Source: Lachnospiraceae bacterium (GTDB lineage: Bacteria; Bacillota; Clostridia; Lachnospirales; Lachnospiraceae). Taken from it: 64,000 nt of DNA. This document shows positions 1 through 64,000 of this stretch, in pieces. Location: the NCBI GenBank assembly GCA_022647575.1, contig JALCKY010000006.1, positions 124,001 through 188,000 of the forward strand, read 5' to 3'. Both the position numbers and the translations under genes were made by a program. Each line of letters begins with the position of its first letter. Position 1 is the first letter of the stretch. Under the pieces are notes generated by a model. The model was not told the origin of the DNA. It saw only the letters and a program-made list of their open reading frames with translations, and did no database searches.

Positions 1-2
1 GC

Positions 3-242
3 GGAAGCCTGTTCCTGCATTATTTCAAACAGTACCTGACAGGCATCTTCAGAAATGAATTTCACGGCCGGCTCCGGAAGACGGATGTGCCGGAAGATTA
101 TCTTTACCATCATATTTCCTGCAGTTTTGTCGACACGCTGAACTGGTGGATAGAGGATGGGATGAAAGAATCCCCGGAGACAGTGGAGCACTATTTCCGC
201 AGCGTGACGGGGCTTGGAAATTTATTTTCAGAAAAGGATTGA
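3..242 (+). CDS. TetR/AcrR-family regulator, C-terminal fragment
   Basis: An open frame runs in from the left edge and stops at 240-242, giving about 79 residues. It is helical and aromatic-rich, with a WWIEDGMKESPE segment near the end, which resembles the C-terminal ligand and dimer domain seen in TetR-type regulators. The helix-turn-helix part lies outside the window, so the family call rests on the tail alone. Its stop codon overlaps the -35 element of the cysK promoter, so the two genes are probably transcribed separately. Confidence 0.6.
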   Translation, partial: GSLFLHYFKQYLTGIFRNEFHGRLRKTDVPEDYLYHHISCSFVDTLNWWIEDGMKESPETVEHYFRSVTGLGNLFSEKD

Positions 243-267
243 CAATCAGGAATGGATTGCCTATAAT
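239..267 (+). promoter_or_regulatory. consensus sigma-A promoter of cysK
   Basis: TTGACA at 239-244 and TATAAT at 262-267 are separated by exactly 17 bases, a perfect match to the housekeeping consensus. The -35 box includes the stop codon of the upstream gene. Initiation near 274 would give a leader of about 58 bases before the cysK start at 332. Confidence 0.85.
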
Positions 268-331
268 ACATATAAATTCAATAGGAAATATATGAAATTA
301 AAAATGCAAGTCAACCAAGGAGGACACAGTC

Positions 332-1264
332 ATGGCAAAAGTTTATCAGGGAACAGCACAGCTCATCGGAAATACACCGCTGGTGGAATTCGCAAACATT
401 GAAAAGGAAGAGGGCATCGAAGCCCATGTACTGGCAAAACTGGAGTATTTCAATCCGGCTGGCTCCGTCAAGGACCGTATTGCCAAGGCGATGATCGAAG
501 ATGCGGAAAGCAAGGGACTGCTGAAGGCGGGATCGACAATTATTGAACCGACTTCCGGAAATACCGGAATCGGCCTGGCGGCCCTGGCGGCATCCAAGGG
601 CTACCGGATCATCCTGACCATGCCGGAGACAATGAGTGTCGAGCGCAGGAACATCCTGAAAGCTTACGGTGCGGAAATTGTCCTGACGGACGGGGCAAAA
701 GGAATGAAGGGGGCCATTGCCAGGGCAGAAGAACTGCAGAAGGAAACACCGGACAGCTATATTCCGGGACAGTTCGTGAATCCGGCCAATCCTAAGGCGC
801 ATTATGAGACGACCGGCCCGGAAATCTGGAAGGATACAGACGGGAAAGTCGATGTCTTCATAGCCGGCGTCGGCACCGGCGGCACCGTTTCCGGAACCGG
901 AAAATACCTGAAGGAGCAGAATCCGAAGGTGCAGGTTGTTGCCGTCGAGCCGAAGAGTTCACCGGTTCTTTCCGAAGGACACGGCGGTCCCCACAAGATT
1001 CAGGGCATCGGTGCCGGGTTTGTTCCGGAAACACTGGATACCAAAGTCTATGATGAAGTTTTCTCTGTGGAAAATGAGGATGCCTTTGCCGCAGCGAAGC
1101 TGATCGCAAAAAAGGAAGGCGTTCTGGTCGGCATTTCTTCCGGAGCAGCTTATTATGCAGCACTGGAAATCGCAAAACGTCCGGAAAATAAGGGAAAAAC
1201 CATCGTTGCACTGCTTCCGGATTCCGGAGACCGTTATTATTCGACAGCACTTTTTCAGGAATAA
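332..1264 (+). CDS. cysK: cysteine synthase A (O-acetylserine sulfhydrylase)
   Basis: A 310-residue, full-length fold-type II PLP enzyme that makes cysteine from O-acetylserine and sulfide in the cytoplasm. The PLP lysine is Lys47 in the PAGSVKDR motif. The SGNTG substrate loop lies near residue 70, and the phosphate-binding GTGGT loop near 180. The start is set by an AAGGAGG ribosome site about 8 bases upstream. It appears monocistronic: its own consensus promoter precedes it and the tRNA promoter begins at its stop codon. No T-box or other riboswitch is evident in the short leader. The family assignment is secure. CysK is preferred over CysM or cystathionine beta-synthase because of the length and motif set. 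Confidence 0.96.
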
Positions 1265-1293
1265 TTGACAAAAAGATAAAACAAAGGTAAAAT
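1265..1293 (+). promoter_or_regulatory. promoter of tRNA-Arg (possibly efflux operon)
   Basis: TTGACA at 1265-1270 and TAAAAT at 1288-1293 have a 17-base spacer and start immediately after the cysK stop codon. The tRNA begins about 50 bases downstream. There is no room for another promoter between the tRNA terminator and the efflux operon, so read-through from here may also feed that operon. Confidence 0.8.
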
Positions 1294-1344
1294 GTACTTT
1301 GCTGCGGTGATAAAGGCAGCCTGCAGTAAGGTTCATTTGCCTGT

Positions 1345-1418
1345 GTGAGTGTAGCTCAGCTGGATAGAGCGTCTGGCTACGGACCAGAAGGTCGCGAGTT
1401 CGAATCTTGTCACTCACG
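1345..1418 (+). tRNA. tRNA-Arg (anticodon ACG)
   Basis: A complete cloverleaf can be drawn. The 7-bp acceptor GTGAGTG pairs with CACTCAC, the D stem is GCTC/GAGC, and the anticodon stem is TCTGG/CCAGA. The loop CTACGGA places ACG at 1379-1381, and the T loop is TTCGAAT. The CCA end is not encoded. ACG (A34 read as inosine) decodes CGU, CGC and CGA arginine codons. Confidence 0.95.
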
Positions 1419-1423
1419 TGATC

Positions 1424-1460
1424 AGCCGCATGCGTTTGTGCATGCGGCTCATTTTTTTTT
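1424..1460 (+). terminator. intrinsic terminator after tRNA-Arg
   Basis: A perfect 10-bp stem (AGCCGCATGC with GCATGCGGCT) and a 6-base loop are followed by nine T residues. The next bases are the AAGGAG ribosome site of the efflux operon. The hairpin therefore sits directly in front of the operon and may set its read-through level. Confidence 0.92.
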
Positions 1461-1471
1461 AAGGAGTTTTT

Positions 1472-2824
1472 ATGAAGAAGAAAGTTGTCATCGGGGTGAT
1501 TCTTGCCGCTGCGGCCATTGCTGCCGCCTTTTTTGTATACAGACATTTCACCGGCACGTCTTCTTCGGGAACGCCGACTGTCTATGTCAACAAAGTTTCC
1601 CTGATCATGTCTCAGATGAACGGGACGACCGATAAATTCGCAGGCGTCGTGGAACCGCAGGAGACCTGGGACGTCAAGCTTCAGGAAGGAAAAACCGTTA
1701 AAGAGGTTCTGGTAAAGGAAGGCGACGAAGTTCAGGCAGGAACTCCGCTTTTCACATACGACACCGCACAGGCGGAAACCGATCTGGCACAGGCACAGCT
1801 TGATTCCGAGAAACTGGACAATGACATCAGCAACTACAATGCACAGGTCGCGGAACTGACGGCGGAGCGCGACAAGGCTTCCGACGACGCAAAGCTGAAT
1901 TATACGACGCAGATCAGCGAAGCGCAGATGAATATCAAGAAAGCGGAGTACGATAAGAAGAGCAAGACGGCCCAGATCGAGAAGCTGCAGACAGCGATTT
2001 CCGGCGCCACCGTCACGTCGCAGATTGCCGGCATCGTCAAGTCGGTCGCCTCGACGGATTCATCTTCGACGGACAGTTCAGGAACAGCTTTCATTTCCAT
2101 CCTGACGACCGGGGAACTCCGCGTCAAGGGAACGGTCAATGAACAGAATGTTTCCTCGGTCACGGAGGGTCAGAAAGTCATCATCCGCTCCCGGGTGGAT
2201 TCGGCGAAGACCTGGACAGGGACGATGGGAAAAGTCGATACGCAGGCTTCGGTGAATTCCGGTTCCAATAACATGATGTACAACGGCGGCACGACGGACT
2301 CTGCTTCGACGTCAACGAATTATCCGTTCTATGTTGCGCTGGATTCTTCGGACGGACTGATGCTCGGCCAGCATGTCTACATTGAGCCGGACAGCGGGCA
2401 GGATGCCGTGAAGACCGGGCTGTGGCTGTCGGAATATTTTATTGCGGATATTGATTCATCTCCCTATGTATGGGCGGATGACGGCGCCGGGAAACTCGTG
2501 AAAAAACCGGTGGTGCTCGGAGCTCATGACGAAAACCTGATGGAATATGAAATCACCGGCGGACTCACGGAAGATGACGAAATCACGTATCCGGAGGACA
2601 CGCTGACGGAAGGCATGACGACGGGGCTTGGTTCAAACGGAGAAATGGGACTGACCTCCTCCGGAGATTCTGCTTCCGGCGAAGCGGACATGATGTCCGG
2701 GGAAGAAAGCATCCTGACGGACGGCGGGACGGCTGCCGGAGATACGGGCGTCGCGGCGGACGGCGGGACGGCTGCCGGGGATACAGCTGCCATGGCAGAC
2801 AGTGCTTCAGCGGGGGAATCATGA
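1472..2824 (+). CDS. membrane-fusion (HlyD/YknX-type) efflux adaptor
   Basis: A 450-residue protein with one N-terminal membrane segment (about residues 5-24) and the rest outside the membrane. A lipoyl-like half-motif (about 65-95) precedes a Gln/Ala/Lys-rich coiled coil (about 100-170), then the second half-motif and beta-barrel domains (about 175-390). This is the adaptor layout of MacA/YknX proteins, which link an ABC permease to export. The last 60 residues are Gly/Ala/Asp-rich with a GGTAAGDT-like repeat, not part of the core fold. It is the first gene of a tight operon and its stop overlaps the ATPase start by four bases. The start has AAGGAG directly after the tRNA terminator. The substrate is unknown. 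Confidence 0.85.
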   Translation: MKKKVVIGVILAAAAIAAAFFVYRHFTGTSSSGTPTVYVNKVSLIMSQMNGTTDKFAGVVEPQETWDVKLQEGKTVKEVLVKEGDEVQAGTPLFTYDTAQAETDLAQAQLDSEKLDNDISNYNAQVAELTAERDKASDDAKLNYTTQISEAQMNIKKAEYDKKSKTAQIEKLQTAISGATVTSQIAGIVKSVASTDSSSTDSSGTAFISILTTGELRVKGTVNEQNVSSVTEGQKVIIRSRVDSAKTWTGTMGKVDTQASVNSGSNNMMYNGGTTDSASTSTNYPFYVALDSSDGLMLGQHVYIEPDSGQDAVKTGLWLSEYFIADIDSSPYVWADDGAGKLVKKPVVLGAHDENLMEYEITGGLTEDDEITYPEDTLTEGMTTGLGSNGEMGLTSSGDSASGEADMMSGEESILTDGGTAAGDTGVAADGGTAAGDTAAMADSASAGES

Positions 2825-3612
2825 TCCTGGAAATGACGAACATCTGCAAAACCTATCAGCAGGGCCAGATTGAAGTGCCGGCGCTGAAGAACGTAAACTT
2901 CTCAATGGAAAAAGGGGAGTATGCGGCAATCATGGGACCCTCCGGCTCCGGGAAATCGACGCTGATGAATATTGTCGGATGTCTGGACAAACCGACGTCC
3001 GGCACCCTGATTCTTGACGGGAAAAATATCGCGAAATGTACGGACAACGATATGGCGGACCTGCGTCTTTCCAAAATCGGATTCGTTTTCCAGAATTTCC
3101 AGCTGCTTCCGCAGCTGACGGCGCTTCAGAACGTTGAGATGCCGCTGACTTATGCGGGGATTCCCAAAAAGACGAGGCGGGAAATGGCCCGCGCGGCGCT
3201 GACGAGAGTCGGACTTGAGGAGCGCATGAATTTTAATTCCACGCAGCTTTCAGGCGGACAGAAACAGAGGGCCGCGATTGCGCGAGCCCTGGTCAATCAC
3301 CCGGTCATTCTGCTGGCAGACGAGCCGACCGGAGCCCTGGATTCCGCATCGGGCGAGCAGGTCATGAAACTGTTCGGGGAACTCAATGAAGGCGGAATGA
3401 CAGTCCTGATGATTACGCACGATGCCCATATTGCCGCCCATGCCGGGATCATTATGAACATCCGCGACGGAATCCTTTCCGAAGGCGCTTATATGTCGGA
3501 AGAAAGAACGGAAAACAGAACGGAAAACAGAACGGATCACGGGGCGGATAACAGTCCGTCCGGACCGGAAACGGCCGGTACGGCGGAGCACAAGGCGGAA
3601 GACGGATCATGA
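2821..3612 (+). CDS. ABC transporter ATP-binding protein (MacB/YknY type)
   Basis: A 263-residue nucleotide-binding subunit for the permease encoded at 5223. The Walker A motif GPSGSGKST spans residues 39-47. A Q-loop, the signature LSGGQKQR, Walker B LLADEPTGALDS and the switch histidine in MITHD follow in order. The catalytic core ends near residue 225. A hydrophilic tail of about 35 residues rich in Glu, Asn and Thr follows, encoded partly by a tandem repeat of 12 bases near 3510-3535. Start and stop codons overlap both neighbours by four bases, implying translational coupling. Confidence 0.95.
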   Translation: MILEMTNICKTYQQGQIEVPALKNVNFSMEKGEYAAIMGPSGSGKSTLMNIVGCLDKPTSGTLILDGKNIAKCTDNDMADLRLSKIGFVFQNFQLLPQLTALQNVEMPLTYAGIPKKTRREMARAALTRVGLEERMNFNSTQLSGGQKQRAAIARALVNHPVILLADEPTGALDSASGEQVMKLFGELNEGGMTVLMITHDAHIAAHAGIIMNIRDGILSEGAYMSEERTENRTENRTDHGADNSPSGPETAGTAEHKAEDGS

Positions 3613-5213
3613 AGATGAAGAAGACCCTGCTCGGAATATTCATCGGCATTGTATGCACGGTTCTTACCGTGTTTGTGATCCGTGCGGTCAGGGCAGCCAA
3701 TACGGCACCGGTCAAGGTTGTTGCCGTCAGCGAGATTACGGAACAATGGTACGGCACGGATGTCAGCATGAACGGAAATGTTTCCAAATCCGTTACGCAG
3801 AACATTTATGCCTCTGACGATAAAGTCATTTCAAAAATCGATGTGGCCGAAGGGCAGGCCGTTGATGTCGGCACGCCGCTGGTTGAGTATGACATGACGC
3901 TGAAGGAACTGGAGCTGGAAAGCGCGCAGATCAGTCTGCAGTCCCAGCAGAATAAACAGGCTGCTCTTGAGAAGGAACTGACTAAACTGAAGAGTACGAC
4001 ACCGGTTCCGGATCCGACTCCGACACCGAAGGAGACTCCGGCGCCGGAACCTGCGGTCAGTGAGATTCCTTCTGAGGATGCTTCATCAGAAGAAACATCC
4101 GTTTCGGAACCGACTTCATCGAAGAGTACCGATGCATCATCCTCTTCATCCGGTACGGGTTCGACGGGATCGTCTGCTTCATCGGTCGCGGACTCGACGG
4201 GATCGTCTGTTTCATCAGACACGGACCCGACGGAATCATCTGTTTCATCCGGCACGGACCCGACAGGCTCCTCCGCTTCATCGGGGACGGCTGGTTCAGA
4301 CAGTTCGACATCCCCGGACATTTCGGTCCCGTCTGCTTCCGGCGATTCTTCGGCAGATTCCAACGAATCATCTGCGGACATTTCCGGAGGACCGGAATCG
4401 GATACTGAAACGACGATCACGGAGGTTTACTCCTATGAGGAAGAACCGGATGTGCAGGAGCTTGATTCGACGGCCTCTGCGGCGACAGTCTATACCGTGT
4501 CTGAACTGAAAAAAGCCATCCGGGACAAGCAGGAAGAGCTCAGCGGCGTGCTTCTGGACATCAAGCAGTCCAATCTGGATATCGCAAATATGCAGATTTC
4601 CCTTCAGCAGGGAACCGTGAAAAGTACGGTGAAAGGCACCGTAAAGACCCTGGCGGATCCGACGGCCAGCCAGAATGCGGGACAGCCGTTCCTTGTCGTG
4701 GAAAGCAGCGACGGCTATTACGTCAAGGGAGTCGTTTCCGAATTCCGTCTCGGAGATCTTTCCGTCGGTCAGCAGATTTCGGGTACCGCCTATGAAAGCG
4801 GAACTTCCTTTTCAGCGGAAGTAAGGGAAATCTCGCCCTATCCGGATACGGCCTCTTCTTCCTCGCGCGAATCTTATTATCCGTTCCTTGCCTTTGTCGC
4901 GGACCCGACCGGTCTTCAGGAAAATGAAGCCGTTTCCTTCAACCTGACAGTCGGTGCCGAAGATTCGGGCATGATCCTGATCCCGGCAGCCTTTGTCCGG
5001 ACGCAGGGAGGACTTTCCTATGTCTATAAAGCAGACAGTGAAGGAAAGCTGAAGAAGCAGGACGTGACCACGGGCAGAACCATTTACGGATATTATCTGG
5101 AAATTAAAAGCGGCGTTGCGGCGGAAGATAAAATTGCCTTCCCCTACGGGAACGATGTGAAGGACGGCGCCAGGACCGTCGATGCGCCGGCAAGTGATTT
5201 TGCACTATATTAG
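3609..5213 (+). CDS. second membrane-fusion efflux adaptor with Ser-rich insert
   Basis: A 534-residue HlyD/YknX-like adaptor with an N-terminal membrane anchor (about residues 5-25) and paired lipoyl-like and beta-barrel segments (about 65-95 and 335-520). Where the helical hairpin should turn, residues about 130-285 form a Pro, then Ser/Thr/Asp/Gly-rich low-complexity stretch of imperfect units such as DPTGSSASSGT. Coiled coil resumes near residue 298. Such a spacer could lengthen the adaptor across a thick cell wall, which is inference. A second, different adaptor in one operon is unusual. Nine bases separate it from the permease gene. Confidence 0.8.
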   Translation: MKMKKTLLGIFIGIVCTVLTVFVIRAVRAANTAPVKVVAVSEITEQWYGTDVSMNGNVSKSVTQNIYASDDKVISKIDVAEGQAVDVGTPLVEYDMTLKELELESAQISLQSQQNKQAALEKELTKLKSTTPVPDPTPTPKETPAPEPAVSEIPSEDASSEETSVSEPTSSKSTDASSSSSGTGSTGSSASSVADSTGSSVSSDTDPTESSVSSGTDPTGSSASSGTAGSDSSTSPDISVPSASGDSSADSNESSADISGGPESDTETTITEVYSYEEEPDVQELDSTASAATVYTVSELKKAIRDKQEELSGVLLDIKQSNLDIANMQISLQQGTVKSTVKGTVKTLADPTASQNAGQPFLVVESSDGYYVKGVVSEFRLGDLSVGQQISGTAYESGTSFSAEVREISPYPDTASSSSRESYYPFLAFVADPTGLQENEAVSFNLTVGAEDSGMILIPAAFVRTQGGLSYVYKADSEGKLKKQDVTTGRTIYGYYLEIKSGVAAEDKIAFPYGNDVKDGARTVDAPASDFALY

Positions 5214-5222
5214 GAGGAACGA

Positions 5223-6473
5223 ATGGCTGAAGATATCCGTCTGGCATTTCAGGGAATCTGGTCGCACAAGATGCGGTCTTTCCTGACGATGCTCGGAATC
5301 ATCATCGGAATCGCCTCGATCATTTCCATTGTTTCGACCATCAAGGGAACGCAGGAACAGATCAAGCAGAACCTGATCGGTTCCGGGAACAATACCGTGA
5401 CGGTCAGCCTGAAAGAGGGAGATTCCGATTACGAAATCGGATACGAAGGCAAGCCGAAGGGATTTTCCCCGGTTACGGCAGACCAGGTTTCACAGATTCA
5501 GGAACTGGATTCCGTCAGTTCCGTGTCTCTTTACTGCGCCCGGAACTATGCCGACGGGGTGTATTATAATTCGACGGCGTTGGAAGGCGGAAAGGTTCTG
5601 GGAATCGACGCTTCCTATCTGAAGACGTGCGGCTACGCGATCCGCGAAGGAAGGGCCTTTGTCACAAGCGACTATACGGCTTACCGGAAAGTCGTCCTGC
5701 TGGATGCTTCTGCCGCGAACAGTCTCTTTGCTGGAGAAGATCCGGTCGGAAAGACCATTGAGATTCAGGGACAGCCGTTCTCAGTCGTCGGCGTCATCGA
5801 GAAAACGAATCTCGTCGAGCCGGTCATCAACAGCATGTCAGATTACCAGACTTATCATCAGGCGGAGAGCGGGATGGTCTGCATGCCGATTGCCTCCTGG
5901 CCGATCACCTATTCCTACGATGAACCGGAAAATGCAGTCGTCAGGGCGGTCAGCACGGAAATGATGAGCAAGGCCGGCAAGCAGACGGCGGATATCCTGA
6001 ACGGAAATACCGCAGCCGATGCAACGGTCAGATACCAGGCGGAAGATGTCCTTGAGACAGCGCGCAACCTGCAGTCCCTTTCCGAAAGCACGAACAGCCA
6101 GCTTTTGTGGATTGCCAGCATTTCCCTGCTGGTCGGGGGCATCGGCGTCATGAACATCATGCTGGTGTCGGTTACGGAACGCACGCGTGAAATCGGCCTG
6201 AAGAAAGCGCTCGGAGCAAGAAAGCGGCGGATCATGGTTCAGTTCCTGACGGAGTCCGCCGTGCTGACAAGCATCGGGGGCGTTCTGGGCGTTATCGTCG
6301 GGATCATTCTCTCGCAGGTCATTTCCAGGGTATCGTCCGTGCCTGTCGCGATCAGCGTCCCGGCAATTGTTTTCTCGGTTGCCTTCTCGATGGCAATCGG
6401 GATCATCTTCGGACTGCTTCCTTCGATGAAGGCGGCAAATCTCAATCCGATCGATGCACTGAGGTATGAATAA
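5223..6473 (+). CDS. MacB-like ABC transporter permease (FtsX family)
   Basis: A 416-residue permease in the MacB topology. One membrane helix near the N-terminus (about 18-40) is followed by a large extracytoplasmic MacB_PCD domain (about 45-270) and three C-terminal helices (about 295-315, 340-365, 380-400). The conserved ERTREIGLKKALGA segment lies between helices two and three. AGGAGG precedes the ATG. With the two adaptors and the ATPase it should form a complete export pump. Family members export peptides, macrolides or toxins, and the substrate here cannot be told from sequence. The stop overlaps the next start (TAATG). Confidence 0.93.
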   Translation: MAEDIRLAFQGIWSHKMRSFLTMLGIIIGIASIISIVSTIKGTQEQIKQNLIGSGNNTVTVSLKEGDSDYEIGYEGKPKGFSPVTADQVSQIQELDSVSSVSLYCARNYADGVYYNSTALEGGKVLGIDASYLKTCGYAIREGRAFVTSDYTAYRKVVLLDASAANSLFAGEDPVGKTIEIQGQPFSVVGVIEKTNLVEPVINSMSDYQTYHQAESGMVCMPIASWPITYSYDEPENAVVRAVSTEMMSKAGKQTADILNGNTAADATVRYQAEDVLETARNLQSLSESTNSQLLWIASISLLVGGIGVMNIMLVSVTERTREIGLKKALGARKRRIMVQFLTESAVLTSIGGVLGVIVGIILSQVISRVSSVPVAISVPAIVFSVAFSMAIGIIFGLLPSMKAANLNPIDALRYE

Positions 6474-7696
6474 TGGCAGATACAATCAAAGACGGAACCA
6501 GAAAACTTTACTACGACGACGCCTATGCGACGGATTTTGAAGCCAGGGTCATTTCCTGCAGGGAGAAAACGGACGGGAAGCAGCCGGCCGGGAAGCAGCA
6601 GGAATCTTCCGGTCCGGTCTATGAAATCATTCTGGACCAGACGATGTTCTTTCCGGAGGAGGGCGGCCAGTCGCCGGACCTGGGAACGCTGAACGGAACG
6701 GCGGTGACCGACGTGCAGATCCGGGACGGGGTTATTTCCCACATGACCGGGAAGGCTTTTGAGGAAGGCAGCACCGTCAGGGGCGCCGTGGACCGGAGGC
6801 ATCGCTTTTCCAATATGCAGCAGCATTCGGGCGAGCATTTATTCTCCGGGCTCGTCCATCAGAAATTCGGCTACGACAACGTCGGCTTCCATCTGAGCGA
6901 CCGGGAAGTGACGCTGGACTTCAACGGTCCGATTACGGATGAGCAGATTCTTGAGATTGAGCATCAGGCAAATGAGGCTATTTTCGCGAATCTTGAAACG
7001 CAGATTCTTTACCCGACGAAGGAAGAGGAGAAGCAGATCGAGTACCGCAGCAAGATCGAGATCGAAGGGCAGACGCGCCTGGTCAGGTTCCCGGGCATCG
7101 ATGTCTGCGCCTGCTGTGCACCCCATGTTCGCCGTACCGGCGAAATCGGCATCCTGAAGGTCGTGAGCCTGCAGAACTACAAGGGCGGGGTCCGCGTGAG
7201 CATCCTGTGCGGGAAGAGAGCCCTGCAGCTTTTCGACAGGGAGCACGGCAGCCTGTCCGCGATTTCGAATTATCTGACGACTTCTGCAGACCTGGCGTAC
7301 GATTCGGTCGTGAAGCTGAAGGAGGAGAACGGAAGGCAGAAGAGCGCGCTAGCAAGGGTAGCATCTTCGGAAATGGAACGGACAGTCGCGGAGGTTTCTC
7401 CGGATCTGAAGAATGTCTGCCTCTTTACGGACGGAGCAGACGGCAAGGCAGTCAGGGACGCGGTGAATTCCCTTGTCGAAAAGCATGAAGGCATCTGTGC
7501 CTTCTTCAATGGAAATGATTCCGACGGTTACAGTTTCATCATCGGCTCCCGGACGTGCGATTCACGTGAAGCGGGCCGGATCCTGACAGAGAAATTCGGT
7601 GCAAGAGGCGGAGGAAAACCTGCGATGATCCAGGGCTCCGTGAAGGCTTCAGCCGAAGCAATCCGGACGGCGCTGGTAGAAGTATCTGCCGGCTGA
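6473..7696 (+). CDS. alanyl-tRNA editing protein (AlaX-like, DHHA1 domain)
   Basis: A 407-residue free-standing relative of the AlaRS editing domain, which removes serine or glycine from mischarged tRNA-Ala. The zinc site is visible: HxxxH at His118/His122 in QHSGEHLF, and CxxxH in the CACCAPHV segment (about 212-219). A DHHA1 domain with the GARGGGKPAMIQG signature occupies roughly 300-405. An N-terminal Lys/Gln-rich insert (about 32-45) is not part of the core. Translation is coupled to the ABC permease, an odd companion that probably reflects shared transcription only. The stop codon lies at the edge of a long palindrome. Confidence 0.9.
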   Translation: MADTIKDGTRKLYYDDAYATDFEARVISCREKTDGKQPAGKQQESSGPVYEIILDQTMFFPEEGGQSPDLGTLNGTAVTDVQIRDGVISHMTGKAFEEGSTVRGAVDRRHRFSNMQQHSGEHLFSGLVHQKFGYDNVGFHLSDREVTLDFNGPITDEQILEIEHQANEAIFANLETQILYPTKEEEKQIEYRSKIEIEGQTRLVRFPGIDVCACCAPHVRRTGEIGILKVVSLQNYKGGVRVSILCGKRALQLFDREHGSLSAISNYLTTSADLAYDSVVKLKEENGRQKSALARVASSEMERTVAEVSPDLKNVCLFTDGADGKAVRDAVNSLVEKHEGICAFFNGNDSDGYSFIIGSRTCDSREAGRILTEKFGARGGGKPAMIQGSVKASAEAIRTALVEVSAG

Positions 7697-8040
7697 TCCG
7701 ACTTTTTTGCCGGCGGCAGGATTCAATGGAAAATCTGATATACAGATCCATTCCGTCCGGCCCGTGCCCTCTGCGTGAAAACGATTCCCGCGTGCACGAT
7801 TTTCTGACAATCTTTTCATAAAGTATAACAAGAGCCTCTCCTGCGGAACTCGTCTGAATGCTTTCGAAGACAGAAGTCTTCAAGCTCACACAGTCCTCGG
7901 AGAGGCTCATACTTTATTCAAAGATTGCCGAAAATCAGGCACGCGTCCATCATGTTTTCACGCAGAGGGTACGGACCGGGCGAAACGGATTTATACAGCA
8001 GGCTGTCAAAGAATCCTTCCGCCGGCACAAAGACAGATCA
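7694..8040. repeat. long imperfect palindrome (about 345 bp)
   Basis: Bases 7694-7866 and the reverse complement of 7876-8040 align over their whole length at roughly three quarters identity. Blocks such as GCCGGCGG, CCTCTGCGTGAAAAC and GAGCCTCTCC are conserved. The centre is GAAGAC-AGAA-GTCTTC at about 7866-7881. It fills most of the gene-free interval 7697-8077 between the convergent alaX-like and galE genes. No coding signal is convincing on either strand. A transcript from either side could fold into one very long hairpin. It could be a MITE-like element or an inverted duplication of a 3' region. Confidence 0.85.
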
Positions 8041-8070
8041 GACGGCCGGTACAAAGACAGATCAGACGGC
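8027..8070. repeat. two-copy tandem repeat, 24-bp period
   Basis: ACAAAGACAGATCAGACGGC occurs twice, 24 bases apart, at the outer edge of the right arm of the long palindrome and just before the galE stop codon. With only two copies and no spacers it is a local duplication. Confidence 0.85.
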
Positions 8071-8077
8071 TGCGAGC

Positions 8078-9094
8078 TTATTCCCTGTAGCCGTCCGGAT
8101 TGTTCGACTGCCATCTCCAGGCGTCCTCGCACATTTTGGCGATGCCCCGCTCCGCCTTCCATCCCAGAATCTCATTTGCCTTCTTCGGGTCGGAATAGCA
8201 GGTCGCGATGTCACCCGGACGGCGGGCTTCGATGGTATAAGGAATTTCCTTCCCGCAGGCCTTTTCGAAAGCCTTGATCACATCGAGGACCGAGTAGCCC
8301 ACACCGGTGCCCAGGTTGAAAATATTCACACCGTTCAGTTTCTCCATGCCTTCAATCGCTTTTACATGGCCGACAGCAAGATCGACGACGTGGATGTAGT
8401 CACGGACGCCCGTGCCGTCGGGAGTATCGTAATCATTTCCGAAGACATGCACGAACGGAAGCTTGCCGGTTGCAACCTGTGCGACATAAGGCAGCAGGTT
8501 GTTGGGGATTCCCTTCGGATCCTCTCCGATCAGGCCGCTTTCGTGCGCGCCGATCGGATTGAAATAGCGGAGCAGCATGATGTTCCATTCCGGATCGCTT
8601 TTCCAGATATCGGTCAGGATGCGCTCCTGCATGGACTTCGTTGCACCGTACGGATTCGTCGTTTCGCCCATCGGGCACTCTTCGGTAATCGGCACGAAAG
8701 CCGGATCGCCGTAGACCGTCGCGGAGGAAGAGAAGACGAACTTTTTGACGCCGTGCGCACGCATAACATCGCAGAGCGTGAGAGTTGTCTCCAGGTTGTT
8801 GTGATAGTATTCGATCGGCTTGTGCGTCGATTCGCCGACGGCCTTGTAGCCTGCGAAATGAATCACGGCATCGATCTTTTCTTTATCAAACAGCTCCGTC
8901 ATCGCTGCATGATCCAGAACATCAGCCTGATAGAAAACAGGACGCTTTCCGGCAATCTGTTCGATGCGGTCCACAACCATTGCCTTGGCATTGTAGAGGT
9001 TATCCGCGATGACAACGTCGTAACCTGCCTTCAGAAGCTCCACGCAGGTGTGGCTGCCGATAAAGCCGCAGCCTCCGGTAACAAGAATCTTCAT
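8078..9094 (-). CDS. galE: UDP-glucose 4-epimerase
   Basis: A 338-residue, full-length short-chain dehydrogenase-type epimerase of the Leloir pathway, interconverting UDP-galactose and UDP-glucose. The NAD-binding GGCGFIGSH motif is at residues 7-15. The catalytic pair is Tyr149/Lys153 (YGATK), with the SSSATVYG serine motif near 122-129. It lies 32 bases downstream of galK on the same strand, with an AGGAGGGA-type ribosome site. No galT is in the window. Confidence 0.97.
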   Translation of the reverse strand: MKILVTGGCGFIGSHTCVELLKAGYDVVIADNLYNAKAMVVDRIEQIAGKRPVFYQADVLDHAAMTELFDKEKIDAVIHFAGYKAVGESTHKPIEYYHNNLETTLTLCDVMRAHGVKKFVFSSSATVYGDPAFVPITEECPMGETTNPYGATKSMQERILTDIWKSDPEWNIMLLRYFNPIGAHESGLIGEDPKGIPNNLLPYVAQVATGKLPFVHVFGNDYDTPDGTGVRDYIHVVDLAVGHVKAIEGMEKLNGVNIFNLGTGVGYSVLDVIKAFEKACGKEIPYTIEARRPGDIATCYSDPKKANEILGWKAERGIAKMCEDAWRWQSNNPDGYRE

Positions 9095-9126
9095 TTCACA
9101 TCCCTCCTTCTGGAAAATGAATCAGG

Positions 9127-10302
9127 TTAAAGTGCGCGTACGCCGTCGCCGACGCCGGCACAGTAGAATTCCGCTTTTCTGCCGAACTGTTTTTCATAAG
9201 CTTCGCCGAGGGTTCCGATGAAATCCTCCATTCCGTCATCCCTTACGATATTGACAGTACAGCCTCCGAAGCCGGCGCCCGTCATGCGTGCGCCGATGCA
9301 GGAAGGCTGCTCCCAGGCCAGCGAAGCAAGAAAATCAAGCTCCGGGCAGGAGACTTCAAAGTCATCCCGGAGAGAAATATGCGAATCTTTCATCAGCATG
9401 CCGAAACGCTTGAGGTTGCCGGCTGCCAGTGCGGAAGAAGCCTGGATCGTCCGCTGGTTTTCATAGATCACGTGCTTTGCACGCTTTCTGGCCACCGGGT
9501 CATGGATGCAGGTCCGGTACTCCTCATACTGCTCTCCGAGAATGTCGCACAGATTATGCAGCGGCAGAAGCTTCTTCAGGTCATGCAGCGCCAGGGCGCA
9601 TTCTTCCTGACGCTTGCTGTATGCCGTCTCCGAAAGGCTGTGCCGGATATTCGTATTGGCGATGACCAGCGACATGCCGTCCAGCTTGAAAGGTGCATAC
9701 CGGAAATGAAGCGTGTCCGTGTGGAGGAAGATTGCATTGTCCTTCTTTCCCATGGCAGAAACAAACTGTCCCATGATGCCGCAGGCAATTCCGTTGTAGC
9801 GTCCTTCGGAAACCTGCGCGAACTGCGCCAGGTCGATGCGCGTCAGTTCGGAGGTCAGGCCGAAAGCGTCCCGGATCATCAGAGCGGTCAGCAGCTCTAT
9901 CGAAGAAGAGGAAGAAAGTCCCGAACGGATCGGGATGTCCCCGCTGATCAATATGTCTGCGCCGGAAGGAATTTCAAAACCTTTATCGGCAAATGTACGG
10001 AAGATGCCCATCGGGTAATCGGTCCAGGAATGATTCTCTGACGGCACGGGGTCATCAGGCATGCGGGAAATGATTCCGTCTTCTTCAAAATTGACAGAGT
10101 AGAAATTGATCTGCCGGTCCGCACGCTTCCGGATCAGCCCGATCGTACCGTATGTCAGCGCGCACGGAAAAACGTGACCGCCGTTATAGTCGGTATGGTC
10201 ACCGATTAAATTGACAACTCCCGGAGCAAAAAAAACGGCGGGTTCGCTGCCGTCGCCGTAGAGGTCAGTAAACTTTTCGATTAAACTATTTTTATCCATC
10301 AT
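9127..10302 (-). CDS. galK: galactokinase
   Basis: A GHMP kinase of about 391 residues that phosphorylates galactose to galactose-1-phosphate. It shows a galactose-binding GDHTDYNGGHVFP segment near the N-terminus, the ATP loop SGLSSSSSIE, and the C-terminal GAGFGGC motif. A longer frame begins at 10317, but its ATG sits about 8 bases from a -10 box and has no ribosome site. The paired ATGs at 10302/10299 follow a GGAAG and fit the promoter better, so I start at 10302. It is the first gene of a galK-galE operon, divergent from dinB. Confidence 0.95.
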   Translation of the reverse strand: MMDKNSLIEKFTDLYGDGSEPAVFFAPGVVNLIGDHTDYNGGHVFPCALTYGTIGLIRKRADRQINFYSVNFEEDGIISRMPDDPVPSENHSWTDYPMGIFRTFADKGFEIPSGADILISGDIPIRSGLSSSSSIELLTALMIRDAFGLTSELTRIDLAQFAQVSEGRYNGIACGIMGQFVSAMGKKDNAIFLHTDTLHFRYAPFKLDGMSLVIANTNIRHSLSETAYSKRQEECALALHDLKKLLPLHNLCDILGEQYEEYRTCIHDPVARKRAKHVIYENQRTIQASSALAAGNLKRFGMLMKDSHISLRDDFEVSCPELDFLASLAWEQPSCIGARMTGAGFGGCTVNIVRDDGMEDFIGTLGEAYEKQFGRKAEFYCAGVGDGVRAL

Positions 10303-10303
10303 C

Positions 10304-10332
10304 TTAACTGCTTCCATGTTTCATAGTATAAT
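10304..10332 (+). promoter_or_regulatory. dinB promoter
   Basis: TTAACT at 10304-10309 and TATAAT at 10327-10332 are 17 bases apart. This promoter lies within the first codons of galK and its -10 box overlaps that of the galK promoter on the other strand. I see no LexA-type operator here. Confidence 0.7.
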
Positions 10333-10353
10333 AAATTTACCGGTTTCATGCAA
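10325..10353 (-). promoter_or_regulatory. galK-galE promoter
   Basis: Read on the minus strand, TTGCAT (10353-10348) and TATACT (10330-10325) have a 17-base spacer. It overlaps the divergent dinB promoter by six bases, so the two polymerase sites should be mutually exclusive. Confidence 0.7.
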
Positions 10354-10377
10354 TGATTTTAAGGATAAACCAAAAAA

Positions 10378-11647
10378 ATGAGTGAAAAAGACAGGGTCAT
10401 TTTCCACGTTGACGTGAATTCCGCCTTTCTGTCCTGGTCCGCCGCCGAGCGGCTTGAGGAAGAGCCGGGAGCGGTCGATCTGCGCCTGATTCCTTCTGCA
10501 GTGGGAGGAAACCGTGAGACAAGGCACGGAATCATTCTGGCGAAGTCCATCCCGGCGAAGAAATTCGATGTCCATACCGGAGAACCGGTGGCGCAGGCCC
10601 TGAGAAAATGTCCGGATCTGGTCCTCGTGCCGCCGGATTTCCGAATCTACAGCCGCAGCTCGAAAGCCTTTATCGCCGTGCTGGAAAAATATGCACCGGT
10701 CGTCGAGCAGGTTTCCATTGACGAAGCCTACTGCGACATGACCGGCACCGAAAAACTGTACGGCGATCCTGAGGCCATGGCGCACAAGATCAAGGACGAG
10801 ATCAGGGACAGACTCGGATTTACCGTAAACGTCGGCATTTCCAGCAATAAGCTGCTGGCGAAAATGGCATCGGACTTTGAAAAGCCGGATAAGGTGCACA
10901 CGCTTTTTCCTGAGGAAATCCAGGCGAAGATGTGGCCGCTGCCCATCGGAGACCTCTACGGCGTCGGAAAGTCTTCCCTTCCGAAAATGGAGCAGCTGCA
11001 TATCCGGACTATCGGGGACGCCGCCCGGGCGGACCTGGTCCGCCTGAAGAGAGTCTTCGGGGAAAAAGGCGGAACTTATCTGCATGAAGCGGCAAACGGA
11101 CTGGATGATTCCCCCGTGTCCGCCGAGCATGAAGCGGAAAAAAGCTACGGAAATTCCACGACTCTTTCCGCTGACCTGACTTCGGCAAACCGCGGGCGCA
11201 TTCTGGCACCGACACTGCTGGCTCTTTCCGACAGCGTCGCTTCAAGGATGAGGAAAGATGCACGCCGCGGACAGACGGTCAGCGTTCAGCTGAAGACAGC
11301 GGAATTTGTCACGCACAGCCGGCAGATCCGCCTTGAGGAACCGACAGATTCCACCGATGAGATCTATGAGACATCGGTTCGCCTCTTTGATGAACTTTGG
11401 AACGGAAAGACGCCGGTCAGGCTGATCGGGGGTGACGGTTTCCGGCCTGGATGAAAGCGACTGCCGCCAGCTCTCCTTTTTTGAGGATGAAAAGGAAACG
11501 CAGCGCCGGGAAAAACGCCGCAGGCTCGATGCGATGACAGACCGGATCCGGAATGAGTATGGAAAGAAGGCAGTCGTAAGAGGAAGCCTGCTTCAGGAAC
11601 CGGGTGCGGAAAACGCAGGACGAAAACATAAAAAGACGGAAACATGA
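10378..11647 (+). CDS. dinB: DNA polymerase IV (Y family), frame broken near 11430
   Basis: A translesion polymerase. The catalytic acidic residues Asp12 (HVDVNSAF) and Asp115/Glu116 (SIDEAYCDM) are present, followed by thumb and little-finger domains. The first frame stops at 11454 just after PVRLIG. Removing one G from the GGGGG run at 11428-11432 restores VTVSGLDESDCRQLSFF, which contains a beta-clamp-binding motif (QLSFF), and continues to the stop at 11647. The corrected protein has about 422 residues, normal for the family. I treat the shift as a likely sequencing error. Confidence 0.9.
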
Positions 11648-11735
11648 ATGACGCACAGAAATGACGGAATCAGGAATGATGCACAGGAATGACGGAATCA
11701 TATATGACATACAGAAACAGGAAAGAAGGACAGAA

Positions 11736-12857
11736 ATGCAGCACCGCACAGTGAAAATCACCCTGCTGACAGGATATCTCGGCGCAGGGAAAACAACGCT
11801 TCTCAATTACATTCTGAAGAACCAGGAAGGCTTCCGCGTTGCCGTCATCGTGAACGATATCGGTGAAATCAACGTGGATGCCTCGCTTATTTCAAAAACG
11901 GGGAAAGTCTCGGAAGGGGAGAAAAATCTCATCCCGCTGACGAACGGGTGCATTTGCTGTACCCTGAAAGCGGACCTTTCCAATCAGATCTGGGACCTTG
12001 CTGAAAGCGGGAATTTCGATTACATCCTCATTGAGGCCAGCGGAATCTGCGAGCCGGTGCCCATTGCACAGACGGTCTCCGGCATCTGCGCAGAGATTAA
12101 CGAGGACGGGGAAATGACGGCGCGTCTGGACGGAATCATAGCAGTCGTCGATGCGGCACGTCTTGCGGCGGAATTCGGATGCGGAAAGAAACTGGAACGG
12201 AAAAAGGATGAAATCGCGGAAGATGATATCGAGAATCTCCTGATCCAGCAGATTGAATTCTGCACGCGCATTCTTTTAAATAAAACAGATGCTGTGACGG
12301 CGGAACAGCTCAGTCAGATCAAGGCGGTCATCCGGAAGCTTCAGACGGAAGCACCGATCTTTGAAACGCAGTTCGGGCAGATTCCCCTGAAGGAAGTCAT
12401 CGATACGCATTCCTTTGATTTTAAGAAAGCAAGCATGTCTGCCGGCTGGATAGCGGCACTGGAAAACCCGGAGGAGGAGACCGAGACAGAAGAGTACGGA
12501 ATCAGTTCCTTTGTTTATTTCCGGAGACGTCCGTTCATCAAGGAGAAACTGTGGGCTTACAGCAAAGACTGGCCGAAGGAAATCATCCGGTGCAAAGGCG
12601 TCCTGTGGTACGCGGAAGATCCGGATATGTCGGTCATGTTTGAAAGTGCGGGAATCCTGGTGCAGGAGTCGGAAGGAGGACGCTGGATTGCCTCTTCAAC
12701 AAAAGGGCAGATTAAAATGGCGCTGTCCGATCCGGACATCAAAAAACTCTGGGATCCGAAAGTCGGCGACCGCATGGTCAAACTGGTCCTGATCGGCCGG
12801 CATATGGATCAGGAAAAACTGACGAAAGAACTGGATGAGTGTCTGGCAGCAGAATAA
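11736..12857 (+). CDS. CobW/COG0523-family metal-trafficking GTPase
   Basis: A G3E-family GTPase of about 373 residues with Walker A GYLGAGKTT at about residues 13-21 and the metal-binding CxCC motif in TNGCICCTL (about 70-78). A guanine-specificity NKTD and a CobW C-terminal domain follow (about 255-370). Members insert or deliver zinc, cobalt or iron. The metal here is unknown because no zur box or cobalamin gene is adjacent. A longer frame opens at 11661, but AAGAAGGA sits just before the ATG at 11736 and the extra 25 residues come from a repetitive ATGACGGAATCA-like stretch, so the later start is preferred. Confidence 0.9.
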   Translation: MQHRTVKITLLTGYLGAGKTTLLNYILKNQEGFRVAVIVNDIGEINVDASLISKTGKVSEGEKNLIPLTNGCICCTLKADLSNQIWDLAESGNFDYILIEASGICEPVPIAQTVSGICAEINEDGEMTARLDGIIAVVDAARLAAEFGCGKKLERKKDEIAEDDIENLLIQQIEFCTRILLNKTDAVTAEQLSQIKAVIRKLQTEAPIFETQFGQIPLKEVIDTHSFDFKKASMSAGWIAALENPEEETETEEYGISSFVYFRRRPFIKEKLWAYSKDWPKEIIRCKGVLWYAEDPDMSVMFESAGILVQESEGGRWIASSTKGQIKMALSDPDIKKLWDPKVGDRMVKLVLIGRHMDQEKLTKELDECLAAE

Positions 12858-12874
12858 GCAGCAGATGAAAAATA

Positions 12875-12905
12875 CTCCGGCCGAAAATAACGGCCGGAGT
12901 TCTTT
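12875..12905. terminator. bidirectional terminator
   Basis: A 9-bp stem (CTCCGGCCG with CGGCCGGAG) and 7-base loop lie between convergent genes. T or A tracts on either side are short, so it may serve both directions. Confidence 0.75.
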
Positions 12906-12908
12906 GGT

Positions 12909-13529
12909 TCAGCGGATGAAATTTGTCCAGACATGTTTCTCATACTGCGGGGCAGGGATGCCGGCCCTGCGGCCTGCGTCGATCGATTTCAGCAGCCAGG
13001 CCATATTGGTTCCGAGCGTGCGCAGAGTCTGCATTCCCTCAGCATCTTCCAGAACCTGTTCCGGCGTGCTTCCGTGAATCTGGTTCCAGTACTGGGAAGT
13101 GACGATCGGCATGCAGTTAATGGAAAAATACTTGTTCATTTCGTCGAAAGCCGCGGAAGCTCCGCCGCGCCGGCAGGATACGACAGCCGCACCGGGCTTG
13201 CCCCTGAGAACGCTGCCGGCAGAATAAAAGAGCCTGTCCATGAAGGAAGAAACGGCTCCGCTGACGGCTGCATAGTGGACAGGCGAGCCGACGATGAGCG
13301 CGTCGGCGGCTGCGGCCCTCCTTGCTGCTTCATTTACCGGATCATCAAAAATGCATCTGCCGAGTTCGTCGCATTTCCCGCAGGAAATGCAGCCGGCAAT
13401 TGGCTTCGTACCGATCCAGAAAATTTCGGAATCGATGCCTTCCTTTTCGAGGACCTTCTGAATTTCGCAGAGTCCCGTATAAGTGCAGCCTTTTTCATGA
13501 GGACTGCCGTTGATCATCAGTACTTTCAT
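12909..13529 (-). CDS. flavodoxin-family NAD(P)H/FMN reductase
   Basis: A 206-residue iron-sulfur flavoprotein-like reductase. The N-terminal MINGSPHEKGCT is the FMN-phosphate loop. The segment CISCGKCDELGRCIFDD (about residues 48-64) carries four cysteines suited to an iron-sulfur cluster or metal. SPVHYAAVSGAVSSFMDR is the second flavin-contacting stretch. It probably works in anaerobic redox chemistry and no partner is encoded nearby. It converges on the CobW gene. Confidence 0.85.
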   Translation of the reverse strand: MKVLMINGSPHEKGCTYTGLCEIQKVLEKEGIDSEIFWIGTKPIAGCISCGKCDELGRCIFDDPVNEAARRAAAADALIVGSPVHYAAVSGAVSSFMDRLFYSAGSVLRGKPGAAVVSCRRGGASAAFDEMNKYFSINCMPIVTSQYWNQIHGSTPEQVLEDAEGMQTLRTLGTNMAWLLKSIDAGRRAGIPAPQYEKHVWTNFIR

Positions 13530-13698
13530 CTGAATACCTCTTTCCTCCCGGCATCTGTTCCGCCGGAAATGATGATGCTATTGTAACCGATAAACGGTTC
13601 ATTTGCAAAAACTGCAGGGAAAGGGAAGGCCGAATGCGGGAAACAAGCGTATCAGGCGCCATGCGGGGAACGGCGGAAAGCCGGCGATGAAAAAATGT

Positions 13699-13726
13699 TT
13701 GCAGAAAAGGCGCGATATGATATAAT
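13699..13726 (+). promoter_or_regulatory. promoter of the Smr-domain gene
   Basis: TTGCAG (13699-13704) and TATAAT (13721-13726) are separated by 16 bases, about 30 bases before the ATG at 13757. The Smr and carbonic anhydrase genes probably share it. Confidence 0.65.
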
Positions 13727-13756
13727 CAGCGGCGATACAAAAACGGGGGAATCCAA

Positions 13757-14008
13757 ATGACAGGCGGAATTATCGAAATCGATCTTCACGGAATGAGATA
13801 TGAGGAAGCTTATGCGCGCGTCCGGAAAGAAGTGCTCAGAGCGGACAGCAGCGTCTATCGCATCCGTCTCATTCACGGCTATCATCGGGGGACCGACTTG
13901 AAGCGGATGGCGGAAGAAGAATTCGGTTACGGGCGCGAGCCTAAAGTCCTGCGTGTTGCAGGCGGAGACAACCCCGGAATAACAGAACTGATTCTAAGGG
14001 AGTATTGA
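13757..14008 (+). CDS. small Smr-domain protein
   Basis: An 83-residue protein that is little more than an Smr domain: EIDLHGMRYEEA at the N-terminus gives the DLHG signature, and IHGYHRGTDLK gives the HGxG-like loop. Smr domains in MutS2 and free-standing proteins have nuclease or nucleic-acid-binding activity. This one lacks any partner domain and its role is unknown. It lies three bases upstream of the carbonic anhydrase-like gene with a strong ribosome site between them. Confidence 0.8.
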   Translation: MTGGIIEIDLHGMRYEEAYARVRKEVLRADSSVYRIRLIHGYHRGTDLKRMAEEEFGYGREPKVLRVAGGDNPGITELILREY

Positions 14009-14011
14009 AAA

Positions 14012-14503
14012 ATGATTACGATTGACAAAAGTGTTTATTTGGCAAAAGGAAGCATCGTTACCGGAGACGTGACCATCGGCAGGGACTGCGGCGTCTGGTA
14101 TAATGCCGTGATCCGCGGCGATGAGGCACCGATCTTTATCGGCGACCGCAGCAATGTCCAGGACAATGCCGTCGTGCATGTGGATGAAAGCCAGCCGGTG
14201 ACCATCGGATCCGGCGTAACCATCGGACACGGCGCGATCGTGCACAGCTGTTCCATCGGTGACGATACTCTGATCGGCATGGGCGCCATTATCCTGAACG
14301 GCGCAATGATCGGGAAGAACTGCATTATCGGAGCCGGCGCGCTGGTCACGCAGGGCACCGAAATTCCGGATAATTCCGTGGCATTCGGCAATCCGGCGAA
14401 GGTTAAGCACAGCATCACAGACGAGGCCCTTGCAGCCAGCAAGAAGAATGCAGAGGTTTATGTCGCGCTTGCGAAGAAGGCATTGCAAAAACCTGAAGCT
14501 TAG
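14012..14503 (+). CDS. gamma-class carbonic anhydrase-like protein
   Basis: A 163-residue left-handed beta-helix protein with hexapeptide repeats through most of its length (for example VTIGRDCGVWYN and VTIGHGAIVHSC). Three histidines expected to bind the metal are present: one in AVVHVDE, one in IGHGAI and one in IVHSC. Family members hydrate CO2 or act as structural or acyl-transfer proteins, and activity cannot be assumed. The tRNA promoter lies within its last codons. Confidence 0.9.
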   Translation: MITIDKSVYLAKGSIVTGDVTIGRDCGVWYNAVIRGDEAPIFIGDRSNVQDNAVVHVDESQPVTIGSGVTIGHGAIVHSCSIGDDTLIGMGAIILNGAMIGKNCIIGAGALVTQGTEIPDNSVAFGNPAKVKHSITDEALAASKKNAEVYVALAKKALQKPEA

Positions 14504-14511
14504 GATATAAT
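14483..14511 (+). promoter_or_regulatory. promoter of tRNA-Thr
   Basis: TTGCAA at 14483-14488 and TATAAT at 14506-14511 have a 17-base spacer. The -35 box is inside the 3' end of the carbonic anhydrase-like gene. The tRNA begins 24 bases after the -10 box. Confidence 0.8.
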
Positions 14512-14534
14512 ATTTTGCGTGTGATTCAGCACAG

Positions 14535-14607
14535 GCTGCTTTGGCACAGGTGGAAGTGCACATCATTGGTAGTGATGAGGTCCCGGGTCCGAGTCCCGGA
14601 AGCAGCT
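14535..14607 (+). tRNA. tRNA-Thr (anticodon GGT)
   Basis: A full 73-base cloverleaf can be drawn. The acceptor GCTGCTT pairs with AAGCAGC, the D stem is GCAC/GTGC, the anticodon stem is CATCA/TGATG with loop TTGGTAG, and the T stem is CCGGG/CCCGG. G1-C72, C2-G71 and anticodon G35-U36 agree with threonine identity. The T loop reads TCCGAGT, so position 55 is C instead of the near-universal T. The downstream repeat at 19536 carries the same C, which argues against a read error. It has its own promoter and terminator. Its 3' end is duplicated twice downstream, marking it as an integration site. Confidence 0.75.
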
Positions 14608-14646
14608 GGTATAAGGCGCTCTTTTGGATGAAAATCCGGAAGAGCG
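14588..14646 (+). repeat. att-like repeat, copy 1 (tRNA 3' end plus terminator)
   Basis: This 59-base core runs from the tRNA T loop through the acceptor stem and the terminator hairpin. It is nearly identical to 16679-16737 and 19536-19595. Repeating the 3' end of a tRNA gene is the classic trace of site-specific integration or accretion. The 240 bases that follow (14608-14849) hold the terminator and an AT-rich leader only. Confidence 0.85.
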
Positions 14647-14652
14647 TTTTTT
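14617..14652 (+). terminator. tRNA-Thr terminator, first of five related hairpins
   Basis: CGCTCTTTTGGAT pairs with ATCCGGAAGAGCG across a short GAAA-like loop and is followed by six T residues. Nearly the same hairpin occurs at 16703, 19564, 25473 and 28599. Confidence 0.9.
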
Positions 14653-14849
14653 GCTGGTGCCATCAGCTTTTACAAAGAAAATGATCGGGAACTGCAATTG
14701 CCAGCTGTTTCAAAGCATTTTACAATTTAAAGATTAATCATATAAAGCAAAAAAATAAAATAATAATTAAAGAAATATTGATTAGAGAATAATCTTAAAG
14801 TATAATAAAGAACAAAGAAAAATGTCATGTGATGTCCGGAGGTAAAGCT

Positions 14850-16031
14850 ATGATTGCGCGTGAACATTACTTATCCCAGATAAGACCGTTTTACAGCAGT
14901 GACCTGATAAAAATAATTACCGGAATACGGCGCTGCGGCAAATCTGTCTTGCTGAAACAGATCCATGATGAACTTATAGCCCAGGGGAAACATTGTCTGT
15001 TTCTGGATTTTGATTTAAGGCCGGTCAGAAAAGAGATACCGGATGCGGACGCCCTGATTGACTATGTTGAAAAGAAACGCGGGAAGGGGACGTGTTATTT
15101 ATTTCTGGATGAAGTACAGAATGTGAAAGAATGGAATGAAGCATGCCGTACCTTGAGACTTCGGAAATGTTCTGTTTTCATTTCCGGCAGTAATTCAGAA
15201 CTTCTTTCGTCAGAATTTACAAAGGAGTTCAGCGGACGCTATGTTTCATTCAGGATACGGCCGTTTGTATTCCGGGAAGCCTGTCGGTATGCGGAGGAAC
15301 TTGGAAAAACTTACAGTATTTCTGATTATCTTACGTGGGGCGGTTTTCCGGCAGCCATTGAACAGTCGGATGAGGAAAGTCTGAAGAGGTATCTGTCTGA
15401 TCTGAACGATACGATTATTTTCAATGATCTTGAAAACAGATATAAAATCAGAAAAAAGGATATCTTTGAAAAGCTAACGGATTATGTATTTTTATCTAAT
15501 GCCAGAATTGCAAGTGCAAAGGCCATCAGCGAATATATGAAGGGGCAGAATGTTACGATATCTGTACCCACGGTTATCAAATATCTGGGGTATCTGAAAG
15601 AAGCCTATGCGATCAATGAAGTCCCGCAGTATTCGGCAAAAGCGAAGGCAAAAATGTCTTATTACATGAAGCTTTATGATGAGGACGTTTCTTTTAACAG
15701 TATAAGGCGGCCGGGAACACGGCCTGATCTTACACACAACATGGAAAACGTGATTCTGAATGAACTGCTGTATATGGGATATGAGGTAAATGTATATCAT
15801 AACCGCGGGCGGGAGATTGATTTCCGGGCTGAAAAAGATGGAAAAATTTATCTGATTCAGGCTGCGTACAGCATAGCGGAGGATAAAACATATGAAAGAG
15901 AATTCTCAGCATTTGCCGGGATTGATAATTTGGTTAAAAAGATTATCATCACAAATGATGAACTGGATTATTCCACGAGTACGGTGTGTCATTATAAATT
16001 GAAAGATTTTTTGAAAATGAATGCATTGTAA
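14850..16031 (+). CDS. AAA ATPase with DUF4143 domain
   Basis: A protein of about 393 residues. The P-loop GIRRCGKSVLL (about residues 20-30), Walker B-like FLDEVQNVKEW and the ISGSNSELL sensor belong to the AAA_14 family. The C-terminal half (about 190-390) is DUF4143, including a nuclease-like NRGREIDFRAEKDGKIYLIQ stretch. The cellular role of the family is unsettled. The start at 14850 follows GGAGG by seven bases and a longer frame from 14829 lacks one. Base composition is visibly more AT-rich than the flanking genes, in line with transfer. It lies in the first tRNA-bounded segment. Confidence 0.88.
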   Translation: MIAREHYLSQIRPFYSSDLIKIITGIRRCGKSVLLKQIHDELIAQGKHCLFLDFDLRPVRKEIPDADALIDYVEKKRGKGTCYLFLDEVQNVKEWNEACRTLRLRKCSVFISGSNSELLSSEFTKEFSGRYVSFRIRPFVFREACRYAEELGKTYSISDYLTWGGFPAAIEQSDEESLKRYLSDLNDTIIFNDLENRYKIRKKDIFEKLTDYVFLSNARIASAKAISEYMKGQNVTISVPTVIKYLGYLKEAYAINEVPQYSAKAKAKMSYYMKLYDEDVSFNSIRRPGTRPDLTHNMENVILNELLYMGYEVNVYHNRGREIDFRAEKDGKIYLIQAAYSIAEDKTYEREFSAFAGIDNLVKKIIITNDELDYSTSTVCHYKLKDFLKMNAL

Positions 16032-16059
16032 ACGTTACGCATACACAGGGAATGAAACG

Positions 16060-16635
16060 ATGATCATTGAAACAGAAAGACTGATACTGCGCCCCTGGCG
16101 GAAAGAAGATGCGGAAAGCCTTTTCAGGCAGGCAAAGAATCCGGATGTCGGACCGATTGCCGGATGGCCGCCTCATAAAAGCGTTGAAGAAAGCCGCGAA
16201 GTCATAAGGAATGTACTCTGCGGAAAAGAGTGCTATGCCATTTGCCGGAAACCGGATGATTCGCCGATTGGCAGCATCGAGCTGAAACTGAAGGGGCATA
16301 CGGATATGACAGAAAAAGAGGATGAATGCGAGCTCGGCTACTGGATCGGAGAAGAATTCTGGGGACAAGGGCTGGTTCCGGAAGCTGCAAGGGAACTGCT
16401 GCGCCTTGGCTTCGAAGACTTGGGTATGAACGTGATCTGGTGCGGATACTATGACGGCAATACAAAATCGAAAAGAGTGCAGGAAAAAGTCGGGTTTATT
16501 TACCATCATACATGCCAGGATGTACCGGTGCCGCTCATGGGTGAAAGCAGGGTCGGACATGTAAATTGTATGACTAAGGAGCAATGGATGCATTCAGAAA
16601 ATGGTTGCCCGTTTCGGTTACCTTTCCGCGGGTGA
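16060..16635 (+). CDS. GNAT-family N-acetyltransferase (RimJ/RimL-like)
   Basis: About 191 residues. It opens with IETERLILRPWRKEDAE, typical of RimJ/RimL-type acetyltransferases, and has ELGYWIGEEFWGQGLVPEA as the acetyl-CoA-binding motif A. NTKSKRVQEKVGF is the conserved C-terminal signature. The final dozen residues are encoded by the direct repeat that starts at 16601, so the natural C-terminus may have been altered by the integration event. The substrate is unknown. Confidence 0.88.
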   Translation: MIIETERLILRPWRKEDAESLFRQAKNPDVGPIAGWPPHKSVEESREVIRNVLCGKECYAICRKPDDSPIGSIELKLKGHTDMTEKEDECELGYWIGEEFWGQGLVPEAARELLRLGFEDLGMNVIWCGYYDGNTKSKRVQEKVGFIYHHTCQDVPVPLMGESRVGHVNCMTKEQWMHSENGCPFRLPFRG

Positions 16636-16737
16636 TATAGAAACTTCCATTTTTCAATGATTTTCAGGCCTTTCAGGCTCCAAATCCCGGAAGCAGCTGG
16701 TATAAGGCGCTCTTTTGGATGAAAATCCGGAAGAGCG
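16601..16737 (+). repeat. att-like repeat, copy 2
   Basis: 137 bases matching 19457-19595. The last 59 bases also match the 3' end and terminator of the tRNA gene at 14588. It overlaps the 3' end of the acetyltransferase gene and contains the second copy of the terminator hairpin (16703-16745). The group II intron begins about 12 bases after the hairpin. Confidence 0.85.
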
Positions 16738-16748
16738 CTTTTTTTCTG

Positions 16749-18673
16749 GTGCGCCTGGCGGCGCACGTCTCTAACCGGTGAAAGTCCGGAATCCGCCCGG
16801 TAGGGGGAAGGATACAGCCGAAGGCAAGGGTGTCCATCGCGAGGTGGAATCTGAAGGAAGCCGGATGTCGGAAACATACTAACCGACGGGCAAATCTCTG
16901 GTCTGACGAACAGGAATCACATCAGGCCATGCATGAGGGTAAGGCTGCCAGACAAGTCGAAGCCCGGTAACTACACGGAATCATGCATGGTAAATGGGGC
17001 AGATGGATGGAGAGAAAGAGACGTGTGGTACCCGGGGAGGTCTGCATGCGGGCCCTGAAAGGGGTAAACACCGCACAAGGAAACGAGGCGGTGCTGAACG
17101 TGCAGAAGTCAGCAGAGGCCATAGTAGCCGGAAGGCAAAGGGCCGAATCAACAAGGAGTCCTGAGAACGACTGGGAAAGGAGAAGGACGGAATGGATGCA
17201 GAAAACAGAGACAGCTGCTCGCAAAAGGATAGTGCGGAACACGAAGGATATGTGAGAGCGCATCGCTCCTTCAACCGGATATGGAAGGGAAGGGACAGTG
17301 CACAGCCGGAACTCTTGGAAAGGATACTGGATAAGGACAACCTGAACAGGGCCTACAAGAGAGTGAAGGCAAACAAGGGAGCGCCGGGGATGGATGGAAT
17401 GACGATTGAAGCGGCACTCCCGTATCTGCGGGAGAACCAGAACGAACTGGTCGGGAAGATATGCAGGGGGGAAATATACCCCGAACCCGGTCAGGCGGGT
17501 GGAGATCCCGAAACCGGACGGCGGAATGCGGAAGCTTGGCATTCCCACCGTCATCGACCGCATCATCCAGCAGGCAATGGCACAGCAGCTGATGCCGATC
17601 TATGAGCCGGTGTTTGCGGATGGAAGCTATGGGTACAGGCCGGGGACGCAGTGCAAAGGACGCCATACGGAAAGTGAAGGAGTATGCGGAACAGGGTTAT
17701 ACATACGCAGTGGTGCTTGACCTGTCCAAATATTTCGACACAATCAACCACACAATCCTGCTGAACATCCTGAGGAGAAACATCAGGGATGAACGGGTAA
17801 TCCAGATGATAAAGAGATACCTGAAAAGCGGAGTGATGGAAGACGGCGTGGTGACGAAAACAGAGGAAGGGTCACCGCAGGGAGGGAACCTATCGCCCCT
17901 GCTGGCGAATATCTACCTCAACGAATTCGACCAGGAGTTTAAGAAACGGGGGGTGCCGTGCATCCGTTATGCAGACGATATCGTCCTGCTGGCGAAAAGC
18001 AGGAGGGCATCCGAAAGACTTCTGGAGTCCAGCACAAAATATCTTGAGGAGACGCTGAAACTGACGGTGAATCGGGAGAAGAGCAGAACGGTAAGCGTGT
18101 TTGCAATCCGAAATTTTAAGTTCCTTGGCTTTGCGCTGGGAAAGAACGGAAAAGGAATCTATGTACGCGTTCATGCAAAGTCATGGAAGAAGCTGAAAGC
18201 AAATCTGAAAAACCTTAGTTCCCGAAGGAACGTTCAGAGCATACGCCCGGCATTGGATAAACTGAAGGTGTATGTCAGAGGATGGCTGAACTACTACGGA
18301 ATTGCAGATATGAAGAACCCCCATAGAGGTACATCAACGGCTGGCTGTATCATCGAATACGCATGTGCATCTGGAAACAATGGAAGAAACCGGGAAACGA
18401 AGATGAGAAATCTTCATTAAGCTCGGGGTGCCGGATGCACTATGCCGCCTTTCAGGCAGGCTATACTCACGCAGGAGGTTACTGGTTCATTTCAAACGAA
18501 TACGGTCGCTATCAATATGGGCCTAACTAAAGAAAGACTGATACGCTCGGGCTTCTTATGACCTATCCCGTCGCGTATCAGTCAGTGCATGAAACTTGTT
18601 GAAAGCGCCGTGTACCGAACGGTACGCACGGTGCTGTGAGAGGACGGCGGCTAATCACCGCCTCCTACTCGAT
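16749..18673 (+). mobile_element. group II intron, degenerate
   Basis: The 5' end GTGCG at 16749 begins a hairpin (GTGCGCC/GGCGCAC) and a structured, gene-free 5' region to about 17190, as expected for domain I-IV RNA. Domain V is recognisable at 18604-18635, with an AGC catalytic triad, GAAC tetraloop and bulged stem. A domain VI hairpin (GGCGG/CCGCC) ends at about CTACTCGAT, 18673. The following exon CCATCAGC (18675-18682) equals the bases after the terminator in tRNA copy 1 (14660-14667), which confirms both boundaries. Insertion just behind a terminator hairpin is the habit of class C introns. The encoded maturase is broken, so it is probably not self-mobile. Confidence 0.88.
17192..18602 (+). 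pseudogene. group II intron reverse transcriptase/maturase, frameshifted
   Basis: Three overlapping frames reassemble into an LtrA-type protein. The N-terminus contains LDKDNLNRAYKRVKANKGAP, the middle contains IPKPDGGMRKLGIPTVIDR, and the catalytic part has LDLSKYFDTINH, SPQGGNLSPLLANI and the YADD active site (near 17970). The maturase X domain follows (HRIRMCIWKQWKK in an alternate frame near 18350). Extra bases are evident in CCCC at 17479-17482 and GGGG at 17642-17645, near 18315, and at least twice more before the stop near 18602. Either the gene has decayed or it shares the window-wide indel errors. Confidence 0.88.
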
Positions 18674-18728
18674 TCCATCAGCAATAGTCCTGAAAAGTAT
18701 GGCATATTGCGACAAAGTATCATTTTTA

Positions 18729-18779
18729 TTGACGGAAGAACCTTTGTATGATAAACTGACGCCAGGTGGGATATCCCAC
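18729..18779 (+). promoter_or_regulatory. toxin-antitoxin promoter and palindromic operator
   Basis: TTGACG (18729-18734) and TAAACT (18752-18757) are 17 bases apart. The perfect palindrome GTGGGATATCCCAC follows at 18766-18779, between the -10 box and the AAGGAGG of the antitoxin. This is where an autorepressing antitoxin would be expected to bind. Confidence 0.75.
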
Positions 18780-18792
18780 AAGGAGGCACGAA

Positions 18793-19029
18793 ATGAAAAC
18801 GATAAATGATTATACAACTCATCTTGATTCCAAAAAGAGGATTACTCTTCGGGGAGCCAGGTATCAGTATTACAAAGTAAATGAATATGTGAACGGATGC
18901 ATCCTGCTTGAACCGCAGGAGCTGCATTCTGTTGAGATATCTGAAAAAACTTTGAAAGATATGGACAGGGCAATTTCAAATTTCAAAGCTGGAAAAGCTT
19001 CAGAACCTGTCGATTTGTCGAACTTCTGA
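18793..19029 (+). CDS. putative antitoxin (AbrB-like)
   Basis: A 78-residue protein. HLDSKKRITLRGARYQYYKV followed by NGCILLEPQEL resembles the small swapped-hairpin beta fold of AbrB/MazE-type antitoxins. The helical, charged C-terminal part would suit toxin wrapping. The ATG at 18793 lies 6 bases after AAGGAGG. It is 12 bases upstream of the RelE-like gene and preceded by a palindromic operator, the standard antitoxin-first layout. The family call is by eye and could be wrong in detail. Confidence 0.65.
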   Translation: MKTINDYTTHLDSKKRITLRGARYQYYKVNEYVNGCILLEPQELHSVEISEKTLKDMDRAISNFKAGKASEPVDLSNF

Positions 19030-19041
19030 AGGGAATGGTAT

Positions 19042-19419
19042 ATGCCTGGGTATTATACGATAAGGATGGGAATTCCGGAAATGAAAGAATTATGGGATTC
19101 CCTTACGTCTAAGTATGCTGATGGAAGTATTTCAAAAACGGAACAGCTGATATATAGAAAATGGGGCAGTGCCTTAAAACATTTATCAATGGATCCAAAC
19201 TATCCGGGTCTTCAGACCCATGAAATATCGCCATTAACTAAGAGGTATGGTGTAAAAGTTTGGCAGTCTTACCTTGAAAATCGAAAGAGTTCTCCAATGA
19301 GAATGTATTGGGTATATGGACCGGGGAAAATGGATATCACGGTGATTGGATTGGAACCTCATCCGGAAGATAAGAAAAAAGGCGGCTATAATAAAGTGGT
19401 TCTTTCAGATATGGAGTAG
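19042..19419 (+). CDS. putative RelE/ParE-like toxin
   Basis: A 125-residue basic protein. Its C-terminal half, with MRMYWVYGPGKMDITVIG and LEPHPEDKKKGGYNKVVLS, resembles RelE/ParE-fold toxins, where positively charged residues and a final beta strand line the active surface. The N-terminal half (about 1-60) is helical. RelE relatives cut mRNA on the ribosome and ParE relatives act on gyrase, and I cannot decide between them. It is paired with the small gene upstream inside the second tRNA-bounded segment. Confidence 0.65.
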   Translation: MPGYYTIRMGIPEMKELWDSLTSKYADGSISKTEQLIYRKWGSALKHLSMDPNYPGLQTHEISPLTKRYGVKVWQSYLENRKSSPMRMYWVYGPGKMDITVIGLEPHPEDKKKGGYNKVVLSDME

Positions 19420-19456
19420 AAAAGCAGTGCAACACGGACGTGTTTAAAGTGACGGA

Positions 19457-19595
19457 ATGGTTACCCTATTCCGGTTGCCTCTCCGCGGATGATGCAGGAA
19501 CCTCCATTTTTCAATGATTTTCAGCCCTTTCAGGCTCCGAGTCCCGGAAGCAGCTGGATATAAGGCGCTCTTTTGGATGAAAATCCGGAAGAGCG
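19457..19595 (+). repeat. att-like repeat, copy 3
   Basis: It matches copy 2 across its whole length and the tRNA 3' end plus terminator over its last 60 bases, keeping the T-loop reading TCCGAGT. One extra A is present in GGATATAAGG. The hairpin (19564-19600) is followed by five T residues. It marks the right border of the second segment. The rest of the gene-free interval 19420-19788 has a small hairpin with T-run at about 19650-19690 and the promoter of the next small gene. Confidence 0.85.
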
Positions 19596-19788
19596 TTTTT
19601 GCTGCAATTTGGCAATAAACTCAGTAAAATGATATAGTGCATGAGCTGGCATGAAAATATGCCAACTTTCTTTTTGGCACTTTTTTTTATGACATATTGA
19701 AAAAAAGCACTATAATAATATTTAAGTAGGAAACTGTAAATCGGTCAGGCAAAAGACATAAGAAAGAGCAAAACATTGAGGAATAAAT

Positions 19789-19950
19789 ATGGATAAATTT
19801 ACAGAATTATTTTTAGCAGCAGCATGGATTATTTTTATTTCAACAGGAAGAAGTATGTCTTCAAGTATAATTATGATAGCAGCCGGGACATTAGCACTAA
19901 TTGAAATTGTTGCAAAAATAAATAAAGAGAAATTGGATTGCGTTAGTTAA
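19789..19950 (+). CDS. small membrane protein (53 residues), unknown
   Basis: The frame opens with ATG nine bases after GAGGAA and encodes one or two hydrophobic helices (AAAWIIFIST, then SIIMIAAGTLALIEIVA) with a short lysine-rich tail. An ATGACA/TATAAT pair 16 bases apart lies near 19690-19717. It is AT-rich and sits just outside the last att-like repeat. I do not recognise it. Its existence rests on the ribosome site and the composition, so it may be spurious. Confidence 0.45.
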   Translation: MDKFTELFLAAAWIIFISTGRSMSSSIIMIAAGTLALIEIVAKINKEKLDCVS

Positions 19951-20009
19951 TAGAAGAATCAACACCTCGCAAACAAACATATTTGCGTGCTTGATTAAAG
20001 TAAGCTTAC

Positions 20010-20051
20010 GAACCGGATTTTGTCTGTAAAAAAGACAGAATCCGGTTTTTC
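20010..20051 (+). terminator. intrinsic terminator
   Basis: A long stem (AACCGGATTTTGTCT with AGACAGAATCCGGTT) ends in TTTTT. It closes transcription from the small upstream gene. The remaining bases 20052-20250 show only a short direct repeat (ACGCTCGGG twice near 20167 and 20179). Confidence 0.85.
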
Positions 20052-20250
20052 TATGCGGCTATGCAGGACTTTCAAAAACATATGCTCTTTTGACGGCCAA
20101 GGAAAGCTTTTACAGGCAGGCATAGAATCCCAATGCCGGACGGCCGTCTGACTGGCCTGAATGACGCTCGGGTGCAACGCTCGGGCATAACGGGTATAAG
20201 GAAAGGCACATTCAATAATATTGTAAATAAAAATAAATTTAACAGATGTA

Positions 20251-20279
20251 TTGACTTTAAAATAATTCAATGATACATT
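20251..20279 (+). promoter_or_regulatory. promoter of the DUF2089/Bce-like operon
   Basis: TTGACT (20251-20256) and TACATT (20274-20279) have a 17-base spacer. An imperfect dyad (ATTGA...TCAAT, TGTA...TACA) spans the promoter and could be an autoregulatory site for the HTH protein encoded next. Confidence 0.7.
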
Positions 20280-20305
20280 AACTATATTAAAGAGAGGACG
20301 CAATA

Positions 20306-20614
20306 ATGGAGATAACGAATATTCCGCTCTGGATGAAGAACCTGGATGAAGAAGATCTTGCTTTTATCAGAAAGTTCGTCCTTGCCTCCGGGTCGATGAA
20401 GGAAATGGCAGAGCAGTACAAAGTAACCTATCCGACTGTGAGGCTTCACCTTGACCGGCTTATCCAGAAGATCGAGATTGGTGAGAAGACCGGGGAAGAT
20501 CCTTATATCACCCTGATCAAGAATCTTGCCCTGAAAAACGAGATATCCTTCGATGCCGCAAAACAGCTTGTGGGTGAATATCGCAATACATATAAGGAGG
20601 CACAGCAATCATGA
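20306..20614 (+). CDS. DUF2089-family helix-turn-helix protein
   Basis: A 102-residue protein of the DUF2089 type. MKEMAEQYKVTYPTVRLHLDRL is a clear helix-turn-helix (about residues 32-53), and an acidic helical C-terminal region follows. Such proteins commonly precede small membrane proteins and ABC transporters in Bacillota and are thought to regulate them, though few have been studied. Its stop overlaps the next start by four bases. It probably controls the operon running to 25468. Confidence 0.8.
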   Translation: MEITNIPLWMKNLDEEDLAFIRKFVLASGSMKEMAEQYKVTYPTVRLHLDRLIQKIEIGEKTGEDPYITLIKNLALKNEISFDAAKQLVGEYRNTYKEAQQS

Positions 20615-20931
20615 TATCTTCATTGATCATTTTTATGTTTGTCCTGGCAGCAGCTGCCATCGTGCTTGAAATCCGGGCCGTGAATAAGGGCGGGAAATAT
20701 ACCGGGTTTGTCCTTCCCGGACTGACCCTTCTGCTCTCTGTTTTTTTCCTTTATCTTTTCATGAACGGGAGCGAGGCCGGTGCGGGCGGATACATTGTGA
20801 CATTCCTTCTTCTGAACATTCCAACCATTGTACTGTTTCTTATCTGCCTGGCAGTTTCAAAGGACCGTGAAGCGGAAAAGAAAAGGGAAGAGGATAAAGA
20901 GCTTGAAAGCATAAGGATAACAGATCTGTAA
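20611..20931 (+). CDS. small integral membrane protein
   Basis: A 106-residue protein with three hydrophobic segments (about 3-20, 32-51 and 62-82) and a charged cytoplasmic tail rich in Lys and Glu. Translation is coupled to the DUF2089 gene by an ATGA overlap. A similar pairing in other genomes suggests a sensor or accessory role. The function is unknown. Confidence 0.7.
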   Translation: MISSLIIFMFVLAAAAIVLEIRAVNKGGKYTGFVLPGLTLLLSVFFLYLFMNGSEAGAGGYIVTFLLLNIPTIVLFLICLAVSKDREAEKKREEDKELESIRITDL

Positions 20932-20950
20932 CCGGCAGAACCGGGAGATA

Positions 20951-21008
20951 AAAAATGAGGGCGGTCTTGATTTGTATGAAATCAAGGGATTGCCCTCATT
21001 GTTTTTTT
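20951..21008 (+). terminator. internal terminator/attenuator
   Basis: AATGAGGGC pairs with GCCCTCATT and an inner CTTGATTT with AAATCAAG, followed by a run of T residues. It separates the regulator pair from the YxeA-ABC genes and would reduce expression of the latter unless a second promoter exists. Confidence 0.8.
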
Positions 21009-21037
21009 ATCCGGCACATCAGAAAGGAATTCAAACC

Positions 21038-21409
21038 ATGAAAGGAATAAAAAAGGGAATCATCATTGCTGCTGCCGCGGTTATCATACTACTGACGGCT
21101 GTCGGCATCCGGATCGCACAGGACCATTCCGGAAAAACATACTATACGCAGATTATCCATGAAGGCACGGCAACCGGTGAGGTCATGGATCAGTACTCGG
21201 TTGAGTATGAGTATCATGAACCGGGATTTGATGAGAATGGAAACCGGATTGATCTCGATTTCTACAGCAACAGGGAACGTGCTTTGAAGAAGGATGCCTA
21301 TCTTTCCATCGTTTACAACGATGACAACGGCGTGATTTCCTATAAAGAGATCAAGAAGGAAGAAATTCCGGAAAAGGCAGCGGAGGCATTGGAACACTAT
21401 GCTTCATAA
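21038..21409 (+). CDS. YxeA-family (DUF1093) secreted protein
   Basis: A 123-residue protein with an N-terminal membrane or signal segment (about 7-24) and the YxeA core. The core has a YYTQI strand, YEYHEPGFDENGN, an LKKDAYLSIVY stretch, and a final SYKEIKKEEIPEKAAEAL motif. YxeA proteins are encoded beside Bce-type peptide-sensing ABC transporters in Bacillota and may assist them. The ATG at 21038 follows AAAGGA, and a longer frame reaches back into the terminator. The stop overlaps the permease gene by 11 bases. Confidence 0.85.
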   Translation: MKGIKKGIIIAAAAVIILLTAVGIRIAQDHSGKTYYTQIIHEGTATGEVMDQYSVEYEYHEPGFDENGNRIDLDFYSNRERALKKDAYLSIVYNDDNGVISYKEIKKEEIPEKAAEALEHYAS

Positions 21410-22758
21410 TCTGGCAATCAGGAACATACGATACTATATGAAGAGCTATGCTGTCTACCTGGCAACGGTCGTATTCTGTGCCTGGACGTATACTGTCTTC
21501 GTTTCTTTCCTGAGGAATCCCTTAATCAAAGAGGTCATGGGAAACAGCCGGACGTACCAGGTACTCTTCCTGATGGCTGCAGGACTCCTTCTGATTTTTA
21601 CAGGCATTTTCGTTCTGTATTCCACGACCTGGTTCTTTGAGAAACGGGAGCGTGAGATCGGCATGTATCTTCTGATGGGTATCAGAAAGAGCCGTGTATG
21701 CTTCCTGCTGGTCATAGAAAATTCTGTCCTCGGAATGATGGCATCCGCTGTCGGGTTCACGGCAGGGCTTCTGACAGCACCGCTCCTGCAGATGCCGATA
21801 TTAGGGTCAAAGGATGCGTGCATCCTGTCCCCGGCGGATTCTGCCGTGATGCTGGCATGCTTTTGGGCAATCTTCATTCTGTCGGCTCTTTACAATGCGA
21901 GGCTGGTGGGAAAAAGTCAGCTGATCGAGCTGTTTAAGGCGGAACAGAAAGAAGAGGAGCCGCTTACCCTGAGTACCTGGCGTGCCGCCGTTTCGCTTAT
22001 TGTGCTCATTGCCGGATATGTCAGCATTTTCAGCGTAAAAGGGGCATCGAATATTTACCTTCTGCCCATCGGTTTTGGCATGGTCCTGCTCGGGACCTAT
22101 CTGGCTGTGCAGCAGGGGACGGGGTTTGTGACAAAGCATCTGCGGAAATCAGCACTGTGCGCAAAGAGTCTTCCGGCAAGGGTCAGCGTGACGGGAATCC
22201 TGTACCGTATCCGCCGTTATACCGGATCGTGGGCATCGGTCTCGCTTCTGATTGCCATTTCGATGAGTTCAGTCACGGCTGCCTACAGCATTTACGAAAA
22301 CGGCACGCTGGCGGTTGAGCATGCGGCAGGCGCAGAAGAGAAAGCATCGGCGCTTGTGTATTTGAATCTTACAGCAGCCATGGCGTTCCTCCTGATTCTG
22401 GTCTGTGCTGCTTTTGTTGCCGCAACAGCAAGCATGCTGTATTTCAAGGTGCTGTCGGAATTATACGGCGGACAGAAGAATTATGAAGCTCTTTATGAAC
22501 TGGGAGCCGGCCGTTCCGCGCTCCGAAGCATCCTGCGCCGTCAGATTACGATTATGTTTCTGGTTCCGTATCTGATCGGTGCCTTTCCATACGATGATGT
22601 TCACCTTCTACATTATCAGGAACAATGTCCTTGGCAGTGCTGTTCCGGTGGTTATCAGCATTGCGGGATATGCCGCCATATATATCCTTTACTGTGCACT
22701 GGCCGTACGGAACGGCAATACGCTTCTTGCGGCGATACAGAGAAGCAATGTCCAGTGA
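21399..22758 (+). CDS. Bce-like ABC transporter permease (FtsX family), frame broken near 22588
   Basis: A polytopic permease of about 453 residues once corrected. N-terminal helices and the REIGMYLLMGIRKS segment identify the FtsX/BceB superfamily, but the large extracellular domain of full BceB is missing, so it is a short member. The first frame diverges at TTTCC near 22588. Removing one C gives FHTMMFTFYIIRNNVLGSAV and a natural end at 22758, 18 bases before the ATPase gene. It is predicted to partner the ATPase at 22777. Confidence 0.82.
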
Positions 22759-22776
22759 AAAAGAAAGAGGCTGAAA

Positions 22777-23469
22777 ATGGATGAAGAAACTGTCCTTCGG
22801 ACAATCGGACTTGGCAAGACCTATTACAGGAAAGGATGTTCTTTCACGGCCCTTGAAAATGTAAGCATTTCGATTCGCCGAGGTGAGTTCGTAAGCATCA
22901 TGGGACCTTCCGGCGCAGGAAAAAGCACGCTGCTGAATATCATGGCGACCATCGACTGCCCGACGGAAGGCAGGATCCTGATCGACGGGCGGGATGTGTC
23001 TGCCCTGAAGGCGGACGAACTGGCTGCCTTCAGGAGAGAGAAACTCGGCTTCATTTTTCAGGATTACAACCTTCTGGATCAGATGAATATCTATGAGAAC
23101 CTGACGCTTCCCGTCCTTCTTTCCGGAAAGGGAAAGGAAGAACAGATGAAGAGGGCGCAGGAGCTCGCCGGAGTCTTCCGCATTGAGAAACTGCTGGACA
23201 AGTATCCTGCTGAACTTTCCGGCGGGGAGAAACAGCGTGTCACGGCGGCAAGGGCCATCATCATGAATCCTTCCATTGTCTTTGCAGATGAGCCCACAGG
23301 GGCGCTTGACTCCGCATCGGCCAGAGGACTTCTGGAAATCCTGACGTACATGAACAAGGAGCAGAAGGTAACCATCGTGCTTGTCACCCATGACCCGTTT
23401 GCAGCAGGATACAGCAGCCGGATGATCAGGATCCGTGATGGGAGGATTGAAGCAGGAGGGCAGTCATGA
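22777..23469 (+). CDS. ABC transporter ATP-binding protein (BceA type)
   Basis: A 230-residue nucleotide-binding subunit. Walker A GPSGAGKST, signature LSGGEKQR, Walker B VFADEPTGALDS and the switch histidine VTHD are all intact. The YRKGCSFTALENVS opening is typical of BceA/MacB-type ATPases that serve peptide detoxification or lipoprotein-release systems. The start overlaps the extended shadow frame of the permease. The stop overlaps the following lipoprotein gene by four bases. Confidence 0.93.
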   Translation: MDEETVLRTIGLGKTYYRKGCSFTALENVSISIRRGEFVSIMGPSGAGKSTLLNIMATIDCPTEGRILIDGRDVSALKADELAAFRREKLGFIFQDYNLLDQMNIYENLTLPVLLSGKGKEEQMKRAQELAGVFRIEKLLDKYPAELSGGEKQRVTAARAIIMNPSIVFADEPTGALDSASARGLLEILTYMNKEQKVTIVLVTHDPFAAGYSSRMIRIRDGRIEAGGQS

Positions 23470-25468
23470 ATTTGCCGGGAAGACGGAGAATGCATCGGTC
23501 AGGACTGACTGTTTCCTGTGTCCTGCTCCTTGCCTGCCTGTCCTTCTGCGGATGCGCTTCGGCACAGCCGGCCGGTAAAGATGGCAGCACGGCAGCTGCG
23601 GAAAGCACGGCTGAGACAGAAAGTACGGTAAATCCGCCTGTTTCAGAAAATACGGATCCGGCCAGTACGGCGGAATCAAAAGAAACAGGCAATGCATTTT
23701 CAGAAAAAGAGGTTTATCAGACAGAAATACCGCAGGGGGCGGAAATCGGAATACTGTCTGCCTATGACAGCCGGCTTTTGATTACCTATCATCTGCAGCA
23801 GCAGTATGTCATCGCCATGCTCGATACAGAGGATGGTTCTTTCCGTGAAATCCTGCGTGCGGACGGTTATGCCAGAGGGGCTTTCCTTAAGAACGGAGAT
23901 TATTATACGCTGGACTCCGTAAATCAGGAAATGAAGATTTATTCACATGCGGATGATTCGGTCAGGAACGTCTATGCCGCATCGAGGAACGGGATTCCCA
24001 ACCAGAACGGGGAAGGAATCTGGGATGCGCAGGATATGACAGAACCCGATCACAACGGCACGGAGAATTTTTATGTCAACCATATTCAATATGAGCAGGG
24101 ACACCCTGAAAAGAATGCAGAGGGAACAGCGGAAGAGCAGAAGATGCCGGATGCCGTTTTCAAACTGATCTATGCGGAAGGACCTTATCTGTATTACCGT
24201 TATGCAAAAGCCGGCTACTATGAACGCACGGGACCATCGGACTATAACTCGACAATCTGCAGGCTGAACCGGGAGACATCTGAGACGGAAGAGTTTGCAG
24301 ACTGGATAAAAGGCACCGATCAGCCATATGGTCACAAGTCTGTCCTGTATCATTCCGAACTTCTGATTCCATGGGAGAATCCCGGCATGCTTTACACGGT
24401 TAAGGATGCCGACATCATGAATGCGGACGGTTCCCTGCTTCTGCTGAAAACCGGAGACAGCCTGCAGTTGACAGATGCTGATGCATCCCGTATGCTTCTG
24501 GAGGTTCCGTTCTCATCCGCTGCAGACGAATGGGTATCTTCGGCAATCAGCAGGGAAGGCCGTTTCATTGCAGTAGGCAAAGGGAGAGTCGTAACCGTTT
24601 ACCGGTGGAAAGGTGAAGGCAGCCCCGCTTCTAATGCAAAGAGCAGCCGGATCAGCGATCTGGAAGGCAGGATACAGGATGAGACGGCAGGAACTGCAGG
24701 ACAGGTACGGAGATCACGGTCATGGATGAAAAAATGATCGGGGAAGAATTCCAGCCGCAGCCGCTTACGAGCAATCTGAGAAAATATGCGGCGCTGCTTG
24801 AACTGAACACGGTCCTTGGGTATTTTCCCGAACATATGACGGAAGAGATAAAGCCTGAAGGAACCGGCCTCTTTCCGATCTGCCTGGCAGGGGACATGTC
24901 AGCCGCAGGGCTTACCTCTACCATTTCCGCGGATGGAAAGTTTTATATGGCTTTCAGCACAGGTTCTGCTTATGATGATGCCGGCAATCTGATTCCGGCT
25001 TCAAAGGATGTTTCCCTGGGTGAGACCATGATCCATGAAATGATGCATGCCATAGGCATGCGGCTGGAAAGTACCTTCATCAGCGGAAAAAGCGTTATGT
25101 CCTTATGGGATTCCATGGTGCCGCCTGAAAGTACCGACAGGGCTTACCAGAATACATACAGTGAAACGTGGGTGGGGCAGTACACGCTGGACGATCCGAC
25201 GGCGGCAAAAGATGATATCTGGTTTGAGGATGCTTATGCCAGGACCATGCCGGAAGAAGACCGCGCGGAGATCTTTAAAAGCCTCTTTCTTGGAGTACAC
25301 GATAACGGAGAATCATGGGATGCAGATTATCCGAATCTTCTGAAGAAAGGAAGGCTTCTGTGTGCGATGATCCGCTATGCATTTCCATCGGTCAGGGCGA
25401 CGCCTGCCGGAAGCATGTACTGGGAGCGAAACTTTGGGCAGGTATCGCTGGATACCTTTATCCCATGA
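23466..25468 (+). CDS. putative exported metallo-lipoprotein, frame broken near 24700
   Basis: After correction it has about 667 residues. An N-terminal export signal ends at SFCGCAS, a non-ideal lipobox, followed by a Ser/Thr/Glu linker and a beta-rich region (about 75-400) that may be a propeller. The first frame ends at 24737, and the frame from about 24700 continues through GEEFQPQPLTSNL to a helical domain with HEMMHAIG, an HExxH zinc-peptidase motif, and a downstream SETWVGQY. No internal ribosome site supports two proteins. It is coupled to the ABC genes and could be a surface peptidase or substrate-binding partner. The family is not recognised. Confidence 0.65.
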
Positions 25469-25472
25469 GACT

Positions 25473-25509
25473 CTCTTTTGGATAAATATCCGGAAGAGCG
25501 TATTTTTTT
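25473..25509 (+). terminator. intrinsic terminator (repeated hairpin family)
   Basis: CTCTTTTGGAT...ATCCGGAAGAG with a T-run. It is the same hairpin as that after the tRNA at 14617, here closing the Bce-like operon. Confidence 0.85.
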
Positions 25510-25519
25510 AATTTGCCTG

Positions 25520-25550
25520 TTGACTCTGACGCTGCGTCATGGAATATGCT
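25520..25550 (+). promoter_or_regulatory. MerR-type promoter with 19-bp spacer and dyad
   Basis: TTGACT (25520-25525) and TATGCT (25545-25550) are 19 bases apart, the over-long spacing recognised by MerR activators. The perfect dyad TGACG-CTG-CGTCA at 25527-25539 sits inside the spacer. The TipA-like regulator gene follows at 25572. Confidence 0.85.
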
Positions 25551-25571
25551 TTGGGTACACGGAGGAGAAAA

Positions 25572-26306
25572 ATGATGACAGTTAAAGAGATGAGCAGACT
25601 GACCGGCGTAAGTATACGTACGCTGCATTATTATGATCAGATCGGGCTTCTTCATCCTTCGGAAGTTACAGAGGCGGGGTACAGAAAATACGGTGAAAGT
25701 GAACTGGCCCGGCTTCAGCAGATACTGCTGTTCCGCGAACTTGAGTTTCCTCTGAAGGATATCCGGGCAATTCTTGACAGCCCGGACTTCGATCAGAAGA
25801 AAGCAATCGAACAGCAGATCAGGCTTCTGTATCTGAAGAAGGAACATCTGGATGCTTTGATTCTCCTTGCCCGTGAAATAAAATCAACAGGAGGAAAGAA
25901 GATGGATTTCAAGGCGTTTGATACAGCGAAAATTGATGAATACACAAAAAAGGCAAAAGAAGAGTGGGGAAAAACCGATGCCTACCGGGAGTATGAACAG
26001 AAGAGCAAAGGCAGAAGCGTCAAAGAAAGCATGGAAATCAACGAAGGGCTTATGAATATTTTTAAGGAATTCGGTCAGATGAAAGACCGGGAACCTGAAA
26101 GTGCGGAAGTGCAGGAACTCGTAAAGAAACTGCAGGATTATATTACGGATCATTTTTACCGCTGTACAGATGAAATCCTGTCCGGACTTGGAAAAATGTA
26201 TGCGGGGGATGCAGAGTTTTCAGGGAATATCGACAGGGCCGGCGGGAAAGGGTGTGCAGCTTTTGCATCTGCCGCCATCGACTCATGCATGCGTTTGAAA
26301 AAATGA
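25572..26306 (+). CDS. MerR-family regulator with TipAS domain
   Basis: A protein of about 244 residues. An N-terminal MerR helix-turn-helix (VKEMSRLTGVSIRTLHYYDQIGLL) is followed by a coiled dimer helix (about 75-110) and a TipAS-type effector domain (about 120-244). TipAL/Mta proteins bind drugs or thiopeptides and activate their own promoter plus efflux genes. The 19-bp promoter directly upstream fits self-activation. The ATG at 25572 follows GGAGGA. No obvious other target is adjacent. Confidence 0.92.
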   Translation: MMTVKEMSRLTGVSIRTLHYYDQIGLLHPSEVTEAGYRKYGESELARLQQILLFRELEFPLKDIRAILDSPDFDQKKAIEQQIRLLYLKKEHLDALILLAREIKSTGGKKMDFKAFDTAKIDEYTKKAKEEWGKTDAYREYEQKSKGRSVKESMEINEGLMNIFKEFGQMKDREPESAEVQELVKKLQDYITDHFYRCTDEILSGLGKMYAGDAEFSGNIDRAGGKGCAAFASAAIDSCMRLKK

Positions 26307-26315
26307 TTTTCTGCA

Positions 26316-27215
26316 TCAGCGGGATTGATTCCTGGATTTCCGGTATTGACTGGGAGTCAGGCTGAAAACCTCTTTGAATTTCCGGCAGAAGTATCCTGTA
26401 TTTTCAAAGCCAACATCTCCTGCGACTGCGGATACGGTTTTTTCTGTTGTCTCAAGCAGGCCGGCTGCACGCTTTAATCTGTAATGAATGACATAATCGA
26501 TAGGGGAAATGAAAACGTATTTGCTGAAAATATTCAGGATGCTGCTTTTGCTGAGCGAGACAGCCCGGGCAAGTTCTTCAAGAGAAACATTTTTCTGATA
26601 ATGATCCTGAATGTACTGCAGCATGATCTGCAGTCTGGCCTGATCCCGGATATCTGTTCTGCGGTTTTGCCCGGCATTGTCTGTTTCCATATTCTCATAC
26701 ATGATCTGCCAAAGTTTCAGAAGCAGCTGGACCGTCTGTATTTCACACGGACGGTCGTCATTCTGCAATTTAAAAACTGAGTTCAGGACTGCAAGACACT
26801 CCTTCTGCCAGCGGACATCCGGGGTGAAAATCTGGATGTCTGCAGAGGAAGAAAGGATGGGCTTTATATATTTCAGATAGATCAGGCTTTCCTTCGGTGC
26901 CAGCAGCGATGGGGAAAATACGATGTTGGGGATGACGGCGGACTCCGCGGATACAAAGCGGTGGATGATCTGACTGTTGATAAAGATACCTTCCCCGGCT
27001 GTCAGGGTAAACTGATGATTTCCCGCGGAAACGGATACGGTTCCCTTTTCGACATAAACAAATTCGAGCTCCGGATGCCAGTGCCAGTCTATGCAGTGAA
27101 AATCAAACTGGTAAATGTCCTCCAGATAAAACATAAAAGGATATTTTTCATCGCCGTGGGAGACATTCTCACGGCTTGTTTCGTCTGTCAGGATTCGCGG
27201 ATAGGAATTATGCAT
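26316..27215 (-). CDS. AraC-family transcriptional regulator
   Basis: About 299 residues. An N-terminal cupin-type sensor (HWHPELEFVYVEKGTVSV) is joined to a C-terminal AraC double helix-turn-helix (LEELARAVSLSKSSILNIFSK, then VGFENTGYFCRKFKEVF). This architecture is common in sugar-responsive activators. A longer frame begins at 27278, but the ATG at 27215 follows a GGGAAGAAAG-like site and begins the conserved part. It diverges from the MFS transporter and esterase genes, which it probably regulates. Confidence 0.92.
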   Translation of the reverse strand: MHNSYPRILTDETSRENVSHGDEKYPFMFYLEDIYQFDFHCIDWHWHPELEFVYVEKGTVSVSAGNHQFTLTAGEGIFINSQIIHRFVSAESAVIPNIVFSPSLLAPKESLIYLKYIKPILSSSADIQIFTPDVRWQKECLAVLNSVFKLQNDDRPCEIQTVQLLLKLWQIMYENMETDNAGQNRRTDIRDQARLQIMLQYIQDHYQKNVSLEELARAVSLSKSSILNIFSKYVFISPIDYVIHYRLKRAAGLLETTEKTVSAVAGDVGFENTGYFCRKFKEVFSLTPSQYRKSRNQSR

Positions 27216-27311
27216 CTTTCTTCCCGCCTTTGCGCACTCTCCAATGAAAAATGAATAAATGCTCAAATTATATGACATTGTGTAATAAATATACGCTTTT
27301 ATTCATTGAAC

Positions 27312-27324
27312 ATCCAATTTGGAT
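27312..27324. promoter_or_regulatory. palindrome between araC-like and MFS genes
   Basis: ATCCAA-T-TTGGAT is a perfect 13-bp dyad in the AT-rich divergent intergenic region, about 50 bases before the MFS start. It is a candidate operator. Confidence 0.5.
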
Positions 27325-27371
27325 ACGATATGTTTTAATAAATTATAGAAAGAGCGGGGCATAAAGTCAAT

Positions 27372-28583
27372 ATGGAAAAGAACTATCGGAAAACGCTGGC
27401 GGCATGCTATTTAGGATTTATCACGCAGGCAATCTCAGCAAACTTTGCACCTCTTCTGTTCCTGAAATTCCATAAGGCCTATGCCATCCCTTTAGGACAG
27501 ATAGCGCTGATTTCGACAGTCTTCTTCTTTACGCAGCTTCTCATCGATGTGTTCTGTGCGAAATTCGTCGACCGGATTGGATACCGGAAGAGTGTCGTAG
27601 TGTCGGAAATCTGTTCGGCGGCAGGACTGGTCGGACTGGCATTTCTTCCTGAACTATGCGGAGAGCCGTTTGCCGGAATTCTCATCAGTGTCATCATTTA
27701 CGCGGTCGGCAGCGGCCTGATCGAAGTCCTGTGCAGCCCGATCGTGGAAGCCTGTCCTTTTGAAAATAAGGAATCCGTGATGAGCCTTCTGCATTCTTTC
27801 TACTGCTGGGGTTCCGTAGGGGTTATTGTCCTTTCGACATTGTTCTTCGCCGTTTTTTCCATCGATAACTGGAAGTGGCTTGCCTGCCTGTGGGCACTCG
27901 TCCCTCTCTGCAATGTCTGCAATTTCATGACCTGTCCGATCGAGCCGCTTGTTGAGGATGGCAAGTCGATGGGAATCAGGAACCTTATGAAAGTGCCGAT
28001 GTTCTGGATTGCGATTGTTCTGATGGTCTGCGCCGGGGCGTCAGAACTTTCCATGGGACAGTGGGCTTCCGCGTATGCGGAGTCGGCTATCGGACTTTCG
28101 AAAACCATCGGAGATTTGGCAGGTCCGTGCATGTTCGCTGTCATGATGGGCATCAGCCGCGTCATTTACGGAAAATACGGAGAAAAACTGAACCTGATGG
28201 TTTTCATGATCTGTTCCGGAGCTTTATGTCTTGCGTGCTATCTGCTGGCGGCCCTGTCCGCGAATCCGATGATGGGCCTGATCGGCTGCATCCTCTGCGG
28301 CTTTTCTGTCGGCATCATGTGGCCGGGCACCATCAGTATTTCATCAAAGCGTCTGCCGACCGGAGGGACGGCCATGTTTGCCCTTCTGGCAATGGCCGGA
28401 GACCTCGGCGGAGCTTTTGGTCCAAGCCTGGTCGGAAACATTACGCAGAATGCAAATGACAATCTGCATGCCGGAATGCTGGCAGGAAGCGTGTTCCCGC
28501 TGGTTCTGATCGGTTCCCTTGCGGCCATGAAGCTGACGCAGGGAAGAGCGGCAGCCTGCGGAACACAGGAGCAGTCCGGATAA
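27372..28583 (+). CDS. MFS transporter (FucP-like)
   Basis: A 403-residue protein with about twelve membrane helices. DRIGYRKSVVVSE is the loop 2-3 MFS signature, and GTAMFALLAMAGDLGG lies in the C-terminal half. The HSFYCWGSVGVI segment is typical of sugar-linked FucP/FPS-type carriers. With the AraC regulator and the esterase it suggests uptake and processing of a carbohydrate or acylated glycoside. A close paralogue lies at 58805. The ATG follows GCGGGGC, a weak ribosome site. Confidence 0.9.
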   Translation: MEKNYRKTLAACYLGFITQAISANFAPLLFLKFHKAYAIPLGQIALISTVFFFTQLLIDVFCAKFVDRIGYRKSVVVSEICSAAGLVGLAFLPELCGEPFAGILISVIIYAVGSGLIEVLCSPIVEACPFENKESVMSLLHSFYCWGSVGVIVLSTLFFAVFSIDNWKWLACLWALVPLCNVCNFMTCPIEPLVEDGKSMGIRNLMKVPMFWIAIVLMVCAGASELSMGQWASAYAESAIGLSKTIGDLAGPCMFAVMMGISRVIYGKYGEKLNLMVFMICSGALCLACYLLAALSANPMMGLIGCILCGFSVGIMWPGTISISSKRLPTGGTAMFALLAMAGDLGGAFGPSLVGNITQNANDNLHAGMLAGSVFPLVLIGSLAAMKLTQGRAAACGTQEQSG

Positions 28584-28598
28584 AAGGGATGAACGGAG

Positions 28599-28639
28599 GC
28601 GTTCTTTTGGATGAAGATCCGAAAGAACGCTTTTTTTTT
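28599..28639 (+). terminator. intrinsic terminator (repeated hairpin family)
   Basis: GCGTTCTTTTGGAT pairs with ATCCGAAAGAACGC and ends in nine T residues. It is the fifth, most diverged member of the hairpin family. Confidence 0.88.
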
Positions 28640-28646
28640 GCTGCAG

Positions 28647-28676
28647 TTGGATGAAATGGAGCAGGTATGCTACAAT
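28647..28676 (+). promoter_or_regulatory. extended -10 promoter of the esterase gene
   Basis: TTGGAT (28647-28652) and TGCTACAAT (28668-28676) form an 18-base-spaced promoter with the TGN extension. The same TGCTACAAT appears twice near 52104. Confidence 0.6.
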
Positions 28677-28736
28677 AATTGGAAAGCCGCGGAAATGACC
28701 CGGGCTTAAACCTGTCTTGACAGAAAGCGTGAAGGA

Positions 28737-29744
28737 ATGGAAGCTTTGAATCTTGGAGAACTCTTCCGGCAGAATCCTGTTTTCTGGGATTCCTGTTCGT
28801 GGCCGAAGGAATGCCTCCCGGCAGGATTTTTACAGAGATCACTTGAAACAGAGGCCTACGGACAGGGCCCTGATGTCCGGCGGGCTTTTGAAAGATGGGA
28901 TGAATGGATCCGTGCAGGCCGCTATAAACTGTTTGATCTTTATTCAGAGAAAGAGTGCGCGGAGAATCCGGACAAGAAGAATGTAAAGCTGCTGTATTTC
29001 CAGGGAAAACCCGGGCAGAAATTTCATATCATCTGTCCCGGCGGTGCCTATACCCATGTGGCGACCTGGCTGGAGGGCGTTGCGCCGGCGATGGCAATTA
29101 CGGAAGAGGGGTATCATGCCTTCGTTTTAGTCTATCGCTGTGATTATGCATGCACAGCCTCCGAGCAGCTGATGCCGAAGCCGATGGAGGATTTGGCCCG
29201 GGCTCTTACTTTTATTATAAAGAACAGCCGTGATCTGCAGGTGGATATTGAAAACTATGGCGTCAGCGGCTTCTCTGCCGGCGGACATCTGGCAGCTTTT
29301 TGGGGAAGCAGGAAATACGGATATGCGCATTATCAGCTTCCGGCGCCTTCGGCATTGATTCTCGGATACCCGGCTCTTTCCTCTGAGATTTATTATGAAC
29401 TTCTGCAGGGCACGAAAATGGATCGCTATCCGGAGGCAAAGGCAATGACGGACTCCTATCTCAGGCTGATGGGAGGACCTGCGTATACGCAGGAGGCAAT
29501 CCGGGATTTCAGTGCGGAATACCATGTGACCGGGGAATATCCCCCTGTTTACTTTGTTCATAATGAAGACGATCCGCTGGTTCCTTATGAAACTTCGCAG
29601 CGCTTCTGCCATGCATTGGAAGAGGCGGGTGTCAGCCATGTATTTGAGAGCTATCGTACGGGCGGCCATGGCTTTTCTTTGGGATACGGAAAGGAAGCCT
29701 GCGGCTGGTATCAGAGAGCCCTGAAGTTCTATGCTTCTGTCTGA
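28737..29744 (+). CDS. alpha/beta-hydrolase (BD-FAE/acetyl-esterase type)
   Basis: A 335-residue cytoplasmic hydrolase. The oxyanion region CPGGAYTHVA, nucleophile serine in GFSAGGHLAAFWG, aspartate in VHNEDDPLVPYE and histidine in GGHGFSLGYG form a complete triad. The layout matches esterases that remove acetyl or aryl groups from sugars. It has its own promoter after the MFS terminator and fits a carbohydrate-use locus with the AraC and MFS genes. The substrate is not known. Confidence 0.9.
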   Translation: MEALNLGELFRQNPVFWDSCSWPKECLPAGFLQRSLETEAYGQGPDVRRAFERWDEWIRAGRYKLFDLYSEKECAENPDKKNVKLLYFQGKPGQKFHIICPGGAYTHVATWLEGVAPAMAITEEGYHAFVLVYRCDYACTASEQLMPKPMEDLARALTFIIKNSRDLQVDIENYGVSGFSAGGHLAAFWGSRKYGYAHYQLPAPSALILGYPALSSEIYYELLQGTKMDRYPEAKAMTDSYLRLMGGPAYTQEAIRDFSAEYHVTGEYPPVYFVHNEDDPLVPYETSQRFCHALEEAGVSHVFESYRTGGHGFSLGYGKEACGWYQRALKFYASV

Positions 29745-29810
29745 ATCAGAACTGCGGGGAAGCCGCAGAACGAAAATGAAAATCCAATTGATCAACAGGG
29801 GGGACGTATC

Positions 29811-30161
29811 ATGAATTCTAAAACCATACAGGATATTATTCAATTTCGTGATGACCGAAACTGGAAGCAGTTTCATAACCCGAAAGACCTGGCAATTTCC
29901 ATCAGTCTGGAAGCGGCCGAGCTGCTTGAAGTATTTCAGTGGAGCGGGTCCGACACCAGCGCTGATTCTCATATGGATAAAATCAAAGAGGAACTGGCAG
30001 ATGTCGTGAATTACTGCGTGCTGATGGCTGACGCGTGCGGACTGGATCTGGATGAAATCGTGGAAGAGAAGATTAAGCGCAATGCCGAGAAATATCCTGT
30101 TAAGCAGGCATACGGCTCCAGTAAAAAGTACACAGAACTTGGAAAAAAGGACGAAAAATAA
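29811..30161 (+). CDS. MazG-like nucleotide pyrophosphohydrolase
   Basis: A 116-residue all-alpha NTP pyrophosphatase. The metal-binding acidic residues Glu34/Glu37 (SLEAAELLEVFQW) and Glu61/Asp64 (KEELADVVNYC) are in place. Relatives such as dCTPase/RS21-C6 hydrolyse (d)NTPs to monophosphates. The ATG follows GGGGGGA. The gene lies two bases upstream of a nuclease-helicase gene, so the two are translated from one message. A role in nucleotide-pool control or phage defence is inference. Confidence 0.92.
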   Translation: MNSKTIQDIIQFRDDRNWKQFHNPKDLAISISLEAAELLEVFQWSGSDTSADSHMDKIKEELADVVNYCVLMADACGLDLDEIVEEKIKRNAEKYPVKQAYGSSKKYTELGKKDEK

Positions 30162-30163
30162 TT

Positions 30164-32117
30164 ATGCTGGTTTATTCGGCTGCGAAATATCAGTTTCATG
30201 ATGATGTCGTCAATCATAATATTGCCCAGGTTATCAAGAGCAGTTTATTTTATCACGGGATTTTCGATGAGAATGACCGCGAATTTGTTTCCTGGGAAAA
30301 TTCTCTGGTCAAAATGGATGAAGTCCTGGAGGATGACCGTTTTTCAGATGATGTCCAGGTTGCCGTCGAGTATCAGGTGCCTCAGACAGCAAAGCGGGTA
30401 GACTTTATTGTCTCCGGAGCTGACGAAAAAGGAAAAGAAAATGTCGTTATCGTGGAACTGAAACAGTGGGAAAGGGCACAGCGCACGATGCGGGACGGTC
30501 TTGTGTCAGCCTATACCGGTGGGATGACGCGGGTCGTCGCACACCCGTCCTATCAGGCATATTCTTATGCAAAGACCATCGAGAACTTCTGCTCAACCGT
30601 GCAGGATAAGCCGATTTCACTTTATCCGTGTGCCTATCTCCACAACTATTCAAGAAGCTATATTGATGAACTGGTCAATGACTCCTATCAGGAGGTCCTG
30701 GATGAGGCACCTCTTTTTATCAGGAATGACTTAAAGAAGCTGAGAGACTTTATCGGCCGTTATGTCCGGTCGGCAGCGAAAAGCAATCTGATGGTTGAAA
30801 TCGATAATGGTAAGATCAGGCCATCCAAGGCACTGCAGGACACCCTTGCCAGTATGATGCACGGGAACCCGGAATTCATTCTCATCGATGAGCAGAAAGT
30901 TGCCTATGAAACGGTCAGACGTCTTGTTGAACTGGCGCTTTTGAACAATAAGAAATATACCATTATCGTGGAAGGCGGCCCGGGAACCGGAAAAAGTGTT
31001 GTTGCAGTCAGTCTTCTGGCTGACCTGATCACAAAAGGCAGGACAGCATGCTACGTGACAAAAAATGCTGCCCCGCGAAATGTCTATTTTGAAGAACTGA
31101 AGCAGGGAAAGTTCAGGAATAATTATGTGAAATTCCTGTTTAAAGGATCCGGTTCTTTTGTTGAAAGCAGGAAGAATGATTTTGACTGTCTGATCGTGGA
31201 TGAGGCACACCGGCTGAATGAAAAATCCGGCATGTATAAAAATAAAGGCGTCAACCAGATCAAAGAAATCATTGACGCATCAAAGGTCAGCGTGTTCTTC
31301 ATTGATGAAGACCAGGTGGTTACCTCGAGTGATATCGGATCTGTCTGTGAGATTGAAAAATGGGCAAAGCTCTGCGGAAGCGAGATTTGCTATAGACGAT
31401 GATATTAAACTCACTTCACAGTTTCGCTGCAACGGAAGCAGCGGATATGTTGCTTTTCTCGATGACCTTCTCGGCATCAGAAAAACGGCAAATGCAGATG
31501 GTTTCGATCTGGATTTCGATTTCAGGATATTCGACAATCCTCTGGAAATGAGAGAGGAGCTCCGAAAAAAGAATGAAATCAATAATAAAGCCCGGATGAT
31601 TGCAGGCTACTGCTATGAATGGATCACAAAGAATTCAAATGACCTGAATGTATATGACATCGAACTTCCGGGAGGCTTCAAGGCACGATGGAATTTCAAC
31701 AGTACATCTACATGGGCTATTGATCCGGACTCCTTTGAACAGGTGGGCTGCATCCATACTTCGCAGGGACTGGAATTCGATTATATCGGCATCATTATCG
31801 GCAAAGATCTCAGATATGAAAACGGGAGAGTCATAACAGATCCCTCCAGAAGGGCCAAGTCGGATGCAAGCCTCCGGGGGATCAAGAATCGCCCGGAATA
31901 TGCCGAAAAAGTGGACCGCATCATACGGAATACCTATAAAGTCCTTATGACTCGCGGGCAGAAAGGCTGTTATATCTATTGTGAAGATTCAAATCTGCAG
32001 CAGTATATCAAGTCGCGTCTGGGGGCAGGAGAGGAAGACAGACCGGGGCTGGTAGCCGAAGAGAATGCTGTTTATGAGGTAAAGAAAAAAGGAAAACCGG
32101 AAACCGGAATGGATTGA
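30164..32117 (+). CDS. PD-(D/E)xK-DUF2075 helicase, frame broken near 31380
   Basis: About 650 residues after correction. The N-terminal part has Asp80 (RVDFIV) and Glu98-Leu-Lys100 (VELKQW), the D...ExK pattern of restriction-like nucleases. A superfamily 1-like ATPase of the DUF2075 family follows: Walker A GGPGTGKS (271-278), Walker B Asp346-Glu347 (VDEAH) and, after the shift, SQFRCNG, IHTSQGLEFD and VLMTRGQKGCYIY as later helicase motifs. The first frame ends at 31402 and the second picks up at FAIDDDIKLTSQ. No start site separates them. It is paired with the MazG-like gene. Confidence 0.85.
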
Positions 32118-32162
32118 CTGCTCCGCGGCGGGTAAGCCTTGCGAAACAGGGAGAGATTATTC

Positions 32163-33143
32163 ATGCACAAGAATCAAAAAGCAGGGCAGGGTCAGCTGCA
32201 GGCCTCAGAATCAGAAGCAAAGGCCGAATACGATTCCTCTTTCAAACGTGTCAGCACGTCTGAAATGAAGCGAAGGTCAGTCTCTGAATTTGAGGGACTG
32301 AAAGTAAAAGAATGTTCATTTTACTCCAATTTCGGACAGAAGCTTTTCGGCTGCACGTATTCAAAAGAGAATACGGAGCCGGAGGGCGTCATCATCATGG
32401 CACACGGCCTCGGCATCGGCGGGCAGTGTGTCTACATGGATTCTGCCGATTATTTTACATCGAACGGATATCTGGTTTTTGCCTATGACGCAACCGGAAC
32501 GGACAGGAGCGAAGGTGATTCGGTGATCGGCATGGGACAGGGGCTTATTGATCTGAACTGTGCCATTGATTATGTCGAGCACGACAGCCTGCTGAAAAAT
32601 TATCCGATTGTGCTGTTCGGGCACAGCTGGGGAGCTTACTGTGTCTGTGCCGCGCTGAATTTTCATCCGGAGGTGAAGGCAGCTGTCTCCATTTCCGGAT
32701 TCAACTGCCCGGAGGATTATTACAGAGAGCTGTTCGGCAGGGAGAACCCGGATTTCTTTTCCTATTTTGTCAGCCGCGAGAAGGAAAATTTCGAAAAATA
32801 TTCCGGCTGTACGGCAATGTCGGGGTTCGCGCGAACGAAAGCCGGGATCATGATCATTCACAGCGCAGATGACCGGAACGTTCCCGCATCAGCAGGGTAT
32901 GATCTTTATTACAAAAAATATAAAGATGACGATCGGTTCCTGTTCAGGAAATATAAGAGCCGCGGCCATCTCTTTATTTTCTATACTGACAAAGCAAGAG
33001 AGTACGACCGCAGCTTTTATATTTGTGAACAGAGCCTGGAGCTGTCGGAATTCGGGCGGACGAATGTGTTCGATAAAACTGCCGGATATGAAATTGACCG
33101 GGTTTTCTATGAAGACATCCTGAGCTTTTACCGGAAATACTGA
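32163..33143 (+). CDS. cytoplasmic alpha/beta hydrolase (lysophospholipase-like)
   Basis: About 326 residues with no signal peptide. VIIMAHGLGIGGQ gives the oxyanion loop, GHSWGAYC the nucleophile elbow, HSADDRNVP the aspartate and SRGHLF the histidine. It is clearly paralogous to the hydrolase domain at the end of the surface protein at 48337-52017. Shared stretches include GQCVYMD, SNGYLVFAYDATG-like and GYDLYY. The ATG at 32163 follows GGGAGAG, and a longer frame from 32139 lacks a site. It is convergent with the subtilisin gene and its substrate is unknown. Confidence 0.85.
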   Translation: MHKNQKAGQGQLQASESEAKAEYDSSFKRVSTSEMKRRSVSEFEGLKVKECSFYSNFGQKLFGCTYSKENTEPEGVIIMAHGLGIGGQCVYMDSADYFTSNGYLVFAYDATGTDRSEGDSVIGMGQGLIDLNCAIDYVEHDSLLKNYPIVLFGHSWGAYCVCAALNFHPEVKAAVSISGFNCPEDYYRELFGRENPDFFSYFVSREKENFEKYSGCTAMSGFARTKAGIMIIHSADDRNVPASAGYDLYYKKYKDDDRFLFRKYKSRGHLFIFYTDKAREYDRSFYICEQSLELSEFGRTNVFDKTAGYEIDRVFYEDILSFYRKY

Positions 33144-33159
33144 AATCCGAAGCCGTGTT

Positions 33160-36100
33160 TTAACGGAGCGCGCTGTCGATGGAAGTCTTCATCACGGCAG
33201 ATACCGCATTGTCTCCGCCAAGAATCCAGACGCTGCCCGCATTTTTGAGAACGGTCTTCTGATTTTCCGTGAGCGAGGTGCCTTTTCCGTCAACGAGCAG
33301 GATGGCTCCGTTGGATTTACCGGAAAGGGCTGCGCTGACAAGGCTGTCCGGATAGCTGCTGCCTGTCGAGACGGCAAGTGCGGCAGCCTTCCCGCCGAAG
33401 AGCCCATTGATTATTTCAAGCGATGTACCGTAGCGGTCGCTGCCGCCGTATCTCTTTACGGCAGCTCCCGAAAGCTGCGTTTCGACATTGCCGCTTACGG
33501 CACCTTCTTTTCCGACGATGACGGCATTCCTGAATTTCTTAGCAATGGTGAGGGATGTACCGGTCAGTTTCCCATCGGTTCCCGTCAGCAGAATCGGATC
33601 CTTCTGTGCATACGCATAGGATGAGATGGAAAGCGCATCCGGGAAGTTCTGTCCGGAACTGATGATGATCGTATCGGAAGAGGATGATTTCATGATTTCT
33701 TCCTCAACCTTTTCAGCCGTCTGCATGCGGTCGTCTCCTCCGATCCGGTCTGTCCGGATGCCCATTTTTTCGATGGCAGCTTTCACGTCATCGGAAACGG
33801 CTGCCGTTCCGCCGATGATTGCCGCGTCTGATACTTTGAGAGATGTGAGGAGATCGGAAGTCTGCTTCGTGAGCTGATCCGGTTCCGTCAATATGACCGG
33901 ACAGTCTTTTACTCCCGCAAGAGACGAGGCTGCCAGAGCATCCGGCCAATTCTCCCCGGAAGCCACGATGACCGTGGAAGAGCCGTCCGGGAAAGCACTT
34001 TTCACCGCTGCTGCCATCGTATCATAGCGGGTAGCTCCATAAATCCGGCTGTACGGTGACGTGCGGTACCTTGCGGTAATGGTTCCGGAGGTGAACAGCG
34101 GGATGGCCAGAGGCGAGCCGGATCCGATCGAGATCCCATCCTTGATCCAGTCCATCAGATAACAGCCTTCCGGGACAGTCGCCGTAAGCACAGCGGTATC
34201 CCCGCTCCGCATGGTGATTTTGGAGGAGCCTGCAGCGCCGCCAACTGAGATCAGTGCGCTCCCGTTCTGCTCGGCATTTACGCTGACGGTGATGTCTGTC
34301 GTCGTGACGGTGCCGGCCAGAGAGTCCGGAAGCGTATAGAATGTGCCGGCATTTCCCTCCAGCCCTGCTACATAGACTTTTCCGCCCAGCATGGCCGCAC
34401 CGGTCGGAATGATTTCCGAAACAGAAGTCCCGAGACTTGTTCCCAGGCCTTTCCAGGTCATGCTGACCGGATCAACCAGGACCGTATCGCCGATTCCGGA
34501 AAAGGTATCCGGTCCTAACTGCAGAATGCCGTTTCCGGTGTTGACGCGGACATAACGGATCTGGTTGAAGCAGGTTTCCGTCTTCCATTCCGGTTCACCG
34601 GAAAGGATGCCGAGATTCTTCCAGCTGCTTCCGTCATAGGCAAGCGTGACGATTGACGGCTGCCCGGCATCGACTGCCGTGAAATAGTCGGTCGTGCCGT
34701 TTCGGAAGTATCCCGTAATCCCCTGAATCTTTCCGATTGTACTGATCGGTATTTCAGTCCGTTGGAATTCATCGCTGTCCGGATCCAGGAAGAAGACCGT
34801 TGAAGTCAGTGCATTTCCGGTTCCCAGATCCACAAAATCTTCTGTCATGATGAGACAGATTTTTCCCTGTGCGCTGTAAGCGGCCGTGTTGAAAAAGACA
34901 GGTTCGTTTTCGTAGAGCCGTCCGACATCGAATGTCCCGATTTTCTTTACGTCGGACCAGGTATTCTTACCGATATCGTATTCGGAACAGAAGACATCCG
35001 TTTCTTCTTTCCCGTCAGTCTCACGGACATCCGCATTGAAGGCATAGAGTTTTCCGTTCCGGTAGGCATAGCGGAGCATCGTTTCCGGAAGCCCGGTACA
35101 GCCTTCCATCATCTTTTCAGCAGACGAAAGCTTCGTCCATGACGAAGCGGAGGAGGCAGAAGAGGGATCCGTGCAGCTGTACAGGAATTCCCCGTCCTGA
35201 TCTGCAAAGAAGATCCTGTCTGATCCGGCGACGAGCACGCCGCTGGTCATTTCCGTGCCAGAACCCGGAAGCGCACCGATTCGTACAAGCGTCGAAGAAT
35301 TTTTTTCGGGCACGGTATAGGAGGCGTTGTAAGTCCGTCCGGTCGAGCTGTCGACGACGTCGAACCGGTGCTTCCCGCCGTCGAACAGGGCATCGCCTGC
35401 CGTGAAGACGATGGAATCCTCGTCCTGCGAAGTGACGGCAGCTTTCTTCTGATGCGTGGTTTCATCGACATAAAGCGAGGCGTCCCCCAGCCCGTAGCCG
35501 CTGACCGTGATGACATTCCCGCTGCAGGAAATGGACCAGGTACTGGCATTGATGGCGGAATCTGACGCGCTTCCCCTGGTATCCAGGGCTTTGTCGAATG
35601 AGAAATGTCCCTGGCATGCTATCGCCTTTTTTGCTCCTTCGCTGCTGTAGGCATCTGCCATCGGGACAGTGCCGCCCACGAGGCGTCCCCTCAGCTCCAG
35701 CGGGGATTCATCCGGATAGAGCGAGGCAAGTTCGGCACAGCACCCTGCAAGGAACGGAGTGGCCATGGATGTCCCGCTCATGAAGCCATAGGCTGAAATG
35801 TCAGATTTCTTCGTTATACCGGCAATGGAATACCGGGCGGTCACTTCCGTTCCGCCGTCCGCCGGCTGCTCCATCATCAGCATAAGTATACAGCTCAGGG
35901 TATTGCTCGACAGGACCGTATCCGGGATGGCTCCGTCCAGGCTGCTCTTATGAGAGGTCGAGGCAGTCCCGAAGGAATAATTGCGCAGGGAATTGATTTC
36001 GGAAAGGCTGGTGCCGACCGCGAATCCTGCCTCGGCGTACTTTGATTCATTTCCCTCACCGCCGAAGGGAATGCAGCTGACGCCGGACACGTAATCAGAT

Positions 36101-37839
36101 GCCGGGCCGGACAATCCGTATAATGGATTCTCCTCAGTCCAGGTGTAATAAATCCGGTAATTCCACAATTCTGAATCCGACAGGGTGTTAAGACCGGATA
36201 CCCTGACCCGGATGGTACGGAGACCGTCCGCATCCTCTTCCGTAATACTGAAATGTGCAGCATCGGATTCTGTCATTGCTTCTAACCGGTTGCTGCTGTT
36301 CACATGGAACAGATGACAGTTAAGGTTCGTAAACTTCTCCGACGTCAGCAGGTCACCCAGCTGATTTGTATAGACAGCACCGGTTTCATGGTTCAGATAT
36401 TGGACCATCGGGTCATAATCGTAGAGGGCAGGATTCGTCTCCGAGGAAACGGGAACCGTAGACAGCATTGAGGCCCCGGGTGAGGCAACGTCGACTGCCG
36501 TGCTGTCGTAGTTGGAGAAATTGACAAGCTTGTTCTGCTGGTTGCTGGCACCGACGACGACCGCATAGGGGCTTTCCACTGAAAGCGGCGCGCCTTCATA
36601 ATCATCCAGGGTATCCTTATTTTCATTTCCGGCGGCGAATAAGGAAAGGATGCCTGCCTTCCCTGCCTGGTTTATGACATAGTCGAGGACAGGCGCATAG
36701 GAGCCGATGAGCCAGGAGTTGGTAATCACCTTTACGTTCTGTCCGGCAAGTTTCGCGGTGATGATATACTGATAAGAGCGTATGCAGGCAATGTCGAACG
36801 GCCCGTTTCCATCGTCCCAGCTGCCTTTCAGGGCCATGATCTTTGTATGCCGGGCTGCAGAAGCCACTCCCGTGCCGTTGTCCGACTGTGCGGCTGCAAG
36901 ACCTGCACAGTGCGTGCCGTGCTCGCCTCCCCGTCCCGGCATGGGATCATCATCCATCTGGGCAAAGTCATAGCCGTACAGTCCCGGGAGACCTATGTTC
37001 CCGGGATTTTTCCACATCTTGCCGGCAAGGTCCGGATTGGTATAATCGACGCCCGTATCGAGGACTGCCACAATATTGTCCTCTGCGACAGAGGAGGCTG
37101 CGTCCGCCTTCAGGGCCGCAGGCAGATCGACGCCCGCTGAGCTGTCGGCAAGTCCCCACTGGAGACCGGACTGATAAAGCGGGTCATCCGGAGAAGACGA
37201 AGCGAAAGAGGGAACATCATCCGCTGCCGCAGACACGGAATCAGAAGCCGCCTGTGCGTCTGCTGAAGCGGAGGCTGGCGATTCTGCCGTTTCCATATCT
37301 TCCGTGGGAAACGTCAGAATTGCTGATTCTTCTGCGGTTTCCGGGAGATCGGAAAGCTCGTGCGTGTAATTCGGCTGGGCACATTCGACGCAGGAAAGGG
37401 AATCCAGCTGACTGACCAGATCCTCCGTGCTCAGCGTATCACTTTTTATGACGGCAATCCGGAGATCCGTTCCGGAAGGGATATCCGCGGAAGAAGCATC
37501 AGCTTCATTTTCCTCAGATGACTGAAGAGAGGATCCGGCTTCATCGACCGCGCTGAAGTCCAGGGTTTCTGAGACGCTGAAGCCCGCTGAGGTCAGAATC
37601 TGCGATTCATCGCCGGAGGAGGAGAGGAGTCCGGATGCAGTACCGGCATGGTAAAGAACCAGGGCTTCTCCTTCCGTATACGACTCATTTCCCGATGTGC
37701 CGGATTCGAATTGTTCTGTCTGCGGGACAGCCGGATCGGCATCTGCCGGGCTGCCGTCCGGCGATGCGAATACATTGGCAGGCGTAAGCGTGCATCCCAT
37801 CGTGACGACCAACAATAAAGCCAGAATCCTTTTCATCAT
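33160..37839 (-). CDS. cell-wall S8 subtilisin-like protease with CWB2 repeats
   Basis: A 1559-residue surface protease. A signal peptide (1-25) and propeptide region (to about 225, partly low-complexity Ser/Ala/Glu) precede the catalytic domain. The triad is Asp261 (AVLDTGVDY), His307 (GEHGTHCAG) and Ser691 (SGTSMATP). The roughly 380-residue gap between His and Ser implies a large insertion (about 430-600). Beta-rich, kelch-like segments (about 830-1180) and a Big/InlB-like domain (about 1195-1262) follow. Three CWB2 repeats (about 1265-1559) bind anionic wall polymers. It probably processes surface or extracellular proteins. Confidence 0.92.
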   Translation of the reverse strand: MMKRILALLLVVTMGCTLTPANVFASPDGSPADADPAVPQTEQFESGTSGNESYTEGEALVLYHAGTASGLLSSSGDESQILTSAGFSVSETLDFSAVDEAGSSLQSSEENEADASSADIPSGTDLRIAVIKSDTLSTEDLVSQLDSLSCVECAQPNYTHELSDLPETAEESAILTFPTEDMETAESPASASADAQAASDSVSAAADDVPSFASSSPDDPLYQSGLQWGLADSSAGVDLPAALKADAASSVAEDNIVAVLDTGVDYTNPDLAGKMWKNPGNIGLPGLYGYDFAQMDDDPMPGRGGEHGTHCAGLAAAQSDNGTGVASAARHTKIMALKGSWDDGNGPFDIACIRSYQYIITAKLAGQNVKVITNSWLIGSYAPVLDYVINQAGKAGILSLFAAGNENKDTLDDYEGAPLSVESPYAVVVGASNQQNKLVNFSNYDSTAVDVASPGASMLSTVPVSSETNPALYDYDPMVQYLNHETGAVYTNQLGDLLTSEKFTNLNCHLFHVNSSNRLEAMTESDAAHFSITEEDADGLRTIRVRVSGLNTLSDSELWNYRIYYTWTEENPLYGLSGPASDYVSGVSCIPFGGEGNESKYAEAGFAVGTSLSEINSLRNYSFGTASTSHKSSLDGAIPDTVLSSNTLSCILMLMMEQPADGGTEVTARYSIAGITKKSDISAYGFMSGTSMATPFLAGCCAELASLYPDESPLELRGRLVGGTVPMADAYSSEGAKKAIACQGHFSFDKALDTRGSASDSAINASTWSISCSGNVITVSGYGLGDASLYVDETTHQKKAAVTSQDEDSIVFTAGDALFDGGKHRFDVVDSSTGRTYNASYTVPEKNSSTLVRIGALPGSGTEMTSGVLVAGSDRIFFADQDGEFLYSCTDPSSASSASSWTKLSSAEKMMEGCTGLPETMLRYAYRNGKLYAFNADVRETDGKEETDVFCSEYDIGKNTWSDVKKIGTFDVGRLYENEPVFFNTAAYSAQGKICLIMTEDFVDLGTGNALTSTVFFLDPDSDEFQRTEIPISTIGKIQGITGYFRNGTTDYFTAVDAGQPSIVTLAYDGSSWKNLGILSGEPEWKTETCFNQIRYVRVNTGNGILQLGPDTFSGIGDTVLVDPVSMTWKGLGTSLGTSVSEIIPTGAAMLGGKVYVAGLEGNAGTFYTLPDSLAGTVTTTDITVSVNAEQNGSALISVGGAAGSSKITMRSGDTAVLTATVPEGCYLMDWIKDGISIGSGSPLAIPLFTSGTITARYRTSPYSRIYGATRYDTMAAAVKSAFPDGSSTVIVASGENWPDALAASSLAGVKDCPVILTEPDQLTKQTSDLLTSLKVSDAAIIGGTAAVSDDVKAAIEKMGIRTDRIGGDDRMQTAEKVEEEIMKSSSSDTIIISSGQNFPDALSISSYAYAQKDPILLTGTDGKLTGTSLTIAKKFRNAVIVGKEGAVSGNVETQLSGAAVKRYGGSDRYGTSLEIINGLFGGKAAALAVSTGSSYPDSLVSAALSGKSNGAILLVDGKGTSLTENQKTVLKNAGSVWILGGDNAVSAVMKTSIDSALR

Positions 37840-37885
37840 CTGAGCCCCCTGTTCAGTTCTTTGTCTGTGTAAGAATTGGCTGAAT

Positions 37886-37911
37886 AAGTATTATTTATTA
37901 TATTAATACTT
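37886..37911. promoter_or_regulatory. inverted repeat in divergent surface-gene promoter region
   Basis: AAGTATTA and TAATACTT, perfect complements, flank a 10-base AT spacer in the 183 bp between the divergent subtilisin and CWB2 genes. It could be an operator shared by both. Promoter boxes here are not convincing enough to call separately. Confidence 0.5.
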
Positions 37912-38022
37912 GACTACAACAAAAGTACAACATTCAGCAGAAGGTTTTGTCAGAGTTTTGTTGCGGGTTGGATGTTAGTTTGTTTACAGCACTTTTAAGC
38001 AATGAGCAGGAGGAGGCATATC

Positions 38023-40335
38023 ATGAAGCATCGTCGTCCGGTCCGAATGATTTTTGCAGCGGCAATGGCAGCTTTTATGGCCCTGGGCATGAGTCCGGCA
38101 GTCTATGCGGGAGGTTCGGAAATTTCCGTCTCTGAGAACGGGGGCATTCCTGCGGAGCAGAAGCTTCTGCAGCCGGCAGAAGAGAGCAGTCTGACGGAAG
38201 ACGGTACATCGTCGGAAGACAGTTCGGCGGCGGAGGACGGCATCCTGGTCTTTGCCTGCGACGGCAATGGGGAATATCATTTGTATAAGGCACCGGATTT
38301 TCAGTCTGTCAAGGATAAATCTTATACCGAAATCGTCACTCCGGAGGGAGCATCCATTAACGGAAACGTCCTGAAACTGAGCGGCTTTCATTACGAGACT
38401 TCTGCAAAAGTCGCCCTGTACATCGCGGCGGATTTTGCCGGCATCCGGCTTTCCGGAAGCAACAGCATCGTCTGCAGCAGTCAGAGCACGGGAACGGAGG
38501 AGAGTATTTTCTGCCGTACACTGGAAAGTGAGAAAGACCTGATGATTCTCGGGTCCGGTTCGCTGAGCCTGCAGGCTCCGGCGTTTGATGTCACAAACGA
38601 TGTGACCGGTTATATCAGCAGCGAAGCCCTGTATGCAAAGGGAGACCTCAGAGTTACCGAGAATGCCGCCGTAGAAGCAAAGGCGGGAGATATTTCACTG
38701 AAAGGCAGCGGATACGATGATTACGGCAATGCGAAAGCCCTGTATGTTATGTCAACCGGAATCCTCTGTGAGGGAAATATGGACGTTCAGCGGTCTGCCG
38801 GGATAACGGCAGATGCCGGCAAAACCAATGCGGAAAGCACGGCAGGGACGGAAGAGAATGTCCTGTGCGAGGCACAGAGCGCGGCCATCATTTCGTACGG
38901 CAGCTTGTCGATTACGGATAAGGCCTGGATCGCAGCGACTGCGCAGGACAGCAAAAGAAAAGGAGAAGCATCCGTACGTCCGCCCTACGGAGGATCGTTC
39001 GGCATCATGTCCGAGGGGAACATGACGATGAGCGGCAAGTCTCTGACTGCTGCCAGCGGATGCACCAATGAGGTCTCCAGCATCGGAATCAATGTACGCA
39101 AAGACCTGAATCTGAACAGCGGTCTTGTCAGGACCACCGCGGATACGGCAGCGGATCCGATGGAGGATGAAGGAAGCTGCGGAATGTACATAGAAGAGAA
39201 GCTGACCTGCAATTCCGCGGATGTGTTCGCCATGGGCGCAGATAACGGCGTGATTGCATCCGATATCACGGCAGTCGTCGGGACTGCCAAAGGCTGTACG
39301 GAAGCGGGCAGGGGATGGGATGCAGCGGATGAGGCGGTGACCATTTCCCTGGTCAATGAGAAATACGGCAGGTATTCATTTGTAACCGGGGATGGGCACG
39401 CAAGAACCCTGGTCATCCGGGGAATGGTAACAGCCGGGGACAATCGGTATGAAACCGCAGTCAATACTGCGAATGAGGTCTTTCCGGACGGCAGCAGTAC
39501 GGTCGTGCTTGCAGCGGGAGCGAACTGGCCGGATGCTCTGGCTGCTTCCGCGCTGGCCGGGGCAAATCACTGTCCGATCCTGCTGACGGGCAGGGATTAT
39601 GTCACAACAGAGACATCAGACGAAATCATTACGCTGGGGGTTTCCAAGGTCTTCATCGTCGGCGGAGAAGACGCGATGACCAGGGCGGTCCCTGAGGTGC
39701 TGCAGGACATAGGGATTTCCGAAGAGAACATCATCCGTAAATCAGGGGATGACCGTACGCAGACGGCGGATGCGGTCGCGGCGGAGGTCATGCAGACCGG
39801 TACGTCCGATACCTGTTTTATCTGCTCAGGGAATGATTTTGCAGATGCCATTTCCGTCTCATCCTATGCCTACCGGAATCAGAGCCCGATCCTTTTGACA
39901 AAGGAGGACGGAACGCTTACGGAAGCCAGCGCGGCTATCGCCAATCAATTCAACAGGGTGTACATCATCGGAGGCGAAAAGGCAGTCAGCACGAAAGTCG
40001 GGGAACAGCTCGCCTCTGTCAGGCCTGTCCGCATTGAAGGCAGAGACCGTTTCGAGACGAACCGGAAAGTCATCAGCACGCTTTATCCGGACGGCTATTC
40101 CTTTGTCAGCATCGTGACGGGGGAAAATTATCCTGACGGACTGACAGGCTCTTCCCTGCAGGACAGCAGCGGAAGCCCGGTGCTTTTAGTGGATGGAAAT
40201 GCTTCTTCCCTTACGGAAGATCAGATCCGCATCATCAGGGCCCGGACCGATAAAGAGAAGGTGGGTGTTCTGGGAGGAAGCGCTGTTATCTCATCGCAAA
40301 TGAGGCAGGCAATCCAGACGGCGGCATTCGGGTAA
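38023..40335 (+). CDS. CWB2 surface protein with beta-helix-like N-terminal region
   Basis: A 770-residue exported protein. A signal peptide ending at VYAGG (about residue 30) is followed by a linker, then a repetitive region (about 75-460). There, segments such as LYAKGDLRVTENAAVEAKAG recur, resembling the carbohydrate-binding or beta-helix domains of clostridial adhesins. Three CWB2 repeats (about 465-770) each contain GDNRYETA-, GANWPDALAAS- and IVGGEDAM-like motifs. The ATG at 38023 lies 6 bases after AGGAGGAGG. It is likely an adhesin or S-layer-associated protein, divergent from the subtilisin gene. Confidence 0.85.
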   Translation: MKHRRPVRMIFAAAMAAFMALGMSPAVYAGGSEISVSENGGIPAEQKLLQPAEESSLTEDGTSSEDSSAAEDGILVFACDGNGEYHLYKAPDFQSVKDKSYTEIVTPEGASINGNVLKLSGFHYETSAKVALYIAADFAGIRLSGSNSIVCSSQSTGTEESIFCRTLESEKDLMILGSGSLSLQAPAFDVTNDVTGYISSEALYAKGDLRVTENAAVEAKAGDISLKGSGYDDYGNAKALYVMSTGILCEGNMDVQRSAGITADAGKTNAESTAGTEENVLCEAQSAAIISYGSLSITDKAWIAATAQDSKRKGEASVRPPYGGSFGIMSEGNMTMSGKSLTAASGCTNEVSSIGINVRKDLNLNSGLVRTTADTAADPMEDEGSCGMYIEEKLTCNSADVFAMGADNGVIASDITAVVGTAKGCTEAGRGWDAADEAVTISLVNEKYGRYSFVTGDGHARTLVIRGMVTAGDNRYETAVNTANEVFPDGSSTVVLAAGANWPDALAASALAGANHCPILLTGRDYVTTETSDEIITLGVSKVFIVGGEDAMTRAVPEVLQDIGISEENIIRKSGDDRTQTADAVAAEVMQTGTSDTCFICSGNDFADAISVSSYAYRNQSPILLTKEDGTLTEASAAIANQFNRVYIIGGEKAVSTKVGEQLASVRPVRIEGRDRFETNRKVISTLYPDGYSFVSIVTGENYPDGLTGSSLQDSSGSPVLLVDGNASSLTEDQIRIIRARTDKEKVGVLGGSAVISSQMRQAIQTAAFG

Positions 40336-40471
40336 AGCTGCTTCATTTGAAGAATTCACGATTTCCTCATGACTCTTATTGATTGAAAACGGTAACGACG
40401 CGCGTTAAAATAAGCGCGAAAAATAAACAGGTATTCAATTAGAAAATCTGAAGACATTCACTTGAAAAGGG

Positions 40472-41299
40472 ATGGGAAACCAGTTGAAGATACTTACACT
40501 TGACAATGAATCTCTTGCACTTGAGAGTCTCAACAATGCAGTCCGTGCGGCTGAACCCGGTGCCTTGCTGAAGAGTTTTACGCGCGCTTCAGAGGCGCTT
40601 GCAGCACTTGAGAAGGATCATTACCGTCCGGATGTTGCATTCCTTGACATTGAAATGCCCGGGATGACCGGCATTGAACTGGCGGGAAGAATCAGGAAGG
40701 CATCTCCCGGAACATGGCTTATTTTCGTGACAGGATATTCCCAGTATGCTCTGGAGGCATTCAATGTCCATGCGAGCGGATATCTGCTGAAGCCGGTTAC
40801 GAAGGAGGACATCCGGGAGGAACTGAATCTGATTGAAAGAAGGACTCCGTCAGGAAAGGAACCGGAGAAAATCCTGCAGGTGCATTGCTTCGGGAACTTT
40901 GAGGTTTTTTCGGCAGGGGTGCCGGTGGTTTTCACCAGAAAAAAGGCAAAAGAACTTTTTGCTTATCTGGTGCATAAACGCGGAGCCGTCTGTACGACAA
41001 GAGAGATGGCTGCGGTGCTTTTTGAAGACATGCCTTACGATCTGGCGCGTCAGAATTATCTGCAGACTCTGATAACCAGCATGACCCAGTCGCTTAGGAA
41101 TGTGGGCGCGGAATCGGCCGTTATCCGCACATTCGGCGCGCTTGCAGTCAATACAGCCTGCATCGACTGCGATTTTTACCGATTCCTTTCAATGGATCTG
41201 GCAGCGGTCAATTCCTACACAGGTGAATACATGAGTCAGTATGAGTGGGGTGAATTCGTACTTGAATATCTGAATCAGCAGAAACACGGGCATTCATAA
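40472..41299 (+). CDS. response regulator with winged-helix/BTAD-like output
   Basis: A 275-residue protein. The receiver domain has Asp59 (FLDIEMPG) as phosphorylation site and KP in LLKPVTK as its switch lysine (to about residue 125). The output region (about 130-275) starts with LQVHCFGNFEVF and resembles the SARP/BTAD-type winged helix, not the LytTR domain usually seen with this kinase class. The ATG at 40472 directly abuts AAAAGGG, so the in-frame TTG at 40484 may be the real start. It is convergent with its probable kinase at 41364-42786 and embedded in the CWB2 cluster. Confidence 0.85.
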   Translation: MGNQLKILTLDNESLALESLNNAVRAAEPGALLKSFTRASEALAALEKDHYRPDVAFLDIEMPGMTGIELAGRIRKASPGTWLIFVTGYSQYALEAFNVHASGYLLKPVTKEDIREELNLIERRTPSGKEPEKILQVHCFGNFEVFSAGVPVVFTRKKAKELFAYLVHKRGAVCTTREMAAVLFEDMPYDLARQNYLQTLITSMTQSLRNVGAESAVIRTFGALAVNTACIDCDFYRFLSMDLAAVNSYTGEYMSQYEWGEFVLEYLNQQKHGHS

Positions 41300-41311
41300 A
41301 ATAACCAAAAG

Positions 41312-41341
41312 AAGAACCGGGGGGGAAGCCCCGGTTCTTTT
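41312..41341. terminator. bidirectional terminator
   Basis: AGAACCGGGG pairs with CCCCGGTTCT around a short GGGAAG loop. T residues follow on the plus side and A residues precede it, so it can end both convergent transcripts. Confidence 0.88.
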
Positions 41342-41363
41342 ACGTCCGTCATGATCATGAAAT

Positions 41364-42786
41364 CTATACTGCGGACAGAGATTCATTCTTCGGGATCGTA
41401 ATGACAGCGGTTGTCCCCTTGTCCGGTACGCTTGTGATGACCAGCGTTCCGCCGCACATCTTTTCCAGCCGGTTGCGTACATTGTTTATTCCGATATGCG
41501 TCCGTCCGTCTGCTTTGGGTACATTCACGTCAAAACCGGCGCCGTCATCCCTGACCGTGACGACAAAGGAATCGCTTCTTTCAACAGACGAAATCCATAC
41601 GGTTCCGCCTTCTTCGCGCTGCATGACACCGTAGCGTACCGCATTTTCCACCAAAGGCTGCAGGGTAAGCGTGGGAATCCGAAAATCTTCTGATTCAATG
41701 CTGTATTTGATATGCAGGGTATTCTCACCGAAACGCTTGATTTCGAGATTCAGATAATTCTGTGTGTGGGCCAGTTCGCTCCGGAACGGAATGGGATCCG
41801 ATTGGGACAGGGCATCCAGATTGCCCCTGAGAAAATGGGAGAACTGGACGATAGACTCTTCCGCTTCCGGAGCTTTGCCATGGCACATCGTCTGGATGGC
41901 TGTCAGTGTATTGTACAGGAAATGAGGCTGTATCTGGCTGAGCATGATTGCCATGCGGGAACGGTCAAGTTCCTGTTCCTTCTGCAGGACCGCTGCGCGG
42001 GATTCTGAAAGCTCACGCCGGCTTTCCAGGAATTCTCTTTCACGGTCGACATAGATGACCAGGAACAGAAGCAGCATGGCTGCGAATACAGTCAGTGCGA
42101 GGATCGGGACGATGATCCGCAGTATCATCAAACAGCGAGCAGAAGACGGGCAGGAGAATATACAGGGCATAGGCCAGATATTCGCCTTTTTTCTGTCTGG
42201 AATGCTCATGAATCATCCTGTGAACCGAGAAAACGGTCGGAATCATCAGATAAAAGAAATTAACGGTGCCCTGAATACCCGTAAAAAGTTCGGTTTCCTG
42301 ATAATGGTTTTCTGCGTCGATATAGAAAAACAGTCCTGTGAAAATCGAGATGATATCGAGGGTACAGACGGCAACATTGGGGATCCGCATCAGAATATTC
42401 GCAGTCCGGTTCCCGTGAAACGGAAAATGCAGACGTTCGTCCGTGAAGCGGTACCAGTAATAGCAGCCGCAGGCGACGGAGATGTCGGCAATGGCATTGA
42501 CAGAAGCGTTGAGGAGAACGGGAAGATGCAGGAAGCCGCTATCCGTAAACGCCCAGATCATATCCGCTGCGAGCATGATGATATTGAAGAGAAACATGAT
42601 TTTCAGCATCCGGATTCCTTTTTCCGGACTGATGCCCTCTTTAAGGCGCAGCATCAGGACAATGGAAAAAGAGAGGCAGAATGCTTCTGTAATAATGTAT
42701 GTCAGGTAAGCATTGTCCATAGCACCGACACTTTCAAATAAGATGCCTGCAGGAGGCTGGAATTCAACTGATGTTTCAGAAGTCAT
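41364..42786 (-). CDS. LytS-like sensor histidine kinase, frame broken near 42132
   Basis: About 474 residues after correction. The N-terminal half has six or seven membrane helices, a coiled linker follows (ELSESRAAVLQKEQELDRSR), then the His_kinase domain with the phospho-acceptor in IQPHFLYNTLTAIQ and an HATPase_c domain (LVENAVRYGV and DDGAGFD). Deleting one T from the TTT at about 42130 joins YILLPVFCSL to LMILRIIVPIL. It should signal to the response regulator at 40472 and may govern the surface cluster. Confidence 0.85.
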
Positions 42787-42966
42787 GCTTATACTATCGT
42801 TTTTATCAGGGCTCTGTCAAGAACTAATCAGGGAATCCCGTAATGACCGTTCCTGCAGGATACGGACAGCTTATTCTGCCGGTGAAAAACCTTTATTTGT
42901 AATACATTTGTTGTAGAAATCCGGACATAATCAGCATGGTAGGTTTATATCAGGGAGGAAATGACT

Positions 42967-45900
42967 ATGGAGAAGAAAGTTAGAAGTCTGTCTAAAAAAG
43001 CCGTCAGCATCCTGCTTTGCATTCTTATGGTTTTCAGTTCAGTCAATCTTACGGTCTTTGCCGATAATCAGAATTCTTCCGGTCAGGAAGTTCCGGGCTA
43101 TGATGCTGAGGCCTGGGCTGAACTGATGGATGAGGGCGGGGCTCCGGATTCAAATGATTTTTTGAATGATCCCTCCGGTACGCAGGTTTATGTGGAACCG
43201 ACAACCGGTATCACATGGGTCTACACCGTCAGCGGCGGAGAAGCGACCATCACGAAAAGCTATATCGGAACACAGACGAATAAAGTCTATGGAAAAGTGA
43301 CGGTTCCGTCTTCACTCGGAGGCTATACGGTAACGGGACTTTACCGCTGCTTTGAGTCATCCAATATCACATCCGTCATTCTTCCGTCGGGTGTTAAAAA
43401 CCTTACCAGTGCTTTTAAAGGCTGTACTGAGCTGAAGTACATCCATCTGCCTTCAGGATTGACTTATATCGGAAATAATACATTTGATGGCTGTACGGGT
43501 CTGCCGTCAATCTATATTCCGGAAACAGTCACCTATATCGGCGATTATGCTCTTTGCGGAATGGATTCCATAAAGTCAATCGTCCTTCCGGATTCGGTCA
43601 GGTATATCGGAGAGGGTGCAGTCAGCAGAAACTCGAATATGACCTCGCTGCGTCTTCCGAAATCCATTGTCTTTGAGGGCAAGGGCTGTGATATTAAAAC
43701 CTATGCTTTTTCAGAGAATCCGAGACTTCAGGCCGTTTTATGGCCGAGAGATTTTGTCTATATCCCGGCGTGCAGCTTTTTCAATGACAGGGCTCTGTCA
43801 AGCGTAGGAATTCCGAATACGCTTCTGGGAATTGACGGGGGCGCCTTTGAGAACGTTCAATGGGTTTGTCTGTACTATGAAGGTTCGGAAACGGATTGGG
43901 GCCGTCTCAAACAAAGAATCAGCGCGAAAATCAGCGGGAAACACTTAAGCGACCAGGACCTTTCCAATTTTGACAGCCGGTTTAACAGCAGTGAATACAG
44001 CATTGCCGTATACGGCAAAGAGTCAAAGGAACTGCTGAACAATGTGCAGGCTTATGTCATTAGCAATTATTCTTCTGATAGAAAGACCTATTCTTCCGAA
44101 AGCGGTTATGTTGATTTTACGCTTGAGGCCACAGATAAAAATTCCAATATCACGATTAAGATTTCTTCCCAGGATATGGATAATACGACGCAGCAGATGT
44201 ATGCCAGCGTGAATATTAACTCCGGAAGCCTGAAGGCGAACATGGTCAATTCAGTTTATCTGCCTTTTGTCAACGTTGAAGCACTGGCACCGGATCTATC
44301 CTCGATGAACGGTGATACAGTTGAATCCGGAGGACCGGCAGTAAAGATTCCGGGTCTTAATTTTACATCCTTCCTGACGTCGAACGGGTTGAATTTTGGA
44401 CCGGTCAAGGCCAAAGTCTCAGTGGATACCGAGAAAAAAAGGTACAAGATCACTTTGTCGACAAACCAGAATTTCGGCGGTACGAAGGATGATGATAAAT
44501 CCAAGGCGTACGATGAAGCAAAGAAACTGATTGACGAAGCCAAAAACCTGACTACTTTCCAAAAGGAACGCTTCAAGACTCTGTTTGATGAAAAACAGAA
44601 TGCGACAGTCGGATTTCAGGCATCGGGTTCCCTGGTAGGCTACTGCGAATTCGGTTTTCCGGATGAACGGCACAGTGAGCCCTATCTGACGAGCGGCGGA
44701 GCTGTCGTATCCTTTGAAACAGCTTTGGATAAAACCTGGCGGCCGGCCGGTGCACTGGGTCTGGTCTTTGTGCATTTTAATATAACCCTGGGCGTTGACG
44801 GATCTCTGAAGCTGGAAAGAGATGATTCTGCGCCGAGTTCGGTAGCCTATACGCTTTCCATTAAGCCGCATGGCCAGATTACCCTCGGGGCCGGCATCGG
44901 ATGGATGTCTTTCCTCGGATTGGAAGGCGGCGGAAGCTTCGGAGCGGATGTTACGATCACCTGTTCCAATAAAGTCGATCCTAAACAGGAAATCGATCCG
45001 CTTAAGATTACACTCAATGGATACTTCTATGCAAAATACAAAGTCTTTTTCTGGTCCGGAGAATACCAGTGGCCTGACGGCGATGAATCGGTATGGCAGG
45101 TCTATCCGAAGAAAGTTGCCAACCTGAATTCTTCAGGGGGTGAGGAAATGTCCGATGTTATTTCGGATTATTCCAATTATTCCCTCGATTTCCGTGATTA
45201 TCTCGACGGGGCATCTGATGATTTCGTGTCACTGAACAGCGGGGATACAGAAGCTTATGAAATGAAGAACGTTTACCCGCAGGCGGAGCCGAAAATGGTC
45301 AGGCTTTCCGACGGACGGATCCTCTGCGTATGGACAGGAGACAACGGGGACAAGAATAATAAGACGAATTACACCAGAATCATGTACGCGATCCGTTCGA
45401 CCGACGGCATCTGGACATATGGCGGTGAAATGGATCCGACAGACGATAAGGCTGAGTTTGCGCCGAATGTCGTTGTATCCGGAGACAAATGCTACATTTT
45501 CTGGAAACGCGCCTGTGAGAAGGTATCTGACGATATCACTCTTTCCGAGATGGTCGGGAAAATGGATCTGTATATGAGCATCTATGACGGCTCCGGATTT
45601 TCAGCGCCGGTGATGGTCAGCGGCGGCACCCATTATCTGCCGCTCTTCTATGTCGCATCGACAAACGGAACGGATGTCACCTTTGCCTGGGGTGAAAACG
45701 ATGCAAATTCCCAGTATCAGAAGGCCGGGAAGAATCAGCTCTATGTGAGGAAAGTGACGAACGGAGTCCTGGGCGATATCCTGACTTACAGCAAGGATGC
45801 CGGTTACCTGAACAGCATCGTGATGGGACAGAACGGCAGCGATCTTTATGTCAGCAAGGATTCGGATGATAACCGGGATACTTCCGATGACAATGCCATC

Positions 45901-48234
45901 TACCGGATCAGCAGCACAGGAGAAGTCAGTGCTTTAACGGACGGCTACAGCAACGATTCGGATATCAGGATGATTGACGGAGTGATTTACTGGAACAGAT
46001 CAGGTTCCCTCTATGAGCTGAATTATTATAACGGTCCTTTTAATACCGGAGCCAGCTGCGGCGCGCAGTATGATGTCGTGGGGAACGGCGACGGTTCGGT
46101 TACCGTTTTCTTCATTCAGGGAAGCGGCTTGACGAGTGAACTTTACATGACAAAAGGCCGGACATGGAACTTCACGACGCCGGTTGCCCAGACGGCATTT
46201 GGTGACTATTTAAGTTCGTTTGATGCAGAAACGGATACGAGCGGAAATATCATCATTGCGCCCTGCAAGGCCGATGTCAATGAGGACGCTGTGACGGCCC
46301 TCAGTCAGGGGAGCGATATCCTGAATCTGGGGAGCAGTGAAGTTTACGGAAACAGTGATATTCTGTTTACCGGAATTACGCCGCGTTATGATCTTTCCGT
46401 CGATTCAACTCTTTATTACGATCCGGATTCTATCGAAAATGATAAAGATGCAGACCTGACGGTAACAGTCCTGAACAACAGCACGGAACCGGTCGACAGG
46501 GAAAAGATTACACTGACGGATGCTTCCGGCAATGCTGCCGGTGAATATATCACGAATGTGCCTCTGGCAGTCGGCGAGACAAAGGATATCACCTTTACGC
46601 ATCATATGCCGGGGAATCTGGATGGCTATAAGATCAATGCAAAAGTCACGATTCCGGACAAGACGGAGAATGATGATACAGACAATGTTGCTTCTTCCGT
46701 TTTGGGATATCCGGATCTGACACTGACCGATGTGAAGGCAGAAGCATTCCCGAATGACAATGGTCAGGTTTCTGCCGTACTTGGCAATACGGGAACCTGC
46801 AATGCCGACAATGTCAAAGTTGAACTTCATCTGGATACGGCGGATGGCGAACTGATCGGAACGGAAGACATCGGTCTTGCAAGCCCCGGATCTCTTTCCC
46901 AGGTCGTCATTGACGATCCGGCTATGCTTTCAAGAGTTACACAGGAACAGGGATGGGTCAGATACTGCCTCGTGATCAAATCTGATGACACTGAGTCGGA
47001 TTACGGCGATAATACGGAAACTGCAATTTATGAAGCTCCGGATCCGGAATTTGTCATGATGAATCTGTCCGGAAAGACCATTGCAAGCGGAAGCACGCTG
47101 AAGCTTGAAGCCAAGGCAATTCCGGCAAGCGCGCATGCAATCGTGCGCTGGCAGTCCATGAATCCTGAAGTGGCGACTGTGGATGACAGCGGAAATGTGA
47201 CGGCCGTTTCGGAAGGTGAAGCGGAAATCATGGCAATGGCAGGCATGAAGACCGCAAGCTGCAAGGTGACCGTAAGCGAAACCGAACCCGATGTGACCTG
47301 GGTCCGGTACTGCGGAGATTCCCGTTATGCAACGGCTTCAGCCATAGCCCGGGCTGCATTCCCGAACGGTGCAAAGAAGGCTGTCCTGGTTTCCGGGACA
47401 TCGCTTGCGGATGCTCTGACGGCGAGCGGGTACGCCGGTGCAAACAAGCTTCCGATCCTGATCACGGATGGCAATGCATTGTCCGAGGAGACAATGGAAC
47501 TGCTGAATGACCTGGGTGTGGAACAGGTTCTGATTGTCGGCGGAACGAGCGCAGTTTCCCAGGATGTTGAGGATACGCTGACCAATACGCTGGCTATCAG
47601 CAAAGATTCAATCGACCGCGTGTATGGGGATGACCGATACCTGACGGCAGAGGCACTCTATGAATACGGTGTAAAGGACGGATCCTTCAAGTCAAAGGAT
47701 TCCTGCATCATTGCAAGCGGAGCCGCTTTTGCGGACGCGATTTCGGCATCTCCGTGGAGCTACAGAAACGGCTGGCCGGTCTTCCTGGCAGGCGACAGCG
47801 GAACGATGTCTGACAAATCCCTGGCTGCGGCTTCTGCCTTTGCAAATAAATATGTGATCGGCGGCAATGTGAGGATTACCTCGGAAACACTGGCAGCGCT
47901 CGGAAAGGGAGCCATGAGGCTCAGCGGCGATGACCGGTATGGTACATCGGCCAGTGTCGCGTCGTATTTCCTTAAGACGACAGACGGGGCGGATTACGGA
48001 AACATTGCCTATGCCTCCGGAAATGACGGCCATCTTGTCGATTCCCTGACGGGCTGCATGCTTCAGGGCAGCAGGAACTCAGCAATCATTCTGGCGGACA
48101 ATAGTGAAAACGAAGGCATCTATCTGACGGGTCATGAAGTACGCGGAAAAGGTGCTGCGAACTTTACGATTCTGGGTGGGAAAGCCTGCATCACGGACGA
48201 AACGCAGGATGCCATCGCAAACGAACTGGGATAG
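42967..48234 (+). CDS. giant BspA-like leucine-rich repeat protein with CWB2 repeats
   Basis: A protein of about 1755 residues. A signal peptide ends near VFADNQ (about 33). BspA-type LRR_5 repeats lie at about 110-315 (for example LPSGLTYIGNNTFDGC). A long beta-rich region and a propeller-like section follow (about 760-1100). Two CARDB-like domains span about 1140-1355, a Big_2 Ig-like domain 1357-1440 (NPEVATVDDSGNVTAVS), and three CWB2 repeats 1443-1755. This build suits an adhesin. GGGAGG is 8 bases from the ATG at 42967, against 2 bases from an earlier ATG at 42961, so the later start is used. Confidence 0.88.
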   Translation: MEKKVRSLSKKAVSILLCILMVFSSVNLTVFADNQNSSGQEVPGYDAEAWAELMDEGGAPDSNDFLNDPSGTQVYVEPTTGITWVYTVSGGEATITKSYIGTQTNKVYGKVTVPSSLGGYTVTGLYRCFESSNITSVILPSGVKNLTSAFKGCTELKYIHLPSGLTYIGNNTFDGCTGLPSIYIPETVTYIGDYALCGMDSIKSIVLPDSVRYIGEGAVSRNSNMTSLRLPKSIVFEGKGCDIKTYAFSENPRLQAVLWPRDFVYIPACSFFNDRALSSVGIPNTLLGIDGGAFENVQWVCLYYEGSETDWGRLKQRISAKISGKHLSDQDLSNFDSRFNSSEYSIAVYGKESKELLNNVQAYVISNYSSDRKTYSSESGYVDFTLEATDKNSNITIKISSQDMDNTTQQMYASVNINSGSLKANMVNSVYLPFVNVEALAPDLSSMNGDTVESGGPAVKIPGLNFTSFLTSNGLNFGPVKAKVSVDTEKKRYKITLSTNQNFGGTKDDDKSKAYDEAKKLIDEAKNLTTFQKERFKTLFDEKQNATVGFQASGSLVGYCEFGFPDERHSEPYLTSGGAVVSFETALDKTWRPAGALGLVFVHFNITLGVDGSLKLERDDSAPSSVAYTLSIKPHGQITLGAGIGWMSFLGLEGGGSFGADVTITCSNKVDPKQEIDPLKITLNGYFYAKYKVFFWSGEYQWPDGDESVWQVYPKKVANLNSSGGEEMSDVISDYSNYSLDFRDYLDGASDDFVSLNSGDTEAYEMKNVYPQAEPKMVRLSDGRILCVWTGDNGDKNNKTNYTRIMYAIRSTDGIWTYGGEMDPTDDKAEFAPNVVVSGDKCYIFWKRACEKVSDDITLSEMVGKMDLYMSIYDGSGFSAPVMVSGGTHYLPLFYVASTNGTDVTFAWGENDANSQYQKAGKNQLYVRKVTNGVLGDILTYSKDAGYLNSIVMGQNGSDLYVSKDSDDNRDTSDDNAIYRISSTGEVSALTDGYSNDSDIRMIDGVIYWNRSGSLYELNYYNGPFNTGASCGAQYDVVGNGDGSVTVFFIQGSGLTSELYMTKGRTWNFTTPVAQTAFGDYLSSFDAETDTSGNIIIAPCKADVNEDAVTALSQGSDILNLGSSEVYGNSDILFTGITPRYDLSVDSTLYYDPDSIENDKDADLTVTVLNNSTEPVDREKITLTDASGNAAGEYITNVPLAVGETKDITFTHHMPGNLDGYKINAKVTIPDKTENDDTDNVASSVLGYPDLTLTDVKAEAFPNDNGQVSAVLGNTGTCNADNVKVELHLDTADGELIGTEDIGLASPGSLSQVVIDDPAMLSRVTQEQGWVRYCLVIKSDDTESDYGDNTETAIYEAPDPEFVMMNLSGKTIASGSTLKLEAKAIPASAHAIVRWQSMNPEVATVDDSGNVTAVSEGEAEIMAMAGMKTASCKVTVSETEPDVTWVRYCGDSRYATASAIARAAFPNGAKKAVLVSGTSLADALTASGYAGANKLPILITDGNALSEETMELLNDLGVEQVLIVGGTSAVSQDVEDTLTNTLAISKDSIDRVYGDDRYLTAEALYEYGVKDGSFKSKDSCIIASGAAFADAISASPWSYRNGWPVFLAGDSGTMSDKSLAAASAFANKYVIGGNVRITSETLAALGKGAMRLSGDDRYGTSASVASYFLKTTDGADYGNIAYASGNDGHLVDSLTGCMLQGSRNSAIILADNSENEGIYLTGHEVRGKGAANFTILGGKACITDETQDAIANELG

Positions 48235-48336
48235 CTGAAACGGAATCATCGTGTCAATGAAACAGGACAGGAAATTATCAGAAATCGAACAGAAGCACAA
48301 AACCGGATGACGGAATCATGATCAGGAGGAATGAAT

Positions 48337-51300
48337 ATGAAGATGAAGTGGAAAATGATACTGTCCGCTTTGGCGGCAATGACCCTGCTTATGATTCCGT
48401 CGGCATCCGTATCTGCACAGACGATTACGCTGGATACCGACGGCCCGGAATATACCGGCGATTATCTGCTGACCTGGAATACATTCGGGAAAGTGGATTA
48501 CCTGACCTACAACGGAACAGCGAATCCGGACCAGGCGCTGGATGACAGCTGGGAGAAAACCGGCATCATTGGTGCGGCCGGTGCAGACGGAGCGGTAAAG
48601 GAAAGTACGGTCGGCTCATCTGAAATTCTTTCGGATGCCGGCGACATGCTGAATCTGACAGGCACGGAAGACGGTTCTCTTACCGGGACGGCAGCAAAGA
48701 CCTATCATACAGGGGATACTCTTTCGCTCACGACTTATATGTACTACGGACAGGCAATGTACACACCTGCAGAATATACGGCAGAATGCGTTGCCGTTAC
48801 GGACAGCTGCACCTTATGGTACAATACCGCCGCCGGTCTGGAAAATGCGGCGACAAAAGAAGATATCATCTCGCTTGCACCGACCCTTCAGGCCTGTGCA
48901 GACCGAATGAAAACAGTATTCGGAGATTCTGACCGGCTGGACACCGACCAGGATGGAAAAGTGGCTTTTGTTTTTTATCCTATGTCCACTCCGAATTTGG
49001 GAGGCTTCTTCTTTGACGGTGATCTTACACTCAATCAGATGGACATGCTGAACCTGAATATTGAAGATTTGCATAAAACCGGCGAAGGCATGAAGACGGA
49101 AAACCTGATGGGCATCCTGGTGCACGAGTGGCAGCATCTGATCAATAAGAGTCAGACCGGCGGAGAAATGAATGTAACAAAAAAAGACCCCGAAAGCCAG
49201 TACAGCTCAAGAACCTTTTCCTGGCTGGGTGAGAGCTTTTCCCAGAGTTCGGCAGGAATCAACGGATATGCCAAAGAAAGCATAAAACCGCAGATTGCAC
49301 AGGCAAATGATTTCCTGAACCTGTATGATCAGAGTCTTTCTATGCCTTTTGCGTTCCAGGGAATTTTTGTACCGGGCAGCACTCCTCTCAGAGCAGGCAT
49401 CTACACAGACTGGTATCTGTTCGGCCGGTATCTTTCCGCCCAGACAGAAGGCTATACGGGCGGCGGCGATGAAATCTACAAAACCATATTTAATACGGAC
49501 AGGGAAAATTTCGAAGAAAACGGAGAGACCTATACACTTGGAAAATGCGACAGCGATACGGCAGAAAAGGCCCTGACTGCCATGGGCTATCTCGGGACCG
49601 GGGAAAATGCAAAGGCAGGAGATTTCAGCGAAATGCTGCGGAACTTTGTCCTGGCCACTTACTTCCGCCAGGACAGTGGCGTCTATTCACTGGGCGGACT
49701 TGATGGCATCGATCTTTCCTCGATTGAGATTCCGAAAGCCTGTACAGCCACGCAGACTCCGCAGAAGCTTCCGGGCGGCTATTCCGCCTGCCTGACGAAG
49801 ATCAATTGTACCGGTACCATCGTGGTAAATGAGGAGGCGGATGGAGCAGATATCCGGCATGCCGGCATTAAGATCACCTATGACGGCGTCAAGGGCAAGG
49901 TGACAAAGAACGCTGACGGTTCCAGAACATTTACGCTTACAACGACAGATAAGAATGCGAAAATCTATTACACGGTGAACGGAGATTTGCCGGATACGGA
50001 CAATGGCATCCTTTACAGCGGACCCTTTACCCTGCCGAAAGACATGCCCGTACATGCGATTTCTGCGGACGAGTGGGGTAAATCAAATCCCTGGTATTAC
50101 AGTACTCCGCTTGCTGTAACAGGGTTTAACGGAAGCGATCGATACTCGACAGCCGCAAAGCTCATGAAAAATGAATTCCCGGACGGGGCGGATACGGCAA
50201 TCCTGGCCTCCGGCGAGAACTGGCCGGATGCCCTGACGGCGACAGCACTGGCAGGCGCCATGGAGTGTCCGCTGCTCGTTACGCAGAATAATACACTCAC
50301 GCAGACGACGTCTGACCTCATTTACGAGTTGGGCATAACGAATGTGAGGATAATCGGCGGGACGGATGTCGTGTCGCAGGACGTTGAGGATGCCCTGACG
50401 ACGAAGAACGGCATCCCGGCCGATCTGATTGACCGGATCAAGGGCGACACCCGGGTGGAAACAGCCGAAGAGGTTGAAAAAGCCGTGATGGCTCTGAGCC
50501 CGGCGGATACCTGTTTCATCTGCTCGGGCAACAATTTCCCCGATGCACTTTCCATTGCTTCCTATGCGAACAGGCACAGGTGCCCATCCTGCTGACGCAG
50601 GGAAACGGGACGCTGAGCAGTGCATCGCTTACTATGGCCAAAGGTTTTGCCAAAATCTATATCATCGGCGGAACGGGCTGTCGTAAGCAAGGATGTCGAG
50701 GGCCAGCTGTCGTCGGCAGGGGCCGCTGTTCCGGTGCGCTTATTCGGGAATGACCGCTATGCCACGAGCGTTGCTGTTGTTAATGAGTTTTACCCGGAAG
50801 GCCTGGATCTTCTCACTATGGTCTCCGGCGAGAACTTTCCGGATGCCCTTACGGCTGCCGTCTCATTAAGGGACTGCGACTGTACAATTCTCCTGATCAA
50901 CGGCAGGAACGGTTCCCTGACAAAGGATCAGATCAGCATCATACAAAGTCTGCGTACTATTGACGGTGCAGCGACGGTCGGCGGAGAAGGCGCGCTGTCG
51001 AAAGCGACCAGGGCAGCAATCGACGATGCCGCCGTCAGCGATCCTCTCGCCCAGATGAGCGCGATTTATTCGGGAATGATGGAGCGCAAGACGACTGCTG
51101 AGCCGGTCCTGCGCACGGTCGATGAATTCCCCGGACTGATCTGCGGGAAATGTTCCTTCATATCGTATCAGGGGACAAAACTTGCCGGGTATAAGTATTC
51201 CAGAGAGGGAATTGTGCCGAAGGGAGTCATCATCATGGCCCATGGCCTTGGCCCGGGCGGCCAGTGCGTCTATATGGACCAGGCGGATTACTTCACCAGG

Positions 51301-52017
51301 AACGGCTATCTCGTCTTTGCCTATGATGCGACCGGAAATGACGGAAGCGCGGGCGATTCCTGCATCGGCATACAGCAGGGAGTCCTGGATCTGGATAAGG
51401 CAATCAGTTACGTCGAACAGGATTCCGTAATGAAGAGCCTTCCGATCGGACTTTACGGACACAGCTGGGGCGCCTACTGCGTATCTGCCGTCCTGAAGCT
51501 CCATCCGGAGGTAAAGGCCGTGGCAGAGATTTCGGGATTCAATGAATCGCAGAATCTGCTGGAAACACTGTTCGGCAGAAGCCTTGTTCCTTACTACAGC
51601 TGGTATGTTGAATGGAAACTTTTCGGCAGTTATGCATTCCTCACCGGCATGGAAGGTTTTGAGAAAACAGATGCCGATATCATGGTCATTCACAGCGAGG
51701 ATGATCAGAATGTGCCGATCTCGACCGGATATGACCTGTATTATGACAAGTACAAGGATAACAGCCGGTTCACCTTCCAAAAGTACACGGACAGGGGACA
51801 CCTGTATATCTTCTATACGGATGCGGCAAGGAAGTATGATGAGGCGTACGATGCGGCGCGGGCGGCCTATTTCGAAGAAAACGGCCTGCAGAATACGACC
51901 GAAAACCGCGATGCCTATTATGCGGATCACCCGTTCGACAAAAAGACCGGTTTCGAGCTGGACACGACATTCATGGGGAACATTTTGGCATTCTTTGATA
52001 AGAACATCGGCGGATAA
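48337..52017 (+). CDS. surface M30-like peptidase-CWB2-alpha/beta hydrolase fusion, frame broken near 50585 and 50678
   Basis: About 1226 residues after correction. A signal peptide ends at VSAQ (about 24). A zinc-peptidase domain has His263-Glu264-x-x-His267 (VHEWQHLIN) and a downstream WLGESFSQ, resembling M30 hyicolysin-like enzymes. A CHB_HEX_C-type domain (about 505-590, KIYYTVNGDLPD) is followed by three CWB2 repeats (about 596-890). An alpha/beta hydrolase (about 927-1226) has GHSWGAYC, HSEDDQNVP and DRGHLY. Restoring a C at 50583-50585 and removing a G at about 50677-50679 makes one continuous frame across the second and third CWB2 repeats. AGGAGGA precedes the start. Confidence 0.8.
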
Positions 52018-52057
52018 AGAAACCAGGATTTTTTAAGCTGCATTCAGAATTCAGCGA

Positions 52058-52104
52058 AGCCCCGGTACGTCTGAATCTTCTTCATTCAGGCATGTACCGG
52101 GGCT
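52058..52104 (+). terminator. strong hairpin after surface cluster
   Basis: AGCCCCGGTAC pairs with GTACCGGGGCT, and inner CTGAAT with ATTCAG, giving a near-perfect stem of about 19 pairs. No T-run follows, so termination efficiency is uncertain. Confidence 0.7.
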
Positions 52105-52158
52105 GCTACAATGAAAAAAGAATGAAAATTATGCTACAATGAAAAAAGAATGAAAAAC
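52104..52158 (+). promoter_or_regulatory. tandem duplicated extended -10 elements
   Basis: A 28-bp unit containing TGCTACAAT and ATGAAAAAAGAATGAAAA occurs twice in tandem. The -10-like boxes lie at 52104-52112 and 52132-52140. The second unit runs into the start codon of the S4-domain gene at 52150, so the downstream element would give an almost leaderless transcript. Confidence 0.65.
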
Positions 52159-52620
52159 CGGGATTATCTCGGTGCACTGATGGCTCTGGGCATCGAACGC
52201 TGTGTCGTCGGAGACATTCTGACGGACGGAAAAGAGGGCTTCATTTTCTGCGAAGAAAAGCTTTCTTCCTTCCTTTGTGAAAATCTGACGCAGGTCCGGC
52301 ATACGCATGTACGGTGCCTGCCTGCGGATTCGGTTCCTGAAAATCTCCGCCCCGCAGTGCAGCAGCTTCAGGGACAGGCAGCATCGGAACGGCTGGATGC
52401 TGTCCTTTCAAAAATCTGCGGTCTTTCCAGAACGGAAAGCCTGGAGCTTTGCCGTCAGAAAAAAGTCTTCATCAACGGACGGATCTGCGAGGACAATTCC
52501 TGTCTTCTGAAAAGCGGAGAGGTGATTTCCGCAAGGGGATACGGAAAGTTCCGCTATCTCGGAAGCAGCGGAACCAGCCGGAAAGGAAAGCTGAATTTTC
52601 TGTATGAGAAATTTATATAA
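52150..52620 (+). CDS. S4-domain RNA-binding protein, YlmH-like but N-terminally short
   Basis: A 156-residue protein that begins at RDYLGALMALGIERCVVGDI, a segment found in the middle of YlmH/RqcP2-type proteins. It continues through a full S4 domain (SERLDAVLSKICGLSRTESLELC). YlmH proteins are about 250-260 residues, so roughly the first 95 residues are absent. Upstream lie stop codons, a duplicated promoter-like unit and a hairpin, so the loss is real in this assembly. YlmH relatives bind stalled ribosomes and rRNA. The short form might still bind RNA or may be a remnant. Confidence 0.75.
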   Translation: MKNRDYLGALMALGIERCVVGDILTDGKEGFIFCEEKLSSFLCENLTQVRHTHVRCLPADSVPENLRPAVQQLQGQAASERLDAVLSKICGLSRTESLELCRQKKVFINGRICEDNSCLLKSGEVISARGYGKFRYLGSSGTSRKGKLNFLYEKFI

Positions 52621-52623
52621 GTG

Positions 52624-52671
52624 TTGACTTAAATAGATTTCTGCGCTAGTATTTAAGCAGATACTTAAATA
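52624..52671 (+). promoter_or_regulatory. ArsR-type autoregulated promoter
   Basis: TTGACT (52624-52629) and TAGTAT (52647-52652) are 17 bases apart. ACTTAAATA half-sites occur at 52627 and 52663. TATTTAAG and CTTAAATA form a perfect 8-6-8 inverted repeat at 52650-52671 over the start region, the expected site for the ArsR protein of the operon. Confidence 0.8.
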
Positions 52672-52687
52672 AACGGAGGCGGAATCT

Positions 52688-53131
52688 ATGAAAATTGCAG
52701 TTACTTATGAAGACGGAGAAGTGTTTCAGCATTTCGGGCATTGTGAAGAATTCAAAATCTATGAAACGAAAGACGGAAAGGTTGAATCTTCAGAAACGGT
52801 CCGTACGGAAGGCAGCGGCCATGGGGCACTTGCCGGTTTTCTGAAAAATCTCGGAGCGGAAGTGCTGATCTGCGGCGGCATCGGAGGCGGAGCACGGGAA
52901 GCGCTGGCCGGGGCAGGAATTCAACTGTATCCGGGAGTGTCCGGAAATGCGGATGAAGCAGTACAGGCTCTTCTTGGCAGAACGCTGGTTTATAACCCCG
53001 ATGAAATGTGCAGCCATCATCATGATTCGGGAACATGCGGAGGTCATGAAGACGGTGCCTGCGGCCATTCAGGCGGCGGACAATGCGGAGAAGACAGGCA
53101 TGGGTGCCGCGGCAGCCTGACAGGAGAATAA
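52688..53131 (+). CDS. NifX/NifB-associated dinitrogenase cofactor-like protein with His/Cys tail
   Basis: A 147-residue protein. Residues 1-105 form the Nitro_FeMo-Co fold (MKIAVTYEDGEVFQHFGHC, then ICGGIGGGAREAL). The last 35 residues are rich in His, Cys and Gly (CSHHHDSGTCGGHE and further CxH pairs), a probable metal-binding tail. No nitrogenase genes are present, and stand-alone relatives are common in anaerobes. It is the first gene of an operon with ArsR one base downstream, which suggests metal- or redox-responsive expression. Confidence 0.88.
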   Translation: MKIAVTYEDGEVFQHFGHCEEFKIYETKDGKVESSETVRTEGSGHGALAGFLKNLGAEVLICGGIGGGAREALAGAGIQLYPGVSGNADEAVQALLGRTLVYNPDEMCSHHHDSGTCGGHEDGACGHSGGGQCGEDRHGCRGSLTGE

Positions 53132-53132
53132 A

Positions 53133-53486
53133 ATGGAATATGGTGATGCACTGAAGGCACTTGCGGATACGAGCAGAATGAGAATCCTGGAACTTCTTTC
53201 GGGACGGAGCTACTGCGTGGGAGTCATCGGACAGATCCTTGGAATTTCCGCACCGGCAGTTTCGCAGCATATGAAGGTCCTGCAGGAAGCGGGTCTCGTC
53301 GAAGCCAGAAAGATCGGCTACCATACGCATTACAGCGTTAACCGTGAACTTCTGCGAAAGACGGGAGAGGAGCTTGTCCTTCTGTCGGAAACAGTTCCGA
53401 AAACCTGTGAGCGCCAGGGAATGCGGTGCGGCGAGAGCGGAATGCGAAAGTGCATGAACGGCTGCCCGAAAAGAAAATGCAGCTGA
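53133..53486 (+). CDS. ArsR-family transcriptional regulator
   Basis: A 117-residue winged-helix repressor. LKALADTSRMRILELLSG opens the domain, and ISAPAVSQHMKVLQEAGLVEARKIG is the recognition helix and wing. The C-terminal tail has cysteines in CERQGMRC, MRKCMNGC and RKC that could sense metal or metalloid. Its own operators lie upstream of the operon. It likely represses itself and the NifX-like gene. Confidence 0.93.
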   Translation: MEYGDALKALADTSRMRILELLSGRSYCVGVIGQILGISAPAVSQHMKVLQEAGLVEARKIGYHTHYSVNRELLRKTGEELVLLSETVPKTCERQGMRCGESGMRKCMNGCPKRKCS

Positions 53487-53490
53487 AATA

Positions 53491-53534
53491 AGTCCGGTTT
53501 ATGTTGCGATTCCAACATAAGCCGGGCTCTTTTT
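53491..53534 (+). terminator. intrinsic terminator after arsR
   Basis: AGTCCGGTTTATGTTG pairs with CAACATAAGCCGGGCT (one G-T) around a CGATTC loop and runs into TTTTT. Confidence 0.9.
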
Positions 53535-53594
53535 ATGCTATCGTACAGTCAGAAGCAGATCCCGTAAACGCCATGGAAAGAGAGGAAAAAGAAA

Positions 53595-53984
53595 ATGGCT
53601 TTTCAGATAAAAATGAAACGTATCTATGCTCCGCAGGAACCGGAGGACGGCATGCGTATCCTGGTGGACAGGCTCTGGCCGAGGGGCATCAGAAAAGAGG
53701 ACGCAGGTCTTGACGCCTGGGTAAAAAACATTGCGCCTTCGAATGAACTGCGGAAAAGTTTTGCACATCAGCCGGAACGGTTCCCGGAATTCCGGAAAGC
53801 ATACAGAAGGGAACTGGAGGCAAACCCGGATGCGCTTTCATTTGCAGAATCCTGTAAAGAAGCTCTTGCCGGGAATCCGGTTACTCTGCTGTACGCAGCG
53901 AAGGACGAAACCTTCAACAATGCATCCGTTCTGCTGGAGTGGCTGCAGGAAGCAGGAAGGTTCAGCACAGGCGCTCAATATTGA
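53595..53984 (+). CDS. DUF488-family protein
   Basis: A 129-residue protein. ILVDRLWPRGIRKEDAGLDAWVKNIAPS is the DUF488 signature, followed by the conserved HQPERFPEFRKAYRREL stretch and a final VTLLYAAKDETFNNASVL. The family is widespread and uncharacterised. It has no catalytic assignment I can defend. Its 3' end overlaps the convergent small gene at 53962 by 23 bases. Confidence 0.9.
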   Translation: MAFQIKMKRIYAPQEPEDGMRILVDRLWPRGIRKEDAGLDAWVKNIAPSNELRKSFAHQPERFPEFRKAYRRELEANPDALSFAESCKEALAGNPVTLLYAAKDETFNNASVLLEWLQEAGRFSTGAQY

Positions 53985-54225
53985 AGATGTGTGAAATCTT
54001 TTTGTTTCCGTTCTCCCCGTGGCTGATGAAAATCGTGAGTTTCCCGAATGCCATGATTCTTGCTCCTTCATAAAGCTTCTTTCTGTTTCTGTTTTCCTCA
54101 GCCCCTTCGCAGATACAGAAAAGCAGGTTCTGGTTTTCTTCCTGTTCATCTTTCCGGAGAAGGAAAACGGTGCTGTATCCGTCCATGTCTGTCGGTGCTG
54201 ACAGAATTGTTCCCGTGATTTTCAT
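53962..54225 (-). CDS. small protein of unknown function, possible OB fold
   Basis: An 87-residue protein with alternating beta-strand pattern (MKITGTILSA, STVFLLRKDE, NLLFCICEG, EGARIMAFGKLTIFIS). The order resembles small OB-fold single-strand-binding or PriB-like domains, but the similarity is weak. The start overlaps the stop of the preceding gene (54222) by four bases, supporting real translation. It is last in the antiporter-MgtC operon. Confidence 0.55.
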   Translation of the reverse strand: MKITGTILSAPTDMDGYSTVFLLRKDEQEENQNLLFCICEGAEENRNRKKLYEGARIMAFGKLTIFISHGENGNKKISHIFNIERLC

Positions 54226-54578
54226 GGTTCTGCCTCCTCAATCAGGGCAAGACGCTCTGCGCAGGAAAGGGTTTCCGTTTTTTTCAGGAGTGCCGTGCGG
54301 ACATTTTCGGACGGCGGAGTGCTTTCCCGGATCAGACTGGGAAGCGAGTCCAGCAGCTGACGGTCAGGTTTCTTTTTACTGATGAGGCTAGCCAGGAGTT
54401 CGTTTTCCGATGCGGTCAGAGGAGGAACCGGAGTAAGTTCCAGAAAAAGCATATACCGGTCGACGATCCGGGCGAGCCGCCCTGAAAACTGTCCTGTCCG
54501 CCGGCTCGCTCCTTTCGTCTTTTCGGAAAGCAGGATGAGAGAATCATTCATGTAAATGGTCTTTTTTGTTTTTCTCAT
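54222..54578 (-). CDS. hypothetical protein (118 residues)
   Basis: A basic N-terminal part (KTIYMNDSLILLSEKTKGASRRTGQFSGRLARIVDRY) looks like a nucleic-acid-binding helix pair, perhaps ribbon-helix-helix. The remainder is helical and Leu/Ser-rich. AAAGGAGG sits 7 bases before its ATG, 15 bases after the MgtC stop. No family is recognised. The four-base overlap with the following gene suggests the two products act together. Confidence 0.55.
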   Translation of the reverse strand: MRKTKKTIYMNDSLILLSEKTKGASRRTGQFSGRLARIVDRYMLFLELTPVPPLTASENELLASLISKKKPDRQLLDSLPSLIRESTPPSENVRTALLKKTETLSCAERLALIEEAEP

Positions 54579-54592
54579 GGTAAGGCCTCCTT

Positions 54593-55321
54593 TCAGCGGA
54601 TTTCTTCGATGTAGCTGATATATTCCAGTGTCTTCAGGGCGTCGATGATTTCCCTGTGCGTTTTATACTTTTTTAATTCCGGTGCGATGATCGTAAGGGA
54701 GATTGAAAAGACGCTGAGTCCGGAATTCAGGTAGGCAGGATTCAGTTCAATGTCGTCGATGATCAGTCCGAGCTTCCGGATCGTCGTGATGAAGTCATGC
54801 AGGTTATGCTTGTCTTTCAGTTCCAGATGAATTTCAAAATGATTGGAACGGTTCTTCAGGTAGATTTCAAGGGACGGCAGCAGGGAAAGCGTGCACAGGA
54901 CGGCGGCAAAACCCGCGGCTGCAGCCGTGTAAAGTCCGCATCCCGTTGCCAGACCGAGAAAGCTGCAGGCCCAGAGTCCTGCGGCCGTCGTGAGTCCTTT
55001 GATCTGGCTTTTGGAGCTGTACAGAATGGAATAGGTACTGATAATGGCAACACCGATGCCGGCTGCAGTTGACAGTGCGGGAAATAAAGCTCCTGCATTT
55101 TCCGCAAGATAAATATCCGTCATCATGGCGGTACAGGAACCGAGTGAGACCAGAATAAAAGTTCTCAGTCCGGCAGAGTGACGCTTGTTGGAACGCTCGC
55201 ATCCGATAACGGCTGACAGGAAGAAGGAGACCGCAATCCGCAGCAGAATCGATGCAGCATTCAGGGAAATGGACCATGTTCCGAACCACCCGGCAATGGG
55301 ATCTGTGATAATCTGCTTCAT
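54593..55321 (-). CDS. MgtC/SapB-family membrane protein
   Basis: A 242-residue protein with four or five N-terminal membrane helices carrying the MgtC signature (AVIGCERSNKRHSAGLRTFILVSLGS). A C-terminal cytoplasmic ACT-like domain spans about 155-242 (NHFEIHLELKDKHNLHDFI). MgtC proteins modulate Mg2+ or phosphate homeostasis and ATP synthase in other bacteria. It is 33 bases downstream of the Kef-type antiporter in one operon, suggesting a joint role in ion and pH balance. Confidence 0.92.
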   Translation of the reverse strand: MKQIITDPIAGWFGTWSISLNAASILLRIAVSFFLSAVIGCERSNKRHSAGLRTFILVSLGSCTAMMTDIYLAENAGALFPALSTAAGIGVAIISTYSILYSSKSQIKGLTTAAGLWACSFLGLATGCGLYTAAAAGFAAVLCTLSLLPSLEIYLKNRSNHFEIHLELKDKHNLHDFITTIRKLGLIIDDIELNPAYLNSGLSVFSISLTIIAPELKKYKTHREIIDALKTLEYISYIEEIR

Positions 55322-55354
55322 AAATTTACCTCCTCGTGTTTTTTTATAGTTTTC

Positions 55355-56809
55355 TCAGCAGTTGATAAAACGGCCGTTCCTGAAATGGACAAATACGTTA
55401 TCCTGTTCTTCAGCTGCCTCTGTAAAGGCAGCTTCTTCTTCGGTTACGGAATTTCGGTTCTTCAGTTCCTCCTGAATCTGCCGGATGCGTTCCGTCATGA
55501 TTTCTACAGGCGAGCGGGGGATTCCTTCCGCGGTTACGGTTTCTACGGTCGTGATTTCCTCAAGACTGCCGCCGTATGAATGGGAGAGATACAGGGCAAG
55601 CTTTGCACAGGGAGGTCCGACCAGTTCATACAGAACGCTTGAGGCCAGAATGATGGTTTGAAGGTTGCCGCCCATCTGATCTCCGAGAATCCGTGAACAC
55701 ATCGCAGCCAGACCGATGGCAACGCCGGCCTGCGGAATCAGGGCAAGACCCAGGTAATTGCGGACACTTTCCGACTTCTTCGTGATCAGGCAGCCCAGCC
55801 AGCAGCCTGCATATTTTCCGACGATCCGGACAATGAAATACAAAACGCCGATCTTAAGCAGGGAAGAATTTCCTACGCGGACAGAAGAAGAAAACAGGGA
55901 ATCCAGGTTAAAACTCAGTCCGGAGCGGACAAAGAAGAGCAGGAGAATCGGCGGACTGAAATAATTCAGCTGCTTGAAAAGCTTGTCATCATCCGTGCTG
56001 TTGATATAAACCGTTCCCATGGACATGCAGCCGAGAAGCGGCGAAATATTCAGGAGCGAGCAGATGCCGCAGAAAAAAAGCAGAAGGCTTACGGCAATGA
56101 TCAGGCGGTTGTCCGTTGAATATTTCTTCCCCATCAGGAATTTCAGCAGCAGGCCGAAGAGTCCGCCGAGGATTAGCACACCTGTATTGGTCAGAAGCGG
56201 TGTAACAATCATGACAAATATACTCTCATTTCCGGAAACAGAAATCGAAGACAGCGCAATGGAAATCGCAACGCTGAAAGCCAGCAGGCCGACAACGTCA
56301 TCCAGTGCTACGACCTGAAGAAGCGTGTCGACCAGGTCGCCTTTTGCATGGGTCTGCCGGATGGTCATCAGGGTCGAAGCCGGAGCGGTAGCGGAGGCCA
56401 GGGCAGCCAGTACGACGGAAAAGGCCAGATTCAGTTTCAGGAAAACATAGGTCAGGAGAAATACGAAGACGGATGCGATGAGTGCTTCGAATACGGTTAT
56501 GATGATGACCCTGAGACCGTTCTTCCGGAGCGTTGACATTTTGAAGTATTCACCGACGCTGAAGGCGATGAAGGCCAGGGCGATATCCGAAAGAAAATCC
56601 GTTCCCGAAATGATTTCTTCAGGAATCAGGTTCAGCATATAGGGACCCATGAAAATGCCGGTCAGGATATAAGCGGTAACATTCGGAAGACGAAGCTTTC
56701 CGGTCACTCTTGTCATGATAAACCCGAGAATCATCATCAGTGCCACGGAAATAATGACAGCCGCCGGGGACGTGGGTGAGATTTTACTGTACAGCAGATC
56801 CATCATCAT
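55355..56809 (-). CDS. Kef/CPA2-type cation:proton antiporter
   Basis: About 484 residues with twelve or so membrane helices. VRLPNVTAY-like ILTGIFMGPYML at the N-terminus and LQVVALDDVVGLLAFSVAI carry the conserved acidic pair of the Na+/H+ exchanger fold. A hydrophilic C-terminal tail (about 420-484) replaces the TrkA-N domain found in full KefB/C proteins. The start at 56809 lies 9 bases from GGAGG; ATGs at 56815 and 56836 are less well placed. It diverges from the LysR gene. Confidence 0.9.
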   Translation of the reverse strand: MMMDLLYSKISPTSPAAVIISVALMMILGFIMTRVTGKLRLPNVTAYILTGIFMGPYMLNLIPEEIISGTDFLSDIALAFIAFSVGEYFKMSTLRKNGLRVIIITVFEALIASVFVFLLTYVFLKLNLAFSVVLAALASATAPASTLMTIRQTHAKGDLVDTLLQVVALDDVVGLLAFSVAISIALSSISVSGNESIFVMIVTPLLTNTGVLILGGLFGLLLKFLMGKKYSTDNRLIIAVSLLLFFCGICSLLNISPLLGCMSMGTVYINSTDDDKLFKQLNYFSPPILLLFFVRSGLSFNLDSLFSSSVRVGNSSLLKIGVLYFIVRIVGKYAGCWLGCLITKKSESVRNYLGLALIPQAGVAIGLAAMCSRILGDQMGGNLQTIILASSVLYELVGPPCAKLALYLSHSYGGSLEEITTVETVTAEGIPRSPVEIMTERIRQIQEELKNRNSVTEEEAAFTEAAEEQDNVFVHFRNGRFINC

Positions 56810-56893
56810 ATTCATTTTCCTCCGTCTATAAAACATCTCTTTTCAGGTTCTGCCGCATATGCTATACTTTACTAAGAATAAATACAAATTATT

Positions 56894-56919
56894 ATATATT
56901 TTATCGTGATAAAATATAT
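56894..56919. promoter_or_regulatory. LysR-type operator, perfect 12-2-12 palindrome
   Basis: Two perfectly complementary 12-base arms (left arm ATATATTTTATC) flank GT between the divergent antiporter and LysR genes, 20 bases before the LysR start. The core TTATCGTGATAA fits the T-N11-A type of LysR box. A TGCTATACT -10-like element lies at about 56869-56877. Confidence 0.8.
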
Positions 56920-56938
56920 TTATGATAAGGGAGAAAAA

Positions 56939-57826
56939 ATGATCGATCAGAAAGTCAATACTTTATTGGCTGTTGTCGAAAAAAGGAACTTTACGAAGGC
57001 AGCAGAAGAGCTTTCCCTGACGCAGCCGGCGGTGAGCCATCACATCAGCGAATTGGAAAAGGAAATCGGGACAAAAATTTTCGTCAGGGGAAAAGGCGAC
57101 CTGAAATTAACGGATGCAGGCGAAATTACGGTCAAATATGCACGGCGCATGAAAGCGATGTACAAAAACCTGAAGGAAGAAATCGCTGCGGAGGCTTCGC
57201 ATCTGACCAGGCTGAAAATCGGAATTACGCATACATCTGAAAGCAATGAAGTCGCAGAAGTGCTGGCGAAATACAGCAGCGAAAACACGGGCATGAATAT
57301 AATGATTATTACAGACACGATAAAAAATCTTTATGATATGATTGAAAATTATGAAATTGATTTGGCAGTTGTAGGCGGCAGGCCGCATGACCCCGGGCTG
57401 TGCTCACTCATGCTGGATACCGATTATCTGGTCTGCGTCATGTCCAACGACAATCCCCTGAGCGTAAAATCGATGGTCACGATTGAAGAACTGAAAAATG
57501 AAAAACTGATCCTTCGGCTTTCCAGTTCGGAGACGCGCAGCCTTTTTGAATCAGCCCTTCAGGGCGTCGGAGAGACAATTGATGATTTTAATGTCATTCT
57601 CGAAGTCGAGAATATTGCCACCATCAAGGACTGCATCCGGAAAGATCTCGGGGTTTCCATTCTTCCGAAAAGTGCCTGCATGGATGAACTCAGAAAAGGC
57701 AAAATCACGGTTATGCCGATTGAAAACCTGAACATGGTCAGAGAGACAAACATCGTTTATAATCAGGATTTCACGCATGAAGAAATTCTGAACGGAATCA
57801 TCAGTCTTTACAGGACGACGGCATGA
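56939..57826 (+). CDS. LysR-family transcriptional regulator
   Basis: About 295 residues. The winged helix-turn-helix (NFTKAAEELSLTQPAVSHHISELEKEIG in two abutting motifs) is followed by a periplasmic-binding-like effector domain (about 90-290). The ATG at 56939 has AAGGGAG in front. A frame extending to 56906 would read through the palindromic operator. It is divergent from the Kef antiporter-MgtC operon, which it very probably controls. The effector is unknown. Confidence 0.94.
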   Translation: MIDQKVNTLLAVVEKRNFTKAAEELSLTQPAVSHHISELEKEIGTKIFVRGKGDLKLTDAGEITVKYARRMKAMYKNLKEEIAAEASHLTRLKIGITHTSESNEVAEVLAKYSSENTGMNIMIITDTIKNLYDMIENYEIDLAVVGGRPHDPGLCSLMLDTDYLVCVMSNDNPLSVKSMVTIEELKNEKLILRLSSSETRSLFESALQGVGETIDDFNVILEVENIATIKDCIRKDLGVSILPKSACMDELRKGKITVMPIENLNMVRETNIVYNQDFTHEEILNGIISLYRTTA

Positions 57827-57868
57827 GCTGAAAATCAGAATCACGGAGCCGGAGTCTTGGAAAAGGGT

Positions 57869-58648
57869 TCAGAGGAAAAGGTGAAGCAGCTTCGTTTTGT
57901 GGAGCACGACAATGGAAAGGTCCATGAAAAGATGGGCAATGAGGATGCTGACGATGACGCCGTTGGAAGTCAGCAGAAAGCCGTTCTTAAAACCATACCA
58001 GCAGATCAGGGCGGAATAAGCCAGGAGCAGGAGAAGAAGAGGGACATTTGCAGCAAGGCCCTTCATCGTATTCCGGAATTCTTTCAGCGTGAAGTCAAAG
58101 TAAATAAAACGTCCGATCGCCAGGCTGATAAAGTAGATGATCAGGGAGTTGTAGTTGGTGTCCTGGTAAATGAAGCGGATGTAGAGAAGGATAAAAATGA
58201 TATAGAAGGTACTCAGCAGCCGCAGCGACACTTTCTGGTCTTCTTTGATATGGGTCAGACGGACCAGGATAATATCGAACCAGTTCGTCATGAAGACGGA
58301 AAGGACGATAAAGACAAGCAGGATGAGATCCCGGTACTCCGTCCAGAAGCCGGAAATGTAAGGCACATATTCGTCAATGAGGTAGTAGAGCGCAAGGAAA
58401 AAGAGTACGGATGTGCTTGAAAAGACAAGTTCATAAAAACTTTCGGCAATTCGCACCGGCTGCGTTCCGTTTTCCTTCATGTCGCTGACAATGTATTCCT
58501 GGGACATGTTCCTGCGCTTTTTCTTCTGCTTTTCCTTGGCGAACAGGAGCATGACAGCAAGAACCGCAAAGAGTCCGCTGAAGGATACCAGGAGAAAAGA
58601 GCCTGCATTTTTCAGATCAAAGTAGTGTTCAATGTAATAAGTGTCCAT
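57869..58648 (-). CDS. polytopic membrane protein, unknown function
   Basis: About 259 residues with six or seven membrane helices and a short basic cytoplasmic loop (AKEKQKKKRRN). The aromatic and isoleucine-rich composition (for example FIYQDTNYNSLIIYF) does not match a family I recognise. It is transcribed alone and convergent with the LysR gene, ending about 40 bases from it. The reading frame is open throughout, and hydrophobicity with composition supports a real gene. Confidence 0.65.
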   Translation of the reverse strand: MDTYYIEHYFDLKNAGSFLLVSFSGLFAVLAVMLLFAKEKQKKKRRNMSQEYIVSDMKENGTQPVRIAESFYELVFSSTSVLFFLALYYLIDEYVPYISGFWTEYRDLILLVFIVLSVFMTNWFDIILVRLTHIKEDQKVSLRLLSTFYIIFILLYIRFIYQDTNYNSLIIYFISLAIGRFIYFDFTLKEFRNTMKGLAANVPLLLLLLAYSALICWYGFKNGFLLTSNGVIVSILIAHLFMDLSIVVLHKTKLLHLFL

Positions 58649-58804
58649 AATCACGGTATCGTAGCATCCAACTGTGATGAAAATGTGTTCCGCAGAATGC
58701 AGTCCATGCCTCGCAGTACGGAGGATGCTGAAGAGATAATGAAATCCGCGGGAAAATGCGATATAATCCTATCTTGATTAAAAACGGGCAGGAGACAGAA
58801 TCCC

Positions 58805-60004
58805 TTGAAAAATGAATACAATAAGACGATGGCAGCCTGTTTTACAGGGTACATCGTACAGGCCATCGTCAATAATTTTACGCCGCTGCTTTTTCTGACC
58901 TTTCAGAAAAATTATCAGATTCCACTTTCACAGATTACGCTGCTGGTAACGTTTAACTTCGGGATCCAGCTGATCGTGGATCTGCTTTCCGTCACGTTCG
59001 TGGACAGAATCGGATACCGTGCTTCCATGATTCTGGCGCACGTCCTTTCGGCAGCCGGGCTGATCCTTCTTACGGTTCTGCCGGAGGCAATGCCGACTCC
59101 CTTTGCGGGAATTCTGACGGCGGTCATGGTCTATGCGGTCGGAGGCGGCCTGCTGGAGGTGCTTGTCAGTCCGGTTGTTGAGGCCTGCCCGTCCGATAAT
59201 AAAGAAAAAGCAATGAGCATGCTGCATTCTTTTTACTGCTGGGGACATGTGGGAGTCGTGCTGATTTCCACTTTGTTTTTCTATACGGCCGGTATCGGGA
59301 ACTGGAAAATACTGGCGCTTCTCTGGGCACTCGTTCCGATCTGCAATGCTTTTGTCTTTACGAAGGTTCCGATCGCTTCCCTCATCCGGGAAGGAGAAGA
59401 AGGGATGCGGATCAGGGATCTTTTCGGCATCCGGATTTTCTGGATCCTGATGGTCATGATGATCTGTGCCGGGGCAAGCGAGCAGGCGGTCAGCCAGTGG
59501 GCTTCGGCCTTTGCGGAAAAAGGTCTCGGGATATCCAAGACAGCGGGCGATCTTGCGGGTCCGATGACCTTTGCCGTCTGCATGGGAATCTCCAGAGTGT
59601 TCTACGGAAGAAACGGAGAACGGATCCATCTGGAGCGGTTCATGGTTTACAGCTGCTGTCTGTGCATCCTTTCCTATCTCGGAATTTCCCTTTTCCCGCT
59701 TCCTCAGCTCAGTCTTTTCGCCTGTGCGGTCTGCGGTCTTTCTGTCGGAATCATGTGGCCGGGGACCTTCAGCAAGGCTTCGGCAGCTCTTCCGAAGGGA
59801 GGCACGGCCATGTTTGCGCTGCTGGCGCTGGCCGGAGATATCGGCTGTTCTTCGGGGCCGACAGTGGTCGGGCTGGTTTCCGGCGCATGGAATGACAATC
59901 TGAAAGCAGGCATTCTTGCTGCCGTCATTTTCCCGGTTCTGCTTCTGATCGGAATCCTTGTTTTCAAAAAGAACGGAAAGAATGCCCCGGATTCTGAAAT
60001 CTGA
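58805..60004 (+). CDS. MFS transporter (FucP-like), paralogue of 27372
   Basis: A 399-residue carrier with about twelve helices. DRIGYRASMILAH is the MFS loop signature, and long stretches match the transporter at 27372, such as HSFYCWG-VGV, CAGASE and GGTAMFALLA-AGD. The start is TTG at 58805, behind AGGAG about 11 bases upstream; an ATG three codons later is possible. No regulator or enzyme gene flanks it, in contrast to the first copy. The substrate is unknown. Confidence 0.9.
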   Translation: MKNEYNKTMAACFTGYIVQAIVNNFTPLLFLTFQKNYQIPLSQITLLVTFNFGIQLIVDLLSVTFVDRIGYRASMILAHVLSAAGLILLTVLPEAMPTPFAGILTAVMVYAVGGGLLEVLVSPVVEACPSDNKEKAMSMLHSFYCWGHVGVVLISTLFFYTAGIGNWKILALLWALVPICNAFVFTKVPIASLIREGEEGMRIRDLFGIRIFWILMVMMICAGASEQAVSQWASAFAEKGLGISKTAGDLAGPMTFAVCMGISRVFYGRNGERIHLERFMVYSCCLCILSYLGISLFPLPQLSLFACAVCGLSVGIMWPGTFSKASAALPKGGTAMFALLALAGDIGCSSGPTVVGLVSGAWNDNLKAGILAAVIFPVLLLIGILVFKKNGKNAPDSEI

Positions 60005-60123
60005 TGACAACTTTTTAAAACTGTATCTCAAATTCCGACATGTGCCGAAGATTGTAAATTGTCTTCCGGAAACTGTCTCCCTATAATGATGGCAGATTGA
60101 AAATCTGAAGGGAGGACAGAAGC

Positions 60124-60726
60124 ATGCGAACGTACAGGGACGACGGGAACGATGATCTGGCCGGCATCTTTATCGATAACTGGAATAAAAGACTGAAATC
60201 TTTTCGGACAGCCGGAATTGCCGTGGCCGTTCTGATGGTGATCCTGGGCATCGTGCTCTGCATTTTCCCGGGACAGTCGATCCGGGTCATTGAAGTCATC
60301 GCAGCCTGTCTCATTATGGCTCTGGGAATTTATGAACTGACGGATTATTTTCATCTGCCGGTCATTCTTCAACGCGGCGGCCTTCTGATGAATGCGATTC
60401 TGAATATTTTCCTGGGGATTCTGCTGATTATCTCTCCTGCCTATGTGACGCTTGCTTCCTTTGCTTTTATTTTCGGATTCCTGCTGATGATCTTCGGCAT
60501 CGATCTGCTTGCCGTATCCGGGAAGCTGGCTTATTTCAATGTCATGAATTACGGATGGGTCATTGCCTCCGGCGTCATCAGCATTGTGGCTTCGGTTTTC
60601 TTCCTCTGCCTGCCGCTTGCCTCCACGATTGCCCTGAATTATATTCTTGCCGTCTATCTGATTGTCGGCGGGATTGCTGTTTTCATTGAATCGGTTTCCA
60701 TGAAAGATTTCAGAATAGGAGAGTAG
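60124..60726 (+). CDS. HdeD/DUF308-family membrane protein
   Basis: A 200-residue protein with six membrane helices in three hairpins, starting at FRTAGIAVAVLMVILGIVLC, and repeated GIL-LI-P elements typical of DUF308/HdeD proteins. HdeD is linked to acid resistance in enterobacteria; in Bacillota the role is unclear. AGGGAGGA precedes the ATG. The TetR gene starts one base after its stop, so the regulator probably controls this operon. Confidence 0.85.
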   Translation: MRTYRDDGNDDLAGIFIDNWNKRLKSFRTAGIAVAVLMVILGIVLCIFPGQSIRVIEVIAACLIMALGIYELTDYFHLPVILQRGGLLMNAILNIFLGILLIISPAYVTLASFAFIFGFLLMIFGIDLLAVSGKLAYFNVMNYGWVIASGVISIVASVFFLCLPLASTIALNYILAVYLIVGGIAVFIESVSMKDFRIGE

Positions 60727-60727
60727 G

Positions 60728-61279
60728 ATGGCAGCCTTTACGAAGAAAGCAATTATTGATAATTTTCTGATTCTTCTGGACGAAAAGCCCTTCAATGAGA
60801 TTACCGTGAAGGAAATCGTTGAGAAATGCGGAATCAACCGGAAAACATTTTATTATTATTTCCATAACACCTATGAACTGGCTGATGAGATGTTCCGGGA
60901 AAAGATCGATGAGAGACGGAAAGAGTTTACAGGCGACCAGACGATTTTTGAAGAATTCCTTGCCGTCTACGATTTCCTGAAGCAGAACCGGAAGGCCACG
61001 CGTCACGCCTATCATTCCATCAGTGCACGGGCACTGGAGGATTATACCTACAAGCTCAGCCATGAACGCATGGCGCAGTACGTAACGGAACAGGCAGAAG
61101 GATGCCGCTGCACGCCGGAAATGATACACGGCGTGACGGACTGCTATACGGCAGCCCTGACCGGGCTTTCGCTCCGGTGGGTCGGAAGCGACATGCCGGA
61201 CGATTTCCAGGAAAATATCCGCAGCATTTTCCGTTCCATCGACGGCCTGACGAAGGCAATTCTTTCATATCACATTTAA
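60728..61279 (+). CDS. TetR/AcrR-family regulator
   Basis: A 183-residue regulator. EITVKEIVEKCGINRKTFYYYFHNTYEL is the TetR helix-turn-helix (about residues 22-49). The C-terminal region resembles TetR_C domains (for example EDYTYKLSHERMAQYVTEQ). It is co-transcribed with the HdeD-like gene and likely represses that operon. The ligand is unknown. Confidence 0.9.
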   Translation: MAAFTKKAIIDNFLILLDEKPFNEITVKEIVEKCGINRKTFYYYFHNTYELADEMFREKIDERRKEFTGDQTIFEEFLAVYDFLKQNRKATRHAYHSISARALEDYTYKLSHERMAQYVTEQAEGCRCTPEMIHGVTDCYTAALTGLSLRWVGSDMPDDFQENIRSIFRSIDGLTKAILSYHI

Positions 61280-61363
61280 GATCCGGACGGCAGATCCGTT
61301 TCCGGGAAGAAAAAACCGGACGGAATATCCGCTCATGAAAATATCAATATCCGGACAAAACAT

Positions 61364-61399
61364 CCGCAGTGTGGGAAAACCTCACACTGCGGTTTTTTT
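61364..61399 (+). terminator. intrinsic terminator after tetR
   Basis: CCGCAGTGTG pairs with CACACTGCGG around a GGAAAACCT loop, followed by seven T residues. The phrase GTGAG-AGAACCTCAC recurs about 20 bases later at 61406-61420 as a second, weaker dyad. Confidence 0.88.
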
Positions 61400-61450
61400 G
61401 CCCATTGTGAGAAGAACCTCACCACTCTATGCTTAAAATGAGGTGAAACT

Positions 61451-62852
61451 ATGAGAATAATTATGATTACACCTGCAAGTGCACTGAGAAGATTTCCGCC
61501 GTACCGGCTGGCGGGAAAAGCCTACGGGCAGTCCAATTCCATTACGGGCCCGCTGATTCTCGGAGGAATTCTGAAAAAAGCCGGCCATGAGGTAGAAGCC
61601 TACGAAGAACTGAACGGGAGCGTGCCGTACAAGCATCTGAAAGACGCTGACGTCGTCTGCCTGTATACCCTGACCTGTTCGGCGCCGCGGGCCTATGAAC
61701 TGGCAGAGTGGTTCCACGCGAATACACATGCCAGAGTGCTGATCGGCGGCATTCATGCCTCCGCTCTTCCGGAAGAGGCTGCACGGTATGCCGACCAGGT
61801 CATCGTGGGAGAAGGGGAGTCCGTTATCCTGGATGTCGTGGAAGGACGAATCACGGACAAAATCGTCAATGCTCCCTGCCCGGAAGATCTGGACCGGATT
61901 CCGTTTCCCGACTATTCCATCCTGAAGACGCCGTGCAAAAGTGCAAATATTATGTCAACCAGAGGATGCCCGTTCTGCTGTTCTTTCTGTACGACATCCA
62001 GGATGTTCCATCCCTACCGTCAGCGTTCCGTCGACAGCGTGATTGAAGAGCTCCGGTATTATAAGAAGCTCGGATTCCATTATATGAATTTTGAGGACGA
62101 CAACTTTACGGCTGACCGTGAGAGGGCAAAGGAAATCTGCAGGAGGATGATCCGGGAAGGCCTGACCTTCAAGGGAAACTTTCTTTTTCGGCCGCACGGA
62201 TCTTGCGAAAGACGAAGAGATGCTCGACCTTTTGAGAGAGGCTCATTTAACGCGTGTACTGGTCGGAATCGAATCGCTGAATCAGAAATCGCTGGATGCC
62301 GTCAACAAGCATCAGAGCGTGGATGACATCAAGAAATGCACGGCAGTTCTGGCAAAGCACGGAATCCGTCTGATTGCCAGCATCGTGCTCGGCATCGACA
62401 CGGATACGAAAGAGGACATCATGCATTCCGTCGATTTCGTCAAGAGCTGCAATGCCCCTACCAGCTGCAGCCTGCCATCCTGACTCCGTATCCGGGGAAC
62501 GGATACTTACCGGCAGATGGTCGCCGAGAACAGGATGATCACGACCGACTGGACGATGTTCGATATGATGGATGTCACCTTCCTTCCGAAGAGCATGAGT
62601 CCGTGGGAACTGCAGAACCTGTTTTACAGCATGGCCATCCATTTCTATGACTTCAAATCAATCCCGGCCATCTGGAAGGCATTCGGACCGGAATACGGGA
62701 TGCGCAGATTTGCCCTGGCCATTTTTTTCAGGCTGGGTGTCGCTGCGGCAAGAGGAGCTTCGCATAACTGGAAAACCACGCAGATGTACAAGCTTCGGCA
62801 TTACAGCCGTCCGGCCGGGAACCATGTGAGCCGCAAGGAAGAAATTGCCTGA
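61451..62852 (+). CDS. B12-binding radical SAM protein, frame broken near 62197, 62455 and 62508
   Basis: About 466 residues after correction. The N-terminal part (about 1-130) is a cobalamin-binding-like Rossmann domain (YTLTCSAPRAYELAEWF and VLIGGIHASALPEEA). The radical SAM core has TRGCPFCCSFC as the CxxxCxxC cluster motif. The second frame continues with EEMLDLLREAHLTRVLVGIES and ASIVLGIDTDTKEDI, the third with the C-terminal helical region. Shifts fall at GCC(C)GC and in GGGGAAC. The class modifies unreactive carbons and the substrate is unknown. Confidence 0.85.
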
Positions 62853-62917
62853 GTAAACCAAGTATATGGACTGTGCCTTTCGCACAGAAAAACAAGATAA
62901 AAAAGAGAGAGAAAAAA

Positions 62918-64000
62918 ATGAACGCAAGCGAGAAACTGAAAAAGACAGCAGCCATGGCAGCCTATGACATCATGGCAAAAAACCCGGAAAAGAACCTCCC
63001 GAACCTGCTGAATAAACTGATCAGCATGGATGACGGGAAGGTGGCCGTCTATGATCAGGCCAGCACCATGAAGAAAGTCCTGTCCAATCCGGACAACATG
63101 GTCCTGAAGGAAATCCTTGAGATCTACCGGGACGTTGACAATGAACAGTGCCGGAAGCTTTTTGAAGACAATCGTCGTCGACGGCTCGCTGATCGGTTCC
63201 CATGAACGGAAAAAGAATGCTGAAAAATACGGATGCAATATTCCGTGGCTGATCCTGATGGATCCGACGAGTGCCTGCAACCTGAAATGCACCGGCTGCT
63301 GGGCAGCAGAGTACGGCCATACCCCTGAGCATTACGATTGACGAGATGGAGAATGTCATCAAGCAGGCAAATGAACTCGGCTGCTATCTGTTCCTTCTGG
63401 CGGGCGGCGAGCCCATGATGAGGAAAGACGATATCCTGACTCTCTGCAGAAGACATCAGGACTGCGCTTTCATGCTGTTTACGAACGGCACGCTGATTGA
63501 TGAGGAATTCGCCGATCACATGCTGGAAGTGAAGAACCTCATCCCGGCCGTCAGCATTGAAGGATATGAAGAGGATACGGATTTCAGACGCGGCAAAGGG
63601 AACTTACGAAAGAGTCATCAAAGCGATGCAGATCATGAAGGAAAAAAAGCTGATGTTCGGCACTTCCTGCTGCTATACGCGCAGAAGCGCGGAACTGATC
63701 GGCAGCGATGCCTACTTTGACACGGTCATCGGCTGGGGTGCCAAATATATGTGGTGCTTCGCGTATACGCCGATCGGCAGGAACGCGGTTCCGGAACTGA
63801 TGATTACGCCGGAGCAGCGGAAGTACATGTATTACAATATCCGCCGCCTGCGTCTTGAAAAGCCGCTCCTTGCCATGGATTTCTACAACGATGCCAAATA
63901 TGTCCGCGGCTGCATTGCAGGAGGCAGGACCTATCTGCATATCAATGCCAACGGAGATATTGAACCCGTGTGCATTTGTTCATTTCGCTGATTCCAATAT
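62918..64000 (+). CDS. radical SAM protein, 3' end cut by window, several frame breaks
   Basis: The pieces reassemble into one protein of at least 360 residues. A helical N-terminal part (NASEKLKKTAAMAAYDIM) is followed by the cluster motif CNLKCTGCW, the GGEPMM loop, TNGTLIDEE and VSIEG strands. A C-terminal segment reads GDIEPC-FVHFADSN once one C is removed near 63970. Shifts lie near 63170, 63328, 63594 and 63970. This resembles the radical SAM family related to HpnH with a SPASM-like cysteine tail. It starts 66 bases after the B12-type gene and may share its transcript. Confidence 0.82.

What the first reader, a model, noticed from the sequence alone, without database searches (positions are those of the whole stretch)
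7694..8040. 345-bp imperfect palindrome between alaX-like gene and galE
The two arms, each about 165-170 bases, align throughout with mismatches and small gaps, and the symmetry centre is a perfect 6-bp dyad. This is far longer than any terminator in the window and fills the intergenic space exactly, starting at the upstream stop codon. It could be a miniature inverted-repeat element, a long structured 3' RNA shared by two convergent messages, or an inverted duplication preserved by selection. Conserved blocks with compensatory drift would favour an RNA.
Basis: partly seen in the sequence, partly recalled or inferred. Interest (0 to 1): 0.72.

Follow-up and report, generated by a model that had tools for sequence, protein, structure and literature searches.

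The report
Dispersed palindromic element, probably mobile DNA
The long palindrome after the alaX-like gene is one copy of a family of hairpin-forming DNA elements scattered through chromosomes of very different bacteria, sometimes in facing pairs that enclose unrelated genes, which suggests a mobile system whose enzyme is still unknown.

Summary
The palindrome is real: window 7688-8046, one hairpin of about 145 pairs, overlapping the last codons of the alaX-like gene. It is not a one-off: its central 76-179 bp recur at six other places in the genome, and a covariance model of the apex finds ten strong copies. The apical motif (GAGGAYTGTNYGAG, variable hairpin, CGAGTTCCGCAG) occurs in at least 116 stretches of public genomes labelled with about eleven phyla, yet it is patchy (7 of 150 family genomes, 7 of 398 phylum genomes, own included) and matches no Rfam model. 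Neighbouring copies under 400 bp apart nearly always face the same way (21 of 21 in fetched loci; 18 of 19 in an overlapping listing of whole genomes). Such doublets recur as ~550-650-bp repeats, and 1-2-kb pairs enclose unrelated genes. One copy is missing from the matching site in a sister species. Stems covary, but unbiased counts show little wobble excess, and copies ignore gene direction, so I favour a DNA-level REPIN/MITE-like mobile element over an RNA. Y1 transposases do not track it (4 of 7 carriers, 84 of 143 non-carriers). The window copy is solo, at a convergent junction, and may also serve as a transcript end. The mobilising enzyme is unknown. New variant of a known kind.

The parts
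7688..8046 (-). whole imperfect palindrome (hairpin, about 145 pairs); the motif-bearing strand is minus
7829..7910 (-). apical core matched by covariance model R1 (55.7 bits); the only match in the 64-kb window at E up to 0.01
7885..7898 (-). 5' half of the conserved apical motif, GAGGACTGTGTGAG on the minus strand
7841..7851 (-). 3' half of the conserved apical motif, GAGTTCCGCAG on the minus strand
7783..7968 (.). the part shared with the other copies of this genome (outermost limits of the blastn matches)
7688..7782 (.). left outer arm: pairs with the right outer arm; no exact word over 11 nt shared with nine other own-genome copies
7969..8046 (.). right outer arm: pairs with the left outer arm; no exact word over 11 nt shared with nine other own-genome copies
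7816..7817 (-). one side of a tandem G-A internal loop (GA facing GA) flanking the shared core
   Evidence: read; structural interpretation
7918..7919 (-). other side of the tandem G-A internal loop
   Evidence: read; structural interpretation
8021..8068 (.). 24-bp tandem duplication (2 copies, 96%) at the right foot of the hairpin
6473..7696 (+). flanking alaX-like gene (alanyl-tRNA editing / AlaRS C-terminal domains); its last codons lie in the left arm
8078..9094 (-). flanking galE gene, convergent

Best explanation
The palindrome is a solo copy of a family of non-autonomous, hairpin-ended mobile DNA elements that works like REPINs/MITEs. Shown: multiple dispersed copies; a conserved apex; variable but internally complementary arms; inverted doublets of nearly fixed orientation that recur as ~550-650-bp units or enclose unrelated genes; one site where the element is present in one species and missing in a sister species. 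Inferred: the folded strand (single-stranded DNA during replication, or an extruded cruciform) is recognised at the apical internal loop by an enzyme supplied in trans. Further inferred: pairing of the arms is kept, and the palindrome extended, mainly by hairpin-templated correction of one arm from the other (template switching), which would explain compensatory block changes with few wobble intermediates and the near-perfect outer arms that differ between copies. In the window the element sits between convergent genes, where it may incidentally help end or protect both messages.
For: Six further places in the same genome by DNA (72-85% identity, 76-179 nt) and 10 strong plus 2 weak copies by model. 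Covariation in 74 copies: 242 cells changed on both sides versus 105.9 +/- 8.2 in shuffles; score 0.424 versus 0.136, and 0.083-0.130 when slid. Patchiness, own genome counted: 2 of 42 genomes of the genus, the second by one weak match at a contig end; 7 of 150 family genomes, one per genus; 7 of 398 phylum genomes. Doublets: 21 of 21 neighbouring pairs under 400 bp in 116 loci are minus-left/plus-right; 18 of 19 in the capped listing of 16 whole genomes, an overlapping set (counted by hand). The same doublet recurs in one genome: L031/L086, 604 aligned bp, 93.5%. Pairs with similar ends and different enclosed genes: L244, L245 and the related L247/L248. Occupied versus empty: L215 of G132 has 378 bp where congener G627 has 45 bp, flanks 93.9% and 81.9% identical. 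No dependence on gene direction: 32 same, 33 opposite. Pairs chosen by Watson-Crick frequency only, six groups: G-T 72, A-C 57; core stems: G-T 32, A-C 50, of which 19 and 20 in the well-aligned part. Outer arms that differ between copies: L044 (72 identical bp), L215 (35 of 37 pairs).
Against: No transposase or recombinase was identified. One close pair has the opposite order (G041:C100, 187 bp, plus then minus), and wider pairs are mixed: 5 of 9 at 0.4-3 kb are minus/plus. No target-site duplication was found: of nine doublets, six share direct repeats of only 4-5 bp and three none, one of which could not be tested because its locus ends there; some edges are only where similarity stops. The empty site is one case in another genus; four other sites tested there, and the window site, gave no usable empty site. 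The window copy has no partner, so its own mobility is untested. Some counts favour a folded strand that tolerates wobble: G-T 131 versus A-C 91 and G-A 169 versus C-T 55 in arms of 129 copies (where the outward alignment stopped early at uneven loops in about half of the copies); G-T 10 versus A-C 0 in one of the six groups; G-T 58 versus A-C 2 on an RNAalifold structure of 17 of 20 G132 copies (that method favours wobble). Two of five covariation measures (pairs changed on both sides, pair types) do not exceed shuffles. The minus strand of the window folds better than the plus strand. Template switching is inferred, not observed.
Confidence: 0.62

Rival explanations
1. A multi-copy structured RNA: the hairpin is transcribed (own promoter or read-through), a protein binds the apical internal loop, and the stem is kept by selection on the RNA.
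For: Strong covariation. The internal loop looks like a protein-binding RNA motif (opinion). G-A and some G-T asymmetry favours the motif strand; one of six groups shows G-T 10, A-C 0; the alifold structure of G132 copies shows G-T 58, A-C 2. Fold z-scores are -15.8 and -17.7.
Against: G-T hardly exceeds A-C in total when pairs are chosen without wobble preference. Orientation ignores neighbouring genes. No promoter-like site in 7550-8250. No Rfam match at E up to 5 for 7400-8400 of the window or up to 1 for a doublet. Inverted doublets enclosing genes are hard to explain for an RNA gene.
Confidence: 0.2
2. A bidirectional terminator or 3'-end stabiliser shared by the two convergent genes.
For: It lies between convergent genes. 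Copies are enriched there (40 of 118 placed copies convergent, 13 divergent; baseline 75 and 85 of 350 gaps). At the site of another own copy (L005), congeners G022 and G019 carry stem-loops with T runs that look like ordinary bidirectional terminators (by eye).
Against: No strong stem followed by a T run was found at the palindrome; the scan gave 2 weak sites against 0.7 +/- 0.9 in shuffles. 65 of 118 placed copies lie between tandem genes and 13 between divergent ones. A conserved apical motif across phyla is not needed for termination. It may still be a side effect.
Confidence: 0.13
3. REP/REPIN of a RAYT or TIRYT (Y1 transposase) system.
For: Inverted doublets and singlets, hairpins, mostly intergenic. 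The own genome has one Y1 gene, and 8 of 12 motif genomes have at least one.
Against: No convincing motif at any of 14 Y1 loci, flanks up to 1.5 kb and shorter at contig ends (one loose match with 4 mismatches and a few half matches judged spurious). The own Y1 gene has its own GGGGACGG repeats. Y1 is present in 4 of 7 motif-positive and 84 of 143 motif-negative family genomes. No GTAG tag is evident.
Confidence: 0.03
4. One-off inverted duplication, or an assembly chimera.
For: Outer arms are unique to the window copy.
Against: The core recurs in the same genome at six other places and in other organisms, the own-genome copies each with their own paired arms.
Confidence: 0.02

Closest known systems
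REPINs (REP doublets; PMC3116915, passages read)
   Same: hairpin units, inverted doublets as the replicating unit, singlets as likely remnants, dispersed between genes
   Different: own-genome units here are 106-565 nt rather than 20-40 bp; conserved apex instead of a GTAG-tagged foot; doublets of about 550-650 bp, and wider pairs that enclose genes; no RAYT partner found
GTAG/CGTC-tagged REPs and TIRtrons (PMC3733652, passages read)
   Same: palindromic repeats in several phyla; CGTC repeats also lack a dedicated transposase; dimers common; REPs lie mainly downstream of genes
   Different: no GTAG or CGTC tag seen; much longer; the GGGGWSAS TIRs described there resemble the separate repeats at the own-genome Y1 gene, not this element
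ERIC and other bacterial MITEs (ERIC anatomy recalled; ERIC listed as a MITE in PMC3733652)
   Same: imperfect palindromes of about 100-300 bp, intergenic; mobiliser of ERIC unknown (recalled)
   Different: motif differs; carrier phyla far wider; outer arms of separate copies unrelated though paired; inverted doublets, some with enclosed genes
Template-switch maintained hairpins (PMC8794818, outline with abstract and opening of the introduction read)
   Same: mechanism that creates perfect stems and multibase compensatory changes at the DNA level
   Different: described there for RNA genes; nothing on a dispersed element family in the part I saw

Membership tests
REPIN/REP (RAYT-mobilised) | GTAG or CGTC tetranucleotide at the foot of a 20-40 bp palindrome | tested here: not met
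   consensus of 74 copies shows an apical motif in long hairpins; no such tag seen by eye
REPIN/REP (RAYT-mobilised) | units form inverted doublets | tested here: met
   21 of 21 pairs under 400 bp in 116 loci, 18 of 19 in the listing; not met for the window copy itself
REPIN/REP (RAYT-mobilised) | associated Y1 transposase (RAYT) flanked by the same repeat | tested here: not met
   none of 14 Y1 loci convincingly; no co-occurrence in 150 genomes
MITE (broad sense) | multiple dispersed non-coding copies with inverted ends | tested here: met
   the window copy is a single palindrome
MITE (broad sense) | occupied and empty alleles of a site | tested here: met
   one of five sites tested in G132: L215 versus G627; not shown for the window copy
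MITE (broad sense) | target-site duplication | tested here: not met
   direct repeats of only 4-5 bp at 6 of 9 doublets and none at 3, one of them untestable; edges defined by loss of similarity, so weak
MITE (broad sense) | ends match those of an autonomous transposon | tested here: inconclusive
   no Pfam transposase among 15 enclosed proteins scanned; seven had no family, and one has a GIY-YIG domain at the cut-off
Structured RNA family (Rfam) | match to a curated covariance model | tested here: not met
   (17 of 116 loci)
Structured RNA family (Rfam) | expressed transcript | not testable with these tools
   no RNA-seq available
Intrinsic terminator | G+C-rich stem followed at once by a T run | tested here: inconclusive
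   2 weak sites, 0.7 expected

The most novel reading that the evidence does not exclude
A trans-phylum gene-cassette system: facing pairs of conserved hairpins, read as folded single strands by an unknown host or mobile recombinase, move themselves and whatever small genes lie between them through chromosomes, while the hairpins lengthen by templated copying of their own arms. The window palindrome would be a solo end of such a system.
Probability: 0.27. Interest if true: 0.87.

Novelty: new variant of a known kind. Interest (0 to 1): 0.62.

Why it matters
A 26-position bipartite motif at the tip of a hairpin whose arms are otherwise free to change recurs in records labelled from Patescibacteria to Betaproteobacteria to Lachnospiraceae (22 of its positions were fixed in the scan that found them, so its true variability is underestimated). 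It calls for one recogniser, shared by horizontal transfer or very old. Finding it would reveal a new mobiliser, possibly one that acts on folded DNA. The family also offers a natural test of template switching, and a warning that covariation alone need not prove a functional RNA. The gene-enclosing pairs suggest a route by which small orphan genes spread without a transposase beside them.

Tried and rejected
RAYT/REP: rejected on tag, adjacency and co-occurrence. Rfam families: none. A partner gene near the element: 650 ORFs within 4 kb of the L011-L126 copies gave no recurrent mobile-type family among the 14 largest blastp clusters shown; these were translations of the repeat itself, ABC transporters and other ordinary families. 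Plasmid, phage and viral carriage: no match to the window core in 72,556 plasmid or 50,697 phage records, none for two further queries in plasmids, none for the exact motif in IMG/VR. A betaproteobacterial query matched only through its second hairpin in 2 plasmid records. Insertion into a long pre-existing palindrome: the empty site of L215 lacks the 37-bp outer arms, so they came with the element or grew later; it does hold a short palindrome CTGCCTTGGCAG that resembles the outermost stem, so insertion into a short palindrome remains possible. Empty site in the window's own genus: flanks of four copies were searched in 42 genomes (three with both flanks, L148 with the left one only). L005 was aligned with G022 and G019 and L003 with G002, but intergenic DNA is too divergent to place ends. 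Congeners with both L005 flanks about 2 kb apart were not examined, and the alaX flank had no match outside the own genome. Literature: string searches for GAGTTCCGCAG (35 papers, 20 listed), GAGGACTGTCTGAG (0 papers) and CGAGGACTGT (33 papers, 15 listed), plus five word searches, gave no description of this family in the titles and abstract starts shown. One listed bacterial sRNA paper, PMC10204968, was checked in its passage: a sigma-54-like motif without the other half. Most subscription papers are not held. PMC2817692 and PMC4853749 were read in passages only.

Full report
The observation. Window 7694-8040 matches its own reverse complement along all 347 bases (74%, E 4e-44). Both strands fold as one hairpin, the minus strand better (-205.8 against -180.8 kcal/mol; z -17.7 and -15.8; none of 100 shuffles as good in either case). 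The best hairpin spans 7688-8046, so it includes the last codons of the alaX-like ORF and stops about 30 bp short of the galE stop. A 24-bp tandem duplication sits at its right foot.

More copies, different arms. In the same genome (3.03 Mb, 11 contigs) blastn finds six other places, 76-179 nt long at 72-85% identity, all within positions 90-275 of the query. Each of these places also folds as a hairpin, 106 to 565 nt. The outer arms of the window copy share no exact word longer than 11 nt with nine other own-genome copies. A covariance model finds ten strong copies and two weak ones. Three of the ten have a short apical hairpin and, by eye, share a second conserved internal loop while their outermost stems differ.

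A motif across phyla. The seven own-genome copies aligned keep GAGGAYTGTNYGAG at one side of the apex and GAGTTCCGCAG at the other; they were found by similarity, not by pattern. Record titles name Beta- and Gammaproteobacteria, Coriobacteriia and another actinomycete, Lachnospiraceae and other Bacillota, Bacteroidales, several Patescibacteria, Omnitrophota, Elusimicrobia, Nitrospirae, Desulfobulbaceae, Myxococcales and Gemmatimonadetes; many are metagenome bins, so single labels may be wrong. The letters fixed in the pattern are invariant by construction. In 74 of 108 non-redundant copies (list, alignment), 242 cells change on both sides of a pair against 105.9 +/- 8.2 in shuffles, and the covariation score is 0.424 against 0.136 in shuffles and 0.083-0.130 when slid; two other measures, pairs changed on both sides and number of pair types, do not exceed the shuffles. 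No Rfam model matches in the parts searched.

Distribution. The element is patchy. Own genome counted, it is in 2 of 42 genomes of the genus, the second by one weak match at a contig end, 7 of 150 genera sampled in the family with 1 to 20 copies, and 7 of 398 genomes in the phylum. There are 4 to 28 copies in each of 16 further carriers, chosen because they had the motif. Searches above 40 genomes used stricter filters that lose weak matches. It was not found on plasmids, phages or in IMG/VR with the queries used.

Doublets and enclosed genes. Model searches of the 116 loci gave 148 matches. Neighbouring matches under 400 bp apart are minus-left/plus-right in 21 of 21 cases; at 0.4-3 kb in 5 of 9. 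In the listed rows of 16 whole genomes, an overlapping set and a capped list, I count 18 of 19 under 400 bp in that order; the exception is G041:C100, plus then minus at 187 bp. In one genome two such doublets align over 604 bp at 93.5% (L031/L086); five other doublet pairs align at 75-90%, four of them within one genome and one (L037/L052) between two bins. Wider pairs enclose genes: an unknown 237-aa protein (L016), a beta-propeller protein (L098), unknown proteins of 142 and 246 aa (L101, L091), and in further genomes DnaJ, GFA, GIY-YIG (just at the cut-off) and DUF3592 proteins or proteins without a family. Four of the six later regions (L243-L246) were fetched because they showed this arrangement; L247 and L248 were fetched for one copy only and turned out to have the partner. 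L244 and L245 share 136 bp at the left and 313 bp at the right with each other and 141-193 bp per side with L247 and L248, which are related to each other over longer stretches. No Pfam transposase is among the 15 enclosed proteins scanned, but seven had no family. L090 encloses what look like ordinary genes and may be two independent copies. In Firmicute genomes most copies seen were single, with one doublet in G122.

Mobility. For five copies of G132 I searched its genus (10 genomes, G132 included) with joined flanks. One copy, L215, had both flanks together in G627 (93.9% and 81.9%), with 45 bp in place of 378 bp. The missing stretch includes the whole palindrome with its copy-specific 37-bp outer arms, and some flanking bases that do not pair. 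The G627 site holds a palindrome CTGCCTTGGCAG whose halves resemble the outermost stem; the shared 10-mer is expected by chance in about 1 of 40 such comparisons (my arithmetic). At nine doublets no convincing target duplication is seen; one could not be tested.

RNA or DNA. Counts differ with method and are all given. In arms of 129 copies aligned outward from the core: G-T 131, A-C 91, G-A 169, C-T 55 (about half of the copies scored no better than random anchors there because uneven loops stop the extension, so long-armed copies weigh most). In the two stems of the core alignment: G-T 32, A-C 50, or 19 and 20 without the outer, poorly aligned part of the second stem. In six groups with pairs chosen by Watson-Crick frequency only: G-T 72, A-C 57, with one group at 10 and 0 (17 of 20 G132 copies used, three with inserts dropped). 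On an alifold structure, which favours wobble: G-T 58, A-C 2. The excess of G-A over C-T suggests that the motif strand is the one that matters when folded; the weak wobble excess in the unbiased counts speaks against long selection on an RNA stem. Copies ignore the direction of tandem neighbours (32 same, 33 opposite) and are enriched at convergent junctions (40 of 118 placed copies; baseline 75 of 350 gaps; of 154 distinct copies 8 fell in long ORFs and 28 lacked a flanking ORF on one side; short ORFs across a copy were dropped). Outer parts that differ between copies yet pair almost perfectly (L044 72 identical bp, L215 35 of 37), outside less perfect inner parts, suggest that arms are corrected or extended by copying, as template switching does (PMC8794818, outline with abstract and opening read).

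Partner. Y1 transposases are not the answer: one exists in the own genome with different repeats, none of 14 Y1 loci carries a convincing motif nearby, and Y1 is as frequent in genomes without the motif (84 of 143) as with it (4 of 7). No recurrent mobile gene was seen within 4 kb of the copies in the largest clusters.

Verdict. The finding is real and belongs to a broad family, not found in Rfam or in my literature searches, best read as non-autonomous mobile DNA with structured ends, nearest in behaviour to REPINs and MITEs but failing the REP membership tests. The window copy itself is solo, its own mobility is untested, and whether it also ends or stabilises the two convergent messages is open.

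Noticed in passing
window 16833-18673 +: Group II intron RNA domains (RF02001, RF01998, RF00029) mark a group II intron in the window.
   Followed up: no
L002 (G000:C7 around 61343-61487): Another own-genome copy folds as a 565-nt hairpin with 217 pairs, even longer than the window copy.
   Followed up: partly
L127 (G000:C2:309570-309902): The only Y1 transposase gene found in the own genome is bordered by GGAACCACGGGGACGGGGGTGGTGGTTC-type repeats, resembling the TIRtrons with GGGGWSAS motifs of PMC3733652.
   Followed up: partly
L242 3142-3200 (-) and 3473-3531 (+): In genome G122 a doublet lies between genes that look like dnaN/dnaA and rnpA/yidC/jag (named by eye), the usual place of the replication origin.
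   Followed up: no
L219, L227, L231 (G132:C13): Three copies carry what looks like another palindromic element inserted in one arm, near-identical in all three.
   Followed up: no
L024, L049, L074 and betaproteobacterial loci such as L031, L079: Uhrbacteria and Betaproteobacteria copies share a second hairpin (GTTACTTTCTTT...AAAGAAAGTAAC) outside the core; a similar stretch occurs at six places on the Ilyobacter megaplasmid NC_014633, where no core match was reported.
   Followed up: partly
L217 right flank (G132:C21 near 131467-131600): A decayed copy with a mutated apex lies close to an intact one, so model counts are lower bounds.
   Followed up: no
G041:C100:65827-66089: A close pair in the opposite order (plus then minus, 187 bp apart), the one exception among the doublets counted.
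   Followed up: no
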